From positions 1,331,501 through 1,395,500 of the forward strand of contig NC_013939.1 in assembly GCF_000010985.1 (NCBI RefSeq): a DNA stretch of 64,000 nt. The letters run 5' to 3'. Positions within the stretch are counted from its first letter, which is position 1, and every line of letters begins with the position of its first letter. The notes under the pieces are model-generated. The model did no database searches. It was not told the origin of the DNA and was given only the letters and a program-made list of their open reading frames with translations. This document shows positions 1 to 64,000 of this stretch, in pieces. Origin of the DNA: Deferribacter desulfuricans SSM1 (GTDB lineage Bacteria > Chrysiogenota > Deferribacteres > Deferribacterales > Deferribacteraceae). The translations under genes were made by a program, and so were the position numbers.

Positions 1-279
1 TTATCAACCTATTGTGCTTCAAAATGGGCTGTTGTAGGATTTGCTGAAAGTGTAAGAGATGAACTGCACTCAAAAGGTGTCAGAGTAATTACAATAGAGC
101 CAGGGCTTGTTGATACCGAATGGGGTGAAAATTTACCAGAACAGTTTATCAATTATAAAAAATCTGTAGATATGCTTACACCTGATGATGTTGCAAATCT
201 TATAGCTTATGCTGTCGATGCCCCATCACATGTTTCTCTAAATGAAGTATTAATTAGACCAACTAATCAACCTAGATAA
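1..279 (+). CDS. Short-chain dehydrogenase/reductase, C-terminal part (partial)
   Basis: The reading frame is open from base 1 and stops at TAA 277-279, so only the last 92 residues are visible. They begin with LSTYCASKWAVVGF, which holds the SDR catalytic Y-x3-K pair, followed by an IEPGLVDTEW stretch typical of the PG motif after strand beta-6 and a C-terminal NEVLIRPTNQPR tail. This tail resembles the YdfG-like (NADP-dependent 3-hydroxy acid/serine dehydrogenase) branch. The Rossmann N-terminus that would show cofactor preference lies outside the window. A hairpin terminator follows directly. The SDR family is clear; the substrate is not known. Confidence 0.85.
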   Translation, partial: LSTYCASKWAVVGFAESVRDELHSKGVRVITIEPGLVDTEWGENLPEQFINYKKSVDMLTPDDVANLIAYAVDAPSHVSLNEVLIRPTNQPR

Positions 280-286
280 AAAAAAT

Positions 287-305
287 GGGGGAAATCCCCC
301 CTTTA
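287..305. terminator. Hairpin between convergent genes
   Basis: GGGGG (287-291), loop AAAT, CCCCC (296-300), with an A-run before and T-rich sequence after. It sits between the SDR stop at 279 and the stop of the minus-strand gene at 303, so it probably serves both directions. Confidence 0.7.
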
Positions 306-917
306 CTTATCCTTCTTTTTTAAAGGAATCATCTTTAAATTTTTAAGATGATCTGTATTTATGCGAATCTGTTTTAAGATAGCATTTTTCTCAGATTCTT
401 TTTCTATATGTTTACCCTCGAGCAAATCATATCTGATTGCATTTGAAAGCTCAGATAAAATATCAAAGATTTCGTCAACATCTTTGCCAACTATTTTATT
501 ATCTTGTGATGCATCATTAAAAATATCTATAAATTTCCCAAAAATACTCAGCACATCTTTTGATGCAATTGTTGCTAATTTTTGATTGATAAGTTTTAAC
601 TTTATTATATCAGAATCTGTTAAATCCTGTTTCATAAAAACATCTTCTAAATATTTAAATAATTCGTTATAAATATCAGCTTTAAACTCAAATAATTTCA
701 AATTTTCTTCTTTTAAAAGCTCAACCTCTGTCTGCTTGTTTAATAAAATAGCGGTAATCAGTATGGTAACAATTGTACCTAAAAATACAGCAACTATTTC
801 TTGGGAATAAGGAAAATCATTATTTAAATAGTAAAGTTCTCTTATTAGAAAATACGAAGAAATTGTAAGTATTATTGCTAAAATTGTTAATATTAGATTT
901 TTATTATTTAACTTCAT
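303..917 (-). CDS. Unknown membrane protein, 204 aa
   Basis: I do not recognise this protein. The N-terminus has two hydrophobic segments, about residues 8-26 and 40-60, separated by a short charged loop. The remaining 140 residues are helical and charged, rich in Lys, Glu and Asp, and end in a lysine cluster. This suggests a small inner-membrane anchor with a cytoplasmic helical domain. The ATG at 915-917 has no clear Shine-Dalgarno sequence, so the start is uncertain, although the hydrophobic stretch begins right after it. It converges with the SDR gene and diverges from nhaA. No function is proposed. Confidence 0.6.
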   Translation of the reverse strand: MKLNNKNLILTILAIILTISSYFLIRELYYLNNDFPYSQEIVAVFLGTIVTILITAILLNKQTEVELLKEENLKLFEFKADIYNELFKYLEDVFMKQDLTDSDIIKLKLINQKLATIASKDVLSIFGKFIDIFNDASQDNKIVGKDVDEIFDILSELSNAIRYDLLEGKHIEKESEKNAILKQIRINTDHLKNLKMIPLKKKDK

Positions 918-1060
918 AATAATAAATATTTATCATTTAGTTAATTGAAAATCAATTAAAATAATTTTAGAAAATCTCTTTGTGAAAGTTTGTATTAAAT
1001 CATTTAAAGTCTTTGCAACACTCTTCATTAAATGTTCGTATATGTTGCTCAATGGATCAA

Positions 1061-1145
1061 CTTTTTGTGTATAGTATTTGCATATATAATCTTAAATAAA
1101 AGATATATTTGAAGCTTAATGGCGGGAGAAGCAATCTCAAAATGC
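1061..1145 (+). repeat. Fragment of MITE/REP-like repeat (right half)
   Basis: The fragment matches 23641-23720 in two blocks: GTGTATAGTATTTGCATATA (one difference) and GGCGGGAGAAGCAATCTCAA (near identical). Only the right half is present. The left half that pairs with it in the 23.5-kb copy is missing, so this looks like a decayed copy. Confidence 0.6.
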
Positions 1146-1189
1146 TACTTTTTCGTTGCACAACATCTTCTGTTAATTTAAAAATATTA

Positions 1190-1218
1190 CTGGTAAAATC
1201 AAAAATATTTGCTATAAT
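1190..1218 (+). promoter_or_regulatory. Probable nhaA promoter with extended -10
   Basis: TGCTATAAT (1210-1218) is a perfect -10 with the TG extension. A weak -35 (CTGGTA, 1190-1195) lies 17 bp upstream. The predicted start near 1225 leaves a short leader with GGAAG at 1225-1229. Confidence 0.5.
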
Positions 1219-1240
1219 TACATCGGAAGTTACATTAACG

Positions 1241-2548
1241 ATGTTTAGAAAAACGATTAAAGAACAAATATTTGACCCATTCTCCCATTTTCTAAAAAAA
1301 GAATCCTCAAGTAGTATTTTAATGTTCTTATCTATGGTTGTTGCAATATTTCTTGCAAATTCTAAATTTGCCGAGTGGTATCACAACTTATGGGCGCAAA
1401 AGGCTGGATTTACCTTTGGAAATTTCAGTTTATACAAGCCATTACTTTTATGGATAAACGATGGTCTAATGGCTATATTCTTTCTTGTTATAGGGCTTGA
1501 GATAAAAAGGGAAATCTTAATTGGTGAGCTTTCTGATATTAAAAGCGCACTTTTTCCCATTTTAGCTGCAATTGGTGGTGCTATTTTCCCAGCTATTATC
1601 TATATATTTATAAATTTGAAAAATGGGAATTTTTCAGGCTGGGGAATACCAATGGCTACAGATATAGCTTTTGCTGTGGGTATTATCTCTCTGCTTGGTG
1701 ATAAAGTTCCACTTCAATTAAAAATTTTTATCACTTCTCTTGCAGTGGTAGATGATATGATAGCAGTCCTCATTATTGCACTATTTTATACAAACAAAAT
1801 AGTGATATCCTATTTAATATGGGCTGGTGTGATCTTATTATTACTTTTTGTAATAAATAGACTAAAAATAAAAATCATTATGGTTTATCTGTTTTTGGGA
1901 ATGTTTCTATGGTACTTTTTCTTAAAATCAGGTGTTCATGCTACAATCGCTGGAGTTTTATTGGCACTATTTATCCCTAGCAAACCAAAAATTCCTTTGA
2001 TTACTTTTAGAAGATCTTTAAATATTTTCCTTGAAAAATTAAAAGATTGTCCAAATAACCCTGACTCTGAAATACCTACAAAATGCCAAAAAAAACTATT
2101 AAACAAAATTATTCACACATCTATTGCCACTTACAATCCAATGAGCAGATTAGAATACAACCTTCACACACTCTCAGCATTTGTAATAATGCCAATTTTT
2201 GCATTTGCAAACACTGGGGTAACTATAAATTTATCTGAATTATCAAATATTTTATCTCCAATTAGTTTAGGTATTATTCTTGGGCTAGTTATTGGGAAAC
2301 CAATAGGGATTACCCTTTTTACTATCATTTTTAGTAGAATTAAAATCATTTCTATCCCATCAGAAATAAATATGTCTCATCTAATTGGAGCATCTATCCT
2401 TGCTGGGATAGGATTAACAATGTCCATTTTTATTGCATCGATGGCTTTTAGTGATTATAATAGTATTGAAGCTGCAAAATTAGCTATACTGATTTCATCT
2501 TTTATTGCAGGAACAACAGGTTTTATAATTTTAAAAATCAGAAAGTAA
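1241..2548 (+). CDS. nhaA: Na+/H+ antiporter NhaA
   Basis: This is an inner-membrane secondary antiporter that exchanges intracellular Na+ for external protons and serves pH and sodium homeostasis. With the ATG at 1241 the protein has 435 residues, with about 12 hydrophobic segments. The ion-site aspartates of the family are present: D141 in ATDIAFAVG and the DD pair D171-D172 in AVVDDMIAV, matching E. coli D133 and D163-D164. A GLTMSIFIASMAF motif lies near the C-terminus. Compared with E. coli NhaA there is a longer charged cytoplasmic loop with two Cys in the middle (about residues 255-305). The 1241 start is preferred over an in-frame upstream start at 1109, as it follows a promoter and begins at the family-like MFRKT sequence. 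The end overlaps the convergent DsrE-like gene by 11 bp. Confidence 0.93.
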   Translation: MFRKTIKEQIFDPFSHFLKKESSSSILMFLSMVVAIFLANSKFAEWYHNLWAQKAGFTFGNFSLYKPLLLWINDGLMAIFFLVIGLEIKREILIGELSDIKSALFPILAAIGGAIFPAIIYIFINLKNGNFSGWGIPMATDIAFAVGIISLLGDKVPLQLKIFITSLAVVDDMIAVLIIALFYTNKIVISYLIWAGVILLLLFVINRLKIKIIMVYLFLGMFLWYFFLKSGVHATIAGVLLALFIPSKPKIPLITFRRSLNIFLEKLKDCPNNPDSEIPTKCQKKLLNKIIHTSIATYNPMSRLEYNLHTLSAFVIMPIFAFANTGVTINLSELSNILSPISLGIILGLVIGKPIGITLFTIIFSRIKIISIPSEINMSHLIGASILAGIGLTMSIFIASMAFSDYNSIEAAKLAILISSFIAGTTGFIILKIRK

Positions 2549-2858
2549 CTACCTTATCAGATTCATTTATTAAATCATATAAATCTTTCATTGTGGAAAT
2601 AGGGCATGTTTCTGTTCCTTCCTTTTGACGAATTTTTAAACATGTACCACAAGCTAATATTTTTCCAGCTTTTTCAGCAAACTGCTCAATTTGCTCCTTA
2701 ATATTAAACTTTTCATTACTTAAAGACTCACATTCTACCCCCTTAGCCAATAAAAACACTTTTACTTCATCACCCTAATCAACAGCAAAATTACCAAGTC
2801 TAAATGCATTCCAAACAACTTCAGAATCATCTGAGTAAATTACTATCCCTAATTTCAT
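2538..2858 (-). pseudogene. DsrE-family protein gene with in-frame amber stop
   Basis: A DsrE/DsrF/YchN-like small protein reading frame of 106 codons. The start ATG at 2856-2858 follows a strong AAGGGGGG ribosome site and gives MKLGIVIYSDDSEVVWNAFR, typical of the family. After GNFAVD the frame meets TAG and then continues without any shift as GDEVKVFLLAKGVECESL, again family-like, to a normal stop at 2538. The C-terminal half holds a CGTC pair and the sequence CPIST. A single substitution (for example AAG or CAG to TAG) explains the break. A restart at GTG 2757-2759 could make only the C-terminal 73 residues. Family members are small cytoplasmic proteins, some of them sulfur carriers. The gene is probably inactive unless the amber codon is suppressed. 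Confidence 0.75.
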
Positions 2859-2950
2859 AAAAACCCCCCTTGTATTTTTTCTTGAAAATATCAATTTCTT
2901 AAAAATATTCAACAATTTTATATTGCACATAGCAATAATTATATTAAAAT

Positions 2951-2977
2951 GAGGATCTTGCATAGTAATAGATCCTC
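2951..2977. other. Imperfect hairpin GAGGATC/GATCCTC
   Basis: A 7-bp stem (2951-2957 and 2971-2977) with a 13-nt loop lies between the DsrE-like gene and the REP-like palindrome. There is no T-run, so a terminator role is not supported. Confidence 0.35.
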
Positions 2978-2985
2978 AAAATACT

Positions 2986-3059
2986 AGATTGCTTCACTAA
3001 CGCTCGCAATGACAGATTTCTCGGTCATTGCGAGGCAATAAAAGCTGTCGAAGCAATCT
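2986..3059. repeat. REP-like nested palindrome
   Basis: The outer arms AGATTGCTTC (2986-2995) and GAAGCAATCT (3050-3059) enclose a perfect 11-bp inner stem, CTCGCAATGAC (3003-3013) with GTCATTGCGAG (3024-3034). The left half is nearly identical to 23558-23585. It lies in the gap upstream of the tautomerase gene. Confidence 0.8.
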
Positions 3060-3082
3060 TATTAAAATATAGGGGGTAAATA

Positions 3083-3286
3083 ATGCCAATTATCACAGCT
3101 GAAGGGCCAAAAATTGATGATTTGGAAAAAAGAAAAGAATTTGTAAAGACAGTCACAGCGGCAGCTTCAAAATATTTTAACTTGCCAGAAGAATCAATCA
3201 TTATCCTGATAAAAGAAAATAGCCCTGAAAATGTCAGTGTCGGAGGTATTTTAATATCAGAAAAGGATACAAAAAATAATGATTAG
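3083..3286 (+). CDS. 4-oxalocrotonate tautomerase family protein
   Basis: A 67-residue protein starting M-P-I-I-T. After Met removal, Pro1 would be the catalytic base of the tautomerase superfamily. The size and the beta-alpha-beta pattern, ending in VSVGGILISEKD, fit the 4-OT/YwhB group, whose members form oligomers and interconvert enol and keto acids. The second Arg typical of true 4-OT is not evident, so the substrate is unknown. A good ribosome site (AGGGGG) lies 8 nt upstream. Its last codons overlap the start of the transporter gene at 3279, so the two were co-translated. Confidence 0.8.
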   Translation: MPIITAEGPKIDDLEKRKEFVKTVTAAASKYFNLPEESIIILIKENSPENVSVGGILISEKDTKNND

Positions 3287-3775
3287 TATACTAACATTAA
3301 TTAGAAAAAAATTGTATTTATTTGTGTTTTTTTCATTTATTTTAGCATTGGTTTTAGGCAACATTTACGACTTTTCAAAAATAAATATTAAACCTATTTC
3401 AATATTTGCTGTCTATTTAATGTTATTTCCTATGTTAACTAGTATGGAAATAGAAAAAATAAAAAATGCAACAAAAGATTATAAACTAATTTTCGCAACT
3501 TTATTTTTAGCTTTTATTGTAGCATCATTAAATGCTCATATTTTAGCTACAACAATTTTTGAAGATAAACCAGAGTTAGCATTAGGATTGATTATAGTTG
3601 GTGCAATCCCTTGCTCAAATATGCTTATTGGATGGTCGGGAATAGCTGAAGCAAAAGTTGAAAGTGCTTTTGTAATAGCTGTTATTGGTTTATTGTTAAT
3701 TCCACTATTATCACCCATTATTATACAACTTAACGGAAATACATTCATAAATATAAATGGAATTAAAATTTTTTA

Positions 3776-3783
3776 TAGCTTAA
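3776..3783 (+). repeat. Target site duplication, left copy (TAGCTTAA)
   Basis: This 8-bp direct repeat is identical to 5103-5110 on the other side of the element. The length matches the 8-9 bp duplications of IS256-family elements. Confidence 0.9.
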
Positions 3784-3809
3784 GGTAGTGTATAAGAATT
3801 TTGTGTAAG
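3784..3809 (+). repeat. IS left terminal inverted repeat
   Basis: Begins GGTAGTG and ends AATTTTGTGTAAG. It matches the right end with one single-base length difference in the middle. Confidence 0.85.
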
Positions 3810-3821
3810 GATTGCAAAAGA

Positions 3822-3878
3822 GGTATACCTCCTGTAATCTACTTAACCCCATAAAAAAGAAAAAGGAGGAGGTATACC
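3822..3878 (+). promoter_or_regulatory. Stem able to mask the transposase ribosome-binding site
   Basis: GGTATACCTCCT (3822-3833) is the exact reverse complement of AGGAGGTATACC (3867-3878), giving a 12-bp stem with a 33-nt loop. The right arm contains the Shine-Dalgarno GGAGG at 3868-3872, 8 nt before the transposase ATG. A transcript that enters from outside the element would carry both arms and hide the site; one starting after 3833 would not. Confidence 0.65.
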
Positions 3879-3880
3879 CC

Positions 3881-5092
3881 ATGAATAATTATAATTTAGC
3901 TGAATTATTTGAAAAAAGAAAGGATATTAGAGAAATTTTTATGGAATTTATGTCAAAACAGTTTGTTAATTTTTTAGAAAAGCTTGGAGAAATAGAAAGA
4001 GAGGTCCACTGTTCATTAAATGCTGATAGTAAGAATGGATATTATACACGCAATTTTAATACAATTTTTGGTAAAGTAGAAGGGGTAAAAATACCAAGGA
4101 CACGAAAGATAAAATTTCAGCCATCATTTTTAGAGCCATATAAACGTACAACGTTTGAATTAGATGATATAGTGATATCAATGTATCAGGGAGGTTGTTC
4201 AACCAGGGATATAGTGCGAACATTAGAGAATTTACTTGGTCAGAAGTATTCTCCAAAGTGGGTGAGCAAGATAACTGATGATATTTTGGAAGAGTTGGAA
4301 AAATATCACAACAGAAGATTTGAACAATGGTATCCGATTTTGTTTATAGATGGCACATATTTAAAATTGAAAAGGGGTACGGTATCAAGTGAGGTTATAT
4401 ACACAGTTATGGGAATTGATGAGGATGGTCATAAAGAGATTCTTGCATTTTACACATTTGGTGGTAGTGGAGAAAGTGCATTAAACTGGAAGGAATTGCT
4501 ATATGAGCTTAGGGAGAGAGGGTTACAGGAGCCAATATTAGTTGTAGCAGATGGTTTAAAAGGTATCAAAGAAGCAGTACTTGAGGTTTATCCTAAAGCA
4601 GATTTTCAGACTTGCGTAGTTCACAAAGTGCGGAGCTCATTATCCAAGGTACGCAAGCGGGATGAGAGTGCTGTAACTGAAGATATGAAAAACATATACA
4701 TGCAAGAGAATGAAGAGGAATTTTTAAGGAATTTTGAGATATTTCGCAGGAACTGGTCATATAAATATCCAGAGATGGTTGCATCATGGGAAAGGGATTT
4801 GCCAGAGTTGATGACTTATTTGAAATATCCAGCTCTAATGAGACCATATATTTACACTACAAATCCTTTGGAGAGGTTTCATAAGGAGGTTAAAAGACGA
4901 TCTAAGGTAATTGAAGTATTTAATGATAAGAAAGCGTTAGAAAAGGTAGTATTTTTAGTGATATTGGAGATGAATGGTAGTTATAGAACCCGTAAGATGA
5001 AACATTGGAACTATTTTTTAATAGTATTGAAGAATAAGAGAGTTGAGAAATATGGTAGATTACAGGAGGATAAAAATCTTACACAAAATTAG
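3881..5092 (+). CDS. IS256-family transposase
   Basis: A 403-residue DDE transposase of the mutator type (Transposase_mut). The catalytic triad candidates are the Asp of FIDGTYLKLKRG, the Asp of VVADGLKGIKEA and the Glu of NPLERFHKEVKRRSK. The C-x2-H element of the family follows the second Asp (QTCVVHKVRS). The start at ATG 3881 follows GGAGG; an upstream in-frame start at 3812 would read through the regulatory stem and is rejected. The length is normal for the family, with no frameshift or internal stop. The stop lies just inside the right inverted repeat. It is expressed in the same direction as the gene it interrupts. Confidence 0.95.
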   Translation: MNNYNLAELFEKRKDIREIFMEFMSKQFVNFLEKLGEIEREVHCSLNADSKNGYYTRNFNTIFGKVEGVKIPRTRKIKFQPSFLEPYKRTTFELDDIVISMYQGGCSTRDIVRTLENLLGQKYSPKWVSKITDDILEELEKYHNRRFEQWYPILFIDGTYLKLKRGTVSSEVIYTVMGIDEDGHKEILAFYTFGGSGESALNWKELLYELRERGLQEPILVVADGLKGIKEAVLEVYPKADFQTCVVHKVRSSLSKVRKRDESAVTEDMKNIYMQENEEEFLRNFEIFRRNWSYKYPEMVASWERDLPELMTYLKYPALMRPYIYTTNPLERFHKEVKRRSKVIEVFNDKKALEKVVFLVILEMNGSYRTRKMKHWNYFLIVLKNKRVEKYGRLQEDKNLTQN

Positions 5093-5102
5093 TTGCACTA
5101 TG
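5078..5102 (-). repeat. IS right terminal inverted repeat
   Basis: The reverse complement reads CATAGTG...AATTTTGTGTAAG, matching the left end. It starts inside the last codons of the transposase gene. Confidence 0.85.
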
Positions 5103-5110
5103 TAGCTTAA
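5103..5110 (+). repeat. Target site duplication, right copy (TAGCTTAA)
   Basis: Identical to 3776-3783. The transporter reading frame resumes immediately after it. Confidence 0.9.
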
Positions 5111-5584
5111 CGATCTTTATTATTATTCCGTTGATTTTAGGTTATATTATAAGAAAATATATAATTAAACAATATGGTTTAAAGACTTTTAATGAAATAA
5201 AAACAATTTTACCAAGCTTTTCTGCAACAGGTGTTTTATTGATAATTTTTGTCTCTGTTTTAAAAGTATCAGATAAAATTGCTCATCATCCCATTCTATT
5301 TATAAACGTTGGACTAACCTTATTTCTCTATTTTATTATTCAAACTATCATTTCCATAATAATAGCAAAGATATTAAATCTAAAATATGAAAATGCAATG
5401 ATTCTGATATTAGGTGCTACTGCAAGCTCACAGGCAATCTCTCTTTCTGTTGCCGCAACTAACTTTACTGAAATGACAGTATTTGTTCTTTCTTTCAAAC
5501 CAGTATTACAAGTAGGTTATATTTTATTCCTAATATATTACATTGGACCTAAACTAAAAAAATTCTTAATTTAACAAAGTGCTC

Positions 5585-6484
5585 TTATTTTTTAACCTTC
5601 AAATAATAGCGGTTGTGCATATGTTTTAATTCATCTTCATGTTTGTACCCTGTTATCATAGACTTTAATGAGCCTTTAATTGCAAAAAGTGACATATAAA
5701 GATGAACTAAAAACATCATCAAAATCAACATCCCAAGAAAATTGTGAATAATAGCGTATATTCTCAAACTATTAACATCTGTATCAAAGCTATAGAGGTA
5801 ATAACCCGTATACATCATTACCATACCACCCATTGTAGCAAGCCAAAACCAGCTTTTCTGGCCAGGATTGAATTTTCCTACAGGCATAATGAAATCTGAA
5901 CCCTTACTTAAATAACCACCAAATTTTATAAACCAAGTTACATCACCTGGAGCTATTATCATATCTTTTATCCACATTAAAAACATAATAATTGCAAAAG
6001 GTGTAAAAACAAATGCCGCTGGAGCGTGCAAATACCTAAAAAATCTCACAAAAGAGCCACCACCAAAATATTTCCCGAACAACATAACGAGTCCAGAAAT
6101 AACCAAAATAGTAAAAGCTGCAGCAGTTATCCAATGGACTAATCTATTTAAGACATTGAAAATTAAAAACTTTTCACCATCATGTGAAAACCTTTTTGGA
6201 CCAATTATTATATAATGTAGAAGAAAAACTAATGGAATAATTACAACAATCCAAAAATACAGCTTTTTAAAATAGTTTTTTTGTAAAACTAAAAATGTTT
6301 TGCCATAGTTTTTCCAATCCTTCGTAAACTCTTTTGATATCTGTTTATAAGAATCAGTCAATAAAACTGTGTTGTAGGTCTCAATATTTTTCAAACCGTA
6401 TTTTTCATAAGAGTAAAAAAATGGATAAGCATAAACTGTTATTAACACTAATATTATTAAAGACAAAAATATTCTTTTTGACAT
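5585..6484 (-). CDS. Formate dehydrogenase gamma subunit (cytochrome b)
   Basis: The membrane subunit passes electrons from the Fe-S subunit through haem b to the quinone pool. The 299-residue protein has a short N-terminal hydrophobic segment, a polar loop of about 60 residues, then four core membrane helices. Haem-ligand candidates are the His of NRLVHWITAA, of RYLHAPAAF, of AIIHNFLG and of FLVHLYMSLFA. The layout matches FdnI/FdoI-type subunits with the extra N-terminal helix seen in many anaerobes. It is the last gene of the fdh operon, 36 nt after fdhB and separated from it by a strong hairpin. The ribosome site AAAGGGTG precedes the ATG. It converges with the transporter gene. Confidence 0.9.
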   Translation of the reverse strand: MSKRIFLSLIILVLITVYAYPFFYSYEKYGLKNIETYNTVLLTDSYKQISKEFTKDWKNYGKTFLVLQKNYFKKLYFWIVVIIPLVFLLHYIIIGPKRFSHDGEKFLIFNVLNRLVHWITAAAFTILVISGLVMLFGKYFGGGSFVRFFRYLHAPAAFVFTPFAIIMFLMWIKDMIIAPGDVTWFIKFGGYLSKGSDFIMPVGKFNPGQKSWFWLATMGGMVMMYTGYYLYSFDTDVNSLRIYAIIHNFLGMLILMMFLVHLYMSLFAIKGSLKSMITGYKHEDELKHMHNRYYLKVKK

Positions 6485-6504
6485 TTTGTCACCCTTTATT
6501 AAAA

Positions 6505-6521
6505 GGGGGGATATAACCCCC
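6505..6521 (-). terminator. Hairpin in the beta-gamma intercistronic gap
   Basis: On the minus strand GGGGG, loop TTATAT, CCCCC, followed by CTTTTAAT. It begins at the last base of the beta-subunit stop codon. It may be a partial terminator or an mRNA 3'-end stabiliser that lowers gamma-subunit output. Confidence 0.5.
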
Positions 6522-7108
6522 TATTTTCTATTGTACGCTTTATCCCATCCCCAGGCGTTTGCTCCAGAACCTCTGCGAAATACCCTCTCTCTGTAAATAT
6601 TTGCGACTTTATCAGCATCACCAGCAAGAAGTGCTTTTGTGGCACACATACCTGCACAAAGAGGTACTTTACCTTCAGCAATTCTATTTTGTCCATAAAG
6701 TCTTTTTTCCTTATCACTAAATGTTTCTGCTGGCCCACCTGCACAGAATGTACATTTGTCCATCACACCTCTTGCACCAAAAGAATTCCCTTTTGGAAAC
6801 TGCGGAGCACCAAATGGGCATGCAAAGAAACAGTAACCGCAACCTATACAAACATCTTTATTCACAAGCACAATTCCATCTTCTCTCTGATAAAGTGCAT
6901 CAACAGGGCAAACAGCAATGCATGGAGCATCAGAGCAGTGCATACAGGCTACAGAAATACTTTTTTCACCTGGTTTCCCTTCATTTATAGTAATAACCCT
7001 TCTACGGTTTATACCCACTGGGACATGATGCCCTTCTTTACATGCTACAACACAGCCGTTACAATCTATACATCTATCTACATCACATAAAAATCTCATT
7101 CTACCCAT
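6521..7108 (-). CDS. Formate dehydrogenase beta subunit (four [4Fe-4S] ferredoxin)
   Basis: The electron-transfer subunit between the molybdopterin/tungstopterin subunit and the cytochrome b subunit. The 195 residues carry four cysteine groups: C13-C16-C19-C23, C55-C58-C63-C67, C87-C90-C93-C97 and C119-C122-C151-C155, the standard pattern of FdnH/HycB-type subunits. Unlike E. coli FdnH it has no C-terminal membrane helix and no Tat signal, so it probably rides with the Tat-targeted alpha subunit. It starts 13 nt after the alpha subunit stop, behind a GGAGG site. Confidence 0.92.
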   Translation of the reverse strand: MGRMRFLCDVDRCIDCNGCVVACKEGHHVPVGINRRRVITINEGKPGEKSISVACMHCSDAPCIAVCPVDALYQREDGIVLVNKDVCIGCGYCFFACPFGAPQFPKGNSFGARGVMDKCTFCAGGPAETFSDKEKRLYGQNRIAEGKVPLCAGMCATKALLAGDADKVANIYRERVFRRGSGANAWGWDKAYNRK

Positions 7109-7120
7109 AACATTCCTCCA

Positions 7121-9904
7121 TTAAGCTTTTGTTATACGGCAAAGACCTGTTTTGGTCTCCTGCATTTGAGTAACAATATCATATCCATAGTTTGTAACAA
7201 CATTTGCAGCTTCACCTAAAGCATAAGGAGTTGTACCTTCAGGATATTTTCCTGCCCAACTATCACCCATGAAAAATCCACCAAAATGGAATGGTAAGAA
7301 AATTGTTTTATCATCAACTCTATCTGAAACTTTTGCCTTAACTTTTATTTTGCCTCCATTAGGTGATTCAATCCAGATCATATCCCCATCTCTTATGCCA
7401 TAATCGTTAGCTGTTTTGATATTTATTTCAGCAAACATTTCTGGTTGAAGTTCAGCTAAGTATTTATTACTCCTTGTTTCAGCACCACCACCCATGTACT
7501 CAACAAGTCTTCCAGTTGTAAGGATTAATGGATATCTTTTAACCCAATCAAGTTTCTGCTCGCTCTTATACTTCGTATAAACTCTGTAATGATCAGGTTT
7601 GTCATCATAAGTAGGATATTTTTTAATCATTTCTGGATCTGGTGAGTGAAGTGGCTCTCTATGTACAGGTATTGGATCAGGGAAGTTCCAAACATAACAT
7701 CTTGCTCTTGCATTTCCAAATGGTGCCATACCACGCTTAATAGCTTCCTTTATAGTTTTTTGGCTTAAATCAGTTTTCCAGTTTGTTCCTGGTACTATAC
7801 CTTTAAACTCTGGATAGCCGCCATTTACCTCACTACCAGGATTCGCCACACCATCTGCTGCAAGAAGATTTTCCATTTTGCCATTTGGATATTTATATTT
7901 TGTTCCAAATCTTGCTCTAAAAGGTAAACCACCTTTTGCAACAGGTTTTGATATATCATATAGTATTGGAGTACCTGGATGTTCTGTAGTCCAGCAAGGC
8001 CATGGCAAACCATAATATTCACCATCACAAGGCCCACCTTTTGCCTGCAATGTATTTACATCAAAAGTATGCCAATAATCAGTGTGCTTTTTAATCCTTT
8101 CTGGAGTTTGACCATTATAACCAATAGTGAGTGAACCTTTGTTAATTTCTCTTGTTATATCTTCTGGTATTTTCTTTATATTTTTAAAGAACTTATCATA
8201 AAAACCAAATCTTTTAACAAGCTCTTGCATAATCATATAATCATCTTTACACTCATGTACAGGATCAACTACTTTATATCTCCATTGAATTCCTCTTTGA
8301 GAATTAGTTATACTACCTTCAGTCTCGTATTGACTTGAAGATGGCAATAAATACACATTATCTTTATCGCTTGCAACTGCTGTCATAGTTGGAAAAGGAT
8401 CAATAATCACAACCAAATCAAGCAAATCAAGCGCTTTTTTCAGCTTATGATACTGAGATTGTGAGTTTGATGAACAACCCCAAAAAACAACTGCTTTTAA
8501 AGGAGTATACTGAGTAATCTTGTCTTCTTGAATTACACCTTCATACCACCTACCAAGTGTAAAACCTTTTTTATTCATATATTTTTTATTTTTAAATCTT
8601 GATTTTATCCATTCATAATCCACATCCCATACTCTACACCAATGTTTCCATGCTCCATCAGATAACCCATAATAAGCAGGTAAAGAGTGAGATAAAATAC
8701 ACATATCAGTGGCACCCTGTACATTATCATGCCCTCTAAGGATATTGGTACCACCACCAGATTTACCCATATTTCCAAGCACAAGCTGCAATATACAGTA
8801 AGCTCTAGTGTTGCTGCTACCAATAGAGTGCTGAGTACCACCCATACACCAGATAACAGTACCAGGTCTATTATCAGCTAGAAGTTTTGCAATTCTAACC
8901 ACTTCTTTAGCAGGAACGCCTGTAATCCTCTCCACCTCCTCAGGAGTATAATGTTTAGCCACCTCTTTTAACTCTTCAAAACCAGCAACACGAGTCCTAA
9001 CAAATTCTTTATCATACCAATCATTTTGAATAATTGCATTTATCAAACCCATAACAAAAGCTGTATCTGTACCAGAACGAATTCTCACATAATCGGTAGC
9101 TTTTGCAGCTGTCTTCGTAAATCTCGGATCAACAACTATAATTGGTGCGTTATTAACCTCTTTTGCATATAAAATATGCTGCATTGCTATTGGGTGAGCT
9201 TCTGCAGCATTTGAACCTATAAAGAATACACATTTTGAGTGCCTAATATCATTGATACTGTTTGTCATTGCACCATAACCCCAGGTGTTCGCCACACCCG
9301 CAACAGTTGTAGAATGACAAATTCTTGCCTGGTGATCTATATTGTTTGTCCCCCAAAATGCAGCAAGTTTTCTCTGCAAATAAGCCATTTCATTTGATAC
9401 TTTTGCACTCCCAATCCACATAACTGCATCAGGACCATCTTTTTTACGAATATCGAGCAGTTTTTTTGATACTTCATCCAAAGCTTGTTCCCAGCTTATT
9501 TTCTGCCACTTTCCATTGACCTTTTTTAATGGATATTTTAACCTTTTTGGGCTTGTTACCATATCTATTGCACCGGCACCTTTACAACAGTGCCCGCCCC
9601 TTGAAATAGGATGATCTTGAGCTATTTCCTGTCTTACCCATACACCATTTTGAACTTCAGCATAAATCCCGCAACCCACAGCACAATGGGTACAAATTGT
9701 CCTAACAATTTTTGAGTTTGGATATGGTTTGCTTGATGCGTTTGCCTTTTTAACAAAAGTTGGGGATAAAGACATACTTGCAAAAGCTGCAGTTGCCGCA
9801 GAAAGTTTTAAAAATGTTCTTCTTCCTATTTGCGTATTAATACCTAATTTTGCTGATTCACTTTTAGAACTTTTAATCACTTTTTTCACTTTATTAGCTG
9901 CCAT
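7121..9904 (-). CDS. fdhA: Formate dehydrogenase alpha subunit, molybdopterin/tungstopterin, Cys type
   Basis: The catalytic subunit that oxidises formate to CO2, exported folded by Tat. The 927 residues begin with a basic region, then [14 protein letters not shown] (twin arginines at 28-29) and a signal peptide. Next comes a [4Fe-4S] motif, C71-x2-C74-x3-C78 with C106/C107, and then the molybdopterin domains. The active-site segment reads [14 protein letters not shown], with Cys196 (codon TGT) next to His197, where the FdnG type has selenocysteine. So this is a selenium-independent enzyme. The C-terminal pterin-binding domain ends with [16 protein letters not shown] and later segments. It lies in the operon polyferredoxin - torD - tat - alpha - beta - gamma and starts after GGGAGG. 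Confidence 0.95.
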
Positions 9905-9915
9905 ATTAAACCTCC

Positions 9916-10095
9916 CTAATCCCTAAGCGAAGCATAATACTTTTTAAAATCTTCTGTCTCACGATATAGAATCTCACTTTCAGCTGTATCAACACTTCTC
10001 GCCATTAACTTCTTCCCCTTTAAAACAGTAACAGCTCCCACAGTGGCCAAAGCACCTAACTTTAAAAACTCTCTCCTGCTTTTTTTAGGTTTCAT
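9916..10095 (-). CDS. Small Tat-signal protein of formate dehydrogenase regions
   Basis: A 59-residue protein: [20 protein letters not shown] is a clear twin-arginine signal, followed by about 35 polar residues with [13 protein letters not shown] at the end. Short proteins of this type are commonly encoded just upstream of fdhA and have been grouped as formate dehydrogenase region Tat targets; their role is not settled. The ATG at 10093-10095 is chosen because GGAGGTG lies 5-6 nt upstream, while the upstream alternative would begin inside that site. It overlaps the end of the TorD-like gene by 11 bp, and fdhA starts 11 bp after its stop. Confidence 0.8.
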
Positions 10096-10705
10096 AAGCA
10101 CCTCCATTTAAGTTACCTTCTGATAAAAGACTTTTTTCCACATCCAACATAAAATCTATTAAAGCGCCACAGCTGGCGTAAAAATAAGCTTGAGGATGAT
10201 TTTTTAATGCTTTTGCAAATTCTAAGAAAAAAGGCTCTATAAACTTTTCAAAAAACTCTATCTGCTCAGAAAGTTCTGACTTACTTTTAATCAGATAAAT
10301 CATAGTATCAGAAAGAAAAACTATTGAATCTTCAGAGTCTTTAAACTCTTCATCTTTTACAATTTCCCTTTTCCACAAAAAATCCCTTAATTTTACAAGT
10401 GTTTCTCCAAAATTTTTACCATCAAGATAAAACGAAGCGTTTAGATTTATAAGATTATCTGAAAAAGGATTTACAAAAAGCTCATAGTATTCATTTTTTA
10501 GCTTTTCATAATCATAATTTTTAAAAACCTCATCAAAAAAACCTAACATCTGCTGAAACCTATCATCAAACAATAGCTCTTCACTTTTCATCGATTTAAA
10601 AATTTCAATCCATTTTTCATAAAGCTCTTCTGTGGGCTCGGTATAAAAAAACGATTTTATCAAGTCATAAAAAAACATTCTGGTGTTATCTATCTCAGCG
10701 GACAT
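10085..10705 (-). CDS. TorD/DmsD-family chaperone for formate dehydrogenase
   Basis: A 206-residue all-helical acidic protein with the TorD-like pattern: an N-terminal helical region, then KNEYYELFVNPFSDNLINL, similar to the E-Y-x-x-L-F-V-x-P signature of the family, and a C-terminal helix bundle with HPQAYFYASCGAL. Such chaperones bind the Tat signal of molybdoenzymes until cofactor insertion is complete. Here the natural client is FdhA, encoded two genes downstream. The ATG at 10705 follows GAGGGAG and overlaps the end of the polyferredoxin gene by 11 bp. An alternative TTG 15 nt upstream is less likely. Confidence 0.8.
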   Translation of the reverse strand: MSAEIDNTRMFFYDLIKSFFYTEPTEELYEKWIEIFKSMKSEELLFDDRFQQMLGFFDEVFKNYDYEKLKNEYYELFVNPFSDNLINLNASFYLDGKNFGETLVKLRDFLWKREIVKDEEFKDSEDSIVFLSDTMIYLIKSKSELSEQIEFFEKFIEPFFLEFAKALKNHPQAYFYASCGALIDFMLDVEKSLLSEGNLNGGAYET

Positions 10706-12386
10706 CAGCTCCCTCTTCAAAAAGTTTTTTCACTCTACAACTTTCACAGTAATTAAGATAAGTCCCTTTTGTTTCAAACAAACCAGCAGCTTTCAGCTTG
10801 ACAACTACTGAGTCATAACTTTTCTTATTCCCAAAGACTTTCCCACATTCAGGACAAACCATCGGCTCATCTTTATTTAAAACTTTCATACTAAAAAATT
10901 CATCTGCCAATAAGAGCCCACTTGCTATTTCAATGGCATTTTCAGGACAAACATATTCACAAATACCACACTGAATACAAAACGCAGGGGTATGATTTAA
11001 TGAAAAATCTTCCTCTTTTGCAACCAATGCACCAATTTTACAATGGTTTACACACGCAAGGCATAGTGTACATTCATCTTTATCAAGAAGTACATTTCCA
11101 AAAATGTCCAAGATGTTATCTTTAATAAGAATATTTGATACAATTGACTCTTTATACAAAAATTGTAAAATAGCAGCTAACTTTTTCCTTCTCGTGCTAA
11201 AACTGAAGTTTTTATAAAGATTTTTAAGTGGATTAATTAACTCACTTTGTTTATTTAATCTATAGTTGTCTAAAATCGAAATAAATTCTTTATATTTAAA
11301 TAAAAACTCAAGTAATTTATTGCTAAACTTTATCTGTTCGTTCTCTTTTAGCCTTTCGTTTAAGATAAAAACCTTTGAAGCTCCAATTGCAAACAAAAAT
11401 AGATAATGAAAAGTGTTAAAATATCTAGGATCTAACGGCAAAAGTATTAAGTTTTCAAGCTTATTTATATCATTTACCCAGCAAAATTTTCTAAGTTCTT
11501 CCTCCTCCCCCAATACTACAAAGATATCTTTTGGTAAATCTAATGTCTGAAAATATTTGACAAATGTCTCATCTTTTAGATAGCCATTTTGCATAGCTCC
11601 AGTTGGACAAACCGATATGCATTTGCCACAACCAACACAATTTAAATGATTAACAACAATCCCCTCATCATCAGTAGAGATAGCTTCGTATTCACACGAT
11701 TCAATACATCTTTTACATCCGTAATCAAGTTTTGGAGAATATTGGCAGATATCATTGTCATGCTTTACAATTTCTAAAACATTAAACTCCCCTACTTTCT
11801 CAAAAACCTTATCAAGTTCATTTATGTCATAAACTTTTCCCCACTCAGTTAAAACATCTGATAAAATCTTTTTGTCATCAGTGATAATAAATGAAACATC
11901 ATATTCTATACTTTCTAATCTATCGATAGTTATGGCATTATCTTTACAAACTTGTTCACATTTCTTACATAGGGAGCAAAGGCCGTAATCGATGTTTAAA
12001 TCTAAATCTATAGCATTTTCAGGGCATACTTTAAAACATTCACCACACCAGCTGCACTTTTCAAAATCTATAGGCGCATAAGATTTAATAAAAATTTTAT
12101 ATTTATACTCTTTACCTTCAATTTTTATATCATAAGCGGTATAACACTCTCGAAATGTTAATTTTCCCATATAAATGGGGATTACCTCAAATAATCCTGA
12201 GTAACTTTCGATAGATTTATTTAAAAAATCAACACTGTTTGAAATAATAGCAATTCTTGGAGCAATCGTAATATTATATTCTCTAACATCTGTTAGTTCT
12301 TTGCGCAAAGTTTCAGCTTTTAAATAAGAATTTTTTAATAGTCCGGATAGAAAATCTAAACAATTACACTGTTTTATTTCTCCCAT
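10695..12386 (-). CDS. Polyferredoxin-like protein with about six [4Fe-4S] motifs
   Basis: A 563-residue cytoplasmic protein with no signal peptide. Cysteine groups, in order: an N-terminal CNC; CSWCGECFKVCP and CSLCKKCEQVCK near residues 130-170; CKRCIESC and CVGCGKCISVCP near 230-270; a long region (about 280-420) without cysteines that resembles no domain I can name; CTLCLACVNHCK and CIQCGICEYVCP near 440-500; and a final pair CPECG and CESC, probably a zinc ribbon. It heads the fdh operon and overlaps torD. It may accept electrons in the cytoplasm or help maturation; this is inference. The ATG at 12386 sits 6 nt after a good -10, so the message is probably leaderless. Confidence 0.8.
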   Translation of the reverse strand: MGEIKQCNCLDFLSGLLKNSYLKAETLRKELTDVREYNITIAPRIAIISNSVDFLNKSIESYSGLFEVIPIYMGKLTFRECYTAYDIKIEGKEYKYKIFIKSYAPIDFEKCSWCGECFKVCPENAIDLDLNIDYGLCSLCKKCEQVCKDNAITIDRLESIEYDVSFIITDDKKILSDVLTEWGKVYDINELDKVFEKVGEFNVLEIVKHDNDICQYSPKLDYGCKRCIESCEYEAISTDDEGIVVNHLNCVGCGKCISVCPTGAMQNGYLKDETFVKYFQTLDLPKDIFVVLGEEEELRKFCWVNDINKLENLILLPLDPRYFNTFHYLFLFAIGASKVFILNERLKENEQIKFSNKLLEFLFKYKEFISILDNYRLNKQSELINPLKNLYKNFSFSTRRKKLAAILQFLYKESIVSNILIKDNILDIFGNVLLDKDECTLCLACVNHCKIGALVAKEEDFSLNHTPAFCIQCGICEYVCPENAIEIASGLLLADEFFSMKVLNKDEPMVCPECGKVFGNKKSYDSVVVKLKAAGLFETKGTYLNYCESCRVKKLFEEGADVR

Positions 12387-12420
12387 ATATAAAATATAAT
12401 ACCTACCCAAAAGATGTCAA
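12387..12420 (-). promoter_or_regulatory. Probable promoter of the formate dehydrogenase operon (leaderless start)
   Basis: On the minus strand TTGACA (12420-12415), a 16-bp spacer, then TATATT, followed after 6 nt by the ATG at 12386. The predicted +1 falls on the A of the start codon, and there is no Shine-Dalgarno sequence. Confidence 0.6.
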
Positions 12421-12460
12421 GATAACTTTATGATTTATATTTATTAGTTCAATTTTAAGG

Positions 12461-14551
12461 TTATTTTTTATCAAACACTGTCACATAATCGAATGGTTGT
12501 TTAGAATTAATATAATTATCGATTCTCTCTAAATAAACCTGAGATACGGGATCTCCATACTTTTCCACTAACATAGTAAATAATTTTATTGCACTTTCAA
12601 AATCTTGTTCTCTATATTTTTTAATAGCATCCTCAAAAAGCTTAATAAAATTTTCATTATAATTTTCATTTACTATCACTTCAAATATATCAACTGGCTC
12701 ATTTTTACCTTTTACTCTTACGATATCAACAAGTCTAATTTTAAAATTATTAATTAACCCATTTTTAGTGTATCCAGAAATTAATATTTTAGTCCCATAA
12801 TATTTGTTCAACCCCTCAAGCCTGCTTGCAAGATTCACTGTATCCCCTATCGCTGTATAGTCAAACCTCTTTTCAGTCCCTAGATTTCCTACTACCGCAT
12901 CACCACTATTAATACCTATACCAATATCAAGCTCTGGTAACCCTTTTTCTTTAAATGTTTTGTTTAGTTTTTGCAGGTTTTTTACAATTTCTATTGCTGA
13001 TTCCACAGCCTTATCTTCATGATTCTCTAAATCAATCGGTGCATTAAAAACTGCCATTATTGCATCACCAATATACTTATCAAGCATTCCTCCATTTTTT
13101 AGGATTATATCCGTTGATGGACCCAAAAAAGAGTTAAGCAAGCTCACAAGAGTCTCAGGCTCAAGCCCTTCTGAAATAGTAGTAAATCCTCTTATATCGG
13201 AAAAAAGAACTGTAATTCTTTTCTTTTCACCACCAAGTTTCAGTTTATCAGGATCCTGTAGTATCACTTCCACAAGATCTTCAGAAAGATAACTACTAAA
13301 GGCCTTTTTTAAATATCTACTTTTTTGCTCAACAATAATATTTTTATAAACTTCGATAAAGATGAACGATAAAACTGCTGAGATAAAAGGGTAAATAACT
13401 GATAACTGATAATTATAAATATCGAACATTTTAAAATTAACGATAAAATACAATACGCAAATTATGATAAATGAAACAAAAGAGTATAAACCTTTTTTAA
13501 AAATAAAACTACTTACTGCAATCAGAAATGCTAAAATAACAATACTTATTAAATCAATAAAAAATGTTTTTTCATTCTCTACCAAATAAAAGTTTTGTAA
13601 AACATTTGAAGCAACAGTGCAATGAATTTCAGTCCCTGGAAAATATGGATCAATTGGTGTTGCCTGATAATCACCAACCCCAGTTTCTGTAATCCCCACA
13701 AAAACAAGTTTATTTGAGATATCAGATCCTTTAATTTTATCTTCTATAATATCTGCAGCAGAAACAGTTTTTATTGTTCCTTTTTTACCATAGAAATTTA
13801 CTGGGAGTGAGCCATCTAAATTTATTGGGATATCCACATTATCAAGCGTTAATCTTTCAATCCCAAGGCTATCAACATAAACATAAATCTCTTTATCCAA
13901 AAAATGAGAAAGAGCTGCAAGGTTTAAAGAAGGCATTAAATAACCACTAAAATCAACTACCAAATTCACCTTTCTCAAAATTCCATCCTTATCAGGAAAC
14001 ACTGAGAAAAACCCTTGAGAATAAGCTCCTTCTGATATTTCATCAATATTTGTCTCAGCACTTTTAAAGGAAGCTATAGGTAATTTATCTACCTCTTCCA
14101 GTAGTTTTACATTTTCTATCGAATAATCAGGTAGCCTCTCATTTGCCAATTCTACCTCTTCCTGACTTATTGTATCTCTAAAAAAGTAACCCAATATAAC
14201 ATTCTGTTCTCTATAAATTGCCTTTGATAATGCTAAATCAGAGTCAGGATTGCTCGGCTCTGAAAAAACGATATCTAAAGCTATGGTTTTAGCATGGTAA
14301 TCATTTAACTTATTAATAAGTTTTGCAATTAATTTTCTATCCCAAGGCCATCTACCAAACTTATCAATACTTTTTCCATCAATTGCCACCAAAACGACAT
14401 CTTTTGATGGCTCTTTTTCCACCCTCAATCTAAATTTTACATCTTGGATTTTAGTATCGACTGTTTTAATAAAATCGTACTGGTTTCTGTATAAATAGAT
14501 TGTTAATATAATTACAATAAAAGAGATAACAAAATAAAAAAGCTTTTTCAT
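12461..14551 (-). CDS. CHASE2-domain class III adenylate/guanylate cyclase
   Basis: A membrane-bound nucleotide cyclase of 696 residues. There is one N-terminal membrane segment (about 5-20), then a large extracytoplasmic CHASE2 sensor domain (about 25-320, with AIDGKSIDKFGRWPWDR and VFVGITETGVGDYQ). Three hydrophobic segments follow (about 335-410), then a class III cyclase domain (about 445-620). Catalytic features are VLFSDIRGF and YIGDAIMAVF with the two metal aspartates, and DYTAIGDTVNLASRLEG. The C-terminus holds a TPR-like stretch (about 640-680). It starts 2 nt after the FecR gene stop, so the two are co-expressed. The FecR protein may act as a periplasmic partner of CHASE2 (inference). 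Whether the product is cAMP or cGMP cannot be told by eye. Confidence 0.93.
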   Translation of the reverse strand: MKKLFYFVISFIVIILTIYLYRNQYDFIKTVDTKIQDVKFRLRVEKEPSKDVVLVAIDGKSIDKFGRWPWDRKLIAKLINKLNDYHAKTIALDIVFSEPSNPDSDLALSKAIYREQNVILGYFFRDTISQEEVELANERLPDYSIENVKLLEEVDKLPIASFKSAETNIDEISEGAYSQGFFSVFPDKDGILRKVNLVVDFSGYLMPSLNLAALSHFLDKEIYVYVDSLGIERLTLDNVDIPINLDGSLPVNFYGKKGTIKTVSAADIIEDKIKGSDISNKLVFVGITETGVGDYQATPIDPYFPGTEIHCTVASNVLQNFYLVENEKTFFIDLISIVILAFLIAVSSFIFKKGLYSFVSFIIICVLYFIVNFKMFDIYNYQLSVIYPFISAVLSFIFIEVYKNIIVEQKSRYLKKAFSSYLSEDLVEVILQDPDKLKLGGEKKRITVLFSDIRGFTTISEGLEPETLVSLLNSFLGPSTDIILKNGGMLDKYIGDAIMAVFNAPIDLENHEDKAVESAIEIVKNLQKLNKTFKEKGLPELDIGIGINSGDAVVGNLGTEKRFDYTAIGDTVNLASRLEGLNKYYGTKILISGYTKNGLINNFKIRLVDIVRVKGKNEPVDIFEVIVNENYNENFIKLFEDAIKKYREQDFESAIKLFTMLVEKYGDPVSQVYLERIDNYINSKQPFDYVTVFDKK

Positions 14552-14553
14552 TA

Positions 14554-15579
14554 TTAGCTTTGTTCTGGTATTAAGTTAAGAATCACATCAACAGTCGATA
14601 TAAAACGACCTTCTGGAAATTGCTCTTTATATTTTTGGAAATACCCTTTGCAGCTTATATAATCCTTTTGCTCATATGCAATAAAACCTAGCTGAAAAAG
14701 AGCATATTCATAATATGTTGTACCTGGATATTGGTCAATTATTTGGTTTAATAAAATCTTTGCACCATTTATATCATTCATATGTTTTGATTTCAAAATA
14801 GATTTCCTATAAATAGCCTCCGATTTAAATTCTTTAGATTTAGCAAATAAAACAGCATAATCTAATGATTTCAAAGCCTCTTCATACCTTTTTGCATCAG
14901 CTAAATATTTTGAATAATTAATATTCCATCTTGCAATAATATCAGGCAACCTTTTACTTTTCTCTAACTCATCAGGGATTTCAAAATCTGTGATGGAAAG
15001 TAGTGTATGAAACATATCCTTTAAAGTTTCATCTTGGTCAAAATTTACCGGATTTAGTGGAGCAAGATCTCTTGAAGCCTGACTCATCTCTTTCTTTTTG
15101 GTTTCCACAGAGCCATTATCAGTGGAAACAGCCACAACACCTTCTTCTGTAAATACGCAAAGAGCATTTTCATTTGAATAAGCTATAAATTCTGTACCTT
15201 TCACACCAGCAACTGCACCTGATGAAACAACATTATAACTATTTCCTGGTTTTAATTTTGTCACCAAAGATCTTAAACTACCCTTTTTAAGTTCAATCTC
15301 TGTTTTTTTATTATTTTTATCTGTTTTTGTTAAAATCACTTCACTATCAGGAGATATTACAAAAACAGTTTTATTTTTTAACCTTATTGAAATAGAAGAT
15401 GATGCATCTGTTACAATTTTATCACCTACAAAAACCTTTTTTCTTAATCTAGCTTTTTTGCCGTTTATAAGAGGAGTACCTGATAATTTGATTACTTTGC
15501 CAAAATAAACTTTAAGTTCTGCACTAGCAATATTTATAGACAAAACCAAAATTAAAAAACTATAAAATATCCTTCGCAT
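14554..15579 (-). CDS. FecR-domain periplasmic protein with TPR repeats
   Basis: 341 residues with a clean signal peptide (MRRIFYSFLILVLSINIASA). A FecR-type beta domain follows (about 25-150, with GDKIVTDASSSISIRLKNK and VSSGAVAGVKGTEF), then a helical part with TPR-like units (about 210-330) similar to YbgF/BamD-type repeats. FecR domains of this kind occur outside iron signalling and are thought to bind envelope ligands. Its close neighbour is the CHASE2 cyclase, with a 2-nt gap. The ATG at 15579 is chosen because GGAGG lies 8 nt upstream and it begins the signal peptide. It overlaps the ROK gene end by 20 bp. Confidence 0.85.
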   Translation of the reverse strand: MRRIFYSFLILVLSINIASAELKVYFGKVIKLSGTPLINGKKARLRKKVFVGDKIVTDASSSISIRLKNKTVFVISPDSEVILTKTDKNNKKTEIELKKGSLRSLVTKLKPGNSYNVVSSGAVAGVKGTEFIAYSNENALCVFTEEGVVAVSTDNGSVETKKKEMSQASRDLAPLNPVNFDQDETLKDMFHTLLSITDFEIPDELEKSKRLPDIIARWNINYSKYLADAKRYEEALKSLDYAVLFAKSKEFKSEAIYRKSILKSKHMNDINGAKILLNQIIDQYPGTTYYEYALFQLGFIAYEQKDYISCKGYFQKYKEQFPEGRFISTVDVILNLIPEQS

Positions 15580-16426
15580 AAAAGTAACCTCCATACAGAG
15601 CAGCATCATTTTTTAATCTTGATAAATGTATTATAACATCTTTTTTGTATGGAGGATACAATTTTTCATTAAAAAATTTAATAAAATCTTTAAAAAACAT
15701 ATCAGAATAATGTGAAACGCCACCACCCAAAACTACCTTTTCCACATATATAGAGTTTACAAATGAAGCCACACCAATGGCCAAATAATGCGCAAACTGT
15801 TTAAAAGTCAATTTTGCTATTAACTTTTTTTGAATTGCCAACTGATATATCCTATTAACAGAATCAATCTCTTCTTTATTATTTGATAAAGATTTATAAA
15901 TATTCATTATACCATTTTTACCGCAATAAGCTTCTAAACAGCCTCTATTACCACAAGAACATTTCCAACCATTATCAACTACTACAATATGACCAATTTC
16001 AGCTAAAGAATACTTTGATTTTACAATTCTACCATTTAATATTAAACCACCACCCACACCTGTTCCCAAAGTAACCATTAACATATTTTTTACATCATGA
16101 TGGCATTTTTTATATTCTCCAAAGGCTGCTAAATTGGCATCATTTTCCAAATAAACATTTTTTATATTCAAATGGCTGACAACATTTTTGTTTGTCAAAT
16201 AAGTTAAATTTGGAGCATAAATTGGGCAATTTTTCTCATAATCTAAGATAGCTGGTAGGCCAATTACCACTTTGTCGTAAGGCTTTTGAATTTTATGCTT
16301 TATCAAACTCAATAATTCATCATAACTACTTGGCGTTTTAACAGTATCTTTAAATTCTATCGTTTCATTATTAAAGTAGGCATACTTAATATTTGTCCCA
16401 CCTATATCAAAAACATAAACATTCAT
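15560..16426 (-). CDS. ROK-family sugar kinase
   Basis: A 288-residue actin-fold kinase of the ROK (repressor, ORF, kinase) family without the N-terminal DNA-binding domain. It has the phosphate-1 motif FDIGGTNIKYAYF at the N-terminus, the sugar-binding ENDANLAAFGE, the phosphate-2 TLGTGVGGGLI, a catalytic-site AEIGHIVV, the zinc-binding CSCGNRGCLEAYCG and the adenosine motif VVLGGGVS. Candidate activities are glucokinase, N-acetylglucosamine kinase or N-acetylmannosamine kinase; the sequence alone does not decide. It overlaps the upstream SPL-like gene by ATGA and the downstream FecR gene by 20 bp. Confidence 0.88.
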   Translation of the reverse strand: MNVYVFDIGGTNIKYAYFNNETIEFKDTVKTPSSYDELLSLIKHKIQKPYDKVVIGLPAILDYEKNCPIYAPNLTYLTNKNVVSHLNIKNVYLENDANLAAFGEYKKCHHDVKNMLMVTLGTGVGGGLILNGRIVKSKYSLAEIGHIVVVDNGWKCSCGNRGCLEAYCGKNGIMNIYKSLSNNKEEIDSVNRIYQLAIQKKLIAKLTFKQFAHYLAIGVASFVNSIYVEKVVLGGGVSHYSDMFFKDFIKFFNEKLYPPYKKDVIIHLSRLKNDAALYGGYFYAKDIL

Positions 16427-17445
16427 ATCTTATACCAAGGAAAGTTTTTTTCAAAAACCTCTCTTTCACCTGGATCAAATTTAAACAGCTTTTCCCAGAT
16501 ATCGTCCTGCTCCATACAAAAGTAAATAAACACATTTTTCCAATAACTTCTGATTTTATTGACAACAAAACGCAACATATAAAGCCTCAAAGCTTTAAAA
16601 TATCTAAGTTTACCATCTCCAGCTTTAATAAATCTATTTTCAAATAGCATTGTTTGAGAAAATCTTTCCCTTACAATATCATATAACTCAGGAATAAACC
16701 TAAATGTAGAAATACTAATAAATTCAACACTATTTTCATCTATATTTTCAAACAACTCATCAATAACAGACGAATAACCCTCTTCAAAATCATCATAATA
16801 GATTAATGGGTCAAAATGGAATGATACTTTGTAACCGTATTCTGAGCATTTTTTTGCTGCCTCAATCCTATCCTTAATTGGAGCAGCGTAGAGTTCCTCT
16901 TTTTCTGCAATAAATTCTGGATTTAAACTCCATGATACTACAATATTTTTGGGATTTATATTTAGTAAATTTTGAATATTTTTTGATTTTGTTTTAAACT
17001 CGAATTGGATGTTTTCAAGATTATTAACAATATCTGCATAAAATTTTGAAAATTCAAAAATATTATCAAGTGCAAGGCTATCAGATAGCTCACCTGTACC
17101 AAGTCTGTATCTACCTCTTTTATTTAGCTCAATAATCTCCCTTTTGATCAAATCTGTTTTAGAATAAATTTTTATATACTCATGATTTAAATAAACTTGC
17201 AAAATACAATACTTGCAATCAAAAGGGCATCCTTCAATTGCATCCACAACTTGATAGTTACAACACCTATAATTTTTTGTCGCAGGACAAGGATGCACAA
17301 ACTTGTTTAGATTGCTAGTTATAACAATATTTCTTTTAGAATCTTCAACTATCGATATATCATCAATCATTTCAAAATTTATACCTTTTTTCTCTAACGT
17401 TTTAACAGGTAATGAGTTAAGAGAATCTTTTTCAACATAAATCAT
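16423..17445 (-). CDS. SPL-like radical SAM protein (SplB-related)
   Basis: 340 residues with the spore photoproduct lyase-type cluster motif C73-x3-C77-x2-C80 (EGCPFDCKYCILQ) and further SPL-like segments (VSWSLNPEF, FHFDPLIYY). True SPL repairs UV-induced spore photoproduct in endospores and uses a conserved Cys (CTSD region) to return hydrogen. Here the corresponding segment reads GTGELSDSLALD with no cysteine, so the protein is more likely a relative of unknown reaction, as found in non-sporulating bacteria. It overlaps the unknown upstream gene by 14 bp and the ROK gene by 4 bp, so it is part of the smc-ftsY operon. Confidence 0.85.
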   Translation of the reverse strand: MIYVEKDSLNSLPVKTLEKKGINFEMIDDISIVEDSKRNIVITSNLNKFVHPCPATKNYRCCNYQVVDAIEGCPFDCKYCILQVYLNHEYIKIYSKTDLIKREIIELNKRGRYRLGTGELSDSLALDNIFEFSKFYADIVNNLENIQFEFKTKSKNIQNLLNINPKNIVVSWSLNPEFIAEKEELYAAPIKDRIEAAKKCSEYGYKVSFHFDPLIYYDDFEEGYSSVIDELFENIDENSVEFISISTFRFIPELYDIVRERFSQTMLFENRFIKAGDGKLRYFKALRLYMLRFVVNKIRSYWKNVFIYFCMEQDDIWEKLFKFDPGEREVFEKNFPWYKI

Positions 17446-18250
17446 ATTTTTTCAACTTTTCATAAAAATTTTTCACTTTATCTCCATTTTTACTCATAAA
17501 ATTTATCTTTTCATAAAAATCATCTGATGAGCCTATTCCAAAAGTCACGTTTAAAATGCAATTTTCAAAATTAGAAATACTATCAAACCTGATATTTTTA
17601 GCTTTAAATATTTTATTCAAATTAAATAAATCATCCATTACATCAAAATAATAAATATTTTTTTCTCTAATAATTTTATTCAGATAATTCTCATCATAAA
17701 AATCAATATCAATCAACCTAGCATAATCATAAAGCAAATTAAGTAAATTTCTAAAATCCCCAACACTTGGCTTATTTTTCTTATTCAAAAAGTCATAAAC
17801 AATCTTTTTATGGTTATCTTTTAGGTTAAAAAATACACCCAACTGTTTGAGAGTTATGTTTTTCTCAACTATGTAATCTTTAAAATTTTCAGGCAACTCT
17901 TTAATCTTTTTTAAAATTTCAAAGTTTTTTCTCCCTTTTATATTTTTTTGTTCAAAAATCTTTACCCCTTTGTAATCTAAATCAAATTTATCAATCACAC
18001 TTAGCAAGTTTGATAATTCTACTAAACTGATGTCATCCGTTAAGGTAGTTTGAAAATTTATTAAATCTTTCAAACCTTCAAATTCTATTAGAAAAACACC
18101 ACTACCTGAATAGCTAAAATTATTTAACTGAAAATAATTATCATTAAATTTGGCTATTATTGGCGGATAAATATTTTTAAAACTCCTTTTATAAAACCAG
18201 TTTAAAGTCTCTTTATCAATAGAGCTATTAAAATCTTTTTCAAATATCAT
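17432..18250 (-). CDS. Unknown protein between ftsY and the SPL-like gene, 272 aa
   Basis: I do not recognise this protein. It has no signal peptide and no membrane segment and is rich in Asn, Lys, Phe and Asp. There is a helical stretch around residues 125-165 (VEKNITLKQLGVFFNLKD, then NKKNKPSVGDF) that could be a helix-turn-helix-like unit, but this is weak. The ATG at 18250 is preferred (GAGAAG lies 10 nt upstream); ATG 18259 is an alternative, and both overlap the ftsY stop. The 14-bp overlap with the SPL-like gene suggests the two proteins work together, which is inference. Confidence 0.65.
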   Translation of the reverse strand: MIFEKDFNSSIDKETLNWFYKRSFKNIYPPIIAKFNDNYFQLNNFSYSGSGVFLIEFEGLKDLINFQTTLTDDISLVELSNLLSVIDKFDLDYKGVKIFEQKNIKGRKNFEILKKIKELPENFKDYIVEKNITLKQLGVFFNLKDNHKKIVYDFLNKKNKPSVGDFRNLLNLLYDYARLIDIDFYDENYLNKIIREKNIYYFDVMDDLFNLNKIFKAKNIRFDSISNFENCILNVTFGIGSSDDFYEKINFMSKNGDKVKNFYEKLKKYDLC

Positions 18251-18251
18251 A

Positions 18252-19418
18252 CTAGTCATTCTTCTCAAATAATGCATCTACAAAAGTTTTAGCATCAAAA
18301 GGTTTTAAATCATCCATCCCTTCACCAAAACCAATAAATTTTACCGGTATTTTTAATTCATCTACAATACCAACAATTACGCCACCTTTTGCAGTCCCAT
18401 CAAGCTTTGTTAAAACAATACCTGTTACTCCCACTGCCTCATTAAATATTTTTGCCTGATTTATTGCATTCTGCCCACTTGTAGCATCCAACACCAACAA
18501 AATTTCATGAGGAGCATTTGGCATCTCCTTCTTAACTACCCTAACTATTTTCTTCAACTCATTCATAAGGTTATATTTCGTATGTAATCTACCAGCAGTA
18601 TCAGCTATCAAAACATCGTACCCTTTAGCTTTGGCAGACACTACAGCATCATAAATTACTGCTGCAGGGTCGCTACCTTCCTGCTGTTTAACAATGGGGA
18701 CATCCACTCTATCAGCCCAAACCTGCAATTGATCAATAGCAGCCGCCCTAAATGTATCTCCTGCAGCAAGCATAGTTTTTAAGCCGTTGTCTTTAAACAT
18801 CTTAGCAATCTTTGCTATAGTTGTAGTTTTTCCTACACCATTTACACCCACAACCAAAATCACATAAGGTTTTTCATCCACCTGCTTTAAGGAATTATCA
18901 ATATTTAGAATTTCAAAGATTTTATTTTTTATAGAATTCTTTAAATCTTCTGGATTTTTCAATACTTTCCTAGAAACCTCATCTCTTACTGCATCAATAA
19001 TTTTTAATGTTGTATTTATACCTATATCTGAAGTAACAAAAAGCTCTTCAAGTTCTTCAAGCAACTCCTCATCAATTTCCTTTTTCCCTAAAAATATAGT
19101 TTCTATACCACCAACAAGTTTATTTGATGTTTTTGATAAACCATTTCTTAATCTTTTTAAAAACCCAGCCTTTTTTTCCTTTGAATTATCTCCCTTTGCT
19201 ACTAATTCTTCTACTTCACTTTCAAATTCCGCATCAGTTTTTTTCTCATCTTCTATTGTTACATTTTCACTACTTTCTTCTTTAACTTCCTCTTCATCCT
19301 TTTCTTCCAACTCAGTTACTTGCTCATTTTCCTCAAGCTGACTCTCATCAATTACAGATTCTTCATTTGAAACCTTTTCATCACTTTTTTTTCTCTTAAA
19401 AATATCAAAAAACCCCAT
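18252..19418 (-). CDS. ftsY: Signal recognition particle receptor FtsY
   Basis: The SRP receptor GTPase that docks ribosome-nascent chain complexes at the inner membrane. It has 388 residues. The first 95 are strongly acidic (runs of Glu and Asp), the membrane/translocon-targeting A domain. An N domain follows (about 95-175) and then the G domain with VVGVNGVGKTTTIAKIAKMF (G1), DTFRAAAIDQL, DTAGRLHTKYN (G3), TKLDGTAKGG (G4) and FIGFGEGMDDLKPFD at the end. The start follows GAGGAG. The gene is 2 nt downstream of the small unknown gene and upstream of the 272-aa unknown, within the smc operon. Confidence 0.97.
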   Translation of the reverse strand: MGFFDIFKRKKSDEKVSNEESVIDESQLEENEQVTELEEKDEEEVKEESSENVTIEDEKKTDAEFESEVEELVAKGDNSKEKKAGFLKRLRNGLSKTSNKLVGGIETIFLGKKEIDEELLEELEELFVTSDIGINTTLKIIDAVRDEVSRKVLKNPEDLKNSIKNKIFEILNIDNSLKQVDEKPYVILVVGVNGVGKTTTIAKIAKMFKDNGLKTMLAAGDTFRAAAIDQLQVWADRVDVPIVKQQEGSDPAAVIYDAVVSAKAKGYDVLIADTAGRLHTKYNLMNELKKIVRVVKKEMPNAPHEILLVLDATSGQNAINQAKIFNEAVGVTGIVLTKLDGTAKGGVIVGIVDELKIPVKFIGFGEGMDDLKPFDAKTFVDALFEKND

Positions 19419-19420
19419 AC

Positions 19421-19720
19421 TTACTCCTCTATAATATTTTTTATAATTTTTTTAAGTTTTTCATATTCGTATCTGTCATAAATATGCATATAAAAAAAAG
19501 CAAAAAAATAATCACCTAAATTTACAAATAAAACTTTTATAAAGTCAAATTCAAATATGCCTTCTCCAAAACATTTCAACCCTTTTACAGCATTATAAAG
19601 ATGATTTGCTATCATTAGATAGTCATACTCTTCATCTTTATCTAATTTATTAGCATAAACAAGCTCACCAATTTCATCAATTATCAAAAACTTATAATTA
19701 GAATTTATATTTCTAAACAT
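19421..19720 (-). CDS. Unknown small protein between smc and ftsY, 99 aa
   Basis: No secure family. The pattern NYKFLIIDEIGELVYANKLD, a helix, then two beta-like segments and a final charged helix faintly resembles a roadblock/LC7-type fold, but I cannot confirm this. It is soluble, with many aromatic residues (Phe and Tyr). The ATG at 19720 overlaps the smc stop by 8 bp, and ftsY starts 2 nt after its stop, so translation is coupled on both sides. Confidence 0.6.
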   Translation of the reverse strand: MFRNINSNYKFLIIDEIGELVYANKLDKDEEYDYLMIANHLYNAVKGLKCFGEGIFEFDFIKVLFVNLGDYFFAFFYMHIYDRYEYEKLKKIIKNIIEE

Positions 19721-22700
19721 TTTCAAGTTTTACTGATAAGACCTTAGAAATTCCTGGCTCCTGCATAGTAATTCCATAAAGAGAATCAGCACCAGACATA
19801 GTTTTTTGATTGTGAGTTATAATAACAAATTGAGTATCCTGTGAAAGTTTTTTAACAATCTTTAGGAACCTGTCAATATTTGCATCATCTAAAGGAGCAT
19901 CCACCTCATCTAAAAAACAAAAAGGTGTAGGTTTGTATAAAAACATGGCAAAAATAAGAGTACATGCAGTCATTGCTTTTTCACCACCAGATAGTAAATT
20001 CATATTAGTTAATTTCTTACCTGGTGGCTGAACAAATATTTCCACCCCAGTTTCAAGTATATTATCTGGTTGGGTTAATTTCAGCTCAGACTTACCATTA
20101 CCAAATAATAGTTTAAAGACATCATTAAAGTTTTTAGATACCACTTCGAAGGTAGCTTTAAATCTGTTCACTGTATCTTCATCTATTTCATTTATTAACT
20201 TTTGAATACTCTCGATAGATTTTTCCAGGTCTGCTCTCTGTTCAGTTAAAAAATGGTATCTTTCAGTAAGCGAGTTGTATTCCTCTTCAGCAGCCATATT
20301 TAATGGTCCTAAACCCTCTATTTCTTCTAAATATTTATTGTACATATCCCTATTTCTTTTCTGAGAAAAAGATTCATTTATGTAACGCATATAATTTTCA
20401 TCAATATGCTCATGAAATGTTTCAAAATATTTTTCTCTAATATTATCAAATTTTGCTCTTATACCAGCAAGTTTTATTTCATTGTTGTAAATTTGCTTTT
20501 CACAATCTTCAAATTCAAAACGTAAACTCTTTATTTTATCTTCCAACCTGTTTAGTTCTTCCTCATATTCTAAAATCTCTTTCTCTGTAGCCTCTTTTAA
20601 GTCAATCAACTCTAGTTTCTTCTTCTGCAACTGCTTTAAAATTTCAGATTTTTCAACCAACGCATTTTTCCAATTAGTAACATCAACTGTTAATAGCTTT
20701 GTTAATCTTTCCTGCTTGTGCTTAAGTTGAGTAATCAAACTGTTTAAATCTTTCTCAACATATATTTGCTCCCTTTTCTTTGCGTTTAATGATTCTTCAA
20801 GCCTTTTATTTTCAATCATCAACTCAGTAAATTCATCCTTTTCTTGATCATATTTCTCTTCATAAAAACTTAACTCTTCCTCAATATCATCTTTTTGATC
20901 ATCAATCTCTTTCAATTGATTTGCAATAAGTTCTATATCATTTTTAAGTTTAGAAATCTCCTCTTCCGCCTTTTTTACCGAAGCAACTAAAACCTCTTTT
21001 TCCTTTATTATCAAAGCAATATTCTTTGATAACCTTTCAATAAAATCTTTTTCAGATTCGATTTCACTTTTCTTTTTCTCATAAGAAATTTTCAACTCAT
21101 TAAAATGATTAAATAACTTATCTTTTTCACTTTCTGTTTTAATAAACTCTTCTTTCAATTTTTTATTTTTAACCTCTATTTCTGTAATTTCCTTATCTAA
21201 AACAGCTATCTCTTTTTCTAAAGACTCAACTTTTTCCCTTAATTCTTTTAAAACAACTCTATAGTCCTTTTTTGAAAACTTTCTGTATATATGATTGAAA
21301 TTAAAAATATTTTCATTTAACTTTTCATAATTAGATGCAATTAGCCATTTTTCAATATTTTCAATATTCGACTTAAAAGTGAACTTTATACTAATATCTT
21401 TTTTAGAAAGAAATTCTAAGATTTCTTCTTTTTTAACGTCATCAAAAACAATAACATCGGAAAATTCCAACAAAAGCTCTTCATCAATCCCCTTTATAAA
21501 ATCAATAAGCAGCCCTTGCTGAAATTCTTTTAAAAAGTCTACGGAATTATTTTCACCAAATGTATAATTATCTATTTGATTTAATATCAGTTTAATCTCT
21601 TTTTCGTAACTTTCTTTTAATAATTTTTTATCACTTAGTTTCTTTTCATTTTCTTTTATATCTTCTGCTAATTTAGCAATTGCTTTATTAAGCTTTTCAT
21701 ACTCGTCTTTTACAATATTGATATCCTCATACAATCTTTCTAAATCACTCTTTTGATTTTCGACAAATTGCTTTTTTGTATTTAATTCGGATTCAAAGTT
21801 ACTTTTTTCTGTATCTTTAGCTTTTATAGATTTCTGGTAATTTTCTAATTCTGTTTCATATCTAATCAGTAAATTTCTTTTTTCTGCAAGTTTATCAGCT
21901 AAACCAAGGTATTTTTCATCTAAAGTAGATACTTCATCTTTTAAATCTTCAATTTTTATTTCATACTCGTTTAGTATTTCCTCTTTTTCCTTTAGATGAT
22001 AATCTATCTCTTTTTTACTATTATCAATATCTTTAATTGCACTTATTAACTCATCTCTTCTCGTATTCAACTCTTTAATTTTACTCTCTAATTCAGAAAT
22101 TTCATGTTTTAAAGACTCTTTCCTTCTGCCAGCACCATCAATATTGTTTTGTAAAAGTTTAATTTCATTTTCAACACCGAAAATTTTATTATTTATTTCA
22201 ATTAACTGATCAGAATATTTCTTTAAATCACCTCTTTTTTCAGATAATTTGTTTTTAATGCTATTATACTCTTTCTCTTTATCGTTTAAATCTGTTTGCA
22301 ATGAGCTATGTTTCAATTTCAACTCATTTATGCAATTTATCAAAACAGAGTAATCATCTTTAAGTTTTTTGTACAAATTTGAGTAATATTCTTGGTCAAG
22401 TTTTTCCAGCTCAGATTTAATTTCACGGTATTTTTTCAATTTATTTACTTGGTTTTCAAGTATATTTCTGTTTTTTTCAACTTCACCAATGATGTCAGCT
22501 AATCTCTGCAAATTCTCTTTTGTTGATGAAAGCTTACTTAGAGCTTCCTTTTTTCTCTCTTTAAACTTTGTGATACCGGCAATTTCATCAAAAAATAGCC
22601 TCATTTCTTCTGGAGAAGCTTGAATTATCTTTTCAACTTTACCTTGCTCTATTATGGATATGCTTCTAGCACCTATTCCAGTATCATAAAAAAGTTCTCT

Positions 22701-23081
22701 TATATCTTTTAATCTACATTTTTTACCATTTATCAAATACTCCCTTTCCCCAGTCCTGTAATACTTTCTCGTAATTGAAATTTCTGATAGAGTTCCCCAT
22801 TTTTCTGCAATATGTTCAGCAACATCAGAAACTACTAAGGTTACTTCGCAATAGCCGGATGGTTTTCTGTTTTCACTTCCTGCAAAAATCACATCATCCA
22901 TACTATCGCCACGGAGCTCTTTAGGGCTCTGCTCTCCAAAGACCCATCTGATAGCATCAAGAATATTACTTTTTCCACTCCCATTAGGTCCAACTATACA
23001 CGTAATGCCATCAGGAAATTCAATGACAGTTTTATCTACAAAAGATTTAAATCCTTGTAATATAAGTTTTCTAAATTTCAC
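19713..23081 (-). CDS. smc: Chromosome segregation ATPase SMC
   Basis: An ATPase that organises and compacts the chromosome, normally with ScpA and ScpB. The 1122 residues show the full architecture: N-terminal Walker A (GPNGSGKSNILDAIRWVFG), a long coiled coil (about 165-500), a hinge region near 505-620, a second coiled coil (about 640-900), then the C-terminal ABC signature NLLSGGEKAMTA and Walker B FCFLDEVDAPLDD with the D-loop and the switch histidine (VIITHNQKTM). The length is near the family norm of about 1150-1190. It starts at GTG 23081 behind GAGGG. It is the first gene of the minus-strand operon reaching to the CHASE2 cyclase. ScpA/ScpB are not in this window. Confidence 0.96.
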   Translation of the reverse strand: MKFRKLILQGFKSFVDKTVIEFPDGITCIVGPNGSGKSNILDAIRWVFGEQSPKELRGDSMDDVIFAGSENRKPSGYCEVTLVVSDVAEHIAEKWGTLSEISITRKYYRTGEREYLINGKKCRLKDIRELFYDTGIGARSISIIEQGKVEKIIQASPEEMRLFFDEIAGITKFKERKKEALSKLSSTKENLQRLADIIGEVEKNRNILENQVNKLKKYREIKSELEKLDQEYYSNLYKKLKDDYSVLINCINELKLKHSSLQTDLNDKEKEYNSIKNKLSEKRGDLKKYSDQLIEINNKIFGVENEIKLLQNNIDGAGRRKESLKHEISELESKIKELNTRRDELISAIKDIDNSKKEIDYHLKEKEEILNEYEIKIEDLKDEVSTLDEKYLGLADKLAEKRNLLIRYETELENYQKSIKAKDTEKSNFESELNTKKQFVENQKSDLERLYEDINIVKDEYEKLNKAIAKLAEDIKENEKKLSDKKLLKESYEKEIKLILNQIDNYTFGENNSVDFLKEFQQGLLIDFIKGIDEELLLEFSDVIVFDDVKKEEILEFLSKKDISIKFTFKSNIENIEKWLIASNYEKLNENIFNFNHIYRKFSKKDYRVVLKELREKVESLEKEIAVLDKEITEIEVKNKKLKEEFIKTESEKDKLFNHFNELKISYEKKKSEIESEKDFIERLSKNIALIIKEKEVLVASVKKAEEEISKLKNDIELIANQLKEIDDQKDDIEEELSFYEEKYDQEKDEFTELMIENKRLEESLNAKKREQIYVEKDLNSLITQLKHKQERLTKLLTVDVTNWKNALVEKSEILKQLQKKKLELIDLKEATEKEILEYEEELNRLEDKIKSLRFEFEDCEKQIYNNEIKLAGIRAKFDNIREKYFETFHEHIDENYMRYINESFSQKRNRDMYNKYLEEIEGLGPLNMAAEEEYNSLTERYHFLTEQRADLEKSIESIQKLINEIDEDTVNRFKATFEVVSKNFNDVFKLLFGNGKSELKLTQPDNILETGVEIFVQPPGKKLTNMNLLSGGEKAMTACTLIFAMFLYKPTPFCFLDEVDAPLDDANIDRFLKIVKKLSQDTQFVIITHNQKTMSGADSLYGITMQEPGISKVLSVKLENV

Positions 23082-23191
23082 TTTTCCCTCTTACATGAAA
23101 ATAACATAGACTTATACACGAAAAGTTAAAAATTTTCCATAACTTAATTATCTTTAGTACTCAAATCAAAATTAAGAATAACAGTTAACTG

Positions 23192-23410
23192 TTATAAATA
23201 AATTTCATGTTTTGTTTTACATTTTGTACATTCTACAGTCAATTTTCTTCTGTCAGTATCCTTTTCATATGAGCAATAAAGCTCTTTGTGATAGGTATTC
23301 CCTTCGCATTTTTCACAATAGTATTTCCTAACTCCAATATTACAACCATTAATAAAACAAAAAAGGAAAAAACCGGCCACAAATATAATAAACATTGCTA
23401 TATAGATCAT
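23192..23410 (-). CDS. Small membrane protein with zinc-ribbon cysteines, 72 aa
   Basis: An N-terminal hydrophobic helix (about residues 1-22) is followed by a polar domain with two CxxC knuckles, CEKC and CTKC, about 27 residues apart, which suggests a small zinc ribbon. The family is not recognised. The ATG at 23410 follows AGGTGAGG and lies only 16 nt after the 3' end of tRNA-Arg with no terminator between, so tRNA and mRNA are probably made as one transcript. A GTG at 23422 would start 4 nt after the tRNA and is less likely. Confidence 0.65.
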   Translation of the reverse strand: MIYIAMFIIFVAGFFLFCFINGCNIGVRKYYCEKCEGNTYHKELYCSYEKDTDRRKLTVECTKCKTKHEIYL

Positions 23411-23426
23411 AATCAACCTCACCTAA

Positions 23427-23499
23427 CGGGCGGTGGGAGACTCGAACTCCCACACCAGGTTCCGGAGACCTGCGCTCTATCCTGTTGAGCTAACCGCCC
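23427..23499 (-). tRNA. tRNA-Arg (anticodon CCG)
   Basis: A complete cloverleaf: acceptor GGGCGGT pairing with ACCGCCC, D arm GCTC/GAGC, anticodon arm CAGGT-CTCCGGA-ACCTG with anticodon CCG, and T arm with TTCGAGT. The discriminator is G. The CCA end is not encoded. Confidence 0.95.
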
Positions 23500-23506
23500 T
23501 AAATAG

Positions 23507-23530
23507 TGTATAATTATCATCGAGAGTGTT
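23507..23530 (-). promoter_or_regulatory. Possible tRNA-Arg promoter reaching into the MITE end
   Basis: Minus strand: TTGTGC, about 18 bp, then TATACA (23512-23507), just upstream of the tRNA 5' end at 23499. The -35 candidate lies in the TTGCACAATA terminal repeat of the neighbouring element. The match is weak. Confidence 0.3.
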
Positions 23531-23750
23531 GCACAATAATAATTGCTTAAGCACCTTAGATTGCTTCGCTAACGCTCGCAATGACTGCGTTTTTTGGTCA
23601 TTGCGACCCCGCCATTTAGTAGTAAATTTTAAAATTAAAACTTTTGGTGTGTATAGTATTCGCATATATAATTTTAAATTTTTGAAGTTAAATAGCGGGG
23701 GAAGCAATCTCAAAACTATAGTGATATAAAAAAAAGTTCTATTGTGCAAC
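23528..23750. repeat. MITE-like element, 223 bp, with nested palindromes
   Basis: The terminal inverted repeats are GTTGCACAATA (23528-23538) and TATTGTGCAAC (23740-23750). Inside, AGATTGCTTC (23558-23567) pairs with GAAGCAATCT (23701-23710), TCGCAATGAC (23576-23585) with GTCATTGCGA (23597-23606), and CCCCGCCATTTA (23607-23618) with TAAATAGCGGGG (23689-23700, one mismatch). It has no coding capacity. Parts recur at 1061-1145 and 2986-3059. The open frames across it are chance. Confidence 0.75.
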
Positions 23751-23781
23751 GGCCTCATCATCATTTAAAGATACATATTTA

Positions 23782-24045
23782 TTATTTTTCTTCAACAATA
23801 TATGTACCATTTATAATTACAGATTTTCCATCATCATCAATAAAATACAAACTGCTACCCTTTCTCTCTATATTAAATCTACCTTCCCATCTTCTAATAA
23901 TCTGTCCATTATCAGCATATAACGTTATCACCCTTTTGATACCAATAGTTTCAGCTTGAAAATCTTTAATCTTCTTCTTTTGATTTTGTGTGCAACCAAA
24001 TAGAATTACAACAAATAAAATAGTAAAAACATATTTTTTTAACAT
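23782..24045 (-). CDS. Small lipoprotein, 87 aa
   Basis: A lipoprotein signal, MLKKYVFTILFVVILFGC, has its lipobox LFGC with the lipidated Cys at residue 18. A lysine-rich linker follows, then a short beta-rich domain (IKRVITLYADNGQIIRRWEG and a DDDGKSVIINGTYIVEE end). The family is not recognised. The domain may be a small beta-barrel that binds an envelope component, which is inference. It lies downstream of the 52-aa membrane microprotein, on the same strand, with a gap of about 20 nt, so it could be the last gene of the glcD-glcF-fadR operon. Confidence 0.65.
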   Translation of the reverse strand: MLKKYVFTILFVVILFGCTQNQKKKIKDFQAETIGIKRVITLYADNGQIIRRWEGRFNIERKGSSLYFIDDDGKSVIINGTYIVEEK

Positions 24046-24062
24046 TCAAACACTCCAAATGT

Positions 24063-24221
24063 TCATCTTTTATAAATATAATCAATAAAACTACTAAACA
24101 CCTTAGCTAAAAAAAGATAAAACACAATAGCTAATCTCACCAATCTTGGTACAGGGAAAATAAAAGCCAATACCAAAACAAGATATCTCACAGACTTTTT
24201 TAAAAAATCAATAAAACTCAT
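24063..24221 (-). CDS. Membrane microprotein coupled to the FadR-type regulator, 52 aa
   Basis: The ATG overlaps the regulator's stop as ATGA (24218-24221), and the frame stays open for 52 codons. The product starts MSFIDFLKKSVRYLVLVLAF and is mostly hydrophobic, with an IFPVPRLVRL turn between two membrane segments and a basic end (YIYKR). It is not a recognised family. The stop-start overlap, the hydrophobic pattern and the lack of any competing frame support a real gene. Confidence 0.5.
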   Translation of the reverse strand: MSFIDFLKKSVRYLVLVLAFIFPVPRLVRLAIVFYLFLAKVFSSFIDYIYKR

Positions 24222-24940
24222 ACTTTCTTACTATCCTCATCAACTATAGCTTTTAATGAATCCATTACATAATTCATATGATTAAGCATAGCATTATATG
24301 CCTCTAATGGGTCTCTATTTTTTATTGCAGTAAAAATAGCTTTGTGCTGTTTGTATAACAGATCGTGTTTATAATAATCGTTATATAACCTTTTTCTCAC
24401 CTCATAAGAAATCTTTTCTATCCATTGATATATAGTGTTCATTATATGGATTAAAAAAATATTTTTTGTTGCATAACTTATTGTAGAATGAAAATCAGCA
24501 TCTGAATCATAACCTATCTGCCCACCTTTTAATGCATCTTCCATCTCAGCTAAATACTGCTCAAGCTGATTAATCTCTTTTTCTGTAATTCGTTCTGCAG
24601 CAGTATAGGCTGCCCATGTTTCCAAAATTTTTCTCACTTCCATTATATCTAAAATTGCATCCTTTTTATTCGCAGCATATTCTTCAAAAGCATTATCAAC
24701 TATCTCATCACCAAGCGATTTAACAAATGTCCCACCACCTTGCCTTTGCTCAAGCAACCCTTTTGCTTCTAATTTATTTATCGCCTCTCTTAATGTAGGC
24801 CTACTCACCCCCATCTGAGTAGCTAGCTCTCTTTCTGGAGGCAATTTATCCCCAGGCTTTAATTTCCCTTCGATAATTAACTCTTTAATCTGCTCAAAAA
24901 CCTCATCACTAATCCTTTTTGGTTTTATTTTACGAAACAT
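24218..24940 (-). CDS. FadR/GntR-family transcriptional regulator (FCD domain)
   Basis: A DNA-binding regulator of 240 residues. It has an N-terminal winged helix (about 1-75; LKPGDKLPPERELATQMGVSRPTLREAINKLEAKG is the classical GntR helix-turn-helix region, cited here in parts) and a C-terminal all-helical FCD ligand domain (about 85-230) with DADFHSTISYAT as part of the metal/ligand site. LldR, PdhR and GlcC belong to this group and bind TGGTNNNACCA-like sites. Two exact matches lie in the divergent promoter region at 27557-27567 and 27635-27645, so the likely ligand is lactate, glycolate or pyruvate. It overlaps the GlcF-type gene by 11 bp and the microprotein by 4 bp. Confidence 0.9.
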   Translation of the reverse strand: MFRKIKPKRISDEVFEQIKELIIEGKLKPGDKLPPERELATQMGVSRPTLREAINKLEAKGLLEQRQGGGTFVKSLGDEIVDNAFEEYAANKKDAILDIMEVRKILETWAAYTAAERITEKEINQLEQYLAEMEDALKGGQIGYDSDADFHSTISYATKNIFLIHIMNTIYQWIEKISYEVRKRLYNDYYKHDLLYKQHKAIFTAIKNRDPLEAYNAMLNHMNYVMDSLKAIVDEDSKKV

Positions 24941-26168
24941 ACTTTTCTATAACCTCATATATCTTTTCTATTGGATGCATCACAGAGCATTCAGCACCCA
25001 CATGCATCACACCATCAGTCAAATTCATAGCACAACCTGGACAAGGTGTAAACATTATCTTGATATCTTTCTTTTTTACTTCTTCCCCTTTATCTTTTGA
25101 AAATACTGTTGATTTATCATAATGCTTCAAATTAAAGGTTCCACCAAAACCACAGCAATTTTGATTTTCAAGAGGGGTAAAATTTGAAGATAGTTTTGAC
25201 GTAAAAGAGAATATATCATTTACCTGATCCCTATTGTAATGACAAGGGATATGAACTGTAACTTTATCGCTAATTATATTTTCAACCTTTACTTTTAATA
25301 CTCTTGATAAAAAAATTAAAATATCAACAAATTCAACATTTGGTAATTTTAAACCTAAGTTTATTCCCATATCAGCTAAAGAGTGATTGCAGGTAGGACA
25401 AGCCGTTATTACATAGTCCACATCATCTATACTTTTAAAATAATCATAATTTTTATTTAACAACTCTTTCATCATATCCTGCTTACCCATTGTGGCAGCA
25501 GGTATTCCACAACAATAATTAGTTTCAGGAACAATCACAGTTACACCAAGCTTATTTAAAACTTTGACAATTTTTTCTCCCCAATCAAAATAAATCATGT
25601 TAATAGCACAACCAGGATAAAAAATGACTTTCATCTTTTCATTATTTGCTTTATTTACCCCTCCATATTCCTTTGTAAAAAATCTCTTTTTTATCCCTTT
25701 CACATATCTATTTCCAAACCCTTCTAAAATAGGTTTATATATATCATCTTTTACCTTCTTAGTCCCTAGTTTAAAACCAACATGAAAAAGTGGTGCTAAG
25801 CTACTCATTAGATCTGGCTTACCAAGTAAAACTTTTAGTAGAAGTTTTTGATAAACAGGTAAGTCTGAAACTTTTCTTAGTGTTGATTTCCCCTTCAAAA
25901 AAATCTCAGTTGTTTTAACACCACTTGGACAATTAGTTTCACACCTACCACACAAAATACAGTAATCAAGATATTTCAAAATGTTATCCACATCCTCAAT
26001 TTTCCCTTCATAAATTGACTCAAGCAGTGTTATCTTCCCTCTTGCTACAGATCCTTCAAAAAAATCTTTCTGATAAAGTGGACAATAAGCCTGACATGTA
26101 CCACATTTCATACATTTAATAATTAAATCTTCTATCTGTTTTAACTCTTCAATTATCTTTTTCATCAT
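24930..26168 (-). CDS. glcF: GlcF-type iron-sulfur subunit of a lactate/glycolate dehydrogenase
   Basis: An Fe-S electron-transfer subunit of 412 residues. Two [4Fe-4S] ferredoxin motifs are at the N-terminus (CMKCGTCQAYCPLY and CILCGRCETNCPSG). Two CCG domains follow, with FYPGCAINMIYFD...YCCGIPAATMG and HIPCHYNRDQ...NCCGFGGTFNL, then TPCPGCAMNL. The layout matches GlcF and the C-terminal half of D-lactate dehydrogenase complexes. With the adjacent GlcD-type flavoprotein it should oxidise D-lactate or glycolate at the membrane. The start overlaps the glcD stop as ATGA. An ATG one codon further on is equally possible. Confidence 0.9.
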   Translation of the reverse strand: MMKKIIEELKQIEDLIIKCMKCGTCQAYCPLYQKDFFEGSVARGKITLLESIYEGKIEDVDNILKYLDYCILCGRCETNCPSGVKTTEIFLKGKSTLRKVSDLPVYQKLLLKVLLGKPDLMSSLAPLFHVGFKLGTKKVKDDIYKPILEGFGNRYVKGIKKRFFTKEYGGVNKANNEKMKVIFYPGCAINMIYFDWGEKIVKVLNKLGVTVIVPETNYCCGIPAATMGKQDMMKELLNKNYDYFKSIDDVDYVITACPTCNHSLADMGINLGLKLPNVEFVDILIFLSRVLKVKVENIISDKVTVHIPCHYNRDQVNDIFSFTSKLSSNFTPLENQNCCGFGGTFNLKHYDKSTVFSKDKGEEVKKKDIKIMFTPCPGCAMNLTDGVMHVGAECSVMHPIEKIYEVIEKYVS

Positions 26169-27535
26169 AACCCCATTTTATGTGGATTAAGCATATTGTT
26201 TGGATCTACACCATTTTTTAGTTTTTGCATAAAATTTAAAGTCCCCTTCCCTACTTCCATCTCCATGTATTTAGCTTTTAATAAACCAACTCCATGCTCA
26301 CCACTCAAAGTCCCCTCAAGCAAAATCGCTTTTTCAAAAATTTCATCAATTGCTTTTTCAACTCTTTGAAACTCTTCTTTATCCCTTTTATCTGTTAAAA
26401 TTGTTGGATGCAAATTTCCATCACCTGCATGGCCAAAAGTACCAATTGTGATGTCATATTTCTTAGAAATATCCTGAATCGCCTTCATCATTTCTGGTAT
26501 TTTGCTTCTCGGCACAGTTGCATCTTCTAAAATCAAAGTGGGTTTTAGCCTTGCAAGGCAGCTTAAAGCCTTTCTTCTTGCAGTCCATAGTTTGTCCCTT
26601 TCAGCACTATTTGCAGCAACCTTAACTCTACCATTATTTTTTTCACAGATTTTTTTAACTAACAAGTAGTCATCTTCAACAACAGCAGGATGCCCATCTA
26701 CCTCTATTAGTAGCAGCGCATCAGCATTTATTGGTAAATCAATCTTTTCAGAATCTTCAACAGCTCTAATAGTAAAATTATCGAGCAGTTCAAGAGTAGA
26801 CGGGAGTATTTTAGAAGCAATAATTTCTGATACCGTATTACAAGCATCTAAAATCGAGTCATACTCTACAAGTAGCGATTTAGCAGCTTTAGGCTTTGGT
26901 ACCAATTTTAAAACAACTTCATAGATAATACCCAACAACCCTTCAGAGCCAACCATTAATCCTGGAATATTAAAGCCAGTAACAAGTTTAACAGTTTTCC
27001 CTCCACCTTTAACATCGTTTCCCTCTATATCAAACAGTCTTACCCCCATAACATAATCTTTTGTAACACCATACTTTAGCCCCCTCAATCCACCAGCATT
27101 TTCAGCTATATTTCCACCAATCGTAGAAATATTCATACTACCAGGATCAGGTGGATAAAAAAGCCCTCTCTTTTCCACTTCATCAGCAAGTTGCTTTGTA
27201 ACAACTCCTGCTTCCACAACAGCATATAAATCGTTTTCATTTATCTCTAATATTTTATTCATTTTCGTCATAACAATCACACACCCACCTGCAACAGGAA
27301 CAGTGCCTCCACTAAGATTTGTCCCTGCTCCCCTTGTAACAACAGGAATATTATTTTCATTCATTAACCTGATAACATAGCCAAGCTCATCTTTTGTTTT
27401 TGGAAACACAACAACATCTGGCAAAATCTTCTCACCAAAGGCTGCATCATAACTAAAAAGCGCCCTATCAGCCTCATTTGTCAAAACATTCTCTTCTCCA
27501 AGTTTCCTTTTCAACTCTTTAAAAACTGTTTTCAT
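26165..27535 (-). CDS. glcD: GlcD-type FAD-linked D-lactate/glycolate dehydrogenase
   Basis: The flavin subunit, 456 residues. It has an N-terminal PCMH-type FAD domain (about 35-215) with VVTRGAGTNLSGGTVPVAGG and PDPGSMNISTIGGNIAENAG, then a C-terminal FAD-oxidase domain with GTFGHAGDGNLHPTI and LSGEHGVGLLKAKYM, both typical of GlcD and DLD enzymes. The next gene encodes the matching Fe-S subunit. The substrate is either D-lactate or glycolate; the nearby LUD-type lactate system and the operator type favour lactate. Expression starts from a good promoter (27596-27568) whose start region is covered by an operator. The ribosome site GAGGTG lies 4 nt before the ATG. Confidence 0.92.
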   Translation of the reverse strand: MKTVFKELKRKLGEENVLTNEADRALFSYDAAFGEKILPDVVVFPKTKDELGYVIRLMNENNIPVVTRGAGTNLSGGTVPVAGGCVIVMTKMNKILEINENDLYAVVEAGVVTKQLADEVEKRGLFYPPDPGSMNISTIGGNIAENAGGLRGLKYGVTKDYVMGVRLFDIEGNDVKGGGKTVKLVTGFNIPGLMVGSEGLLGIIYEVVLKLVPKPKAAKSLLVEYDSILDACNTVSEIIASKILPSTLELLDNFTIRAVEDSEKIDLPINADALLLIEVDGHPAVVEDDYLLVKKICEKNNGRVKVAANSAERDKLWTARRKALSCLARLKPTLILEDATVPRSKIPEMMKAIQDISKKYDITIGTFGHAGDGNLHPTILTDKRDKEEFQRVEKAIDEIFEKAILLEGTLSGEHGVGLLKAKYMEMEVGKGTLNFMQKLKNGVDPNNMLNPHKMGL

Positions 27536-27556
27536 AAAACACCTCTATTAACTAAT

Positions 27557-27567
27557 TGGTATTACCA
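27557..27567. promoter_or_regulatory. Operator 1, TGGTATTACCA
   Basis: Exact TGGTNNNACCA within the longer palindrome ATTGGT-ATT-ACCAAT. It adjoins the minus-strand -10 (27573-27568) and covers the predicted start site of the glcD operon. This is the site type of the FadR/GntR-group regulators. Confidence 0.75.
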
Positions 27568-27596
27568 ATTATCAACTAAACTCTACAAGCTGTCAA
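27568..27596 (-). promoter_or_regulatory. Promoter of the glcD-glcF-regulator operon
   Basis: Minus strand: TTGACA (27596-27591), a 17-bp spacer, GATAAT (27573-27568). It is near consensus and operator 1 follows at once. Confidence 0.8.
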
Positions 27597-27606
27597 CAGA
27601 AAAATA

Positions 27607-27635
27607 TTGACATTTTAAAAAGCAGAAAATAACAT
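27607..27635 (+). promoter_or_regulatory. Promoter of the lutC-lutBA operon
   Basis: TTGACA (27607-27612), a 17-bp spacer, TAACAT (27630-27635). Operator 2 begins at the last base of the -10. Confidence 0.8.
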
Positions 27636-27645
27636 GGTCTTACCA
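27635..27645. promoter_or_regulatory. Operator 2, TGGTCTTACCA
   Basis: A second exact TGGTNNNACCA. It lies between the -10 and the ribosome site of lutC, over the predicted start point. Its position mirrors operator 1 on the opposite promoter. Confidence 0.75.
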
Positions 27646-27659
27646 TTTTGGAGGTTATT

Positions 27660-28124
27660 ATGCTAAATGATTTTATTAAGCAATCTGAACTGGTTGGGAA
27701 CAAAAATGAAGTTTTAGATTTTGATAGTATGAAAAAATATTTGGATAATAACGACTATGAATTTATCTTTCTCCCTTCCTTTAAATTAGAAAAGGTTATT
27801 GATATAGGCAAAGAAGGGATCAGTTCTGCAATAGTGGAAGCTGATTATGGGATTGCTGAAACAGGAACAGTGGTTATAGATTCTAAAGATATTTTACTTA
27901 GAAAAGCTACATGTTTGGCTGAAAAATTGGATATTATCCTTTTTAAATCAAAAATTCTAAAAAAATTGGAAGATATCTCATCATTTCTAAAAGAAAAAAC
28001 GGAAAATGATGGATACGTAGCATTTATCACTGGAGCAAGTAGAACAGCTGATATAGAAAGAGTTCTCACAATCGGTGTTCACGGCCCTTGCGAAACAAAT
28101 ATATTTATCATTGAAGACAAATAG
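27660..28124 (+). CDS. lutC: LUD-domain lactate utilisation protein LutC/LldG
   Basis: A 154-residue protein of the LUD (LutC/YkgG) family, one of three components of the LutABC L-lactate dehydrogenase complex. Recognisable segments are VEADYGIAETGTVVID and the C-terminal ITGASRTADIERVLTIGVHG, which is the family signature near GASRTADIE. It is cytoplasmic, with no signal. The ATG at 27660 follows GGAGG at 6 nt; a TTG at 27648 would begin within that site. The gene is followed after 9 nt by the fused LutB-LutA gene and is controlled by operator 2. Confidence 0.9.
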   Translation: MLNDFIKQSELVGNKNEVLDFDSMKKYLDNNDYEFIFLPSFKLEKVIDIGKEGISSAIVEADYGIAETGTVVIDSKDILLRKATCLAEKLDIILFKSKILKKLEDISSFLKEKTENDGYVAFITGASRTADIERVLTIGVHGPCETNIFIIEDK

Positions 28125-28133
28125 GAGCTACCT

Positions 28134-30260
28134 ATGTTAAAACAATTAATAAGAGAAAAAATAAACGATAAAATATTATCGGAAAACCTTAAGATTTTTG
28201 CCGAAAACTACAAAATTTCAAAGGAAAATGCATTTACTGGGCTAAATTTTGAAAAAATAAGAGCAAAAATTAATGACTTAAAAAACTTTGATTATGATGA
28301 TATTATCAAACTTTATCATAAATTTAAAGAAACTGCTATAAATAAAGGTTGTCATGTTTTCGAAGCTACTAATGCTAATGAAGCTAACAAATACATTTTA
28401 GAAATTTGTAAAAAACACAACTCACAATATGTTGTAAAATCTAAAAGCATGACTTCTGAAGAAATAAAATTAAATGAATTTTTAGAAAAAAATGGAATAA
28501 CCCCAATAGAAACTGATCTTGGAGAATGGATTTTACAGCTTGCTCATGAAACACCAAGCCACATGGTCATGCCAGCAATACATAAAAGCAGAAAACAGGT
28601 GGCAAAGCTTTTTGAAAAGGTTACAGGGAATAAAATTGATCCAGATAACATAGAAGATATGGTTAAAATAGCAAGAAAAGAGCTTAGAGATTATTACTTT
28701 AAAGCTAAAGTGGGAATAACTGGTGCAAATGTAGCTATCGCTGAAACTGCTACAATAGGTATTGTTACCAACGAAGGTAATGCAAGACTTACAACTACAA
28801 TCCCAGATGTACATATTGTCGTTCTTGGTTATGAAAAGCTTGTTAAAACTTTTAAAGATGCTCTTCAAATTATTAGAGCGTTACCAAAAAGTGCTACAGG
28901 GCAAATTATCAGCACTTATGTAACCTGGATTTCTGGTAGCTATCCAATTGATAGTAATAAAAACAAAGAAGTACACTTTGTATTTCTGGACAACGGTAGA
29001 CTCTCTATTTTTAAAAATGAAAATTTAAAAGAAGCATTAAAGTGCATCAGATGTGGAAGCTGTGCAAATGTATGCCCCGTTTATGAAAAAGTTGGTGGTC
29101 ATGTCTTTGGTGATACCTATGTAGGGGCAATAGGGCTTATTTTGACATCCTTTTATGGAGATGAAAAGAAAGCAAATGAAATTTTAAAACTGTGTATAGG
29201 GTGTAGAACTTGCTCTGAAAACTGCCCTGCTGGTATAGATCTTCAAAGTTTAATCTCTGATATTAATGCTACTATTTCACCTAAATATGGAATCGGTTTT
29301 CCTAAAAATCTTGTTTACTCAAAAATAATGCCAAATCCAGAAATTTTTAAAACTGTAACTTTTATGGGGAAATATCTTCAAAAACCTATTGTCAAAAATA
29401 ACAAAATCGAAAAAATCCCATTCACACCTAAAGAAAAAAATTTTAGAGTGCTTCCTTCCATAGCAAAGAAAAGTTTTTCACAACTTTATAATGAGTATTT
29501 TAAAAAGGTATCGAATAAAAAATATAAAAAATCTGCAATATTTTATTCTGGATGTGCAATCGAATATTTTTATCCTGAAATAGGTTTATCTTTGATTAAA
29601 CTTCTGGATAGAGCTGGTATTAAAATAAAAGTTCCAGAAAAGATGGTATGTTGCGGTCTTCCTGCAATACATGCTGGCGATGGTATAAACGGACAAAAAA
29701 CAATAATTAAAAATCTTGCCTATTTTGATGATAATATTCACGAAGATATTATTACCCTGTGCCCAAGCTGTGGTATGGCTATTAAGGATGAATTTCCTAA
29801 ATATACCAAAACATCACCTAAAGATTTTGAAAAAAGTATAAAAATAGGTGAAAAAGTAAAATCACTTTCACAGTTTTTGCACGAAAACAATTTAAAACTT
29901 GTTTATACTGCAAAATACAAGGTCACTTATCATACCCCTTGTCATCAAAAAAGGGGGTTATGTTTTTCTACAGAACAATTCTTAAAAGATATCCTAACAG
30001 ATTATTTTATCCCATTAAAAGATTCTGATAAATGCTGCGGTTTTGGTGGTTCATTCTCCTTTGATTATCCAGAAATTTCAAGCAAGATATTACAAGATAA
30101 AATAGATAATATTAAAGATACAAAAGCAGAAATCGTGGTTACTGATTGCCCAGGATGTATTATGCAAATTGAAGGTGGTATCAAAAAACAAAATTTAAAT
30201 ATAAGAGTCTTACACCTTAGCGAATTTATACAGCAATATGTAAAAATAGAAAAAAGCTAA
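28134..30260 (+). CDS. Fused LutB-LutA (LldF-LldE) lactate oxidation iron-sulfur protein
   Basis: 708 residues. Residues about 1-310 are a LUD domain of the LutB/LldF type (NVAIAETATIGIVTNEGNARL, RALPKSATGQIISTYVTWI). Two ferredoxin motifs follow (CIRCGSCANVCPVY and CIGCRTCSENCPAG, about 302-365). From about 460 there are two CCG domains as in LutA/LldE (FYSGCAIEYFYPE, CCGLPAIHAGDG, YHTPCHQKRG, KCCGFGGSFSFDYPE, TDCPGCIMQIEGG). In Bacillus and Shewanella LutA and LutB are separate proteins, so this is a natural fusion. With LutC it should oxidise L-lactate to pyruvate, passing electrons to the respiratory chain. It is followed by a terminator hairpin shared with tpx. Confidence 0.9.
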   Translation: MLKQLIREKINDKILSENLKIFAENYKISKENAFTGLNFEKIRAKINDLKNFDYDDIIKLYHKFKETAINKGCHVFEATNANEANKYILEICKKHNSQYVVKSKSMTSEEIKLNEFLEKNGITPIETDLGEWILQLAHETPSHMVMPAIHKSRKQVAKLFEKVTGNKIDPDNIEDMVKIARKELRDYYFKAKVGITGANVAIAETATIGIVTNEGNARLTTTIPDVHIVVLGYEKLVKTFKDALQIIRALPKSATGQIISTYVTWISGSYPIDSNKNKEVHFVFLDNGRLSIFKNENLKEALKCIRCGSCANVCPVYEKVGGHVFGDTYVGAIGLILTSFYGDEKKANEILKLCIGCRTCSENCPAGIDLQSLISDINATISPKYGIGFPKNLVYSKIMPNPEIFKTVTFMGKYLQKPIVKNNKIEKIPFTPKEKNFRVLPSIAKKSFSQLYNEYFKKVSNKKYKKSAIFYSGCAIEYFYPEIGLSLIKLLDRAGIKIKVPEKMVCCGLPAIHAGDGINGQKTIIKNLAYFDDNIHEDIITLCPSCGMAIKDEFPKYTKTSPKDFEKSIKIGEKVKSLSQFLHENNLKLVYTAKYKVTYHTPCHQKRGLCFSTEQFLKDILTDYFIPLKDSDKCCGFGGSFSFDYPEISSKILQDKIDNIKDTKAEIVVTDCPGCIMQIEGGIKKQNLNIRVLHLSEFIQQYVKIEKS

Positions 30261-30292
30261 AGAGAGAATGTATATCACCTTCTCTCTTTTTT
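30261..30292. terminator. Terminator between lutBA and tpx
   Basis: AGAGAGAA (30261-30268) and TTCTCTCT (30280-30287) form an 8-bp stem followed by a T-run. It lies right after the lutBA stop and ends at the convergent tpx stop. Confidence 0.8.
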
Positions 30293-30798
30293 TATAAATT
30301 ATCTAAAAAAGCAAAAAGCTTATCATAATCTGGATGATCAGTTACTTCTTTTACCAGTTCATAATAGATTATATTGTCATCCTTATCTATTACAAGTACT
30401 GCCCTAGCAAGCAACCTTAGCTCTTTAATAAGTAAGCCATATTTTTGACCAAAATCAGCATCTTTGTAATCTGATAACCCTTCCACATTTTCTATTCCAG
30501 CTGTTGTACAAAACCTTTTAATCGCAAAAGGCAAATCCATGCTAATATTCAATACAACTGCATCCTTGTATTTTGAAGCCTTTTCATTAAATGTGCGCAT
30601 TTGCATATCACAAACAGGAGTATCCAGAGAAGGGGTAACACTTATAATTTTAAGCTTACCTTTATAATCTGATAAACGTTTAGTGGAAAGTGTAATATCT
30701 AAAACAGTAAAATCTGGAGCCTTATCTCCTACTTTCACTTCATTACCAACCAAAGTGATTGGATTACCTTTCATAGTTATTAAGCCAGTTCTTTCCAT
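30292..30798 (-). CDS. tpx: Thiol peroxidase Tpx
   Basis: An atypical 2-Cys peroxiredoxin that reduces H2O2 and alkyl hydroperoxides with thioredoxin as electron donor. With the ATG at 30798 (GGAGG 7 nt upstream) it has 168 residues, the normal length. The peroxidatic cysteine is C63 in PSLDTPVCDMQMRTF and the resolving cysteine is C97 in KRFCTTAGIENV, equivalent to C61 and C95 of E. coli Tpx. Upstream in-frame codons to 30858 lie before the ribosome site and are excluded. It is a single gene convergent with the lactate operon and probably serves oxygen-stress defence in an anaerobe. Confidence 0.95.
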   Translation of the reverse strand: MERTGLITMKGNPITLVGNEVKVGDKAPDFTVLDITLSTKRLSDYKGKLKIISVTPSLDTPVCDMQMRTFNEKASKYKDAVVLNISMDLPFAIKRFCTTAGIENVEGLSDYKDADFGQKYGLLIKELRLLARAVLVIDKDDNIIYYELVKEVTDHPDYDKLFAFLDNL

Positions 30799-30870
30799 CT
30801 TAAAACCTCCAAATAGTTTTATATTAATTTTAACATAATAAAAACGGAAAACAATCAAATATGAAAATAG

Positions 30871-31362
30871 TTATTTTAGTTTATCATAATCTATTTCAAG
30901 CTTTAGTTCCCCTGTAATTGTTTTCAACAATATTAAAACCCTATCCCTTGGTTTTATCTCTTTTAAGAACACAGCCTCAAATCCTTTAAAAGGGCCATCT
31001 TTAATTAAAACCTTTTCCCCTTTTTTAAATCCTTTTTCTTCTAAAACTACAAAACCATCCTGCATCCTACCTTTTATAGCTTCAATAATCTCATCATCAA
31101 CAACTGCAGGCTCACCATTGTCTCCTAAAACAACTCTTGATACCCCTTTTGTATATTTTACTGTACGATAATCTTCTACAGAAAAACGCACAAACAGATA
31201 ATTTGGGAACAACTCTTTATGAATTTCCTTTATCTTTCCTGCAACCCTTTTTTTCTCCTTAATTAAAGGGTAAAATGTTTCAAACCCACCCTTTTCAAGA
31301 TAAAACTTCGCAACTTTAGCCTCTCTCGGCTTACAATATACACATCTCCAATAATATTTCAT
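30871..31362 (-). CDS. NusG/RfaH-like transcription elongation factor
   Basis: 163 residues: an N-terminal NGN domain (about 1-105; WRCVYCKPREAKVAKFYLEK and HKELFPNYLFVRFSVED, the latter being the P-x-Y-x-F motif of the family) and a C-terminal KOW domain (GEKVLIKDGPFKGFEAVFLKE). It lacks the secE, rplK and rplA neighbours of the housekeeping nusG, so it is more likely a specialised paralogue of the RfaH/UpxY type that acts on particular long operons. No ops-like target is evident in the window. It lies 8 nt after the DUF1634 gene on the same strand. Confidence 0.85.
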   Translation of the reverse strand: MKYYWRCVYCKPREAKVAKFYLEKGGFETFYPLIKEKKRVAGKIKEIHKELFPNYLFVRFSVEDYRTVKYTKGVSRVVLGDNGEPAVVDDEIIEAIKGRMQDGFVVLEEKGFKKGEKVLIKDGPFKGFEAVFLKEIKPRDRVLILLKTITGELKLEIDYDKLK

Positions 31363-31370
31363 TACAACCC

Positions 31371-31706
31371 CTAACTAAAATACAAATACAACCCTAAAAC
31401 AAAAAAAATCAGAAAACACAATAGCGCCAACTTATAATTCCCTTTTTTCAAAGAGTCAACCAACAAAAAAACAACAGCAATTAGGGGTGTAATGATGATT
31501 AAGTATATACCTAAATACAAAAAAGCATAAAAGTTTAAGTTAAAAATTAATACTAAAACCTCTTTAATACTCAAGAAGTTGTTATAATAATCAAAATTGC
31601 CATGATTAGAAAAGCTATATGAAATCAATCCTAAAATAATTAATAATATAGATAACCTCACCCCAATTTTATAAATGTTAGAGACCATCTTTTGCGTATT
31701 TATCAT
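31371..31706 (-). CDS. DUF1634 membrane protein
   Basis: A 111-residue inner-membrane protein with three hydrophobic segments (about 14-32, 50-78 and 88-110), short polar N-terminus and few charged residues. Proteins of the DUF1634 type are regularly encoded next to TauE/SafE transporters, as here, where the two genes overlap by ATGA. That suggests an accessory subunit. No catalytic residues are visible. Confidence 0.75.
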   Translation of the reverse strand: MINTQKMVSNIYKIGVRLSILLIILGLISYSFSNHGNFDYYNNFLSIKEVLVLIFNLNFYAFLYLGIYLIIITPLIAVVFLLVDSLKKGNYKLALLCFLIFFVLGLYLYFS

Positions 31707-32524
31707 CTAACCCCTCTATAAAGCATCTGTATAGCAATTAATATAAGGAAAGCTGTAAACAAAAACTTAATCTTTTCATCTTTAAGTTTTGGAAAAAATT
31801 TTACTCCAATATTAGAACCAAAAAACACTCCACTGACAACAAAACCAGCTATTAGAGGATTTATTAAATTTGTTTTTAAATAAACTAAAGAAGCTGCTGC
31901 AGCAGTTATGGACATCATAAAATTACTGGTTGTTGTGGAAACTTTTATAGGGATTTTAGAAATAAGATTCATAGCGGGAACTTTAAAGACACCTCCACCA
32001 ATCCCCAACATACCAGATAGCAATCCAGCTGTTGAAGATACTACAGTTGTAGAAATTAACCTTTGAGGTGTATAAGTTATCTTTTTATTTAAATTTTCGT
32101 CGTAATAATTTCCGGAAAAAAAGCTTTTGGAATTTTTATTACTACTCATTAAATCCGAGTTTTTACCAACAATATTTTTTATATAAAAATAAGCTGTAAT
32201 AAGCAATACAACACCAAACATTATAAAAAGATATTTTTCATTTATACTTACAGATAAGAGCCCACCTAAAACTGCAAAAAATGTAGTAACAGTTTCAAGA
32301 AATAGCCCAATTTTTATATTAGTAAGCCCTTTTTTTATGTATTCAGCCGAAGCATTACTACTTGCAAAAATTACAGAAATAAGACTTGTGGCGATTGCCA
32401 CATGAATTGGAACTTTAAAAACAAGAGTTAATACAGGAACAATTATTGAACCACCGCCAATACCAAGAAAAGAGCTTAACAAACCTACCAAAAATCCACT
32501 TAATAACAAAAGCAAAAAATACAT
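31703..32524 (-). CDS. TauE/SafE-family anion exporter
   Basis: A 273-residue membrane protein with about eight hydrophobic segments in two homologous halves. Each half starts with the repeat signature of the family: GLLSSFLGIGGGSIIVP near residue 15 and GLLSGMLGIGGGVFKVP near residue 160. A polar loop of about 30 residues (105-145) separates them. Family members move sulfite, sulfoacetate or related anions out of or into the cell. The specific substrate is unknown. It is coupled to the DUF1634 gene. Confidence 0.88.
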   Translation of the reverse strand: MYFLLLLLSGFLVGLLSSFLGIGGGSIIVPVLTLVFKVPIHVAIATSLISVIFASSNASAEYIKKGLTNIKIGLFLETVTTFFAVLGGLLSVSINEKYLFIMFGVVLLITAYFYIKNIVGKNSDLMSSNKNSKSFFSGNYYDENLNKKITYTPQRLISTTVVSSTAGLLSGMLGIGGGVFKVPAMNLISKIPIKVSTTTSNFMMSITAAAASLVYLKTNLINPLIAGFVVSGVFFGSNIGVKFFPKLKDEKIKFLFTAFLILIAIQMLYRGVR

Positions 32525-32568
32525 AAAATCAAAATATACTAATTACCTATCCAAATCAAACGAAAAAT

Positions 32569-33417
32569 CTAATATTTATTAAAATCTGGTTTATGTGTAT
32601 CAATAAACATATTTTCTTTATCGTGCAGCTTCATCCTCTTTTTACCTATATCTTTCATCAATATATCCCTATTTATTTTAGCCACATCCATACGCTTCTT
32701 GCCGCTTGGATCATATTTAACAAAATCAAAGAAGCCTCTTTCCACAGAATGTTTTGCCATCAGATAAGATTGCTCACCAAAATAATCACATCGTTCTTTA
32801 AAATCTTTTACTTTTGTTTTCTTTATCTTATTTGCAATTTTGGCAAATTTAAAAACTTTTTGATAAGTAATCCCACTTTTTAACATTCTTATTTGTCTAG
32901 TAAAATATTTTTCATCAATTTTAAAAGTTTCTATAAATAATTTTCCATTTTCCAATGCGTGATCAAGCAAGTATCTCAGTGTATAATAAATCTTTTTATC
33001 ATTATAAGATTCTTCAGCATACTCTACTAAAAAATGCGAAAAAAGTTTATTTTTACTCACAAGAAGCATACTGTGAGGGACAAAATAGTTATGTGCTACA
33101 ATATCTGCAGATAAATGAGCTGCATATCCATAAGCAAATGATTTTTCATACGGGTATTTGGCACTTTTAAAAAGTTTTGATACAGTTTCCCAACTATGCG
33201 TTTTTAATTGTTTTTTTAAAGGTGAAATATCCTTAAATAAATTAAAAAAATCTGGAAAAATATTCCCTAATAAAAAATGTACAGGATAATCCTTAATTAG
33301 TGAAAAAGATACATTGTCCAAAATTTTTAAACCGATAGTAACATGCGTTTCAAACCCCCAAGCAAAAACAACAGAAGGGATAATAGAAAAAATTAAAGCA
33401 AAAACTAATACAATCAT
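32569..33417 (-). CDS. Zinc-dependent phospholipase C-like protein
   Basis: 282 residues. A signal peptide (MIVLVFALIFSIIPSVVFA) ends so that the mature protein would begin W-G-F-E-T-H. In the zinc phospholipase C/P1-type fold an N-terminal Trp and a following His bind zinc. Further candidate ligands are LLGNIFPDFFN, KTHSWETV and YGYAAHLSADIVAHNYFVPH, in order, a good match to PF00882-type proteins. It is probably periplasmic or secreted. Substrate and activity are not known for most bacterial members. There is no clear ribosome site before the ATG, and no evident operon partner. Confidence 0.82.
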   Translation of the reverse strand: MIVLVFALIFSIIPSVVFAWGFETHVTIGLKILDNVSFSLIKDYPVHFLLGNIFPDFFNLFKDISPLKKQLKTHSWETVSKLFKSAKYPYEKSFAYGYAAHLSADIVAHNYFVPHSMLLVSKNKLFSHFLVEYAEESYNDKKIYYTLRYLLDHALENGKLFIETFKIDEKYFTRQIRMLKSGITYQKVFKFAKIANKIKKTKVKDFKERCDYFGEQSYLMAKHSVERGFFDFVKYDPSGKKRMDVAKINRDILMKDIGKKRMKLHDKENMFIDTHKPDFNKY

Positions 33418-33455
33418 ATTTAATAATTTAAATCATATTCATAAAAATCAATGAG

Positions 33456-34880
33456 TTATTTTAAGAAAAACTCATAATCCTGCTTTCTAATAGTTCTAAT
33501 CACATTTGTTGAACCAGGAACCCCCGCTGGATGCCCTATTGTAGCAATATATACATTTTCAGTTCCAAAATCATCTTTAGACTTAATTAAAAACTCTTTT
33601 AAAAGCTCATCTGAATCCGTCGTATCTTTAGTTTTTGAATAAGGTATTACACCCCATGAAACAGCAAGTCTTCTTAGCACTTTATCTTCGGTAGCTACAG
33701 CAAAAATTGGAGCTTTTGGTTTAGACCTTGAAACCCTTCTGGCACTTGACCCACTTTTTGTAAAAACTACTATCCCATCAGCTATCAACTCTGATGAAAG
33801 TCTAACTGCAGTTTCAGCAAGCGCACTACTAATTTTCCCTTTTTCGTGATAGCTATAAAATCTGTTGAAATTATAAATTTTCTCAGCCTCAATTATAGTT
33901 TTTACCATCACATTGACCGCTTCTAATGGATATTCCCCTACGGTAGTTTCATCAGACAACATTACTGCATCTGTACCATCCAACACAGCATTTGCTATAT
34001 CAGAAACTTCTGCTCTTGTAGGTCTTGAATGCTTCACCATAGTTGTAAGCATTTGGGTGGCAGTAATTACTGGTTTTGCTGCTTCATTAGCTTTATTGAT
34101 AATCATTTTTTGCACAACCGGAACTTTTTCCATATCAATCTCTATCCCAAGATCACCACGAGCAACCATGATACCATCACTAATTTCAACAATTTCATCG
34201 ATATTTTCCACAGCATCAAACTTCTCTATTTTTGCAAATACAGGGATATCACCACCATATTCATGAATAATATCTTTTGCTTTTAATACATCATCTCTAC
34301 TTTTAACAAAGGATAATGCAATAAAATCAAACCCTTTTTCTATCCCAAACCTAATATCTTCAATATCTTTATCAGTTATCGAAGATATATTTAATTTTGA
34401 ATCCGGCAAATTTACACCTTTTTTTGAAGAAACAATACCTGGCGTCAATACCTTTACAACAAAACTATCTTTGTTTGTTTCCAGTACTCTCAACTTAATA
34501 GTCCCATCTGCTAAATAAACATTGTTACCTACCTTAACTGCATCAAATATTTCTTTTATATTAATAGGGATACCATCTTTGTCCCCAACAAAATCACCAA
34601 ACTTAAAAACAAGCTTATCCCCTATTGCTACAGGGAAAGGTTGTTTTATCACGCCAATTCTTATTTTTGGGCCAGATAAATCAAGCAATGTAGCTACATA
34701 CCTACCTTTTTCAGCAGATAATCTCCTCACCCTCTCATAAAGCATATTATGATATTCATGAGATCCATGCGAAAAATTAAACCTAAAAACATCAACCCCC
34801 ATATCAATTAATTTAGATATCTTCTCTTCAGATTCAGTGGAAGGACCTAAAGTAACAACTATTTTAGTTTTTCTAAACAT
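33456..34880 (-). CDS. pyk: Pyruvate kinase
   Basis: A glycolytic enzyme converting phosphoenolpyruvate and ADP to pyruvate and ATP. It has 474 residues. The N-terminal TKIVVTLGPST, the FRFNFSHGSHEYH substrate loop, the K/Mg site IEKFDAVENIDEI with MVARGDLGIEI, and PVITATQMLTTM plus HSRPTRAEVSDIANAV are all present. The C-terminal allosteric domain is of normal length, with no extra PEP-utiliser domain. The start follows GGGAGG and comes 2 nt after the protoporphyrinogen oxidase gene, so they are co-transcribed. Confidence 0.97.
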   Translation of the reverse strand: MFRKTKIVVTLGPSTESEEKISKLIDMGVDVFRFNFSHGSHEYHNMLYERVRRLSAEKGRYVATLLDLSGPKIRIGVIKQPFPVAIGDKLVFKFGDFVGDKDGIPINIKEIFDAVKVGNNVYLADGTIKLRVLETNKDSFVVKVLTPGIVSSKKGVNLPDSKLNISSITDKDIEDIRFGIEKGFDFIALSFVKSRDDVLKAKDIIHEYGGDIPVFAKIEKFDAVENIDEIVEISDGIMVARGDLGIEIDMEKVPVVQKMIINKANEAAKPVITATQMLTTMVKHSRPTRAEVSDIANAVLDGTDAVMLSDETTVGEYPLEAVNVMVKTIIEAEKIYNFNRFYSYHEKGKISSALAETAVRLSSELIADGIVVFTKSGSSARRVSRSKPKAPIFAVATEDKVLRRLAVSWGVIPYSKTKDTTDSDELLKEFLIKSKDDFGTENVYIATIGHPAGVPGSTNVIRTIRKQDYEFFLK

Positions 34881-34882
34881 AA

Positions 34883-36244
34883 CTATCCTCCCAACACACC
34901 TCTGGCTATATCAATACTCCTCTTTGTGCAATCATTTATCCCAATCCCATATAACAGATTACCACCTATATAAATATTATTAATATCCATACATATTGAT
35001 TCAATATCTTCTACCAACTTTTCATGGCCCTGATAATATTGTGGAATCGCTCTTTCCCAGTAAAAACTTTTTTCAACGACTGAATTCCCCTTTACACCTA
35101 AAATATCTTTTATTTCATTAAAAGCAATATCTCTCAGCTCATCTTCACTACAATTCAAAACCCATCTATTTTTATCTCCACCAATCATAACTCTTATTAG
35201 TTTATAACCTTTTGGCGCTCTTTCGGGAAAAATTGAAGAAGTAAATAATGCTCCTAATATTTTTCTGTTTTCATTGTGAGGAACTAAAAAGCCAAAACCA
35301 TCAAGGGGGTCTAAAACATCCTCCTCTTTAAAACCAAAACCAATAACATACATGGGAGCGTAGTTTAGCTTTAAAAGTTTGTCTGATAATTCAACGCTTA
35401 AACCTTTTATAAATTCCGCTGCAACGTATGCTGGTGAAGTAATTATTACAATATCGTAATTATCACATGAGTTTGTGGTTTTTACCTTAAAACTACCATT
35501 TGTTTTATCTAACCCTGTTACTTCTTCACCAAGATATATTTTTGTATTAGACAATTGCTCTGTAAGAGCATTTATCCCTTTTATCAAACCACCCTTATAA
35601 GAGGTTAAATTCCCACCAGGACCTGCAGGGCCACTCTTTTTTCCTTTCTTTTTAAACATCGCCTTAAATAAACCACCATATTCCTTTTCCAAATTATAAA
35701 TAACTGGAAAACAGGATTTAAGACTTAATTTGGAAGGATCACCTGCAAAAACACCTGAGACCATAGGTGAAATAAGATAATCTGCAGCTTCTTTACCTAA
35801 TCTTCTATATGCAAATTCCTCTATCGTCTCGTCGTATTCATCCTTTTTAGCTGGGATAAATAATTCGGAAATTACTCTAAGTTTACCTTTAAAGCTCAAT
35901 AGCTTAGAAGAAAAAAATTCATTAGGCTTTTCTGGTAACTTGTGTAAAACACCACCCCTCATTATATATCTTTTTTTTGCAAGTTCATTACTTCTGATTA
36001 AATTATCACCCAAACCAGCCTTTTCAAAAGTTTCCACAGTATATGGTTTACTATCTAAAAAACCATTTGGGCCAGATTCAATAATAAAATTATCTTTATA
36101 AAAAGTATTAATTGTTCCGCCAAGTCTCTTATTTTTTTCAAAAATTGTAATATCAATGCTTTTCAATCTTTCTTTAGCAAAATATTCAAGCCAAAAAGCT
36201 GTGGATATACCTGAAATTCCACCACCTATAATTGCTATTTTCAT
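34883..36244 (-). CDS. hemG: Protoporphyrinogen/coproporphyrinogen oxidase, HemY/HemG-type
   Basis: An FAD enzyme of late haem synthesis. The 453 residues begin MKIAIIGGGISGISTAFWLE (Rossmann GxGxxG), then IFEKNKRLGGTINT and FIIESGPNGFLDSKP, a substrate domain with FAYRRLGKEAADYLISPMVSGVFAGDP (quoted in part), and the C-terminal FAD motif NIYIGGNLLYGIGINDC. The layout fits the oxygen-dependent PPOX/CgoX family. Which porphyrinogen it uses is not clear from sequence. In a strict anaerobe another electron acceptor must be used. The ATG at 36244 follows GAGGTG; the longer TTG start at 36256 is rejected. Confidence 0.9.
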   Translation of the reverse strand: MKIAIIGGGISGISTAFWLEYFAKERLKSIDITIFEKNKRLGGTINTFYKDNFIIESGPNGFLDSKPYTVETFEKAGLGDNLIRSNELAKKRYIMRGGVLHKLPEKPNEFFSSKLLSFKGKLRVISELFIPAKKDEYDETIEEFAYRRLGKEAADYLISPMVSGVFAGDPSKLSLKSCFPVIYNLEKEYGGLFKAMFKKKGKKSGPAGPGGNLTSYKGGLIKGINALTEQLSNTKIYLGEEVTGLDKTNGSFKVKTTNSCDNYDIVIITSPAYVAAEFIKGLSVELSDKLLKLNYAPMYVIGFGFKEEDVLDPLDGFGFLVPHNENRKILGALFTSSIFPERAPKGYKLIRVMIGGDKNRWVLNCSEDELRDIAFNEIKDILGVKGNSVVEKSFYWERAIPQYYQGHEKLVEDIESICMDINNIYIGGNLLYGIGINDCTKRSIDIARGVLGG

Positions 36245-36270
36245 CTCACACCTCAATCAAAATCAAACTA

Positions 36271-37386
36271 TTAATTACAAAGATAATCTAAATCATCTAA
36301 TTGTTCAAAAGGAACTAAAATATAACTCACATTATATTTACTAATTAATCCGCAAATATTATTATAAAATTTCTTATCTATATAGTTTTTGTTTTTAAAA
36401 TGTCTAATTTGCAATTTTGCTATAAATCTATAAGGAGGTTCAAATCGTTTAGTCCAAAAGTTCAATACATTATTTAAAAATTTCAAATAGTCTTCATTAC
36501 TAAATTTCATTTCACTTTTTATCTGTTCACTGTAAAGCATACTTGCAAAATAGGTAAACCCTTTTTTATTATAATTTTCAATACTCTGACCATACCATCT
36601 TTTACCTTTCTTACTGCTAAAAAGTGTTTCGTAATATATGTTTACAGCAAACTTAATTTTAGGATTTATTTTTTTCATATCCCATTTTATATAGTTTATG
36701 ATATCAGATAACGCTTTTGTTTTCCATTCAAAAAAATCTTCCGGCAACTCTTTGATATTATAGCTATTATCTACATAAATATCATAATCTGTTAAAAAGT
36801 TTTTAGTAGTATAAAATGAGGAGGACTCATCAATCCTCAAAATAAAATCATCTTGCAACAAAATTCCATCTATTTCATATTTTGCCAAATCAATAAAAAT
36901 CTTCCTTAATTTTTTAAAAACTACAGGTTCAAAGATATCAACGCCATACCCTTTTCGCTTCTCATTTTCATTTAATCTAAAAGTTTCAGCAACCCCAAAC
37001 TTGTCTACTAAAAAAGATAACTTTCTTGTCCCCATCCAAGCAAAAATTTTAATATGATATTTTTTACCATATTTGATAAATTCTGGTAAGATGTCATAAA
37101 TCATACATGCTTGATCAGTTTTAAAATAAACACCGCTTTCACATAAACTTGTTACATTGTAATGGTATCTGTCCCCTTTATTTTGAAAAACTCTTATGAA
37201 AACCGTATTTACACCTTTTTGCTTCAATGTATAAAAATATTCATCCAAATTATCTTTATACTTTTCTGATATGTAAAATATCTGAACTCCGATTATTTTG
37301 TCTGTGTTATTTTTAACTAAAATAATGTTTGCATGTAAAAAAATAGGAATAATTAATAAAACAATTGTGTTTAATAAAATCTTCAT
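36271..37386 (-). CDS. PgaB-type glycosyl hydrolase-like domain protein
   Basis: 371 residues with a signal peptide (MKILLNTIVLLIIPIFLHA), so periplasmic or exported. The body is a TIM-barrel-like domain similar to the C-terminal part of PgaB (GHL13), with GVNTVFIRVFQNKGD, IKIFAWMGTRKL, EIDGILLQDDFIL and KFAVNIYYETLFS. In E. coli PgaB this domain binds and cleaves de-N-acetylated poly-N-acetylglucosamine. The N-terminal deacetylase half is absent here and no pgaA, C or D genes are nearby, so the role may differ. It overlaps the SPOR gene by 4 bp. Confidence 0.75.
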   Translation of the reverse strand: MKILLNTIVLLIIPIFLHANIILVKNNTDKIIGVQIFYISEKYKDNLDEYFYTLKQKGVNTVFIRVFQNKGDRYHYNVTSLCESGVYFKTDQACMIYDILPEFIKYGKKYHIKIFAWMGTRKLSFLVDKFGVAETFRLNENEKRKGYGVDIFEPVVFKKLRKIFIDLAKYEIDGILLQDDFILRIDESSSFYTTKNFLTDYDIYVDNSYNIKELPEDFFEWKTKALSDIINYIKWDMKKINPKIKFAVNIYYETLFSSKKGKRWYGQSIENYNKKGFTYFASMLYSEQIKSEMKFSNEDYLKFLNNVLNFWTKRFEPPYRFIAKLQIRHFKNKNYIDKKFYNNICGLISKYNVSYILVPFEQLDDLDYLCN

Positions 37387-38132
37387 TTATCAGTTTTTAC
37401 AATTATTGGATTCACTTTAAGTTTTTTCTTTATTTCAGAAACTTTCTCTTTAGCTTTTGCATAATCATCAACATAGCAACATCTAAGTCTATACCAAACC
37501 CCCTTTTTACCAAGATCAATTTTCATTATAAAAGCATCTGGGTAAATCTTTTTAATTTTTTTAAGTTCTGATTCAGCAACAGTTTTATCTTTGAAAGCCA
37601 TTAATTGAATAACATACTTACTTTTTGTATTTGCCACTTTTTCATTTTTTTTACTTTTATCAACAGGTATTTTATTTTTCTCATTATTTTTCTTACTGGT
37701 TTTATTGGATGGTATTTTTTTTGTTTGTACAGGAGTAGTTACTCTCTTTACCTGTTCTTTTTCAGATGATTTTTGCTCAACTTTCTGATTCTCTTTTATA
37801 TTTTCATTTTTATTCTTATTTTCTTTTTCTGCTAAAGCATCACTAACCTTTAGATTATCTATATCCTTTTCAATTTCATCCACTTTAACAACTTTAGTGC
37901 TGTTTTGGGTTATAACAATTTTATTTTGTGAATCATCTGGATTCGTCATAGTCATTTCAACTTCTTTTTCTGTATCAACAAGTTTTTCTTTCAACTCTAA
38001 ATACTGATTTGTAAGCTGAATAATAATAAAAACAATTATACCTACAGCTATTACAAAAATAAAACCGATAAATAACACCCCTTTGAAATCATCATTCTTT
38101 TTTTTCTCTTTCACTTTATCAAATTCTTTCAT
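37383..38132 (-). CDS. SPOR-domain membrane protein
   Basis: 249 residues: a short cytoplasmic N-terminus, one membrane helix (about 17-41), a long low-complexity linker very rich in Lys, Glu, Asn and Ser (about 50-165), and a C-terminal SPOR domain (about 170-245; YVIQLMAFKDKTVAESELKK, then WYRLRCCYVDDYAKAKE). SPOR domains bind denuded glycan strands at the division septum. It directly follows argS (1-bp overlap), a gene order seen in several groups. The two adjacent cysteines in the SPOR domain are unusual. Confidence 0.85.
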   Translation of the reverse strand: MKEFDKVKEKKKNDDFKGVLFIGFIFVIAVGIIVFIIIQLTNQYLELKEKLVDTEKEVEMTMTNPDDSQNKIVITQNSTKVVKVDEIEKDIDNLKVSDALAEKENKNKNENIKENQKVEQKSSEKEQVKRVTTPVQTKKIPSNKTSKKNNEKNKIPVDKSKKNEKVANTKSKYVIQLMAFKDKTVAESELKKIKKIYPDAFIMKIDLGKKGVWYRLRCCYVDDYAKAKEKVSEIKKKLKVNPIIVKTDK

Positions 38133-39775
38133 TACATTTTCTCCGGAGCTTCAACACCCAATATTTCAAGGCCAAATTTAATAGTCTTTGCCACTGCTTT
38201 TGCAAGATTTAACCTTGCATTAGTAAGCTCATAATCATCAGATATAATTTTAAAGTTATAGTAATAATTATGAAACAGGGAAGCTAACTCTTGTAAATAA
38301 TAACTTATTCTATGCGGTTCAAGATGTGTTGCTGCAGCCTTAATTACTTTTTTCAGCTCATCAATCTTTTTTATTATCTCTTTTTCTTGATCAAGAGTTA
38401 ATTTATCCAAATTTTCCGCTAATCTAAATTCCACCCCTTTTTCAATAGCATTCTCAAACAAACTGTTTACTCTTGCATGAGCATATTGCACATAATAAAC
38501 GGGGTTATCTGAAGACTTCGATTTCGCCAAATCAATATCAAAATCAAACTGAGCATTGTGGTCTCTCATTAGATAAAAGAACCTTGCTGCATCAGCACCC
38601 ACTTCATCTATAAGCCATCTCAGGGTTATAAATTCCCCTGCTCTAGTTGACATAGAAATTCTTTCTCCACCTTTAACAAGATTAACCATTTGTATCAAAA
38701 CAATCTTCAAAATATCATCTGGAGCACCCAAAGCTTTCAAAGCACCAAACATCCTATTCATATAACCATGATGATCAGCACCCCAAACATTAACAAACAG
38801 ATCATATCCTCTTTCGATTTTATTTAGGTGATATGCTATATCTGAAGCAAAATAAGTATAAGAACCATCAGCTTTTTTTACAACTCGATCCTTTTCATCG
38901 CCAAAAGATGTTGATTTAAACCAAACAGCACCATCCTTTTCATACAAATAACCATTTTCATCAAGGATACTCAAAGCTTTATCAACTACACCTTTTTCAA
39001 ACAAGGACTTTTCACTAAACCATCTATCAAAAGAAACTCTAAAATCATCTAAATCGTCCACTATTGATTTCATTATTTCATCAAGACCTGTTTTAAAACA
39101 TATATTAAAACACTTTTCAGGATCGTCTAATAAAGAATCCCCATATTCTTCATAAATCTTTTTAGCAATATCAATAATATATTCACCACGATAACCATCT
39201 TGCATTTCTTCAATCTTTCCATTAACAAGCTGCTTATAACGTGTTACAATACTATCACCAAGCATTTTCATCTGATTTCCAGCATCATTAATATAATACT
39301 CTTTTTCAACCTGAAATCCTGCTACTCTTAATAACCTGGCCAGAGTATCTCCATATGCAGCTCCTCTACCGTGACCAATATGAAGGGGGCCTGTTGGATT
39401 TGCACTTACAAACTCAACTAATACTCTTTTATTTTCGCCAAAATCTAAAACAAAATAGTTTTCATCTTTTAAAACTTGCTCAATAATCGATTCAAAATAT
39501 TTCTTGTTTATAAAAAAGTTTATAAAACCAGGCCCTGCAATTTCTATTTTATCAATAAAATTATCTTTTTCTATATTAGTAACTAAATCAGAAGCTATAT
39601 CTCTTGGATTCTTTTTAAAGACCTTTGCAAGCTTCATTGCAACATTTGTTGCAAAATCACCATTTTTACTATCCTTTGGTATCTCAATTATAAAATCATT
39701 AAAATTATTCACCCCTAATTTGTCTAATGCATTCTCTATTAGCTCTTTAATTCTATTTTCCAATTCGTCCTCCAT
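38132..39775 (-). CDS. argS: Arginyl-tRNA synthetase
   Basis: A class I aminoacyl-tRNA synthetase, 547 residues. It has an N-terminal additional domain, then the ATP site FVSANPTGPLHIGHGRGA with the HIGH signature, a Rossmann core with INDAGNQMKMLG and FVNVWGADHHGYM, the KMSKS-like region ERISMSTRAG, and the helical anticodon-binding domain at the C-terminus (QYAHARVNSLF, then HRISYYLQELASLFHNYY). The ATG at 39775 has no ribosome site upstream. GGAGG sits inside codons 2-3, correctly spaced for the TTG at 39763, so the true start may be that TTG, shortening the protein by four residues. Confidence 0.96.
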   Translation of the reverse strand: MEDELENRIKELIENALDKLGVNNFNDFIIEIPKDSKNGDFATNVAMKLAKVFKKNPRDIASDLVTNIEKDNFIDKIEIAGPGFINFFINKKYFESIIEQVLKDENYFVLDFGENKRVLVEFVSANPTGPLHIGHGRGAAYGDTLARLLRVAGFQVEKEYYINDAGNQMKMLGDSIVTRYKQLVNGKIEEMQDGYRGEYIIDIAKKIYEEYGDSLLDDPEKCFNICFKTGLDEIMKSIVDDLDDFRVSFDRWFSEKSLFEKGVVDKALSILDENGYLYEKDGAVWFKSTSFGDEKDRVVKKADGSYTYFASDIAYHLNKIERGYDLFVNVWGADHHGYMNRMFGALKALGAPDDILKIVLIQMVNLVKGGERISMSTRAGEFITLRWLIDEVGADAARFFYLMRDHNAQFDFDIDLAKSKSSDNPVYYVQYAHARVNSLFENAIEKGVEFRLAENLDKLTLDQEKEIIKKIDELKKVIKAAATHLEPHRISYYLQELASLFHNYYYNFKIISDDYELTNARLNLAKAVAKTIKFGLEILGVEAPEKM

Positions 39776-39867
39776 AAATACTTTTTAAACGAAAACCTTA
39801 ATACATCATTTAACATATTTTTTCAATTGATGATTTAGTAAAAATTGTCAATAAATTAAACATTTTA

Positions 39868-39896
39868 TTGAAATTTTAAATAAATTATTTTAAAAT
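39868..39896 (+). promoter_or_regulatory. Promoter of the envelope/division operon (probable leaderless start)
   Basis: TTGAAA (39868-39873), a 17-bp spacer, TAAAAT (39891-39896). The first ATG of the operon is at 39903, the predicted +1, and there is no Shine-Dalgarno sequence. Confidence 0.6.
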
Positions 39897-39902
39897 TGTC
39901 TT

Positions 39903-41501
39903 ATGAAAAAGCTTTTTTTATTATCAATAAGTTTTCTTATTTTCTTTACTGCATCAACTTCAATCTTTGCTAATACATATAGCAATGATATTATATTTTC
40001 AATAAATAAATTAAAATCTGATTTTTCATATAATAACCTAATAGCAATTAGAAAACAGTTCCTGTCAGAAAAAGGTATTTATGATAAGGAGTTAGCTTAT
40101 ACACTAGTTGACATTGCATTAAAAAACAAAGAAAAAGTCAACGATCAAATTATTGAAGTAATTACCAAATTTTATCCTCAAGATGAAAAAATTATAAAAA
40201 ACTTGTTACAAAATAATTTCGTAAGTTTTGAATTATTAAGAAACTACCTGGATAAATATGTTTTATACACTTTTTGGTATTATATTTCCTTTTTCTTTCT
40301 ATGCTTAACTTTTATATACCTAATGATTAAACATTATAAACTTTTTTTACATCATCATGATAATGAGTTAAAATATAAAGGACTTTTAAAAATTATAATA
40401 TTTATCACTGCTTTTATATCTTTAATCGTATTTTTACCAAATTACTTTTTCCAGATTACACTTTTCTTTATTATTCTACTTTTAAGTTTTGAAAAGATAA
40501 ACTTCAAAATAACTACAACTATTATTGTTTTTACTCTTTCGCTTACTTCGATTGTAAATATAAAGAAACTACCTAATAATAATACTTATAATTATGATTT
40601 AGCTGCAAAACCTATTTCATATTTACAAAATATAGGTGCAAATGATTCACTAATATTTAAGATTAAGGCCGATCAAAAAACAGATATAAATAATATTAAA
40701 ACCAAATCTCAATTTGATAAAATAAATGAGGCTATTTTATACTTGAAATATAATGAGCTCAATAAAGCTAAAACAATTATTGATAAAAATAACTTGCTAA
40801 CAAATCCAGCAATAATATATAATTTAGCAATCTATTATTCTAATAATTTTAATTTTGAACCTTATGAAAACTTAATAGATACACTAACAAATTACCCTGA
40901 TTATTACAAGTATTACCAAGAACTACAAGTTTTAAAAGTTCCATCATCATTTTTACCCTATTTTAAGTTTATAAAAACTAAACCTTTGTATAACTTTTCT
41001 ATAAACTTTAATATGTTGCTTTACTTGATAGCTGCATTATTATTGGGGCTAATTTTAAGTTTTGTAATATCGAAATTTCATTATTTTACTTGTCAATCTT
41101 GTGGAAAAACATTTTGTTCAAAATGTGACGAAGGATATTTGTATGACAATATCTGTGATAAATGTCGTAATATAAACAGCTTTGAAAGATCTATCGATGC
41201 GGTGGATCTTGTCACACATCAAGCAATAATTGAAAATTATCAACTAAAAAAAGAAAGATTACACTTTTTATTAAAGGTATTCTTACCCGGTTCAGCAAAC
41301 CTCATAAAAGGTAATATTATTATGTATTTTATTATGACATTTTTATTCTCAATTATACTATATATTTTGACTTTCAAGTATGAATTAATCGCATCAGCAA
41401 ACAACATTGGTTATCAGTATACATTTAAATACATTTATTTATTTCTAATATTACTATTTTTGGTGTTTTATTTATTTAATATTTTGAGGAAAAAATCATG
41501 A
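39903..41501 (+). CDS. Membrane protein with zinc-ribbon cysteines, 532 aa
   Basis: It has a signal peptide (MKKLFLLSISFLIFFTAS), a helical region, several membrane segments (about 122-140, 158-215, and two or three near the C-terminus), and a TPR-like helical region at about 260-340. A cytoplasmic double CxxC module at about 398-425 reads CQSCGKTFCSKC and CDKC and is a zinc ribbon. A segment VFLPGSANLIKGN follows. I know similar unassigned proteins only as neighbours of DUF4388 genes. The function is unknown; the operon links it to envelope work. It overlaps the DUF4388 gene by ATGA and may be translated from a leaderless message. Confidence 0.7.
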   Translation: MKKLFLLSISFLIFFTASTSIFANTYSNDIIFSINKLKSDFSYNNLIAIRKQFLSEKGIYDKELAYTLVDIALKNKEKVNDQIIEVITKFYPQDEKIIKNLLQNNFVSFELLRNYLDKYVLYTFWYYISFFFLCLTFIYLMIKHYKLFLHHHDNELKYKGLLKIIIFITAFISLIVFLPNYFFQITLFFIILLLSFEKINFKITTTIIVFTLSLTSIVNIKKLPNNNTYNYDLAAKPISYLQNIGANDSLIFKIKADQKTDINNIKTKSQFDKINEAILYLKYNELNKAKTIIDKNNLLTNPAIIYNLAIYYSNNFNFEPYENLIDTLTNYPDYYKYYQELQVLKVPSSFLPYFKFIKTKPLYNFSINFNMLLYLIAALLLGLILSFVISKFHYFTCQSCGKTFCSKCDEGYLYDNICDKCRNINSFERSIDAVDLVTHQAIIENYQLKKERLHFLLKVFLPGSANLIKGNIIMYFIMTFLFSIILYILTFKYELIASANNIGYQYTFKYIYLFLILLFLVFYLFNILRKKS

Positions 41502-42526
41502 GTCTAAAAGGTAACATACAAGATTTTGGCTTATTAGATGTGCTACAATTAATATCGCAAAATCAAAAATCCGGTGTATTACACATTTATCAAGACAATA
41601 ACCAGTTTGCTGAAATCTATTTTAACAACGGACAACTTGTTGATGTAAAAATAACTTCTCAAGAAGATGATTTGAAAATTGGCAATTATCTTGTAGCAAA
41701 AAAAATCATTACAGAAGAACGGTTAAACGAACTTTTAGAAAAACAGAAAAAAAATCCCATTAGATTTGGGAAATTGTTGTTAGAAGAAAATATATTAACT
41801 GAAAAACAACTTAAAGAAATCTATCAAAACCTCACAAAAAGTAAGCTTGAAAAAATCTTGAGTTTAGAAAAAGGTAATTATGAATTTGTTGCCGCAAGTA
41901 TCGATTATAACAACAAAGAAATAGAACCAATACCTCTTGATTCAATTATCTTGGATACTTTAAAAAATATTGATGAAATAAAACTTTTTAAGAAAAAATT
42001 AGATAATTTTGACACTGTATATCAAAAAGAAACTAAACTAATTGATAACGTTTTTTTATCTCAAAAACAAACAGAAGAGCCAGTTATAAAAAAAGGTGAT
42101 AAATTTTATTTGAATATAGATGCATTTACTATTTTTAATTTAATTAATAGCTCAAATAGTATCCAAGACATATTGAAAAAAAGTGGGCTAAATGAACATA
42201 TTGTTTTAAAAACACTTTTTCTGCTATTAAATTATGGTTTAATAAAACCAGTTAAAAGGGATACAACCAAAGAAGTTAAAGAAAAAAATAAGATTATAAA
42301 TAATATTATCTATATTTTTCTTTTCATAATCATAGTTTCATTATTAATTTTTAATCTAACTTCATTAGATACAGTAAAAAATACTATTCTTTTTAATGAT
42401 CAGTTATTTAAAGAAGTCTCAAACAGAAATAATGACTATCTTAATTTTATTTTTAAAATAAAATCTATTGAAAATGAGGAACCAGTGTTATATCACAATC
42501 CTAAATCATTAAGTTGGAAAAAATAG
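41498..42526 (+). CDS. DUF4388 (PATAN) domain protein with C-terminal membrane anchor
   Basis: 342 residues. The N-terminal DUF4388 domain (about 1-160) has MSLKGNIQDFGLLDVLQLIS and SGVLHIYQDNNQFAEIYFNN, the family hallmark, followed by a helical GspE-N-like stretch with FGKLLLEENILTEKQLKE. A winged-helix-like region lies at about 195-250, then one membrane helix (about 270-290) and a 50-residue extracytoplasmic tail. DUF4388/PATAN proteins are found with gliding, type IV pilus and signalling systems, and most have no assigned biochemical role. Here it is in an operon with ftsEX and envC. Confidence 0.82.
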   Translation: MSLKGNIQDFGLLDVLQLISQNQKSGVLHIYQDNNQFAEIYFNNGQLVDVKITSQEDDLKIGNYLVAKKIITEERLNELLEKQKKNPIRFGKLLLEENILTEKQLKEIYQNLTKSKLEKILSLEKGNYEFVAASIDYNNKEIEPIPLDSIILDTLKNIDEIKLFKKKLDNFDTVYQKETKLIDNVFLSQKQTEEPVIKKGDKFYLNIDAFTIFNLINSSNSIQDILKKSGLNEHIVLKTLFLLLNYGLIKPVKRDTTKEVKEKNKIINNIIYIFLFIIIVSLLIFNLTSLDTVKNTILFNDQLFKEVSNRNNDYLNFIFKIKSIENEEPVLYHNPKSLSWKK

Positions 42527-42527
42527 C

Positions 42528-42743
42528 ATGGGTAAATCATTTAATACTAATGTAAAACACAACAATAAAATCTATCATGTTCAAACAGAGATAAACAACG
42601 GTAAAGTTACAATTTGTGTATTTTATAATGGAATGGTAGTATATAGAAAAGATGACAATTTTAAAGATTATAAAACCACTTTACAGCTTCACAAAGAGGT
42701 TGAAGACAAAATAAAACTTGGTCAAATATTAAAAAATGATTGA
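42528..42743 (+). CDS. Small conserved-looking protein, 71 aa
   Basis: A soluble, basic protein. The segments NTNVKHNNKIYHVQTE and TICVFYNGMVVYRK recall a short unnamed family, containing YHVQTE, that accompanies DUF4388 genes in delta-proteobacteria-like genomes; this is from memory and not checked. No catalytic residues are evident. It starts 1 nt after the DUF4388 gene stop and overlaps the ftsE start by 8 bp, so it is tightly coupled to both. Confidence 0.65.
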   Translation: MGKSFNTNVKHNNKIYHVQTEINNGKVTICVFYNGMVVYRKDDNFKDYKTTLQLHKEVEDKIKLGQILKND

Positions 42744-43404
42744 TTTTCACAACGTAACTGTCAGCTTTTTCGGAGACAAAAAAGCATTAAATAATATTTC
42801 ATTCAAAATTAAACGTGGAGAATTTGTTTATATTACAGGTAAAAGCGGTGCTGGTAAATCAACTCTCTTAAGATTAATTTATGCAGATTTAAAACCCACA
42901 TCTGGTGTTGTTCTTATTGCAAAAAAGAATTTAAACTACATAACTGAGAGTAGTATCCCCTATTTGAGAAGGAATATTGGTGTAATATTTCAAGATTTTA
43001 AGCTGTTAGAAGATTATACCGTTTATGAAAATATTTTAATAGCACTGGAAATATTTTATTTAGAAAAGAAAGATATGGAAAATAAGATTATACCCCTATT
43101 GCATAAATTGGATATTTATAGCAAAAGGAACACTCTTGTTAAGAAACTATCTGGTGGTGAAAAACAGAGAGTTGCAATCGCAAGAGCACTGATTAACGAA
43201 CCAATCATCGTGTTAGCTGATGAGCCAACCGGTAATCTTGATCCAGAAAGAGCTGAAAATACAATTAAATTATTACAAGATATTGCAAGAAACGGTTCTA
43301 CTGTAATTGTAGCTACTCATGATAAACATTTGATAGAGAAGTTTCCAGCCAGAACCATTACATTAGAAAATGGTAAAATTATAAGTGATATTGAGATAAT
43401 ATGA
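42736..43404 (+). CDS. ftsE: Cell division ATP-binding protein FtsE
   Basis: The ATPase of the FtsEX complex, which controls septal peptidoglycan hydrolases. The 222 residues carry Walker A ([13 protein letters not shown]), a Q-loop ([19 protein letters not shown]), the ABC signature ([15 protein letters not shown]), Walker B ([14 protein letters not shown]) and the switch His ([10 protein letters not shown]). Length and motifs match FtsE. It overlaps ftsX by ATGA. The downstream EnvC-like gene supports a division role rather than a sporulation role. Confidence 0.95.
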
Positions 43405-44297
43405 TAAAAATTATTTTTTTACTTCAAAAAGGTCTAAAATTTTTTAGAAGAAACTTTAAAAATAATTTAACTAGTATAATATCTATAATGACAATTCTTT
43501 TATTGCTAAATATAATTGGAACTCTGATATATTCAACAAATCACTTTTTCAATGAAATATCTAAAATTGAATCTATAAGAATATACCTTAAAAATTCTGA
43601 TAATGATACTGTAGAAAACATTATAAAAACATTAAAGAAACTTGAAGGGATTAGTGATATAAAATATTTTTCAAGTAAAGAAGCTTACGAATCTTTGAAA
43701 AACAATAAAGAAATAACTGAATATATTAGATTAATCCCTCAAGACCTTTTTCCAGAATACATTGATACAAAAATAAAAGATAACTTCAGAGATTTAAATT
43801 ATATTTACAAATTAAAAGAGAATATTGAACAGCTAAGTGGGGTTTTAAAAACTTCTGTAGGTGAATCATGGATTATTAGTTTTGCGAAAATAAAGTTTGC
43901 GATTAATTTCTTCTTCATAATTTTAGTTATTTTCATTTCATTATCTGTGGCATCGATAGTTTATAATATGATAAAGTTAAACATGTATAAATTTAAAAGA
44001 GAGATAAAAATTTTATCTCTTGTAGGTGCTACAAAGTCTTTTATAATTGTACCAATTATATTATCTTCTATCTTAGAATCTATTATTTCATTTCTTTTTT
44101 CCGGTATAATTGCTTTTATTATAATAAATTTCATCATAAACAAGTCATTGTTAAGTTTAGGAATTATCTTTATTCTACTTCCACCATTAAGTTACTTAAT
44201 AATATATTTTACAATTTTCATTATATTGATATCATTATTTAGTTATATTAGTGCATCAAGCTTTTTGAAAAGGTCAGGCTCAATTTATGATCTTTAG
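43401..44297 (+). CDS. ftsX: Cell division permease FtsX
   Basis: A 298-residue membrane partner of FtsE. It has an N-terminal cytoplasmic segment, a first membrane helix (about 22-46), an extracytoplasmic domain of about 115 residues (with KKLEGISDIKYFSSKEAYE, typical of FtsX), and three further helices in the C-terminal part with IKILSLVGATKSFI in the conserved loop. The extracytoplasmic loop is where FtsX contacts its hydrolase activator; the EnvC-like protein encoded next, overlapping by 11 bp, is the expected partner. Confidence 0.93.
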   Translation: MIKIIFLLQKGLKFFRRNFKNNLTSIISIMTILLLLNIIGTLIYSTNHFFNEISKIESIRIYLKNSDNDTVENIIKTLKKLEGISDIKYFSSKEAYESLKNNKEITEYIRLIPQDLFPEYIDTKIKDNFRDLNYIYKLKENIEQLSGVLKTSVGESWIISFAKIKFAINFFFIILVIFISLSVASIVYNMIKLNMYKFKREIKILSLVGATKSFIIVPIILSSILESIISFLFSGIIAFIIINFIINKSLLSLGIIFILLPPLSYLIIYFTIFIILISLFSYISASSFLKRSGSIYDL

Positions 44298-45450
44298 AAT
44301 TATTTTGATATTTGTTCTAATCTTTCAACTTTGCAATGTAAGTGCAGAATTAATAGAAGAGTACGACACAACTAACAAATATTTAAAGGAAATAAAAAAA
44401 GAGATAACAAAGGAAAACCACAAATTAGAAATCATTTTAAAAAGTAAAAAAAGTCTTCAAAAAAAATTATCTGCATTAAACGAGCATATAAATCGTCAAA
44501 AACAACTACTATCATCAATAAACAAAAAAATAGAAATATTGAATATAGAAAAAAATAAATTAGAAAAGAAAATTTATGATAATGAAAAAGTAAAAGAGTC
44601 TTTAAAAAATAAGATTAAAAATTTTAATATATATCTTATCGACAATCAAAAATATTTAAAAGTTAAACTGCTGCTCTTCACAAAAAAATACTACGACGTA
44701 AAATCTGCGCTGGATTTAATAGAAATTGTTAATTCAAGATTGTTTGAATTAATTAATAAGTATCAAGAAATAACTAATAAATTAAATCAGTTAAAAGAAG
44801 CCTTAAACCAAAAGCATAAAGATTTGACAAATATAAGAAAACTAAAACTATCGGTTATCAATAAGTTGGAAAACGAAATCCTTCAAAAAAAGCAACTTTT
44901 AGCAATAATAAATGAGGATGAAACGAGTATTAAACAATATTTAGCAGTATTAAAGGATAAAGAGTCAGAGCTCGAAAAACGATTTAAAAGTATTAATAAG
45001 AAATTAGAAAAAACAGGTGACAAAAAAATTATTAATAGCGCATTTTTTAAAAATAAAGGTAAATTAATCTGGCCCGTAGAAGGAAAAGTTGTTGAATTTT
45101 TTGGACCTAAAAAAATCAAAGGTTTTAAAGGAATAATATATAATAAAGGGATAAAAATTCAGGTAACCGGAGATGGTTACGTTCATACAATTTTCGATGG
45201 AACAGTAAAATATATAGATTGGGTTAGAGGATTGGGAAATATTATCATAATAAACCATGATAGATTTTTTTATACGCTTTATGCAAATATAGATGAGGTT
45301 CTTGTTGCGAAAGGTCAGCAAGTTAAAAAAGGTGATAAAATAGGTATAATTGATGTTGATTTAAATAACAAATCGTCTTATCTTTACTTTGAAATAAGGA
45401 AAGAGAGTAAAGCTGTTGATCCGTTAAATTGGCTCGAAAAAAGGAGGTAA
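44287..45450 (+). CDS. envC: EnvC-like murein hydrolase activator (degenerate LytM domain)
   Basis: 387 residues: a signal peptide (about 1-18), two long coiled coils (about 22-240) and a C-terminal LytM/M23 domain (about 255-385). The zinc ligands of active LytM enzymes are replaced: the H-x3-D position reads NKGIKI and the H-x-H position reads YLYFEIR. E. coli EnvC shows the same type of loss (SLYFEIR) and acts not as a peptidase but as an activator of amidases AmiA/AmiB under FtsEX control. Gene order ftsE-ftsX-envC matches that function. A ctpA-type protease gene follows 4 nt after the stop. Confidence 0.9.
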   Translation: MIFRIILIFVLIFQLCNVSAELIEEYDTTNKYLKEIKKEITKENHKLEIILKSKKSLQKKLSALNEHINRQKQLLSSINKKIEILNIEKNKLEKKIYDNEKVKESLKNKIKNFNIYLIDNQKYLKVKLLLFTKKYYDVKSALDLIEIVNSRLFELINKYQEITNKLNQLKEALNQKHKDLTNIRKLKLSVINKLENEILQKKQLLAIINEDETSIKQYLAVLKDKESELEKRFKSINKKLEKTGDKKIINSAFFKNKGKLIWPVEGKVVEFFGPKKIKGFKGIIYNKGIKIQVTGDGYVHTIFDGTVKYIDWVRGLGNIIIINHDRFFYTLYANIDEVLVAKGQQVKKGDKIGIIDVDLNNKSSYLYFEIRKESKAVDPLNWLEKRR

Positions 45451-45454
45451 CTAA

Positions 45455-46762
45455 ATGAGTAAAAAGAAAATTTTATTATTTTCTGTTGGTACAGCCGTTC
45501 TTCTGATTTTATCTTTTACATTTATTATTTTCAAAATAAATAATGTTTACGCTGCAAAAAGTAGTAAATATGAGTTACTAGAAAAATTTACAAATGTTAT
45601 GAGTATAGTACAAGAAAATTATGTTGAAAAAGTTGACAACGAACGTTTGATAAATGGTGCCATAAAAGGTATGCTTCAAGAATTAGATCCACATTCAAAC
45701 TATTTTGATAAAGATACTTTCAAAGAATTTCAAATTGAAACTAAAGGTGAATTTGGTGGACTTGGAATTACAATCGGCATCAAAGATAATATCTTAACAG
45801 TAATTGCCCCATTAGAAGACACTCCTGCATGGAAAGCAGGCTTAAAAGCTGGCGATAAGATTATAAAAATAAACGGTAAATCTACAGCAAATATTACATT
45901 AGAAGAAGCTGTAAAAAAGTTAAGAGGTAAACCAGGAACTAAAGTTACTATAACAATTTTCAGAAAAGGGGTAGATAAACCATTTGATGTAACAATAACC
46001 AGAGCAATAATAAAAATAAAAGCGGTAAAATATAAAACAATCGATGATTTAGGTTATATAAAGTTGACCCAATTTAAAGATAAAGCTTCTAATGAAGTTA
46101 TTGCAGCTTTAAAAGAGTTAAAAAAGAAAAATATAAAAGGGTTAATCTTTGACCTTAGAAACAATCCAGGTGGTTTATTAAATGAAGCTATTAATGTATC
46201 AAGTATTTTCTTACCAGCTGGAAAAACTGTTGTTTTTACCAAAGATAGAGATGGCAAGGAGAGACATTATAGATCTTCATTATTGTCATATAGAGATTTA
46301 GATATCCCAATGGTTGTTCTTATCAATGAAGGTTCAGCCTCAGCTTCTGAAATCTTTTCTGGCGCAATGAAAGATTATAATAGAGCGATTATTGTTGGTA
46401 AGACCTCCTTTGGTAAAGCAAGTGTTCAAACAATTATACCATTAAATGATGGCTCAGCTATCAAAATAACCACAGCGAGATATTATACACCAAATGGTCA
46501 CTCAATACAAAACGTTGGTATCAAACCAGATATAATTATACCAGAAGGTAAAATTGTAGTTGAAAACGATAATCATGTAATAAAAGAAAAAGACTTAGAG
46601 CATCATTTAGACAATGATCAGCTTAAACAAGCTGGTTTTAACATATCCGATAATGAAACAGATATAGAAACTGAATTAAATAACGATTTACAACTTAAAG
46701 TAGCTACAAACATATTAAAAGGGTTAATTAAATATGGCAAAAAAGAGAAAACGAACAAGTAA
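45455..46762 (+). CDS. ctpA: Carboxyl-terminal processing protease, S41 family
   Basis: A periplasmic serine protease anchored by an N-terminal membrane segment (about 5-30). It has 435 residues. After a cap region with LDPHSNYFDKDTFKEF comes a PDZ domain (about 95-180; GLGITIGIKDNILTVIAP, AGLKAGDKIIKING) and the S41 catalytic core with the nucleophile Ser in NEGSASASEIFSGA and the base Lys in GKTSFGKASVQ. Family members trim C-termini of envelope proteins and control peptidoglycan hydrolases, fitting the neighbours. The start follows GGAGG. The 3' end overlaps the next gene by 29 bp. Confidence 0.95.
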   Translation: MSKKKILLFSVGTAVLLILSFTFIIFKINNVYAAKSSKYELLEKFTNVMSIVQENYVEKVDNERLINGAIKGMLQELDPHSNYFDKDTFKEFQIETKGEFGGLGITIGIKDNILTVIAPLEDTPAWKAGLKAGDKIIKINGKSTANITLEEAVKKLRGKPGTKVTITIFRKGVDKPFDVTITRAIIKIKAVKYKTIDDLGYIKLTQFKDKASNEVIAALKELKKKNIKGLIFDLRNNPGGLLNEAINVSSIFLPAGKTVVFTKDRDGKERHYRSSLLSYRDLDIPMVVLINEGSASASEIFSGAMKDYNRAIIVGKTSFGKASVQTIIPLNDGSAIKITTARYYTPNGHSIQNVGIKPDIIIPEGKIVVENDNHVIKEKDLEHHLDNDQLKQAGFNISDNETDIETELNNDLQLKVATNILKGLIKYGKKEKTNK

Positions 46763-47894
46763 GAAAAAGAGTAAAAAATTTGCTATTCCACCAGCTTTTA
46801 TAGTTGGTGGAATTTTTTTTGTGCTCATTCTATTAATAATTCTCATAACTGTTAATATAAAAGTATCAAAAGTTAAGCAAGACATATCGAGAGTAGAAAA
46901 AAACTTAACTAACGTAGAAAATATTAAAAAAAATCTTAAAGCGTTCTTTTTTGACCTTGAAATAGATAAATCACTAATACAGCAATCTGTTGTAAAAAAT
47001 GGTTCATCTATAGTTTTAATCTATAAAATAAACTCTAATAATAGCGATACATTACTTTATAACTTAACAAATTTTTTAAAACACAATAATTTTCAATCCA
47101 TCTCTATAAAAAATGATATTATAAGTGCAAAAAAAGGGGATATATTAATCCAGTTTAAAATAAACAAAAATCCTTATACCCATACAAATGATTATTCTAA
47201 AAATACAAATCAAAATCTGAAACATAATAGTAAAAAGATGCTTGCCATAATTATTGATGATTGTGGCAACAACCTTAAACTTGCAAAAAAACTAGCCAAT
47301 ATCCCTTACCCAATTACATTTTCAATAATACCACACCTAAAATATAGTAAAGAAACTGCTGAAATTGCTAGAAAATTTAATAAACCTGTTTTCCTACATC
47401 TACCAATGCAACCAAAAAGTTATCCATCTACTGACCCAGGTATGGGTGCCATTTATTTAAATACTCCAAAATCATTAATAAAAATCATAATAAAAAAAAA
47501 TGTAGAAAGTATTGGGAAAATTGATGGAGCTAACAATCATATGGGTTCTGCACTTACAGAAAGTAGAGAAAAAATGTTTGAAGTTTTAAATGAACTAAAA
47601 AATTATACAGATATATTTGTAGATTCTCATACAAGCTCAAAAACTGTTGCTTACAATGTCTGTAAAAAATTGAATATGAGGTGTGGACTAAACAATAAGT
47701 TTATTGATAATATTGATGACAAAAATTCAATTAAAGAAATATTATATAAATCATTATCACTTTTTCAAAAACAAGATAAGGTAATAATTATAGGCCATCT
47801 AAAAGAAAATACTATTGAAGTATTAAGTGAAGAGTTACCAAAAATTTCCAAAAAAAATATAAAAATAACAAACATATTAGAGGTTGTAAACTAA
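46734..47894 (+). CDS. Divergent polysaccharide deacetylase (DUF610/PF04748)
   Basis: 386 residues: a very basic N-terminus (MAKKRKRTSKKKSKK), one membrane helix (about 20-42), a 110-residue linker region, and a divergent polysaccharide deacetylase domain from about 165. Recognisable motifs are MLAIIIDDCGNN, ITFSIIPHLKYS, VFLHLPMQP, DGANNHMGSALTES, DIFVDSHTSSKT and VIIIGHLKE. The domain faces the periplasm. Family members occur next to ctpA and envC genes in many Gram-negative bacteria; the substrate, presumably a cell-wall or surface glycan, is not established. It overlaps tsaD as TAATG. Confidence 0.88.
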   Translation: MAKKRKRTSKKKSKKFAIPPAFIVGGIFFVLILLIILITVNIKVSKVKQDISRVEKNLTNVENIKKNLKAFFFDLEIDKSLIQQSVVKNGSSIVLIYKINSNNSDTLLYNLTNFLKHNNFQSISIKNDIISAKKGDILIQFKINKNPYTHTNDYSKNTNQNLKHNSKKMLAIIIDDCGNNLKLAKKLANIPYPITFSIIPHLKYSKETAEIARKFNKPVFLHLPMQPKSYPSTDPGMGAIYLNTPKSLIKIIIKKNVESIGKIDGANNHMGSALTESREKMFEVLNELKNYTDIFVDSHTSSKTVAYNVCKKLNMRCGLNNKFIDNIDDKNSIKEILYKSLSLFQKQDKVIIIGHLKENTIEVLSEELPKISKKNIKITNILEVVN

Positions 47895-48883
47895 TGATAG
47901 TTTTGGGTATTGAAACATCTTGTGATGAAACTTCTATGGCACTGTATGATGCCAACAAACAAAAAGTACTTGCAAGTATAATTTCTTCACAAGTGGATTT
48001 ACATAGAAATTTCGGAGGGGTTGTTCCTGAAATAGCATCAAGAAACCATCTTATCAAATTGGAGGATATCTATTATCAAATTTTAAAAGAGGCAAATCTT
48101 ACCCCTAAACAGATTGATCTGGTTGGCGTCACAAATGCTCCAGGACTAATAGGTTCACTTTTCGTAGGAGTAGCTTTTGCTAAAGGTCTTGCATATGGTC
48201 TTAAAAAACCTCTTATTGGTGTCAATCATCTTGCTGCACACACTCTATCAACAGAAATAGAACACCCAAATCTTAAACCTCCATATCTTTCTCTAATTAT
48301 ATCTGGAGGCCATACTCATATTTATTATGTGGATAGTGCTTACAATTTTACACTTTTATCCCATACTATCGATGATGCTGTTGGTGAATGCTTTGATAAA
48401 GTGGCCAAAAAGTTAGGATTACCATATCCTGGTGGGCCAGAAATAGAAAAAATAGCCCAAGATGGGGATGAAAAGGCAATTGAGTTCCCCATTGCATTAA
48501 AAAACAGCAAAAACTTTTCATTTAGCGGGATAAAAACAGCCGTGCTAAACTGTATCGAGGAAAATAAATATAAAGTAGAAGATTTAGCTGCATCCTTTCA
48601 ATACACTATATTTAGAAATTTAATTCATAAACTAAATCTAGTTATCAAAGAATTGAATATAAAAAATGTTGTAGTTACTGGTGGGGTTTCTGCAAACGGT
48701 TATTTAAGAGAAAAACTAACAGATTATTATAAAAAGAGTGGGATCACAATCTATTTCCCTTCAAAAAGGTTGTCCACAGATAATGGTGATATGATAGCTT
48801 ATACAGCTTATAAGTTTTATACAAAAAGAGTTTTTATGGGTTTAAGAGAAACTGCTTATGACGTCAAACCAGACATTGACTGA
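47894..48883 (+). CDS. tsaD: tRNA threonylcarbamoyladenosine synthase subunit TsaD
   Basis: The catalytic component that transfers threonylcarbamoyl to A37 of ANN-decoding tRNAs with TsaB and TsaE. 329 residues of the Kae1/Qri7 family. It has the N-terminal VLGIETSCDETSMALYD, the metal-binding NHLAAHTLS (H-x3-H) and LSLIISGGHTHIYYV, the ATP-site GECFDKVAKKLGLPYPGGP, VVTGGVSANGYLR and the late Asp in LSTDNGDMIAYTAY. The length is normal. It is co-transcribed with the envelope genes upstream and overlaps dusB by 26 bp. Confidence 0.96.
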   Translation: MIVLGIETSCDETSMALYDANKQKVLASIISSQVDLHRNFGGVVPEIASRNHLIKLEDIYYQILKEANLTPKQIDLVGVTNAPGLIGSLFVGVAFAKGLAYGLKKPLIGVNHLAAHTLSTEIEHPNLKPPYLSLIISGGHTHIYYVDSAYNFTLLSHTIDDAVGECFDKVAKKLGLPYPGGPEIEKIAQDGDEKAIEFPIALKNSKNFSFSGIKTAVLNCIEENKYKVEDLAASFQYTIFRNLIHKLNLVIKELNIKNVVVTGGVSANGYLREKLTDYYKKSGITIYFPSKRLSTDNGDMIAYTAYKFYTKRVFMGLRETAYDVKPDID

Positions 48884-49838
48884 CAAACATATTATTGAAA
48901 TAATCAAAAAGGATAAACTTGTTGCTGCTCCACTTGCTGGTGTTACTACACCCCCCTTTAGAAAAATTGTAAGAAAATTTTTTGATGGACTGATTTATAC
49001 TGAAATGGTATCTGCTGAAGGGCTTAAAAGAAAAGTAAAAGCTACTTTAGACTATATAAAAATACAACCAATTGATAGACCAATATTTATTCAAGTCTTT
49101 GGTAGTAATCCAGATACAATTTACGAAGCAATAAAAATATGTGAAGATTTAGCATCCCCAGAAGGTTATGATTTAAACGCCGGATGTCCTGTAAAAAAAG
49201 TTATAAAAGCAAATGCAGGCTCCTATTTATTAAAAGATTTAAATAATTTAACAAATATTATCAAAAATATGAGAAAAGCTACAGACAAACCTATTAGTGT
49301 AAAAACAAGACTTGGATGGGATTATAACTCTTTAGTTTACAAAGAAATATTAAATATGTGTGAAAATGAAGGTGTCGATATTTTAACTATTCATGCCAGA
49401 ACCAAAACAGAGATGTTTTCAGGTGACATACACTTTGATGCACTCTCAGAACTTGCTACTTTGAAAAAAAATGTCACTCTAATAGGCAATGGAAATGTTG
49501 TTGATAAAACAAGTTTTGATAAAATGATAGAGACAGGTGTGGATGCCATAATGATTGGTAGAGCTTACATGAAAGCACCATGGATTTTCCAAGCTATTAA
49601 ACACAATCTCGATATCCATAACTTTTTAACTCTAAAACAAAAAATAAATATCCTGATGGAACTTTTAACTTTTGAAAAAAGTTTTAGACGAAATTATATC
49701 GACTTTATAAGAAAATATTCTGTATGGTTTTTAAAAGGTTATAAAGGCTCTACAGAACTTAGAAAAAAAATATATAAAATCAATACTGAACAAGAAATAG
49801 TAAAAACACTGGAGGAATTTCTTGAACAAAACAGTTGA
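48858..49838 (+). CDS. dusB: tRNA-dihydrouridine synthase (DusB-like)
   Basis: An FMN enzyme reducing uridine to dihydrouridine in tRNA D loops. 326 residues. The TIM-barrel motifs are VAAPLAGVTTPPFRKI, YTEMVSAEGL, IFIQVFGSNPD, the active-site NAGCPVKKVIKANAGSYLLK with its catalytic Cys, ISVKTRLGWD, LTIHARTKTEMFSG and VDAIMIGRAYMKAPWIF. It is closest in style to DusB. The start overlaps tsaD by 26 bp; a later start is possible but less likely because the motif region begins soon after. Confidence 0.92.
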   Translation: MTSNQTLTDKHIIEIIKKDKLVAAPLAGVTTPPFRKIVRKFFDGLIYTEMVSAEGLKRKVKATLDYIKIQPIDRPIFIQVFGSNPDTIYEAIKICEDLASPEGYDLNAGCPVKKVIKANAGSYLLKDLNNLTNIIKNMRKATDKPISVKTRLGWDYNSLVYKEILNMCENEGVDILTIHARTKTEMFSGDIHFDALSELATLKKNVTLIGNGNVVDKTSFDKMIETGVDAIMIGRAYMKAPWIFQAIKHNLDIHNFLTLKQKINILMELLTFEKSFRRNYIDFIRKYSVWFLKGYKGSTELRKKIYKINTEQEIVKTLEEFLEQNS

Positions 49839-50445
49839 TACAATCATTTATGATTGCGATGGAGTTTTATTTGATAGCGAAGAAGCAGTACTTGCTTATT
49901 ACGATTTTATATGTGAAAAATTTAATCTCCCAAAAATAAAAAGAAATAATCATCAGGATGTTAAAAATGCTTTGATGAAAACTAATGAAGAAATTATCAG
50001 AATGCTTACAAATGATGAATCTTTAATAGAAAAAATATTAGAATTTGCCAAAAATATGAATTTTAAAAGGTTTTTACATCTTATGAAACCAGAAAAAAAT
50101 TTAAAAGAAACTTTAGATAAACTTTATAATAAAGGTTATAATCTTGCTGTTTTTACAAATAGAGGGCATTCACTTCACTACCTTTTAACCCATTTTGATC
50201 TTGATAAATATTTTAAAATAAAAATCACTTCTTTTGATGTCACAAATCCAAAACCAGACCCAGAAGGTTTATTCAAAATCATTAATTATTTAAACACCAC
50301 AAATGATAAAGTTTTATATATTGGTGATACAACAAATGATTTATATGCAGCAAAAAACGCTAAGGTTAATTTCATATCATTTAAAAACAAACTTGAAGAC
50401 TTCCCTGTTATTTATGACCATTTAGAGATATTTAACTTTATATGA
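49822..50445 (+). CDS. HAD-family phosphatase
   Basis: 207 residues of the haloacid dehalogenase superfamily, subclass I (helical cap). Motif I is IYDCDGVLFDSEE with the nucleophile Asp and acid/base Asp, motif II is VFTNRGH, the Lys motif III is in TNPKPDPEGL and motif IV is LYIGDTTNDLYAA. It resembles Gph/PpaX-type phosphatases; candidate substrates are phosphoglycolate or other small phosphate esters. The start is a TTG at 49822 behind GGAGG, overlapping dusB by 17 bp. It is the last gene of the plus-strand operon and converges with tadA. No clear terminator is seen in the 26-bp gap. Confidence 0.88.
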   Translation: MNKTVDTIIYDCDGVLFDSEEAVLAYYDFICEKFNLPKIKRNNHQDVKNALMKTNEEIIRMLTNDESLIEKILEFAKNMNFKRFLHLMKPEKNLKETLDKLYNKGYNLAVFTNRGHSLHYLLTHFDLDKYFKIKITSFDVTNPKPDPEGLFKIINYLNTTNDKVLYIGDTTNDLYAAKNAKVNFISFKNKLEDFPVIYDHLEIFNFI

Positions 50446-50471
50446 TACAATAATTTTTTTATTTTGCAAAA

Positions 50472-50927
50472 CTATCTAAATTGTTTAAAGAAGTTTTTCA
50501 TCATTTTTGAAATCTCTTCACTAAATAGACCAAATTCATATCTAACCTTATGATTGAAAAAAGGGGTATCAAATACTCTCAAATTTGAAACCACTCCGCC
50601 AAATTTTGGTTCAAAAGCACCAAAAATAACCTTTTTTATTCTACAATGTAAAATAGCCCCTGCACACATAACACATGGCTCACAGGTTACATATAAGGTG
50701 CACTCATTTAATCGCCAATCATCTAACATTTTAACACTCTTATGAATTGCTACCATCTCGGCATGTAAAAGGGCATTCTTATTTTTTCCCTTGATATTTC
50801 TACCATAAGATATTACTTCATCATCCCTAACAACCACAGCACCTACAGGTACTTCACCTTCTTCAAAGGATTTATACGCCTCAGCAATTGCTAATTTCAT
50901 AAAATATTTATCAACGTCGCTAAACAT
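50472..50927 (-). CDS. tadA: tRNA adenosine(34) deaminase TadA
   Basis: The deaminase that makes inosine at the wobble base of tRNA-Arg(ACG). 151 residues with the zinc-binding cytidine-deaminase motifs: HAEMVAIHK (His ligand and catalytic Glu) and TCEPCVMCAGAI (two Cys ligands). It continues with CRIKKVIFGAFEPKFGG, typical of TadA. The ATG at 50927 overlaps the rsmE stop by 8 bp, which supports it over the upstream in-frame start at 50942. It is the last gene of the minus-strand operon. Confidence 0.94.
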   Translation of the reverse strand: MFSDVDKYFMKLAIAEAYKSFEEGEVPVGAVVVRDDEVISYGRNIKGKNKNALLHAEMVAIHKSVKMLDDWRLNECTLYVTCEPCVMCAGAILHCRIKKVIFGAFEPKFGGVVSNLRVFDTPFFNHKVRYEFGLFSEEISKMMKNFFKQFR

Positions 50928-51630
50928 ATCTACCACAATCAATTAAAGATTTAATCATCCCGGCAAATAAAACACCTGCAGTTTCTGCTTTCAAAATTCC
51001 ATTTATTGGAGACAAAAACCTAAACCCTTTTTCATTTAAAATCGAAATATCATCATCATTAAAACCACCCTCTGGGCCAATAAATATAGATACTGATTTT
51101 GATATACGATCTAAAAATACCTTTTTGTTTTCTTTTTCATAAAAACATATTTTATCTTTTGTATTTACATTTAAATTCTTAATACTGTCATGATACTCAA
51201 TTTCTGGTAAATAATCATAATCCGCCTGCATTGCCCCATTTATCATCAATTTTTTTAATCTTTCTAATGTCTTATTTTCAATCTTTACTACACTGTTATC
51301 CGTTTTTACAATTATTACTTTTGTTGCCCCAAGCTCACCATACTTTTCAATCACAAAATCTAAATACTCCCTTTTCATAGCAGACTGTATGACAACAAAC
51401 TCATATTCTGGCTTTTTATACAAAATCTCATTTTCTCGCTCAATTTCGATTGATTTTTTATTAATATTTTTAATTTTATACATACCTTTGGATTTTTTAG
51501 TATAAACAACAATCTGCTCTCCAACTTTTAATCGTAAAACATTCCTAACATAATTATACCCTTTATCTCCCAATTTTATCAAATCATCACATCTATCCAT
51601 TTCCAAATATAACGAGCTTAATCTATGCAA
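50920..51630 (-). CDS. rsmE: 16S rRNA m3U1498 methyltransferase RsmE
   Basis: A SPOUT-class methyltransferase of 236 residues. It has an N-terminal PUA-like domain (about 1-70; YNYVRNVLRLKVGEQIVVYT) and a knotted C-terminal domain with MKREYLDFVIEKYGELGATK, SVSIFIGPEGGFNDDDI and the final GILKAETAGVLFAGMIKSL, the S-adenosylmethionine site of RsmE. It modifies U1498 in the small ribosomal subunit. It overlaps the phosphatase gene upstream by 13 bp and tadA downstream. Confidence 0.94.
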   Translation of the reverse strand: MHRLSSLYLEMDRCDDLIKLGDKGYNYVRNVLRLKVGEQIVVYTKKSKGMYKIKNINKKSIEIERENEILYKKPEYEFVVIQSAMKREYLDFVIEKYGELGATKVIIVKTDNSVVKIENKTLERLKKLMINGAMQADYDYLPEIEYHDSIKNLNVNTKDKICFYEKENKKVFLDRISKSVSIFIGPEGGFNDDDISILNEKGFRFLSPINGILKAETAGVLFAGMIKSLIDCGRYV

Positions 51631-52382
51631 TCTACTACCTCAAAATCGTACTCACCACTTTTCTCATCCATAATCAAAGCGGATAGAAAGTAACCATAAA
51701 CACATCCTGTATCAATATTAATAGAAATCATATTACCCATTTCATCTTTATTAACAAAAGGTCTGTACCCCCTCTCTATTTTCATAACTGGCGTATGCCC
51801 ATGAATGATAACATAATTTTCTATTTTTTTATTATAAAAATCTATTTCTCTAGCCCAAATATAAGGGAACAATATCTTTTTCTCCTCTTCAGTCACAAGA
51901 TCGATATGAAATTGTGGAGCAATCTCAACACTTAAACATCCAGCATGGGAAATAAAATAATTTTCTATACCATCAATAATTGTATATTTATCAAATCCTT
52001 TTATGAATTCTAAATAATTATCATACTTCTTAATAAAATCGTCTTTGATATCAACTTCTAGCAATAGTTTCTTATACAAATCACTATCAAACGATTTTAT
52101 AGTCTCTTTCCCACCATTATAAAACCAATCCCCTTTATGATATCTATTTGTACCTTCGAAATAATCAACCATCATATCTTCATGATTACCTAACAAAAAT
52201 TTACATTCATAAGATTTTGAAAAATCAATAACTAGGTCTAACACCTCCTTTGAATACCCACCCCTATCAACCAAATCACCTACAAATACAAAATTTTCCA
52301 CATTATAATTTTTTAAAAGTTTGGATAAAAGCTCCTCTAAAGTTCTCACGCACCCATGGACATCACCTATTACTGCAAACAT
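51618..52382 (-). CDS. PPP-family metallophosphatase (Ap4A hydrolase/protein phosphatase-like)
   Basis: 254 residues with the full phosphoprotein-phosphatase signature: IGDVHGC, VFVGDLVDRGGYS, KFLLGNHEDMMVD, FISHAGCLSVE and VIIHGHTPVMK. It could hydrolyse diadenosine tetraphosphate (ApaH-like) or phosphoproteins; eye inspection does not settle this. It is cytoplasmic. The ATG at 52382 follows GAAGAG; an upstream start at 52406 lies deep inside prmA and is unlikely. It overlaps prmA by 13 bp and rsmE by 13 bp. Confidence 0.88.
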   Translation of the reverse strand: MFAVIGDVHGCVRTLEELLSKLLKNYNVENFVFVGDLVDRGGYSKEVLDLVIDFSKSYECKFLLGNHEDMMVDYFEGTNRYHKGDWFYNGGKETIKSFDSDLYKKLLLEVDIKDDFIKKYDNYLEFIKGFDKYTIIDGIENYFISHAGCLSVEIAPQFHIDLVTEEEKKILFPYIWAREIDFYNKKIENYVIIHGHTPVMKIERGYRPFVNKDEMGNMISINIDTGCVYGYFLSALIMDEKSGEYDFEVVDCID

Positions 52383-53149
52383 CTCTTCAACCTCACACCC
52401 CACCAACCATCTATTTCTAACTCCTTATTAATTACAAAATTTTTTGGTAACATCTCTTTAAAACTATCTACTTCACCTTTTAAAATACCTGATAAAACAA
52501 TATAATCTCCAGAATATTTTTCAAAATACACCATAAGACTTAATAAAACAGAACTGATTATATTTGCTACTATCACATCATATTTTACAGTTTCCTTTAT
52601 ACAATCTATAGAACCACACCAAAAAGAGATATTATAAACATTATTGTTTAAACAGTTTTCTTTCAAATTATAAAATGTAGCAAAATCGTTATCGCAGGCA
52701 AAAACCTTTTTTGCACCACACTTACTTGCCAAAATAGAAAGTATACCACTTCCAGAACCCACTTCTAAAACTGTTTTATCTGAAACAATCTCTTCAAGTA
52801 ATCTCGCAGCAATTTTTGTTGTTGGATGATCCCCTGTCCCAAATGCCATAGCAGGCGTTATTACTATACTATTTGCACTTTTCTTATCTTTATCAAAGGT
52901 ATAAAAAAAATTATCTGTAAGCCACCCCTCCTTTAAAAAATCTTTCCATTTATTTTCCCAGTCTTCATCTTTAATAACATATTTAACAAAATCTATATTT
53001 TTACCTTTCAAATAATTTTCCAACGACTTATTTGAATAAACTACATATATAGACTTTTCTCCAAAATTCTCTTCAACAACGAGCTTACTCAGCTCCTCAT
53101 CACTTTCTATTTGTTCACTAAATTTATTACTTATAACATATTTATACAT
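52370..53149 (-). CDS. prmA: Ribosomal protein L11 methyltransferase PrmA
   Basis: 259 residues. An N-terminal substrate domain (about 1-85) is followed by a class I methyltransferase with VITPAMAFGTGDHPTT, VLEVGSGSGILSILASKCG, VFACDNDFATFYN and VIVANIISSVLLSL, all typical of PrmA. It methylates ribosomal protein L11. The ATG at 53149 follows GAGG; the gene starts 9 nt after the stop of the TRAP M gene. It lies in the common operon order prmA - rsmE found in many bacteria, here with a phosphatase gene inserted between them. Confidence 0.92.
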   Translation of the reverse strand: MYKYVISNKFSEQIESDEELSKLVVEENFGEKSIYVVYSNKSLENYLKGKNIDFVKYVIKDEDWENKWKDFLKEGWLTDNFFYTFDKDKKSANSIVITPAMAFGTGDHPTTKIAARLLEEIVSDKTVLEVGSGSGILSILASKCGAKKVFACDNDFATFYNLKENCLNNNVYNISFWCGSIDCIKETVKYDVIVANIISSVLLSLMVYFEKYSGDYIVLSGILKGEVDSFKEMLPKNFVINKELEIDGWWGVRLKRCLQ

Positions 53150-53157
53150 CTTAAACC

Positions 53158-54360
53158 TCATACTATAAATATTAACAACATAGAAAATAATCCAATAAAC
53201 AACATAAATCCCAATAAATCTACATTGATTTCACTTTTTGTATAATTTAGCTTAGAAACATAATGATGTAACATCAAGTTTTTTATCATACTAAAAAAAC
53301 CTAATGTTAAAAAGCCCATAAAAGAATACCCAAAAATATATTTGTTAAACATATATTCATTAATAAGAACATTATAAAATGGAAATAAAATTATTAAAAC
53401 TGCCAAAGGATCAAAAAACTGACACATTACAAAGCTTATAAGTAAAAGAATCATTATTAATATATACTTATCTGAGAAAAATGATAAAACTAAATTTGAT
53501 AAAGAATCATTATATTTACCATAAACAACAAGAATATTAAAGAAAAATAACATAATTAAAAGTCCCAATAAAACCCCACTGCGCTCAAACACTTCATTAA
53601 TAATCAATAAATTAATTTTATTATGCCATTTTTTTGTAATTATAATATAACCAACGAAAATCAAATTCATAAATAATATAATATCAAAAATAGAATATGG
53701 AACAAATAGCATGTATATAAATAACAAAAATAGTATAATTGTCAAAACAGTATCTCTTTTATCATATTCACTTAAATTAATAGTATTAACCTTTATTTTT
53801 CTTAAAAAGATTAGATAATTGGCAAAAAAGTAAATTAATGAAAATAAACTAAACGTTAAAAAAACTGTCTTTAATGATAATTTCAACAAAAAAGCATAAA
53901 CCAAAATAGGGATAGATAACGGTGATAAAAAATTAAAAATCGCAAAAATATGACTAAAAATTAATGTATCTTTTTTATCCATTAATTTATACCTTTTTAA
54001 AAATGCTAAAATAAACTTATTTGACAACACAGATGATGGTAAAAATAATGAAGGGATAAAAAACATAAGAAAAAATTTAAAAAATTTAGATAGTTTTAAT
54101 TTTATTATAAACTTAAATAAGTTTTCTAAAATTTTATATCTTATAAAAAACAAAGACAAAATTATATAAAAAGGGATTGTTATCAACTCATCAGATTTAA
54201 TAATTCTTTCAACAGCAACAGATAAAAGATATTTAATTTGAACATAATCTAAATTAAGATTAAATGCTGTGGTAATAGCAATTGAAAAAAGATAATTAAA
54301 GATATTTACGCCTAATAATATAAAAACTATTGTTATTAGCAAAATTATAATAAAAATCAT
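53158..54360 (-). CDS. Divergent TRAP transporter large permease (DctM-like)
   Basis: A 400-residue, extremely hydrophobic protein with about 12 membrane segments. Its length is close to the 425-430 of DctM. The region NFLSPLSIPILVYAFLLKLS, followed by a hydrophobic helix, resembles the lg-x-iPPSI-x-lily stretch of DctM, but the Gly-Ser and PPS residues are poorly kept. I call it TRAP M mainly from gene context: dctP-like and short Q-like genes come directly upstream. The start ATG 54360 follows AGGGTG. Very high Phe, Ile and Leu content may hide similarity. Another ion-transporter superfamily permease is possible. Confidence 0.65.
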   Translation of the reverse strand: MIFIIILLITIVFILLGVNIFNYLFSIAITTAFNLNLDYVQIKYLLSVAVERIIKSDELITIPFYIILSLFFIRYKILENLFKFIIKLKLSKFFKFFLMFFIPSLFLPSSVLSNKFILAFLKRYKLMDKKDTLIFSHIFAIFNFLSPLSIPILVYAFLLKLSLKTVFLTFSLFSLIYFFANYLIFLRKIKVNTINLSEYDKRDTVLTIILFLLFIYMLFVPYSIFDIILFMNLIFVGYIIITKKWHNKINLLIINEVFERSGVLLGLLIMLFFFNILVVYGKYNDSLSNLVLSFFSDKYILIMILLLISFVMCQFFDPLAVLIILFPFYNVLINEYMFNKYIFGYSFMGFLTLGFFSMIKNLMLHHYVSKLNYTKSEINVDLLGFMLFIGLFSMLLIFIV

Positions 54361-54367
54361 ATACACC

Positions 54368-54643
54368 CTATAATAATATCTGCAATATAAAAACCAAAGT
54401 AAAGATAAAAAACTGAAATAAATTTTGAGACAAGAATCCCACAAAAAGTAAAATAAAAAGGGTATTAAATAAACGAGTCTGTATCACAGATTCATCAGAG
54501 ACTGAATACATTTTCCCACCACTTATAGCAACAATTGCTGCAATAACAACAAAATAGTAATTCAGATTTCCAATAAAATCCATTTTAACAATAAAGCGAT
54601 TTAAAAAATTAAATACAAAAAATAAAAAGAAAAAAAGTTGCAA
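54368..54643 (-). CDS. Very short DctQ-like membrane protein, 91 aa
   Basis: Three hydrophobic segments (about 1-16, 27-42 and 62-91) with a short polar stretch GGKMYSVSDESVIQTRLFN, which recalls the polar loop after the second helix of TRAP small permeases. Usual DctQ proteins have 150-200 residues and four helices, so this is either a reduced form or a different small membrane subunit. The start is a TTG at 54643, 14 nt after the dctP stop; no ATG is available. It is followed after 7 nt by the M-like gene. Confidence 0.5.
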   Translation of the reverse strand: MQLFFFLFFVFNFLNRFIVKMDFIGNLNYYFVVIAAIVAISGGKMYSVSDESVIQTRLFNTLFILLFVGFLSQNLFQFFIFTLVFILQILL

Positions 54644-54657
54644 AATAATTAGTATTT

Positions 54658-55626
54658 TTACTCTAATCTTAACACCTCATCAATTAACTTCTTTCCTACA
54701 ACTGGATAAAATATACTATAATAATTTTTAAAATATTCTTCCCACAATTTTAACATCTTACTATCCATTTTGATAATTTTCATATTAGAGTGTATCTTAA
54801 TTCTAATGAAGTTATCCTTATTCTTCTCCTCAGCTACCCTATACTCAAATGCCGTAGCCTCTTCTAAGGCATTCATAATCAATTTTTTCTCTTTACTATT
54901 TAAGCTGTTCCAAAATTTATTACTTGTTATAAATGCATATCCTAAAAATCCAAGCCTGCTTAATGTCATATAATTTTGATACTTGTAAAATCCTTGAGTA
55001 TAAATATTACTAAAGGTATTTTGCTGCCCATCAATTATACCAGCCTTTAATAAATCTATAACCACATTAAAAGGTTTAACAACTGGTTTTGCACCTACAA
55101 GTTCAAGTGTTTTATTGATAACAAAACTACCCTGTGTTCTTATCTTAAGCCCCTTTAAATCCAAAGGTTTTAATATAGGTTTATCTCTTGTAGTTATTAC
55201 CTTAAACCCATTATCCCAAAAAGCCAATACTACAAAACCTTTTACAAGCGCTTTCTGCTTTAAATAACTACTCACATCACTTATATAACTGCGATGAATT
55301 TGATCCATAGACTTAAAGAGATAAGGCATATCATAAATCTGAAACTCAGGTACATAATCAGCTATTTTTGAAAAACTAGGAGCAGCAAATTGTATAATAC
55401 CTCTTTTTAATGCATCCAAAGCCTCCCTATCGTCAAATAAGACTCCATTAGGGTAAATCTCAATTTTAATTTTGCCTTTACTATTGAACTCAACATGCTT
55501 TTTGAAAAAACTTATCGCTAACCCTTTTGGACTATTATCAGAAACAACATGACTAATTCTAAAAGTCTTTGAATAACAATAAATTGATAAAAAAAATATT
55601 AAAACTAAAAACTGAAAAATTCTCAT
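54658..55626 (-). CDS. TRAP transporter solute-binding protein DctP-like
   Basis: A periplasmic binding protein of 322 residues. A signal peptide (MRIFQFLVLIFFLSIYCYS) is followed by a typical DctP fold: FRISHVVSDNSPKGLAISFFK, GKIKIEIYPNGVLFDD, EALKRGIIQFAAPS-like segment near residue 90, KGLKIRTQGSFVINKTLE with the carboxylate-binding Arg of the family (in KIRTQ), and IDGQQNTFSNIYTQGFY. The substrate is probably an organic acid. The start ATG overlaps the regulator stop by ATGA, so the transporter is co-transcribed with its two-component system. Confidence 0.9.
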   Translation of the reverse strand: MRIFQFLVLIFFLSIYCYSKTFRISHVVSDNSPKGLAISFFKKHVEFNSKGKIKIEIYPNGVLFDDREALDALKRGIIQFAAPSFSKIADYVPEFQIYDMPYLFKSMDQIHRSYISDVSSYLKQKALVKGFVVLAFWDNGFKVITTRDKPILKPLDLKGLKIRTQGSFVINKTLELVGAKPVVKPFNVVIDLLKAGIIDGQQNTFSNIYTQGFYKYQNYMTLSRLGFLGYAFITSNKFWNSLNSKEKKLIMNALEEATAFEYRVAEEKNKDNFIRIKIHSNMKIIKMDSKMLKLWEEYFKNYYSIFYPVVGKKLIDEVLRLE

Positions 55627-56966
55627 TTTGAAAGATATTTTTGTATTTTTCTATGTAATGTAGAAACATCTATTTGTGCTATCTTTGCTGCTTCAGAGAT
55701 TTTGTTATCAGTAAGACTAAGAAGTTCTAATAAGTAATTTTTTTCAAACTCATCTCTCGCTTTTTTATACGGTTTTACACCTTGTTTATTATATTGTTTC
55801 ATATTTTCAGGGATATAACGCACACTCAAAATATCAGAATCCTCTAAAGCAACACACCTTTCAACAGTGTTTTCTAACTCTCTGACATTACCAGGCCAAC
55901 TATATTCGTAACAAAATTTGTAAAATTCAGAAGAAATCTTTTTGATAGATTTACCAAACTCTTTAGAATATTTTTTTGTAAAATATTCAATCAACAAAGG
56001 AATATCCTCTTTTCTTTCTCTAAGAGGAGGTATCTCTATATTGATAACATTTAATCGATAGTATAAATCTTCCCTAAAATACCCTTTTTCTACTTCATCT
56101 TTTAAATTTTTATTTGTAGCTGCAATTATCCTAACATTAACATTGATAATTTCAGAAGAGCCTAATCTTTTTATAGTTCGTTCCTGAATAACTCTAAGTA
56201 ACTTGGCTTGAAAGCTTGGATTGGTTTCCGTAATTTCATCTAAAAATATCGTACCATTATTAGCTTCTTCAAAATAACCTTTTTTATTTGAATAAGCTCC
56301 TGTAAAAGCTCCTTTCTCATAACCAAAAAATAAACTTTCATAAAGATTTTCAGGAATAGCTGCACAGTTTACTGGTAGAAACCGCTCGTTTTTCCTATCA
56401 CTTAAATCATGTATCGATCTTGCTATCAATTCTTTACCAGTACCTGATTCACCTGTTATTAGAATATTACTATTAATTTTGGAAACTTTTTTAACAAGTG
56501 ATAAAATATCCATCATCTTTTTACTTTTTGCTACAATATTTTCAATACCATAAATCTCTCTGATATTTTCCTGTAAAACTTTTACCTCTGTTTTCAACCT
56601 ACTGTTTTCAATAGCTTTCTTAATTCTTACACTAACCTCTTCAAGATCCTCAAAGGGCTTCGTAATGAAATCAAAGGCACCTTTCTTAATCGCCTCAACA
56701 GCTTTTTCTATCGATGCATAAGCAGTCATTAAAACAACTGTAATATCAGGGTACTCTTTCAAAATATAATCCAACACCTCCAAACCACTCATTTCAGACA
56801 TCAAAATATCAGTAATAATAACATCAGGATAAATTTTGTCTATATTATCAATAGCCTCTATTGGAGATTGAAATTTATATACTTTTATATCTTCATCATC
56901 TAAAAATAATGCTTCAAAAAAATCCAACGTGTATTTCTCATCATCAATAACAACTATACTAAACAC
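55623..56966 (-). CDS. NtrC/DctD-type sigma54-dependent response regulator
   Basis: 447 residues. A receiver domain (about 1-120) has the phospho-acceptor Asp in DVIITDILMSEMSG, then an AAA+ domain (about 145-375) with Walker A GESGTGKELIARSIH, the sigma54-contact motif GAFTGA in YEKGAFTGAYSNKKG, Walker B TIFLDEITE and RERKEDIPLLIEYF. A C-terminal Fis-type helix-turn-helix follows (ISEAAKIAQIDVSTLHRKIQ). It starts at GTG behind AAGGAG, 9 nt after the kinase gene. The likely target is the transporter operon, but I found no clear -24/-12 promoter in the window. Confidence 0.95.
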   Translation of the reverse strand: MFSIVVIDDEKYTLDFFEALFLDDEDIKVYKFQSPIEAIDNIDKIYPDVIITDILMSEMSGLEVLDYILKEYPDITVVLMTAYASIEKAVEAIKKGAFDFITKPFEDLEEVSVRIKKAIENSRLKTEVKVLQENIREIYGIENIVAKSKKMMDILSLVKKVSKINSNILITGESGTGKELIARSIHDLSDRKNERFLPVNCAAIPENLYESLFFGYEKGAFTGAYSNKKGYFEEANNGTIFLDEITETNPSFQAKLLRVIQERTIKRLGSSEIINVNVRIIAATNKNLKDEVEKGYFREDLYYRLNVINIEIPPLRERKEDIPLLIEYFTKKYSKEFGKSIKKISSEFYKFCYEYSWPGNVRELENTVERCVALEDSDILSVRYIPENMKQYNKQGVKPYKKARDEFEKNYLLELLSLTDNKISEAAKIAQIDVSTLHRKIQKYLSK

Positions 56967-56975
56967 GGCAACTCC

Positions 56976-59132
56976 TTAAATATATATTATAAACTCTGAA
57001 TATTTACCAACTTCACTTTTTACATCTATTTCCCAGCCATATTCATCAACTATACTCTTAACTATTGCCAACCCTAAGCCAGTCCCCTTACCAAGCCCTT
57101 TTGTTGTAAAAAATGGATCAAATATTTTTTGACTAACATCTTCAGGAATCCCTTTTCCATAATCTTTAATCTTAAAAACTCTTTTATCTTCAAGCTTATC
57201 AAACAATATATCAATTTTTCCATTCTCATCAACCGCATCAATGGCATTAGATAATAAATTAATGATTAATTGATGTAATTTCCCTTTATTTGCTAGAACA
57301 TTTGTATCACAAAAAATATCAACTTTCACATCAACTTTTTTATCTCTTATTTTAGAGCCTAATATTTTTATAGCAAAATCTAAAGAATCTTTTAAATCCA
57401 CATTGCTCACATCACTGTCTTTATGTCTAGCAAACGCTAACAAATTATTCACTATCTGCTTAGTATCTTTACTAGCCTCAATTATTGTTTTAACAAGTTT
57501 TTTCTCATAACTGTTTTCTGGTAATTTTTTATCTAATAATTGAGCAAAATTTAAAATCCCCACTAATGGGTTGTTTATCTCATGAGCCACTCCACCAGCC
57601 AACAACCCAAGTGCTGACAACTTTTCTTTTTCAACCAACTTTGATTCTAACTCTCTAATTTTTGTCATATCTCTGACAATCATTAAATAGTGTAACCTAT
57701 TATCATTAATAAGTTTAATTATAGATAACCTTACTGGTTTACTTTTCTCCCCCTCAATATAAACATCATAATTTTCAACCAAATTTTGATCTTTTAAAAT
57801 TTCCCATAAATTCTCATCTCTAACGTAATCTTTAATATTACAATTTTGAATTTCATCACCAAAAATCTCCAACGCAGCTTTATTACGAGTCAATATATTA
57901 TAGTTCTCATCAAAAGTAATAATTGCATCGGGAATATTTTCTAAAATATTACGTAAATAATTTTCACTTTGCTGAACTTGAAGTTGTAAAGTAATAATAT
58001 CAGTAATATCCCTTACTAATTCAACTACAGCTATTACTTTACCTTCATTATCTACAAGAGGTGATAAGATCACATCATAATAAAAAGTTTTAGCCCCTTG
58101 ATTAATTTCTTTCCTAAAAGATTGAATATTCTTTGTTTCAAAAACCTTTTCCATTGTACATTCGACACAAGGTTTTATCTCATCCCAAATCATGGAATAA
58201 CAATAATGCTCTTCCCCCTCTCCTAAATTTTCTTTAATTAAAGTATTTGCCCATATACATTTATAATTATGATCAACCAACGCAACCCCTTCCCCTATAG
58301 CTTCCACTATACTTTCAAATTTTTCATGCTCAATTTCAAAAAGTTGCTCAATCTCTTCCCTTTCATAATAAAATCTACCAATGTAATATCGTATTAAAAT
58401 TAACGTAGAAATAAATAAAAAACCTATTATGATATCAATCAAAGAAACCCTTTCTATTTTATTTAAAACCCTAAAATAGCCTAATTTATCAGATAAAATA
58501 TATAAATTTGTATCCCCAATAACTGTTGATTCTGAAACGATATATTCTTTATTGTTATATTTAAAAATAAAATTACCTTTCTTATATAAATTATCATCAT
58601 AAAACTGGTCTCTTAAAAAATATACATCCTGCCCTTTTTTTATTACAAAATTAAAATCTTTTGGAACAAGAGATTTAATGGTTTCTATCAAATCTATTAT
58701 TTTATAAAAATTGAAATCATTTTTTTTGACATGAAAAACAAGATATGGGATATTCTTTGAAAATATAATATCCTCGTTACCAACATTACTAAATGTTTTA
58801 AGCATATTTGGAATAAAAATAGAAGATGTATCCAGTATCAACTTATTTTTTTGTAAAACAACTAAATTTTCCACATCTATATTTTTGTTACTTTGTAATT
58901 CGTAAAAGATATCCTCTGTATTTAATACAAATTCCACATTCAGATCTTCAATCCTCTTTTTTATATTGTCTATTAAAGTTTGTTGATATGAAAAAGCATA
59001 AGATAAAAGTTTTGAATTGCTTTTATAATCAATAAAAACTAATGAACCAAAAATAAATAGCAGGAAAATAAATAAAAATAATAAAATTTCGTAAGTTTCA
59101 AAATATTTGAAATATTTCTTAAGTAAGTCCAT
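56976..59132 (-). CDS. PAS-domain sensor histidine kinase
   Basis: 718 residues. One membrane helix at about 15-33, an extracytoplasmic sensor (about 35-225), a second helix (about 230-250), then two PAS domains (about 265-375 and 385-495) and the kinase core. The core has the H-box LLAGGVAHEINNPLVGILNF, the N-box LIINLLSNAIDAV, the G1 box KIKDYGKGIPEDV and the G2 region GKGTGLGLAIVKSIV. The first PAS carries a cysteine pattern, CYSMIWDEIKPCVECTM, recalling Cys-rich PAS domains in anaerobes. It pairs with the NtrC-type regulator encoded next, and by context should sense the TRAP substrate. It overlaps trmL by 14 bp. Confidence 0.93.
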   Translation of the reverse strand: MDLLKKYFKYFETYEILLFLFIFLLFIFGSLVFIDYKSNSKLLSYAFSYQQTLIDNIKKRIEDLNVEFVLNTEDIFYELQSNKNIDVENLVVLQKNKLILDTSSIFIPNMLKTFSNVGNEDIIFSKNIPYLVFHVKKNDFNFYKIIDLIETIKSLVPKDFNFVIKKGQDVYFLRDQFYDDNLYKKGNFIFKYNNKEYIVSESTVIGDTNLYILSDKLGYFRVLNKIERVSLIDIIIGFLFISTLILIRYYIGRFYYEREEIEQLFEIEHEKFESIVEAIGEGVALVDHNYKCIWANTLIKENLGEGEEHYCYSMIWDEIKPCVECTMEKVFETKNIQSFRKEINQGAKTFYYDVILSPLVDNEGKVIAVVELVRDITDIITLQLQVQQSENYLRNILENIPDAIITFDENYNILTRNKAALEIFGDEIQNCNIKDYVRDENLWEILKDQNLVENYDVYIEGEKSKPVRLSIIKLINDNRLHYLMIVRDMTKIRELESKLVEKEKLSALGLLAGGVAHEINNPLVGILNFAQLLDKKLPENSYEKKLVKTIIEASKDTKQIVNNLLAFARHKDSDVSNVDLKDSLDFAIKILGSKIRDKKVDVKVDIFCDTNVLANKGKLHQLIINLLSNAIDAVDENGKIDILFDKLEDKRVFKIKDYGKGIPEDVSQKIFDPFFTTKGLGKGTGLGLAIVKSIVDEYGWEIDVKSEVGKYSEFIIYI

Positions 59133-59592
59133 TGAAACCAGTTTTTTCTAATAAGTGATAAACCACTATCGCAACAGAATTTGACAAGTTCAAACTTCTC
59201 ATCCCTTCTTTCATAGGAATTCTATATAACCTATCACTATACAAATTTCTAATATCCTCTCTAAGTCCATAAGACTCATTACCAAATATCAATATCGATT
59301 TATTAAAATTAAATTCTCTACTAATCTCAGTATAATATTTTTTCCCAAATTTAGAAATAAAAAAATAACTATATTCCTTGTTGTTATATTTATCAAAAAA
59401 TTCATTAATGCTCTTAATCCATTCCCAATCTAAGTAGTTCCAATAATCCATACCAGCCCTTTTTAAATATTTATCTGATATAGAAAAACCCAACCTACCA
59501 ACAAGTAACAGTTTAGTATCAGTGACAGCACATAATCTAGCTATATTACCTGTGTTTTGTGGTATTTCTGGTTCAAAAAGCGCAACTATCAT
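59119..59592 (-). CDS. trmL: tRNA (cytidine/uridine-34 2'-O)-methyltransferase TrmL
   Basis: A small stand-alone SPOUT methyltransferase of 157 residues, the TrmL length. It has the N-terminal VALFEPEIPQNTGNIARLCA, the central LIFGNESYGLREDI and the C-terminal IPMKEGMRSLNLSNSVAIVVY, all diagnostic of the TrmL/SpoU group. It methylates the wobble ribose of tRNA-Leu isoacceptors in E. coli. It starts directly after the stop of the HTH/zinc gene and overlaps the sensor kinase gene by 14 bp. Confidence 0.94.
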   Translation of the reverse strand: MIVALFEPEIPQNTGNIARLCAVTDTKLLLVGRLGFSISDKYLKRAGMDYWNYLDWEWIKSINEFFDKYNNKEYSYFFISKFGKKYYTEISREFNFNKSILIFGNESYGLREDIRNLYSDRLYRIPMKEGMRSLNLSNSVAIVVYHLLEKTGFNGLT

Positions 59593-59859
59593 CTAAATTT
59601 TAAACTCCGGCTCTGAAATAAATGTTGATTTGCACATAGGACACTTAGAAGGCTTCTTAAAATGTTTTAAGTTAGTAAATTTAAATCCACATTTTTTACA
59701 TATAGGATTTTTTACTTTTATTTTTACTCTACTTTTAGCAACCTCTTTTAAATGCTCTATAATATCCTTTTCAGGTATTGGTAATATTTTCGAAAGGTCT
59801 TTTGTTGAATAATAATCATCTTTTAATACTTCTAGCAGTTTTTGTCTAATAGTCCCCAC
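59593..59859 (-). CDS. Predicted winged-helix and zinc-ribbon protein, 88 aa
   Basis: A small protein with an N-terminal winged-helix-like region (about 1-45; LLEVLKDDYYSTKDLSKIL) and a C-terminal zinc ribbon with CKKCGF and CPMC (about 54-80). This domain pair is found in short predicted transcriptional regulators common in archaea and some bacteria, with no known target. It starts at GTG 59859 behind AAGGGG. It stops directly before trmL and lies 15 nt downstream of rsfS in the same operon. Confidence 0.8.
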   Translation of the reverse strand: MGTIRQKLLEVLKDDYYSTKDLSKILPIPEKDIIEHLKEVAKSRVKIKVKNPICKKCGFKFTNLKHFKKPSKCPMCKSTFISEPEFKI

Positions 59860-59874
59860 AACGACCCCTTTTAT

Positions 59875-60207
59875 TTAAACAGAAACTTTATCACAGTCTC
59901 CCCAAATTGATTCTAAATCATAAAATTTTCTAACATCATCTGTCATTAAATGAATTATCACATCACCAAAATCTATACAAACCCATCTTGATTTCCCAAG
60001 ACCATCTACAGCAATGGGTAAAAGATCTTTTTCATGTTTCATCACAAATAACAGCTCATTAGCTACAGCTTCTAAATGCACCTCTGACGTACAGGTACAA
60101 ATAACCATAAAATCAGCAATAGATGAAACATTTTTGATATCATATATTACTATGTCTTCACCTTTTTTATCATCTAAGACATTATAAATTAATTTTAAAT
60201 TTTCCAT
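59875..60207 (-). CDS. rsfS: Ribosomal silencing factor RsfS
   Basis: It binds ribosomal protein L14 and blocks subunit joining in starvation. 110 residues of the Iojap/RsfS family, with DKKGEDIVIYDIKNVSSIADF, TCTSEVHLEAVANEL, WVCIDFGDVIIHLMTDDVRKFYDLESIW in the usual order (quoted in parts of the conserved region). The ATG at 60207 overlaps the nadD stop as TGATG and has AGGAGG upstream. The nadD-rsfS order is conserved across bacteria. Confidence 0.95.
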   Translation of the reverse strand: MENLKLIYNVLDDKKGEDIVIYDIKNVSSIADFMVICTCTSEVHLEAVANELLFVMKHEKDLLPIAVDGLGKSRWVCIDFGDVIIHLMTDDVRKFYDLESIWGDCDKVSV

Positions 60208-60845
60208 CAAACCTCCTGATATAATTTATTCTCTTTTATATATTTAACAACTGGTTCTGGCAAATAATTATATATTGACCCGTTTAAAAACTTTTCTCTT
60301 ATTTCAGTGCTTGATATAGGGATCTCTTTAGTTTTATATAAAATAATATTCCCATATTTTATATCAACAAAATCTGGAAAATTTACAACTCTCTTCAACA
60401 AAACTTCAGGTATCCGTTTTAGCATAATATCAAAAGGCATCTCTTTCCTATTTGCAACTATAAAATTAGAGTAATTAAATAAATTCTCCCAGTTTTGCCA
60501 TGTTTCAATGGTGGCAAAAATATCACTACCTGTTAAAAAATATAAATAACTGTCATCATATAAACTTCTAAAATGTTTTAATGTATTAAAAGTATATGAG
60601 ACACCATCCAAATTCAATTCATAATCTGAAACCACAAAATTCCCTTCTAAACAGCATTCAACAGCCCTTTTAACCATCTCAAACCTTTTTACAGGGTCAA
60701 CAAGCCCAAAATTTTTATGAGGTGGGATTTTCGCTGGTATAAAATAGAATTTATCAATATTAAAATCCTTATAGACCCTTTTTGCAAGCTCTATATGACC
60801 ATTATGTATTGGATTAAATGTACCACCAAATAATGCAACTCTCAA
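60207..60845 (-). CDS. nadD: Nicotinate-nucleotide adenylyltransferase NadD
   Basis: An NAD-synthesis enzyme that adenylates nicotinate mononucleotide. The 212 residues have the nucleotidyltransferase motifs ALFGGTFNPIHNGHIELA (with the T/HxGH signature) and ISSTEIREKF near the C-terminus, plus FIPAKIPPHKN and YFLTGSDIFATIETWQNW, as in NadD. The length is normal. It starts 10 nt after proA and overlaps rsfS. Confidence 0.95.
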   Translation of the reverse strand: MRVALFGGTFNPIHNGHIELAKRVYKDFNIDKFYFIPAKIPPHKNFGLVDPVKRFEMVKRAVECCLEGNFVVSDYELNLDGVSYTFNTLKHFRSLYDDSYLYFLTGSDIFATIETWQNWENLFNYSNFIVANRKEMPFDIMLKRIPEVLLKRVVNFPDFVDIKYGNIILYKTKEIPISSTEIREKFLNGSIYNYLPEPVVKYIKENKLYQEV

Positions 60846-60855
60846 ATTTTTCCTC

Positions 60856-62097
60856 TTATTCCCTTATGTGCCCATCACCATAAACTATATACTTGGTGGT
60901 TGTCAAATCATAAGCACCCATTGGACCCCTGCAATGCAATTTTTGAGTACTAATACCTATTTCAGCTCCTAATCCAAACTCAGCACCATCAGTAAACCTC
61001 GTAGAGGCATTTACATATACTGCAGCTGCATCCACACTCTCAAGAAATTTTTGAGCAGTGGTATAATTTTCTGTTACAATTGATTCCGAATGAGATGACC
61101 CATATTTATTAATATGCTCAATAGCTTCCTCATCACTTTCTACAACTTTGACTGACAATATTAAATCCAGATACTCCGCTTCCCAATCTTCTTCTGTTGC
61201 AATATTAATATCAATAATATTTCTCACTTTTTCACAACCTCTAAGTTCTACACCAAATCTATCATATTCTTTTTTTAATCGAGGTAAAATTTCATCTGCC
61301 ACATCTTTATGTATTAATAAAGTTTCCATAGCATTACAAACACCAGGTCTTTGAACCTTAGCATTAACAGCAATTTTAACTGCCTTCTCTAAATCTGCAT
61401 CTTTATCGATATATGTGTGACACACACCTTTATCGTGTTTTACAACTGGGATAAAACTGTTTTCAGTAACAAATTTAATTAAACCTTCCCCTCCCCTTGG
61501 AATTATCAAATCTATATAATCTTTAGCTTTGAGCATATCCATTATGTATTTTCTTTCAGGGTCCTCTAAAATATAAACCAAATTGTCATCCAAACCTTCT
61601 GAAACTAAAGCTTCCTTTATAATATCTCCCAAAATTCTATTAGAGTTCAAAGCTTCTTTACCGCCTCTTAAAATTGATGCATTGCCTGATTTTAAACACA
61701 ATGCAGCAGCATCAACAGTAACATTTGGTCTTGATTCATAGATGATACCAATAACACCAATGGGAACTCTAACCTTGTAAATTTTTAAACCGTTTGGCCT
61801 TTTAAAACCTCTGTCAATCATACCAACAGGATCATCCTGAGCAACAATATCCATTACTCCACTAATCATCGAATCAATTCGTTTATCATTTAACAATAAT
61901 CTATCTATTAAAGCTTTATTTAACCCTAATCTTTTACCGTTTTCTATATCTTTCTGATTTTCAGATTTAATCTTTTCTCTCGATTTATCTATTAAATCAG
62001 CAATTTTTTTTAAAACATTATCCTTTTTCTCACTTTTTAAGTGCATTAAAGTTAATGAAGCATTTTTAACCTTTTTAAACTCATCATAAATGTTCAT
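60856..62097 (-). CDS. proA: Gamma-glutamyl phosphate reductase ProA
   Basis: The second step of proline synthesis: reduces glutamyl 5-phosphate to glutamate semialdehyde with NADPH. 413 residues of the aldehyde dehydrogenase superfamily, with GVIGIIYESRPNVTVDAAAL, LRGGKEALNSN, the catalytic Cys in RPGVCNAMETLLI and FGLGAEIGISTQKLHCRGPM (quoted at 20). The length is normal. It starts 2 nt after proB and is followed by nadD, a gene order found in many bacteria. Confidence 0.96.
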   Translation of the reverse strand: MNIYDEFKKVKNASLTLMHLKSEKKDNVLKKIADLIDKSREKIKSENQKDIENGKRLGLNKALIDRLLLNDKRIDSMISGVMDIVAQDDPVGMIDRGFKRPNGLKIYKVRVPIGVIGIIYESRPNVTVDAAALCLKSGNASILRGGKEALNSNRILGDIIKEALVSEGLDDNLVYILEDPERKYIMDMLKAKDYIDLIIPRGGEGLIKFVTENSFIPVVKHDKGVCHTYIDKDADLEKAVKIAVNAKVQRPGVCNAMETLLIHKDVADEILPRLKKEYDRFGVELRGCEKVRNIIDINIATEEDWEAEYLDLILSVKVVESDEEAIEHINKYGSSHSESIVTENYTTAQKFLESVDAAAVYVNASTRFTDGAEFGLGAEIGISTQKLHCRGPMGAYDLTTTKYIVYGDGHIRE

Positions 62098-62099
62098 TA

Positions 62100-63242
62100 T
62101 TACCCCTCCAAAAAATCTGATAAAACAAAATCATCTCTATGTATTACCTCATCACTAAATTTATATCCTAAAATTTTCATAATTTCTGTAGTCTTTTTAC
62201 CCTTAATCTTTTCAATTTCCTGATGATTATAACGAACCTTACCACGTCCTAACTCAATCCCATTAATATCAACAATTTTCACAATATCTCCAACACTAAA
62301 TCGACCTTTAACATCAACAATACCACTTGGTAGCAAGGATGTGTATTTATTAATTAAAGCATTTCTAGCTCCATTATCAACCACAATTTCCCCTTTAGGG
62401 ATTGTGGCATATGCAATCCATAACTTCCTTTTTTTCAAAGGATCTTCAAGATGCGAGAAAAATGTCCCAATTTCTTCACCATTTAAAAACTTAACAATAT
62501 TATCAGGATCCTTACCATTTATTATCCCCACATAACAACCTGCATTAAGTGCCTTCTTTGCAGCTAATATTTTGGACTTCATTCCACCAGTACCAACATT
62601 TGAAATTGAATCTCCAGCCATGCTCAACAGTTTACTATCAAAATATTTAATTTCGTTAATTAAGACAGCATCTTTGTGTTTTGTAGGATCTTTTGAAAAA
62701 AATCCATCAACATCTGATAAAATCAACAACAACTCTGCTCCAATAAGCCCTGCTATCAGAGCAGAAAGATTATCATTATCGCCAAAACTATCAACAAATT
62801 TCAGCTCTTCAACTACTACAGTGTCATTTTCATTAACGATTGGCACCACAGAGTGCTTAAATAACTCTCTTATGGTGTATTTAGCATTTAGATATCTTCT
62901 TCTATTGGCAAAATCATCTTTCGTTATCAAAATTTGTGCTACTTTTATATTATACTCATCAAAGGCATCTTCATAAATTTGAATAAGCTTTGGTTGGCCA
63001 ATAGCGGCACAGGCTTGCCTTAAAGCTATATCTTTCGGTTTCGTTCCAATACCCAACTGCTGCATCCCAGCAGCTATTGCTCCAGAACTTACTATTAAAA
63101 TATTTTTAATATCTTTTTTGATTTTATGAATAGTTTTGGCTAAAGTTCTAATATATTCTTTATCGATATATCTACTGTTGTTTGTTAAGAGGTTACTTCC
63201 GATTTTTATGACTAAGGTTTTAATGTCGGGTAATTTTCTCAT
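62100..63242 (-). CDS. proB: Glutamate 5-kinase ProB with PUA domain
   Basis: The first step of proline synthesis. The 380 residues contain the amino-acid kinase domain (about 1-260: LVIKIGSNLLTNN, LIVSSGAIAAGMQQLG, VPIVNENDTVVVEE, FGDNDNLSALIAGLI, GTGGMKSKILAAKKA) and a C-terminal PUA domain (about 275-370), as in E. coli ProB. Feedback inhibition by proline is expected from the family. The ATG at 63242 is only 12 nt after the end of tRNA-Gln, with no Shine-Dalgarno sequence and no terminator, so a shared tRNA-mRNA transcript is likely. Confidence 0.96.
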   Translation of the reverse strand: MRKLPDIKTLVIKIGSNLLTNNSRYIDKEYIRTLAKTIHKIKKDIKNILIVSSGAIAAGMQQLGIGTKPKDIALRQACAAIGQPKLIQIYEDAFDEYNIKVAQILITKDDFANRRRYLNAKYTIRELFKHSVVPIVNENDTVVVEELKFVDSFGDNDNLSALIAGLIGAELLLILSDVDGFFSKDPTKHKDAVLINEIKYFDSKLLSMAGDSISNVGTGGMKSKILAAKKALNAGCYVGIINGKDPDNIVKFLNGEEIGTFFSHLEDPLKKRKLWIAYATIPKGEIVVDNGARNALINKYTSLLPSGIVDVKGRFSVGDIVKIVDINGIELGRGKVRYNHQEIEKIKGKKTTEIMKILGYKFSDEVIHRDDFVLSDFLEG

Positions 63243-63254
63243 ATAATAATCAAA

Positions 63255-63327
63255 CTGGGGCGGCAGGATTCGAACCTGCGAATGGCGGATCCAAAGTCCG
63301 CTGCCTTGCCAGCTTGGCTACGCCCCA
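63255..63327 (-). tRNA. tRNA-Gln (anticodon TTG)
   Basis: A cloverleaf with acceptor TGGGGCG/CGCCCCA, anticodon arm GCGGA-CTTTGGA-TCCGC (anticodon TTG) and T arm GCAGG-TTCGAAT-CCTGC. The discriminator is G. CCA is not encoded. Confidence 0.95.
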
Positions 63328-63346
63328 ATATCAAACTCGAGCCCTC

Positions 63347-63375
63347 TTAATATATAAAAAATCATTTCTTGTCAA
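63347..63375 (-). promoter_or_regulatory. Promoter of tRNA-Gln and probably proBA
   Basis: Minus strand: TTGACA (63375-63370), a 17-bp spacer, TATTAA (63352-63347), then a GC-rich GAGGGC discriminator as found at growth-rate-controlled stable RNA promoters. The predicted start near 63340 is about 13 nt before the tRNA. Confidence 0.75.
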
Positions 63376-63438
63376 GAAATTTTACCTCAGATTATTTTAT
63401 TTTTTTCTAACAGATAATAAAAATAAATATAATAAAAA

Positions 63439-63455
63439 ACCCCCATAAAGGGGGT
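63439..63455 (-). terminator. Terminator of the cytochrome c gene
   Basis: On the minus strand ACCCCC, loop TTTAT, GGGGGT followed by TTTTTATT, a strong intrinsic terminator just after the stop at 63460. Confidence 0.85.
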
Positions 63456-63459
63456 CTTT

Positions 63460-64000
63460 TTATTTATGTATCTTCTTGGCTTCCCTTGCAGCCCAATCTT
63501 TAGTTTCTCCAGCATGGCAACTAGGAATTAAACAAGAAAATTCTAGAGATAATTCGCTTTTAGCATATTTGCTATCTTTGGTAAACATTATATAGTTTGC
63601 AGATGTATTAATTTTGAAAAGATGAGATCTAACATCACCTACATACTTAGCCTTTTTGATTGCTGATTTCGCAGCTTTTGGCATGTGACAACTAATACAG
63701 TCAACTTGATTTTTACCATGAACTGTTTTAGCAAATTTTGACGCTACATCATCATGGCAATCTGCACATTTAGTTTTTATACTTACTACAGCCTTTGCAT
63801 GAGGATCATGACATTCAACACAATTCAAATCTTTATGTGCACCAGCTAATAACTCATTATACTGTTCATGATGTCTTATGAACCCTTTACTAGCTGGTAT
63901 CTTATCCGCTGAGCCTCTAATATGACATTTCCCACAAGCTTTAGAGCTTCTATCTACAGTAAGTTTAACAGCCTTAGGATTTTCAATATGTGCTGAAGCT
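63460..64000 (-). CDS. Multihaem cytochrome c, C-terminal part (partial)
   Basis: The frame is open to the end of the window, giving about 180 residues of the C-terminus. An apparent start at 63828 is an internal TTG, since the frame continues upstream as ...HEQYNELLAGAHKD. Haem-binding motifs are CGKCH, CVECH, CADCH and CISCH, plus CLIPSCH, a C-x4-C-H spacing. Scattered His residues (AHIEN, FIRHHEQ, VHGKN, RSHLF) can act as distal ligands. It resembles NapC/NrfH-linked or cytochrome c3-like periplasmic electron carriers. The N-terminus, with signal and any further haems, lies outside the window, so the exact family is open. Confidence 0.85.
   Translation of the reverse strand, partial: ASAHIENPKAVKLTVDRSSKACGKCHIRGSADKIPASKGFIRHHEQYNELLAGAHKDLNCVECHDPHAKAVVSIKTKCADCHDDVASKFAKTVHGKNQVDCISCHMPKAAKSAIKKAKYVGDVRSHLFKINTSANYIMFTKDSKYAKSELSLEFSCLIPSCHAGETKDWAAREAKKIHK

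Follow-up and report, generated by a model that had tools for sequence, protein, structure and literature searches.

Organization of the divergent lactate oxidation operons

A 124-bp intergenic gap, at positions 27536-27659 of the window (the whole stretch of 64,000 nucleotides of Deferribacter desulfuricans SSM1 that was analyzed), separates a glcD-like gene on the minus strand from lutC on the plus strand. The minus operon begins with the gene for a GlcD/Dld-II-A-like FAD subunit (26165..27535; Pfam FAD_binding_4 and FAD-oxidase_C), followed by that for a GlcF/Dld-II-B-like iron-sulfur CCG subunit (24930..26168; Pfam CCG and Fer4_8) and, as the third gene, a GntR/FCD regulator of 240 amino acids resembling LldR and PdhR (24218..24940; Pfam GntR and FCD). 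The plus operon consists of lutC, encoding a LutC/LldG-like LUD protein with an ATG start at 27660 (27660..28124; Pfam LUD_dom, 67 bits), and ldhH, encoding the fused LutA/LutB-type large subunit of an L-lactate dehydrogenase (quinone) (28134..30260). LdhH scored 948.7 bits against NCBIfam NF045670, above the cut-off of 800, and lutC-ldhH is predicted to encode a quinone-linked L-lactate dehydrogenase. The GlcD-like subunit scored 525.5 bits against TIGR00387 (GlcD), under the cut-off of 567.9, and by analogy with DVU3027 (PMC4481167) it fits a D-2-hydroxyacid (D-lactate) dehydrogenase; the glcDF-like pair likewise resembles a D-lactate dehydrogenase. Mutants of Desulfovibrio vulgaris have identified DVU3027-28 as the D-lactate dehydrogenase and DVU3032-33 as the L-lactate dehydrogenase (PMC4481167). 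Since these pairs have the same domain make-up as those described here, one switch serving both lactate enantiomers appears the likeliest arrangement.

Promoters and operators in the intergenic region

The original prediction had placed two outward sigma70-type promoters in this gap, each with an exact palindrome at its start site and with the operator centers 78 bp apart, and all of these elements were found where they had been claimed. The promoter of the glcD operon, TTGACA-17-GATAAT (27568..27596, minus strand), matches the consensus at 11/12 positions, with the -35 box at 27596-27591 and the -10 box at 27573-27568. The promoter of the lutC-ldhH operon, TTGACA-17-TAACAT (27607..27635, plus strand), matches at 10/12 positions, with the -35 box at 27607-27612 and the -10 box at 27630-27635. 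The -35 boxes are 10 bp apart, and in a scan of 2.2 kb that yielded 16 promoter-like sites, the two promoters rank first and joint second. Shine-Dalgarno-like sequences precede both first genes, GGAGG at 27650-27654 before lutC and AGAGGT before glcD.

Both predicted operators are exact matches to TGGTNNNACCA. The minus-side operator, TGGTATTACCA (27557..27567), directly follows the minus -10 box, spans the predicted start and lies at the center of a perfect palindrome of 17 bp, AATTGGTATTACCAATT. The plus-side operator, TGGTCTTACCA (27635..27645), overlaps the last base of the plus -10 box as well as the predicted start, and its pairing extends over 13 bp (ATGGT-CTT-ACCAT). Placed at the usual 6-7 bp past the -10 box, the starts are predicted near 27561 (minus) and 27642 (plus), 81 bp apart and both within the operators.

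Frequency of the operator in the genome

Three exact TGGTNNNACCA sites were observed in the window against 0.51 expected, a number reached in 1 of 100 shuffles, and two of the three fall inside the 124-bp gap. The whole genome (2.54 Mb) contains 42 exact sites, compared with 18 for the reversed control pattern, and 39 of the 42 are located inside open reading frames. So many sites, nearly all of them intragenic, would be compatible with the palindromes being chance or coding-type matches without function. However, the pair at the present locus accounts for two of only three intergenic sites, and the position of the site is conserved in every genome that bears the regulator, which already contradicts a chance origin and leaves it with next to no probability. 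In the search for a wider regulon, the sole other intergenic exact site (L081), situated 21 bp past the end of one ORF and 185 bp before the next start, was unconvincing. By exact sites, the regulon at the sequence level is clean and comprises one locus in the genome.

Conservation of the control region across the phylum

Orthologs of the regulator (55-86% identity) were found in 20 relatives, giving, with the present one, 21 genomes from six families of the phylum. An exact TGGTNNNACCA is present 25-55 nt upstream of lutC in 21/21 of these genomes. A TTGAC box lies 28-32 nt ahead of the lutC-side operator in the sequences inspected of the regulator-bearing genomes, including L061 and L062, where the automatic promoter pick differs and visual inspection showed the box at 28 and 30 nt. 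TTGACA also occurs ahead of the minus-side operator in many relatives. Eight genomes belonging to two other families possess LdhH/LutC-like genes without an ortholog of the regulator, and in the 400 bp upstream of lutC no site was found in any of the eight, five of which keep the same gene order. With only those five negatives counted, a split this complete would arise by chance with a probability of 1 in 65,780 (3.4e-6 for a count of six), a figure to be read with the relatedness of the 21 genomes, which are not independent, and the 64% completeness of one negative (G012) in mind.

The minus-side operator precedes whichever gene comes first in the operon, be it glcD, a TRAP dctP, an L-lactate permease gene (PF02652) or the regulator gene itself; the four genomes L055-L058, all of one family, gave no exact match to it. 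In G002, G009, G016, and G022, lutC is divergent from the regulator gene itself, on whose side a second site, with one mismatch, is present. In G049, lutC-ldhH is located on another contig than the regulator gene and the site is still present, which suggests control in trans.

Three genomes of one genus (L066, L067, and L068, at about 7850-8890) have an additional regulator copy that is 55-57% identical; neither lactate genes nor an exact operator were observed close to it. A contig search with the regulator added little, giving a single close record besides several distant matches. A TRAP-glcD-glcF-regulator operon that has the same operator is found in a record under the name Desulfothermus okinawensis JCM 13304 (L130:1-6704), by this name a member of another phylum; the regulator in it is about 86% identical, and several frames are broken. 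The record could reflect either horizontal gene transfer among vent bacteria or a draft that is mislabelled or contaminated.

The FadR-type regulator as the predicted binder

The DNA-binding domain of the regulator is identical to that of PdhR (5kvr) at 46/72 positions (64%). The protein belongs to the FadR (FCD) subfamily of the GntR superfamily, with 92 bits for PF00392 (cut-off 27) and 91 bits for PF07729 (cut-off 24.3). The recognition arginines R37, R47, and R51, which we take to correspond by position to the FadR contacts Arg35, Arg45, and Arg49, are invariant in 21/21 orthologs. In such proteins, the Arg-G contact is made by the recognition helix (PMC4494728). Similarly, the residues R103, D147, H151, H199, and H221 of the FCD pocket are invariant in 21/21 orthologs, and LldR possesses an equivalent Arg/Asp/His/His/His set (PMC9600882); the pocket thus presents the predicted set of metal- and ligand-binding residues. 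The regulator scored 180.8 bits against the LldR equivalog NF007741 (cut-off 311) and 178.9 bits against the PdhR equivalog NF007001 (cut-off 330). The score below the LldR cut-off does not exclude an LldR-like function, and, as expected of an LldR, an TGGTNNNACCA operator stands at lactate oxidation genes.

Sites of the TGGTNNNACCA type are common to relatives of LldR, PdhR, and GlcC, and the present genome has five further matches to the GntR family, both of which would suit another FadR-family regulator, a sensor of pyruvate or glycolate, as the true binder, the linked gene being incidental. However, the site follows the ortholog of the present regulator, whereas other GntR genes occur also in genomes that lack the site, and in nearly all genomes the regulator gene is part of the operon, its neighbor or its divergent partner; a binder encoded elsewhere is therefore considered very unlikely. 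The original prediction that the FadR-type regulator of the glcD operon binds both sites and coordinates the two operons is supported by this tracking of operator and regulator across the phylum (21/21 genomes with the ortholog vs. 0/8 without). Its further proposal of autoregulation gains support from the four genomes in which the regulator gene, with its one-mismatch site, faces lutC.

Spacing of the two operators

It had also been suggested that the 78-bp distance would permit looping on the same face of the helix. This did not hold, as 78/10.5 corresponds to 7.43 turns, placing the operators on roughly opposite faces of standard B-DNA. Looping has been proposed for lldPRD of E. coli, and the presence of two operators, one on each promoter, would allow one regulator tetramer to bridge the 78 bp between them and form a repression loop; if the helical repeat were close to 11 bp, the distance would amount to 7.1 turns and the sites would be aligned. 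Across the genomes, however, the separations are 78, 98, 98, 100, 101, 101, 116, 178, 196, 204, 204, 211, 212, 238, and 1541 bp, with 289 bp in a further genome, and they share no common phase (Rayleigh p 0.27-0.58). The separation rises with intergenic length (12 divergons; r = 0.84, p = 6e-4), and in four regulator-bearing genomes the lutC operator is the sole exact site. In divergons of the FadR subfamily, a distance growing with intergenic length goes with independent operators, one per operon (PMC4494728). As the spacing is off-phase, variable and dependent on intergenic length, looping is not supported, and a bridging tetramer appears very unlikely.

The largest separation (1541 bp) belongs to a relative in which a DDE transposase gene is located between the operators (L048:11404-12654), both of which are intact.

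Proposed mode of regulation

The operators, the promoter elements, the gene content, the phylum-wide linkage to the regulator and the conserved contact and ligand residues are all read directly from the sequences. We consider it highly probable (roughly 0.88) that a regulator dimer occupies one TGGTNNNACCA operator at each promoter, is released by a 2-hydroxy or 2-oxo acid and controls the two operons independently. From the position of each operator, at the downstream edge of the -10 box and over the predicted start, a dimer bound to the -10/+1 region should exclude RNA polymerase. Release of the regulator would follow from a 2-hydroxy or 2-oxo acid entering the metal-containing FCD pocket. 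L- or D-lactate would be the most likely ligand, with pyruvate or glycolate as possible ones; the nearly equal LldR and PdhR scores, both under their cut-offs, count against naming lactate. Release would switch on the glcD/glcF-type pair, lutC-ldhH and the regulator itself, which, being encoded by the third gene of the minus operon, would be autoregulated. Each operator would work independently, one per operon. Binding, repression rather than activation, and the identity of the ligand are what we infer from these features; the repressor sign in particular is deduced from operator position and is not certain, since LldR of E. coli is reported to act as an activator, namely of lldPRD and glcDEFGBA (PMC10272880).

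Absence of a transporter from the predicted regulon

In the present genome, glcD directly follows the minus-side operator. In a congener (G001), a TRAP transporter (DctP, DctQ, and DctM; Pfam) comes first on the minus side. In that locus (L046:9592-12561), dctPQM is located between the operator and glcD, and it is absent at this place in D. desulfuricans. TRAP transporter genes were detected there by tblastn in G003 and G019 also, and G049 has reading frames with TRAP-like sizes and starts at the same place. An L-lactate permease (PF02652) takes the first position of the minus operon in G048, and G050 has a similar reading frame there. No lactate permease of the LctP family (PF02652) was found in the present genome, and the search for a further site at a lactate permease gene, as had been suggested, accordingly gave no match. 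As candidate orthologs of the TRAP transporter of the congener, the best DctM and DctP matches (43% and 39% identical) were rejected, being located at separate loci; no exact operator was found in the stretches examined around the TRAP paralogs. The predicted regulon of the present genome thus contains no transporter, unlike that of the congener.

Lactate is a listed substrate of D. thermophilus and D. autotrophicus and not of D. desulfuricans (PMC13186404), and the missing transporter may be linked with the missing growth on lactate. The compactness of the region and the absence of a transporter could also indicate that the promoters for D- and L-lactate oxidation compete for polymerase and that the regulon serves 2-hydroxy acids produced inside the cell, not imported lactate, a suggestion that we regard as unlikely.

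Comparison with known systems

The region is a real, conserved and well-formed control region of the well-known LldR/PdhR type, ordinary in kind, whose design is conserved across the host phylum. With it, the known range of the LldR-type lactate switch comes to include a deep-branching phylum, as regards operator and regulator as well as promoter geometry, and a clean sequence-level regulon is provided that can be transferred by annotation. Although the gene that opens the minus operon varies among glcD, a TRAP transporter, lactate permease, and the regulator, the operator has stayed the same. The current understanding of such switches is unchanged.

FadR-subfamily divergons with separate double sites (PMC4494728), in which the distance grows with the intergenic region, show no relevant difference from the present arrangement. 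The sequence TGGTNNNACCA is the LldR consensus derived from A. woodii, C. glutamicum, and P. aeruginosa (PMC9600882), and the LldR box of E. coli is AAnTGGTCnGACCAnTT (PMC10272880); the region between glcD and glcC is likewise bound by LldR in E. coli (PMC10272880). The LldR regulons of E. coli, P. aeruginosa, C. glutamicum, and A. woodii share with the present one a GntR/FCD regulator beside lactate oxidation genes and an TGGTNNNACCA operator. In contrast to them, two divergent operons, one for a D-type and one for an L-type enzyme, each have one start-site operator here, no permease belongs to the regulon, and the regulator falls under the LldR equivalog cut-off. PdhR has an operator similar to the present one, in addition to the 64% identical DNA-binding domain, and the regulator scores nearly equally against the HMMs of PdhR and LldR; however, the targets here are lactate oxidation genes and not aceEF-lpd. 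The luo operon of D. vulgaris (DVU3025-3033) contains the same kind of enzyme pairs, DVU3027-28 (GlcD and an Fe-S protein) and DVU3032-33 (LutC-like and fused LdhH). It is a single operon under the sigma54-dependent LurR (PMC6456213), whereas the Deferribacter operons are divergent and predicted to be governed by a GntR regulator.
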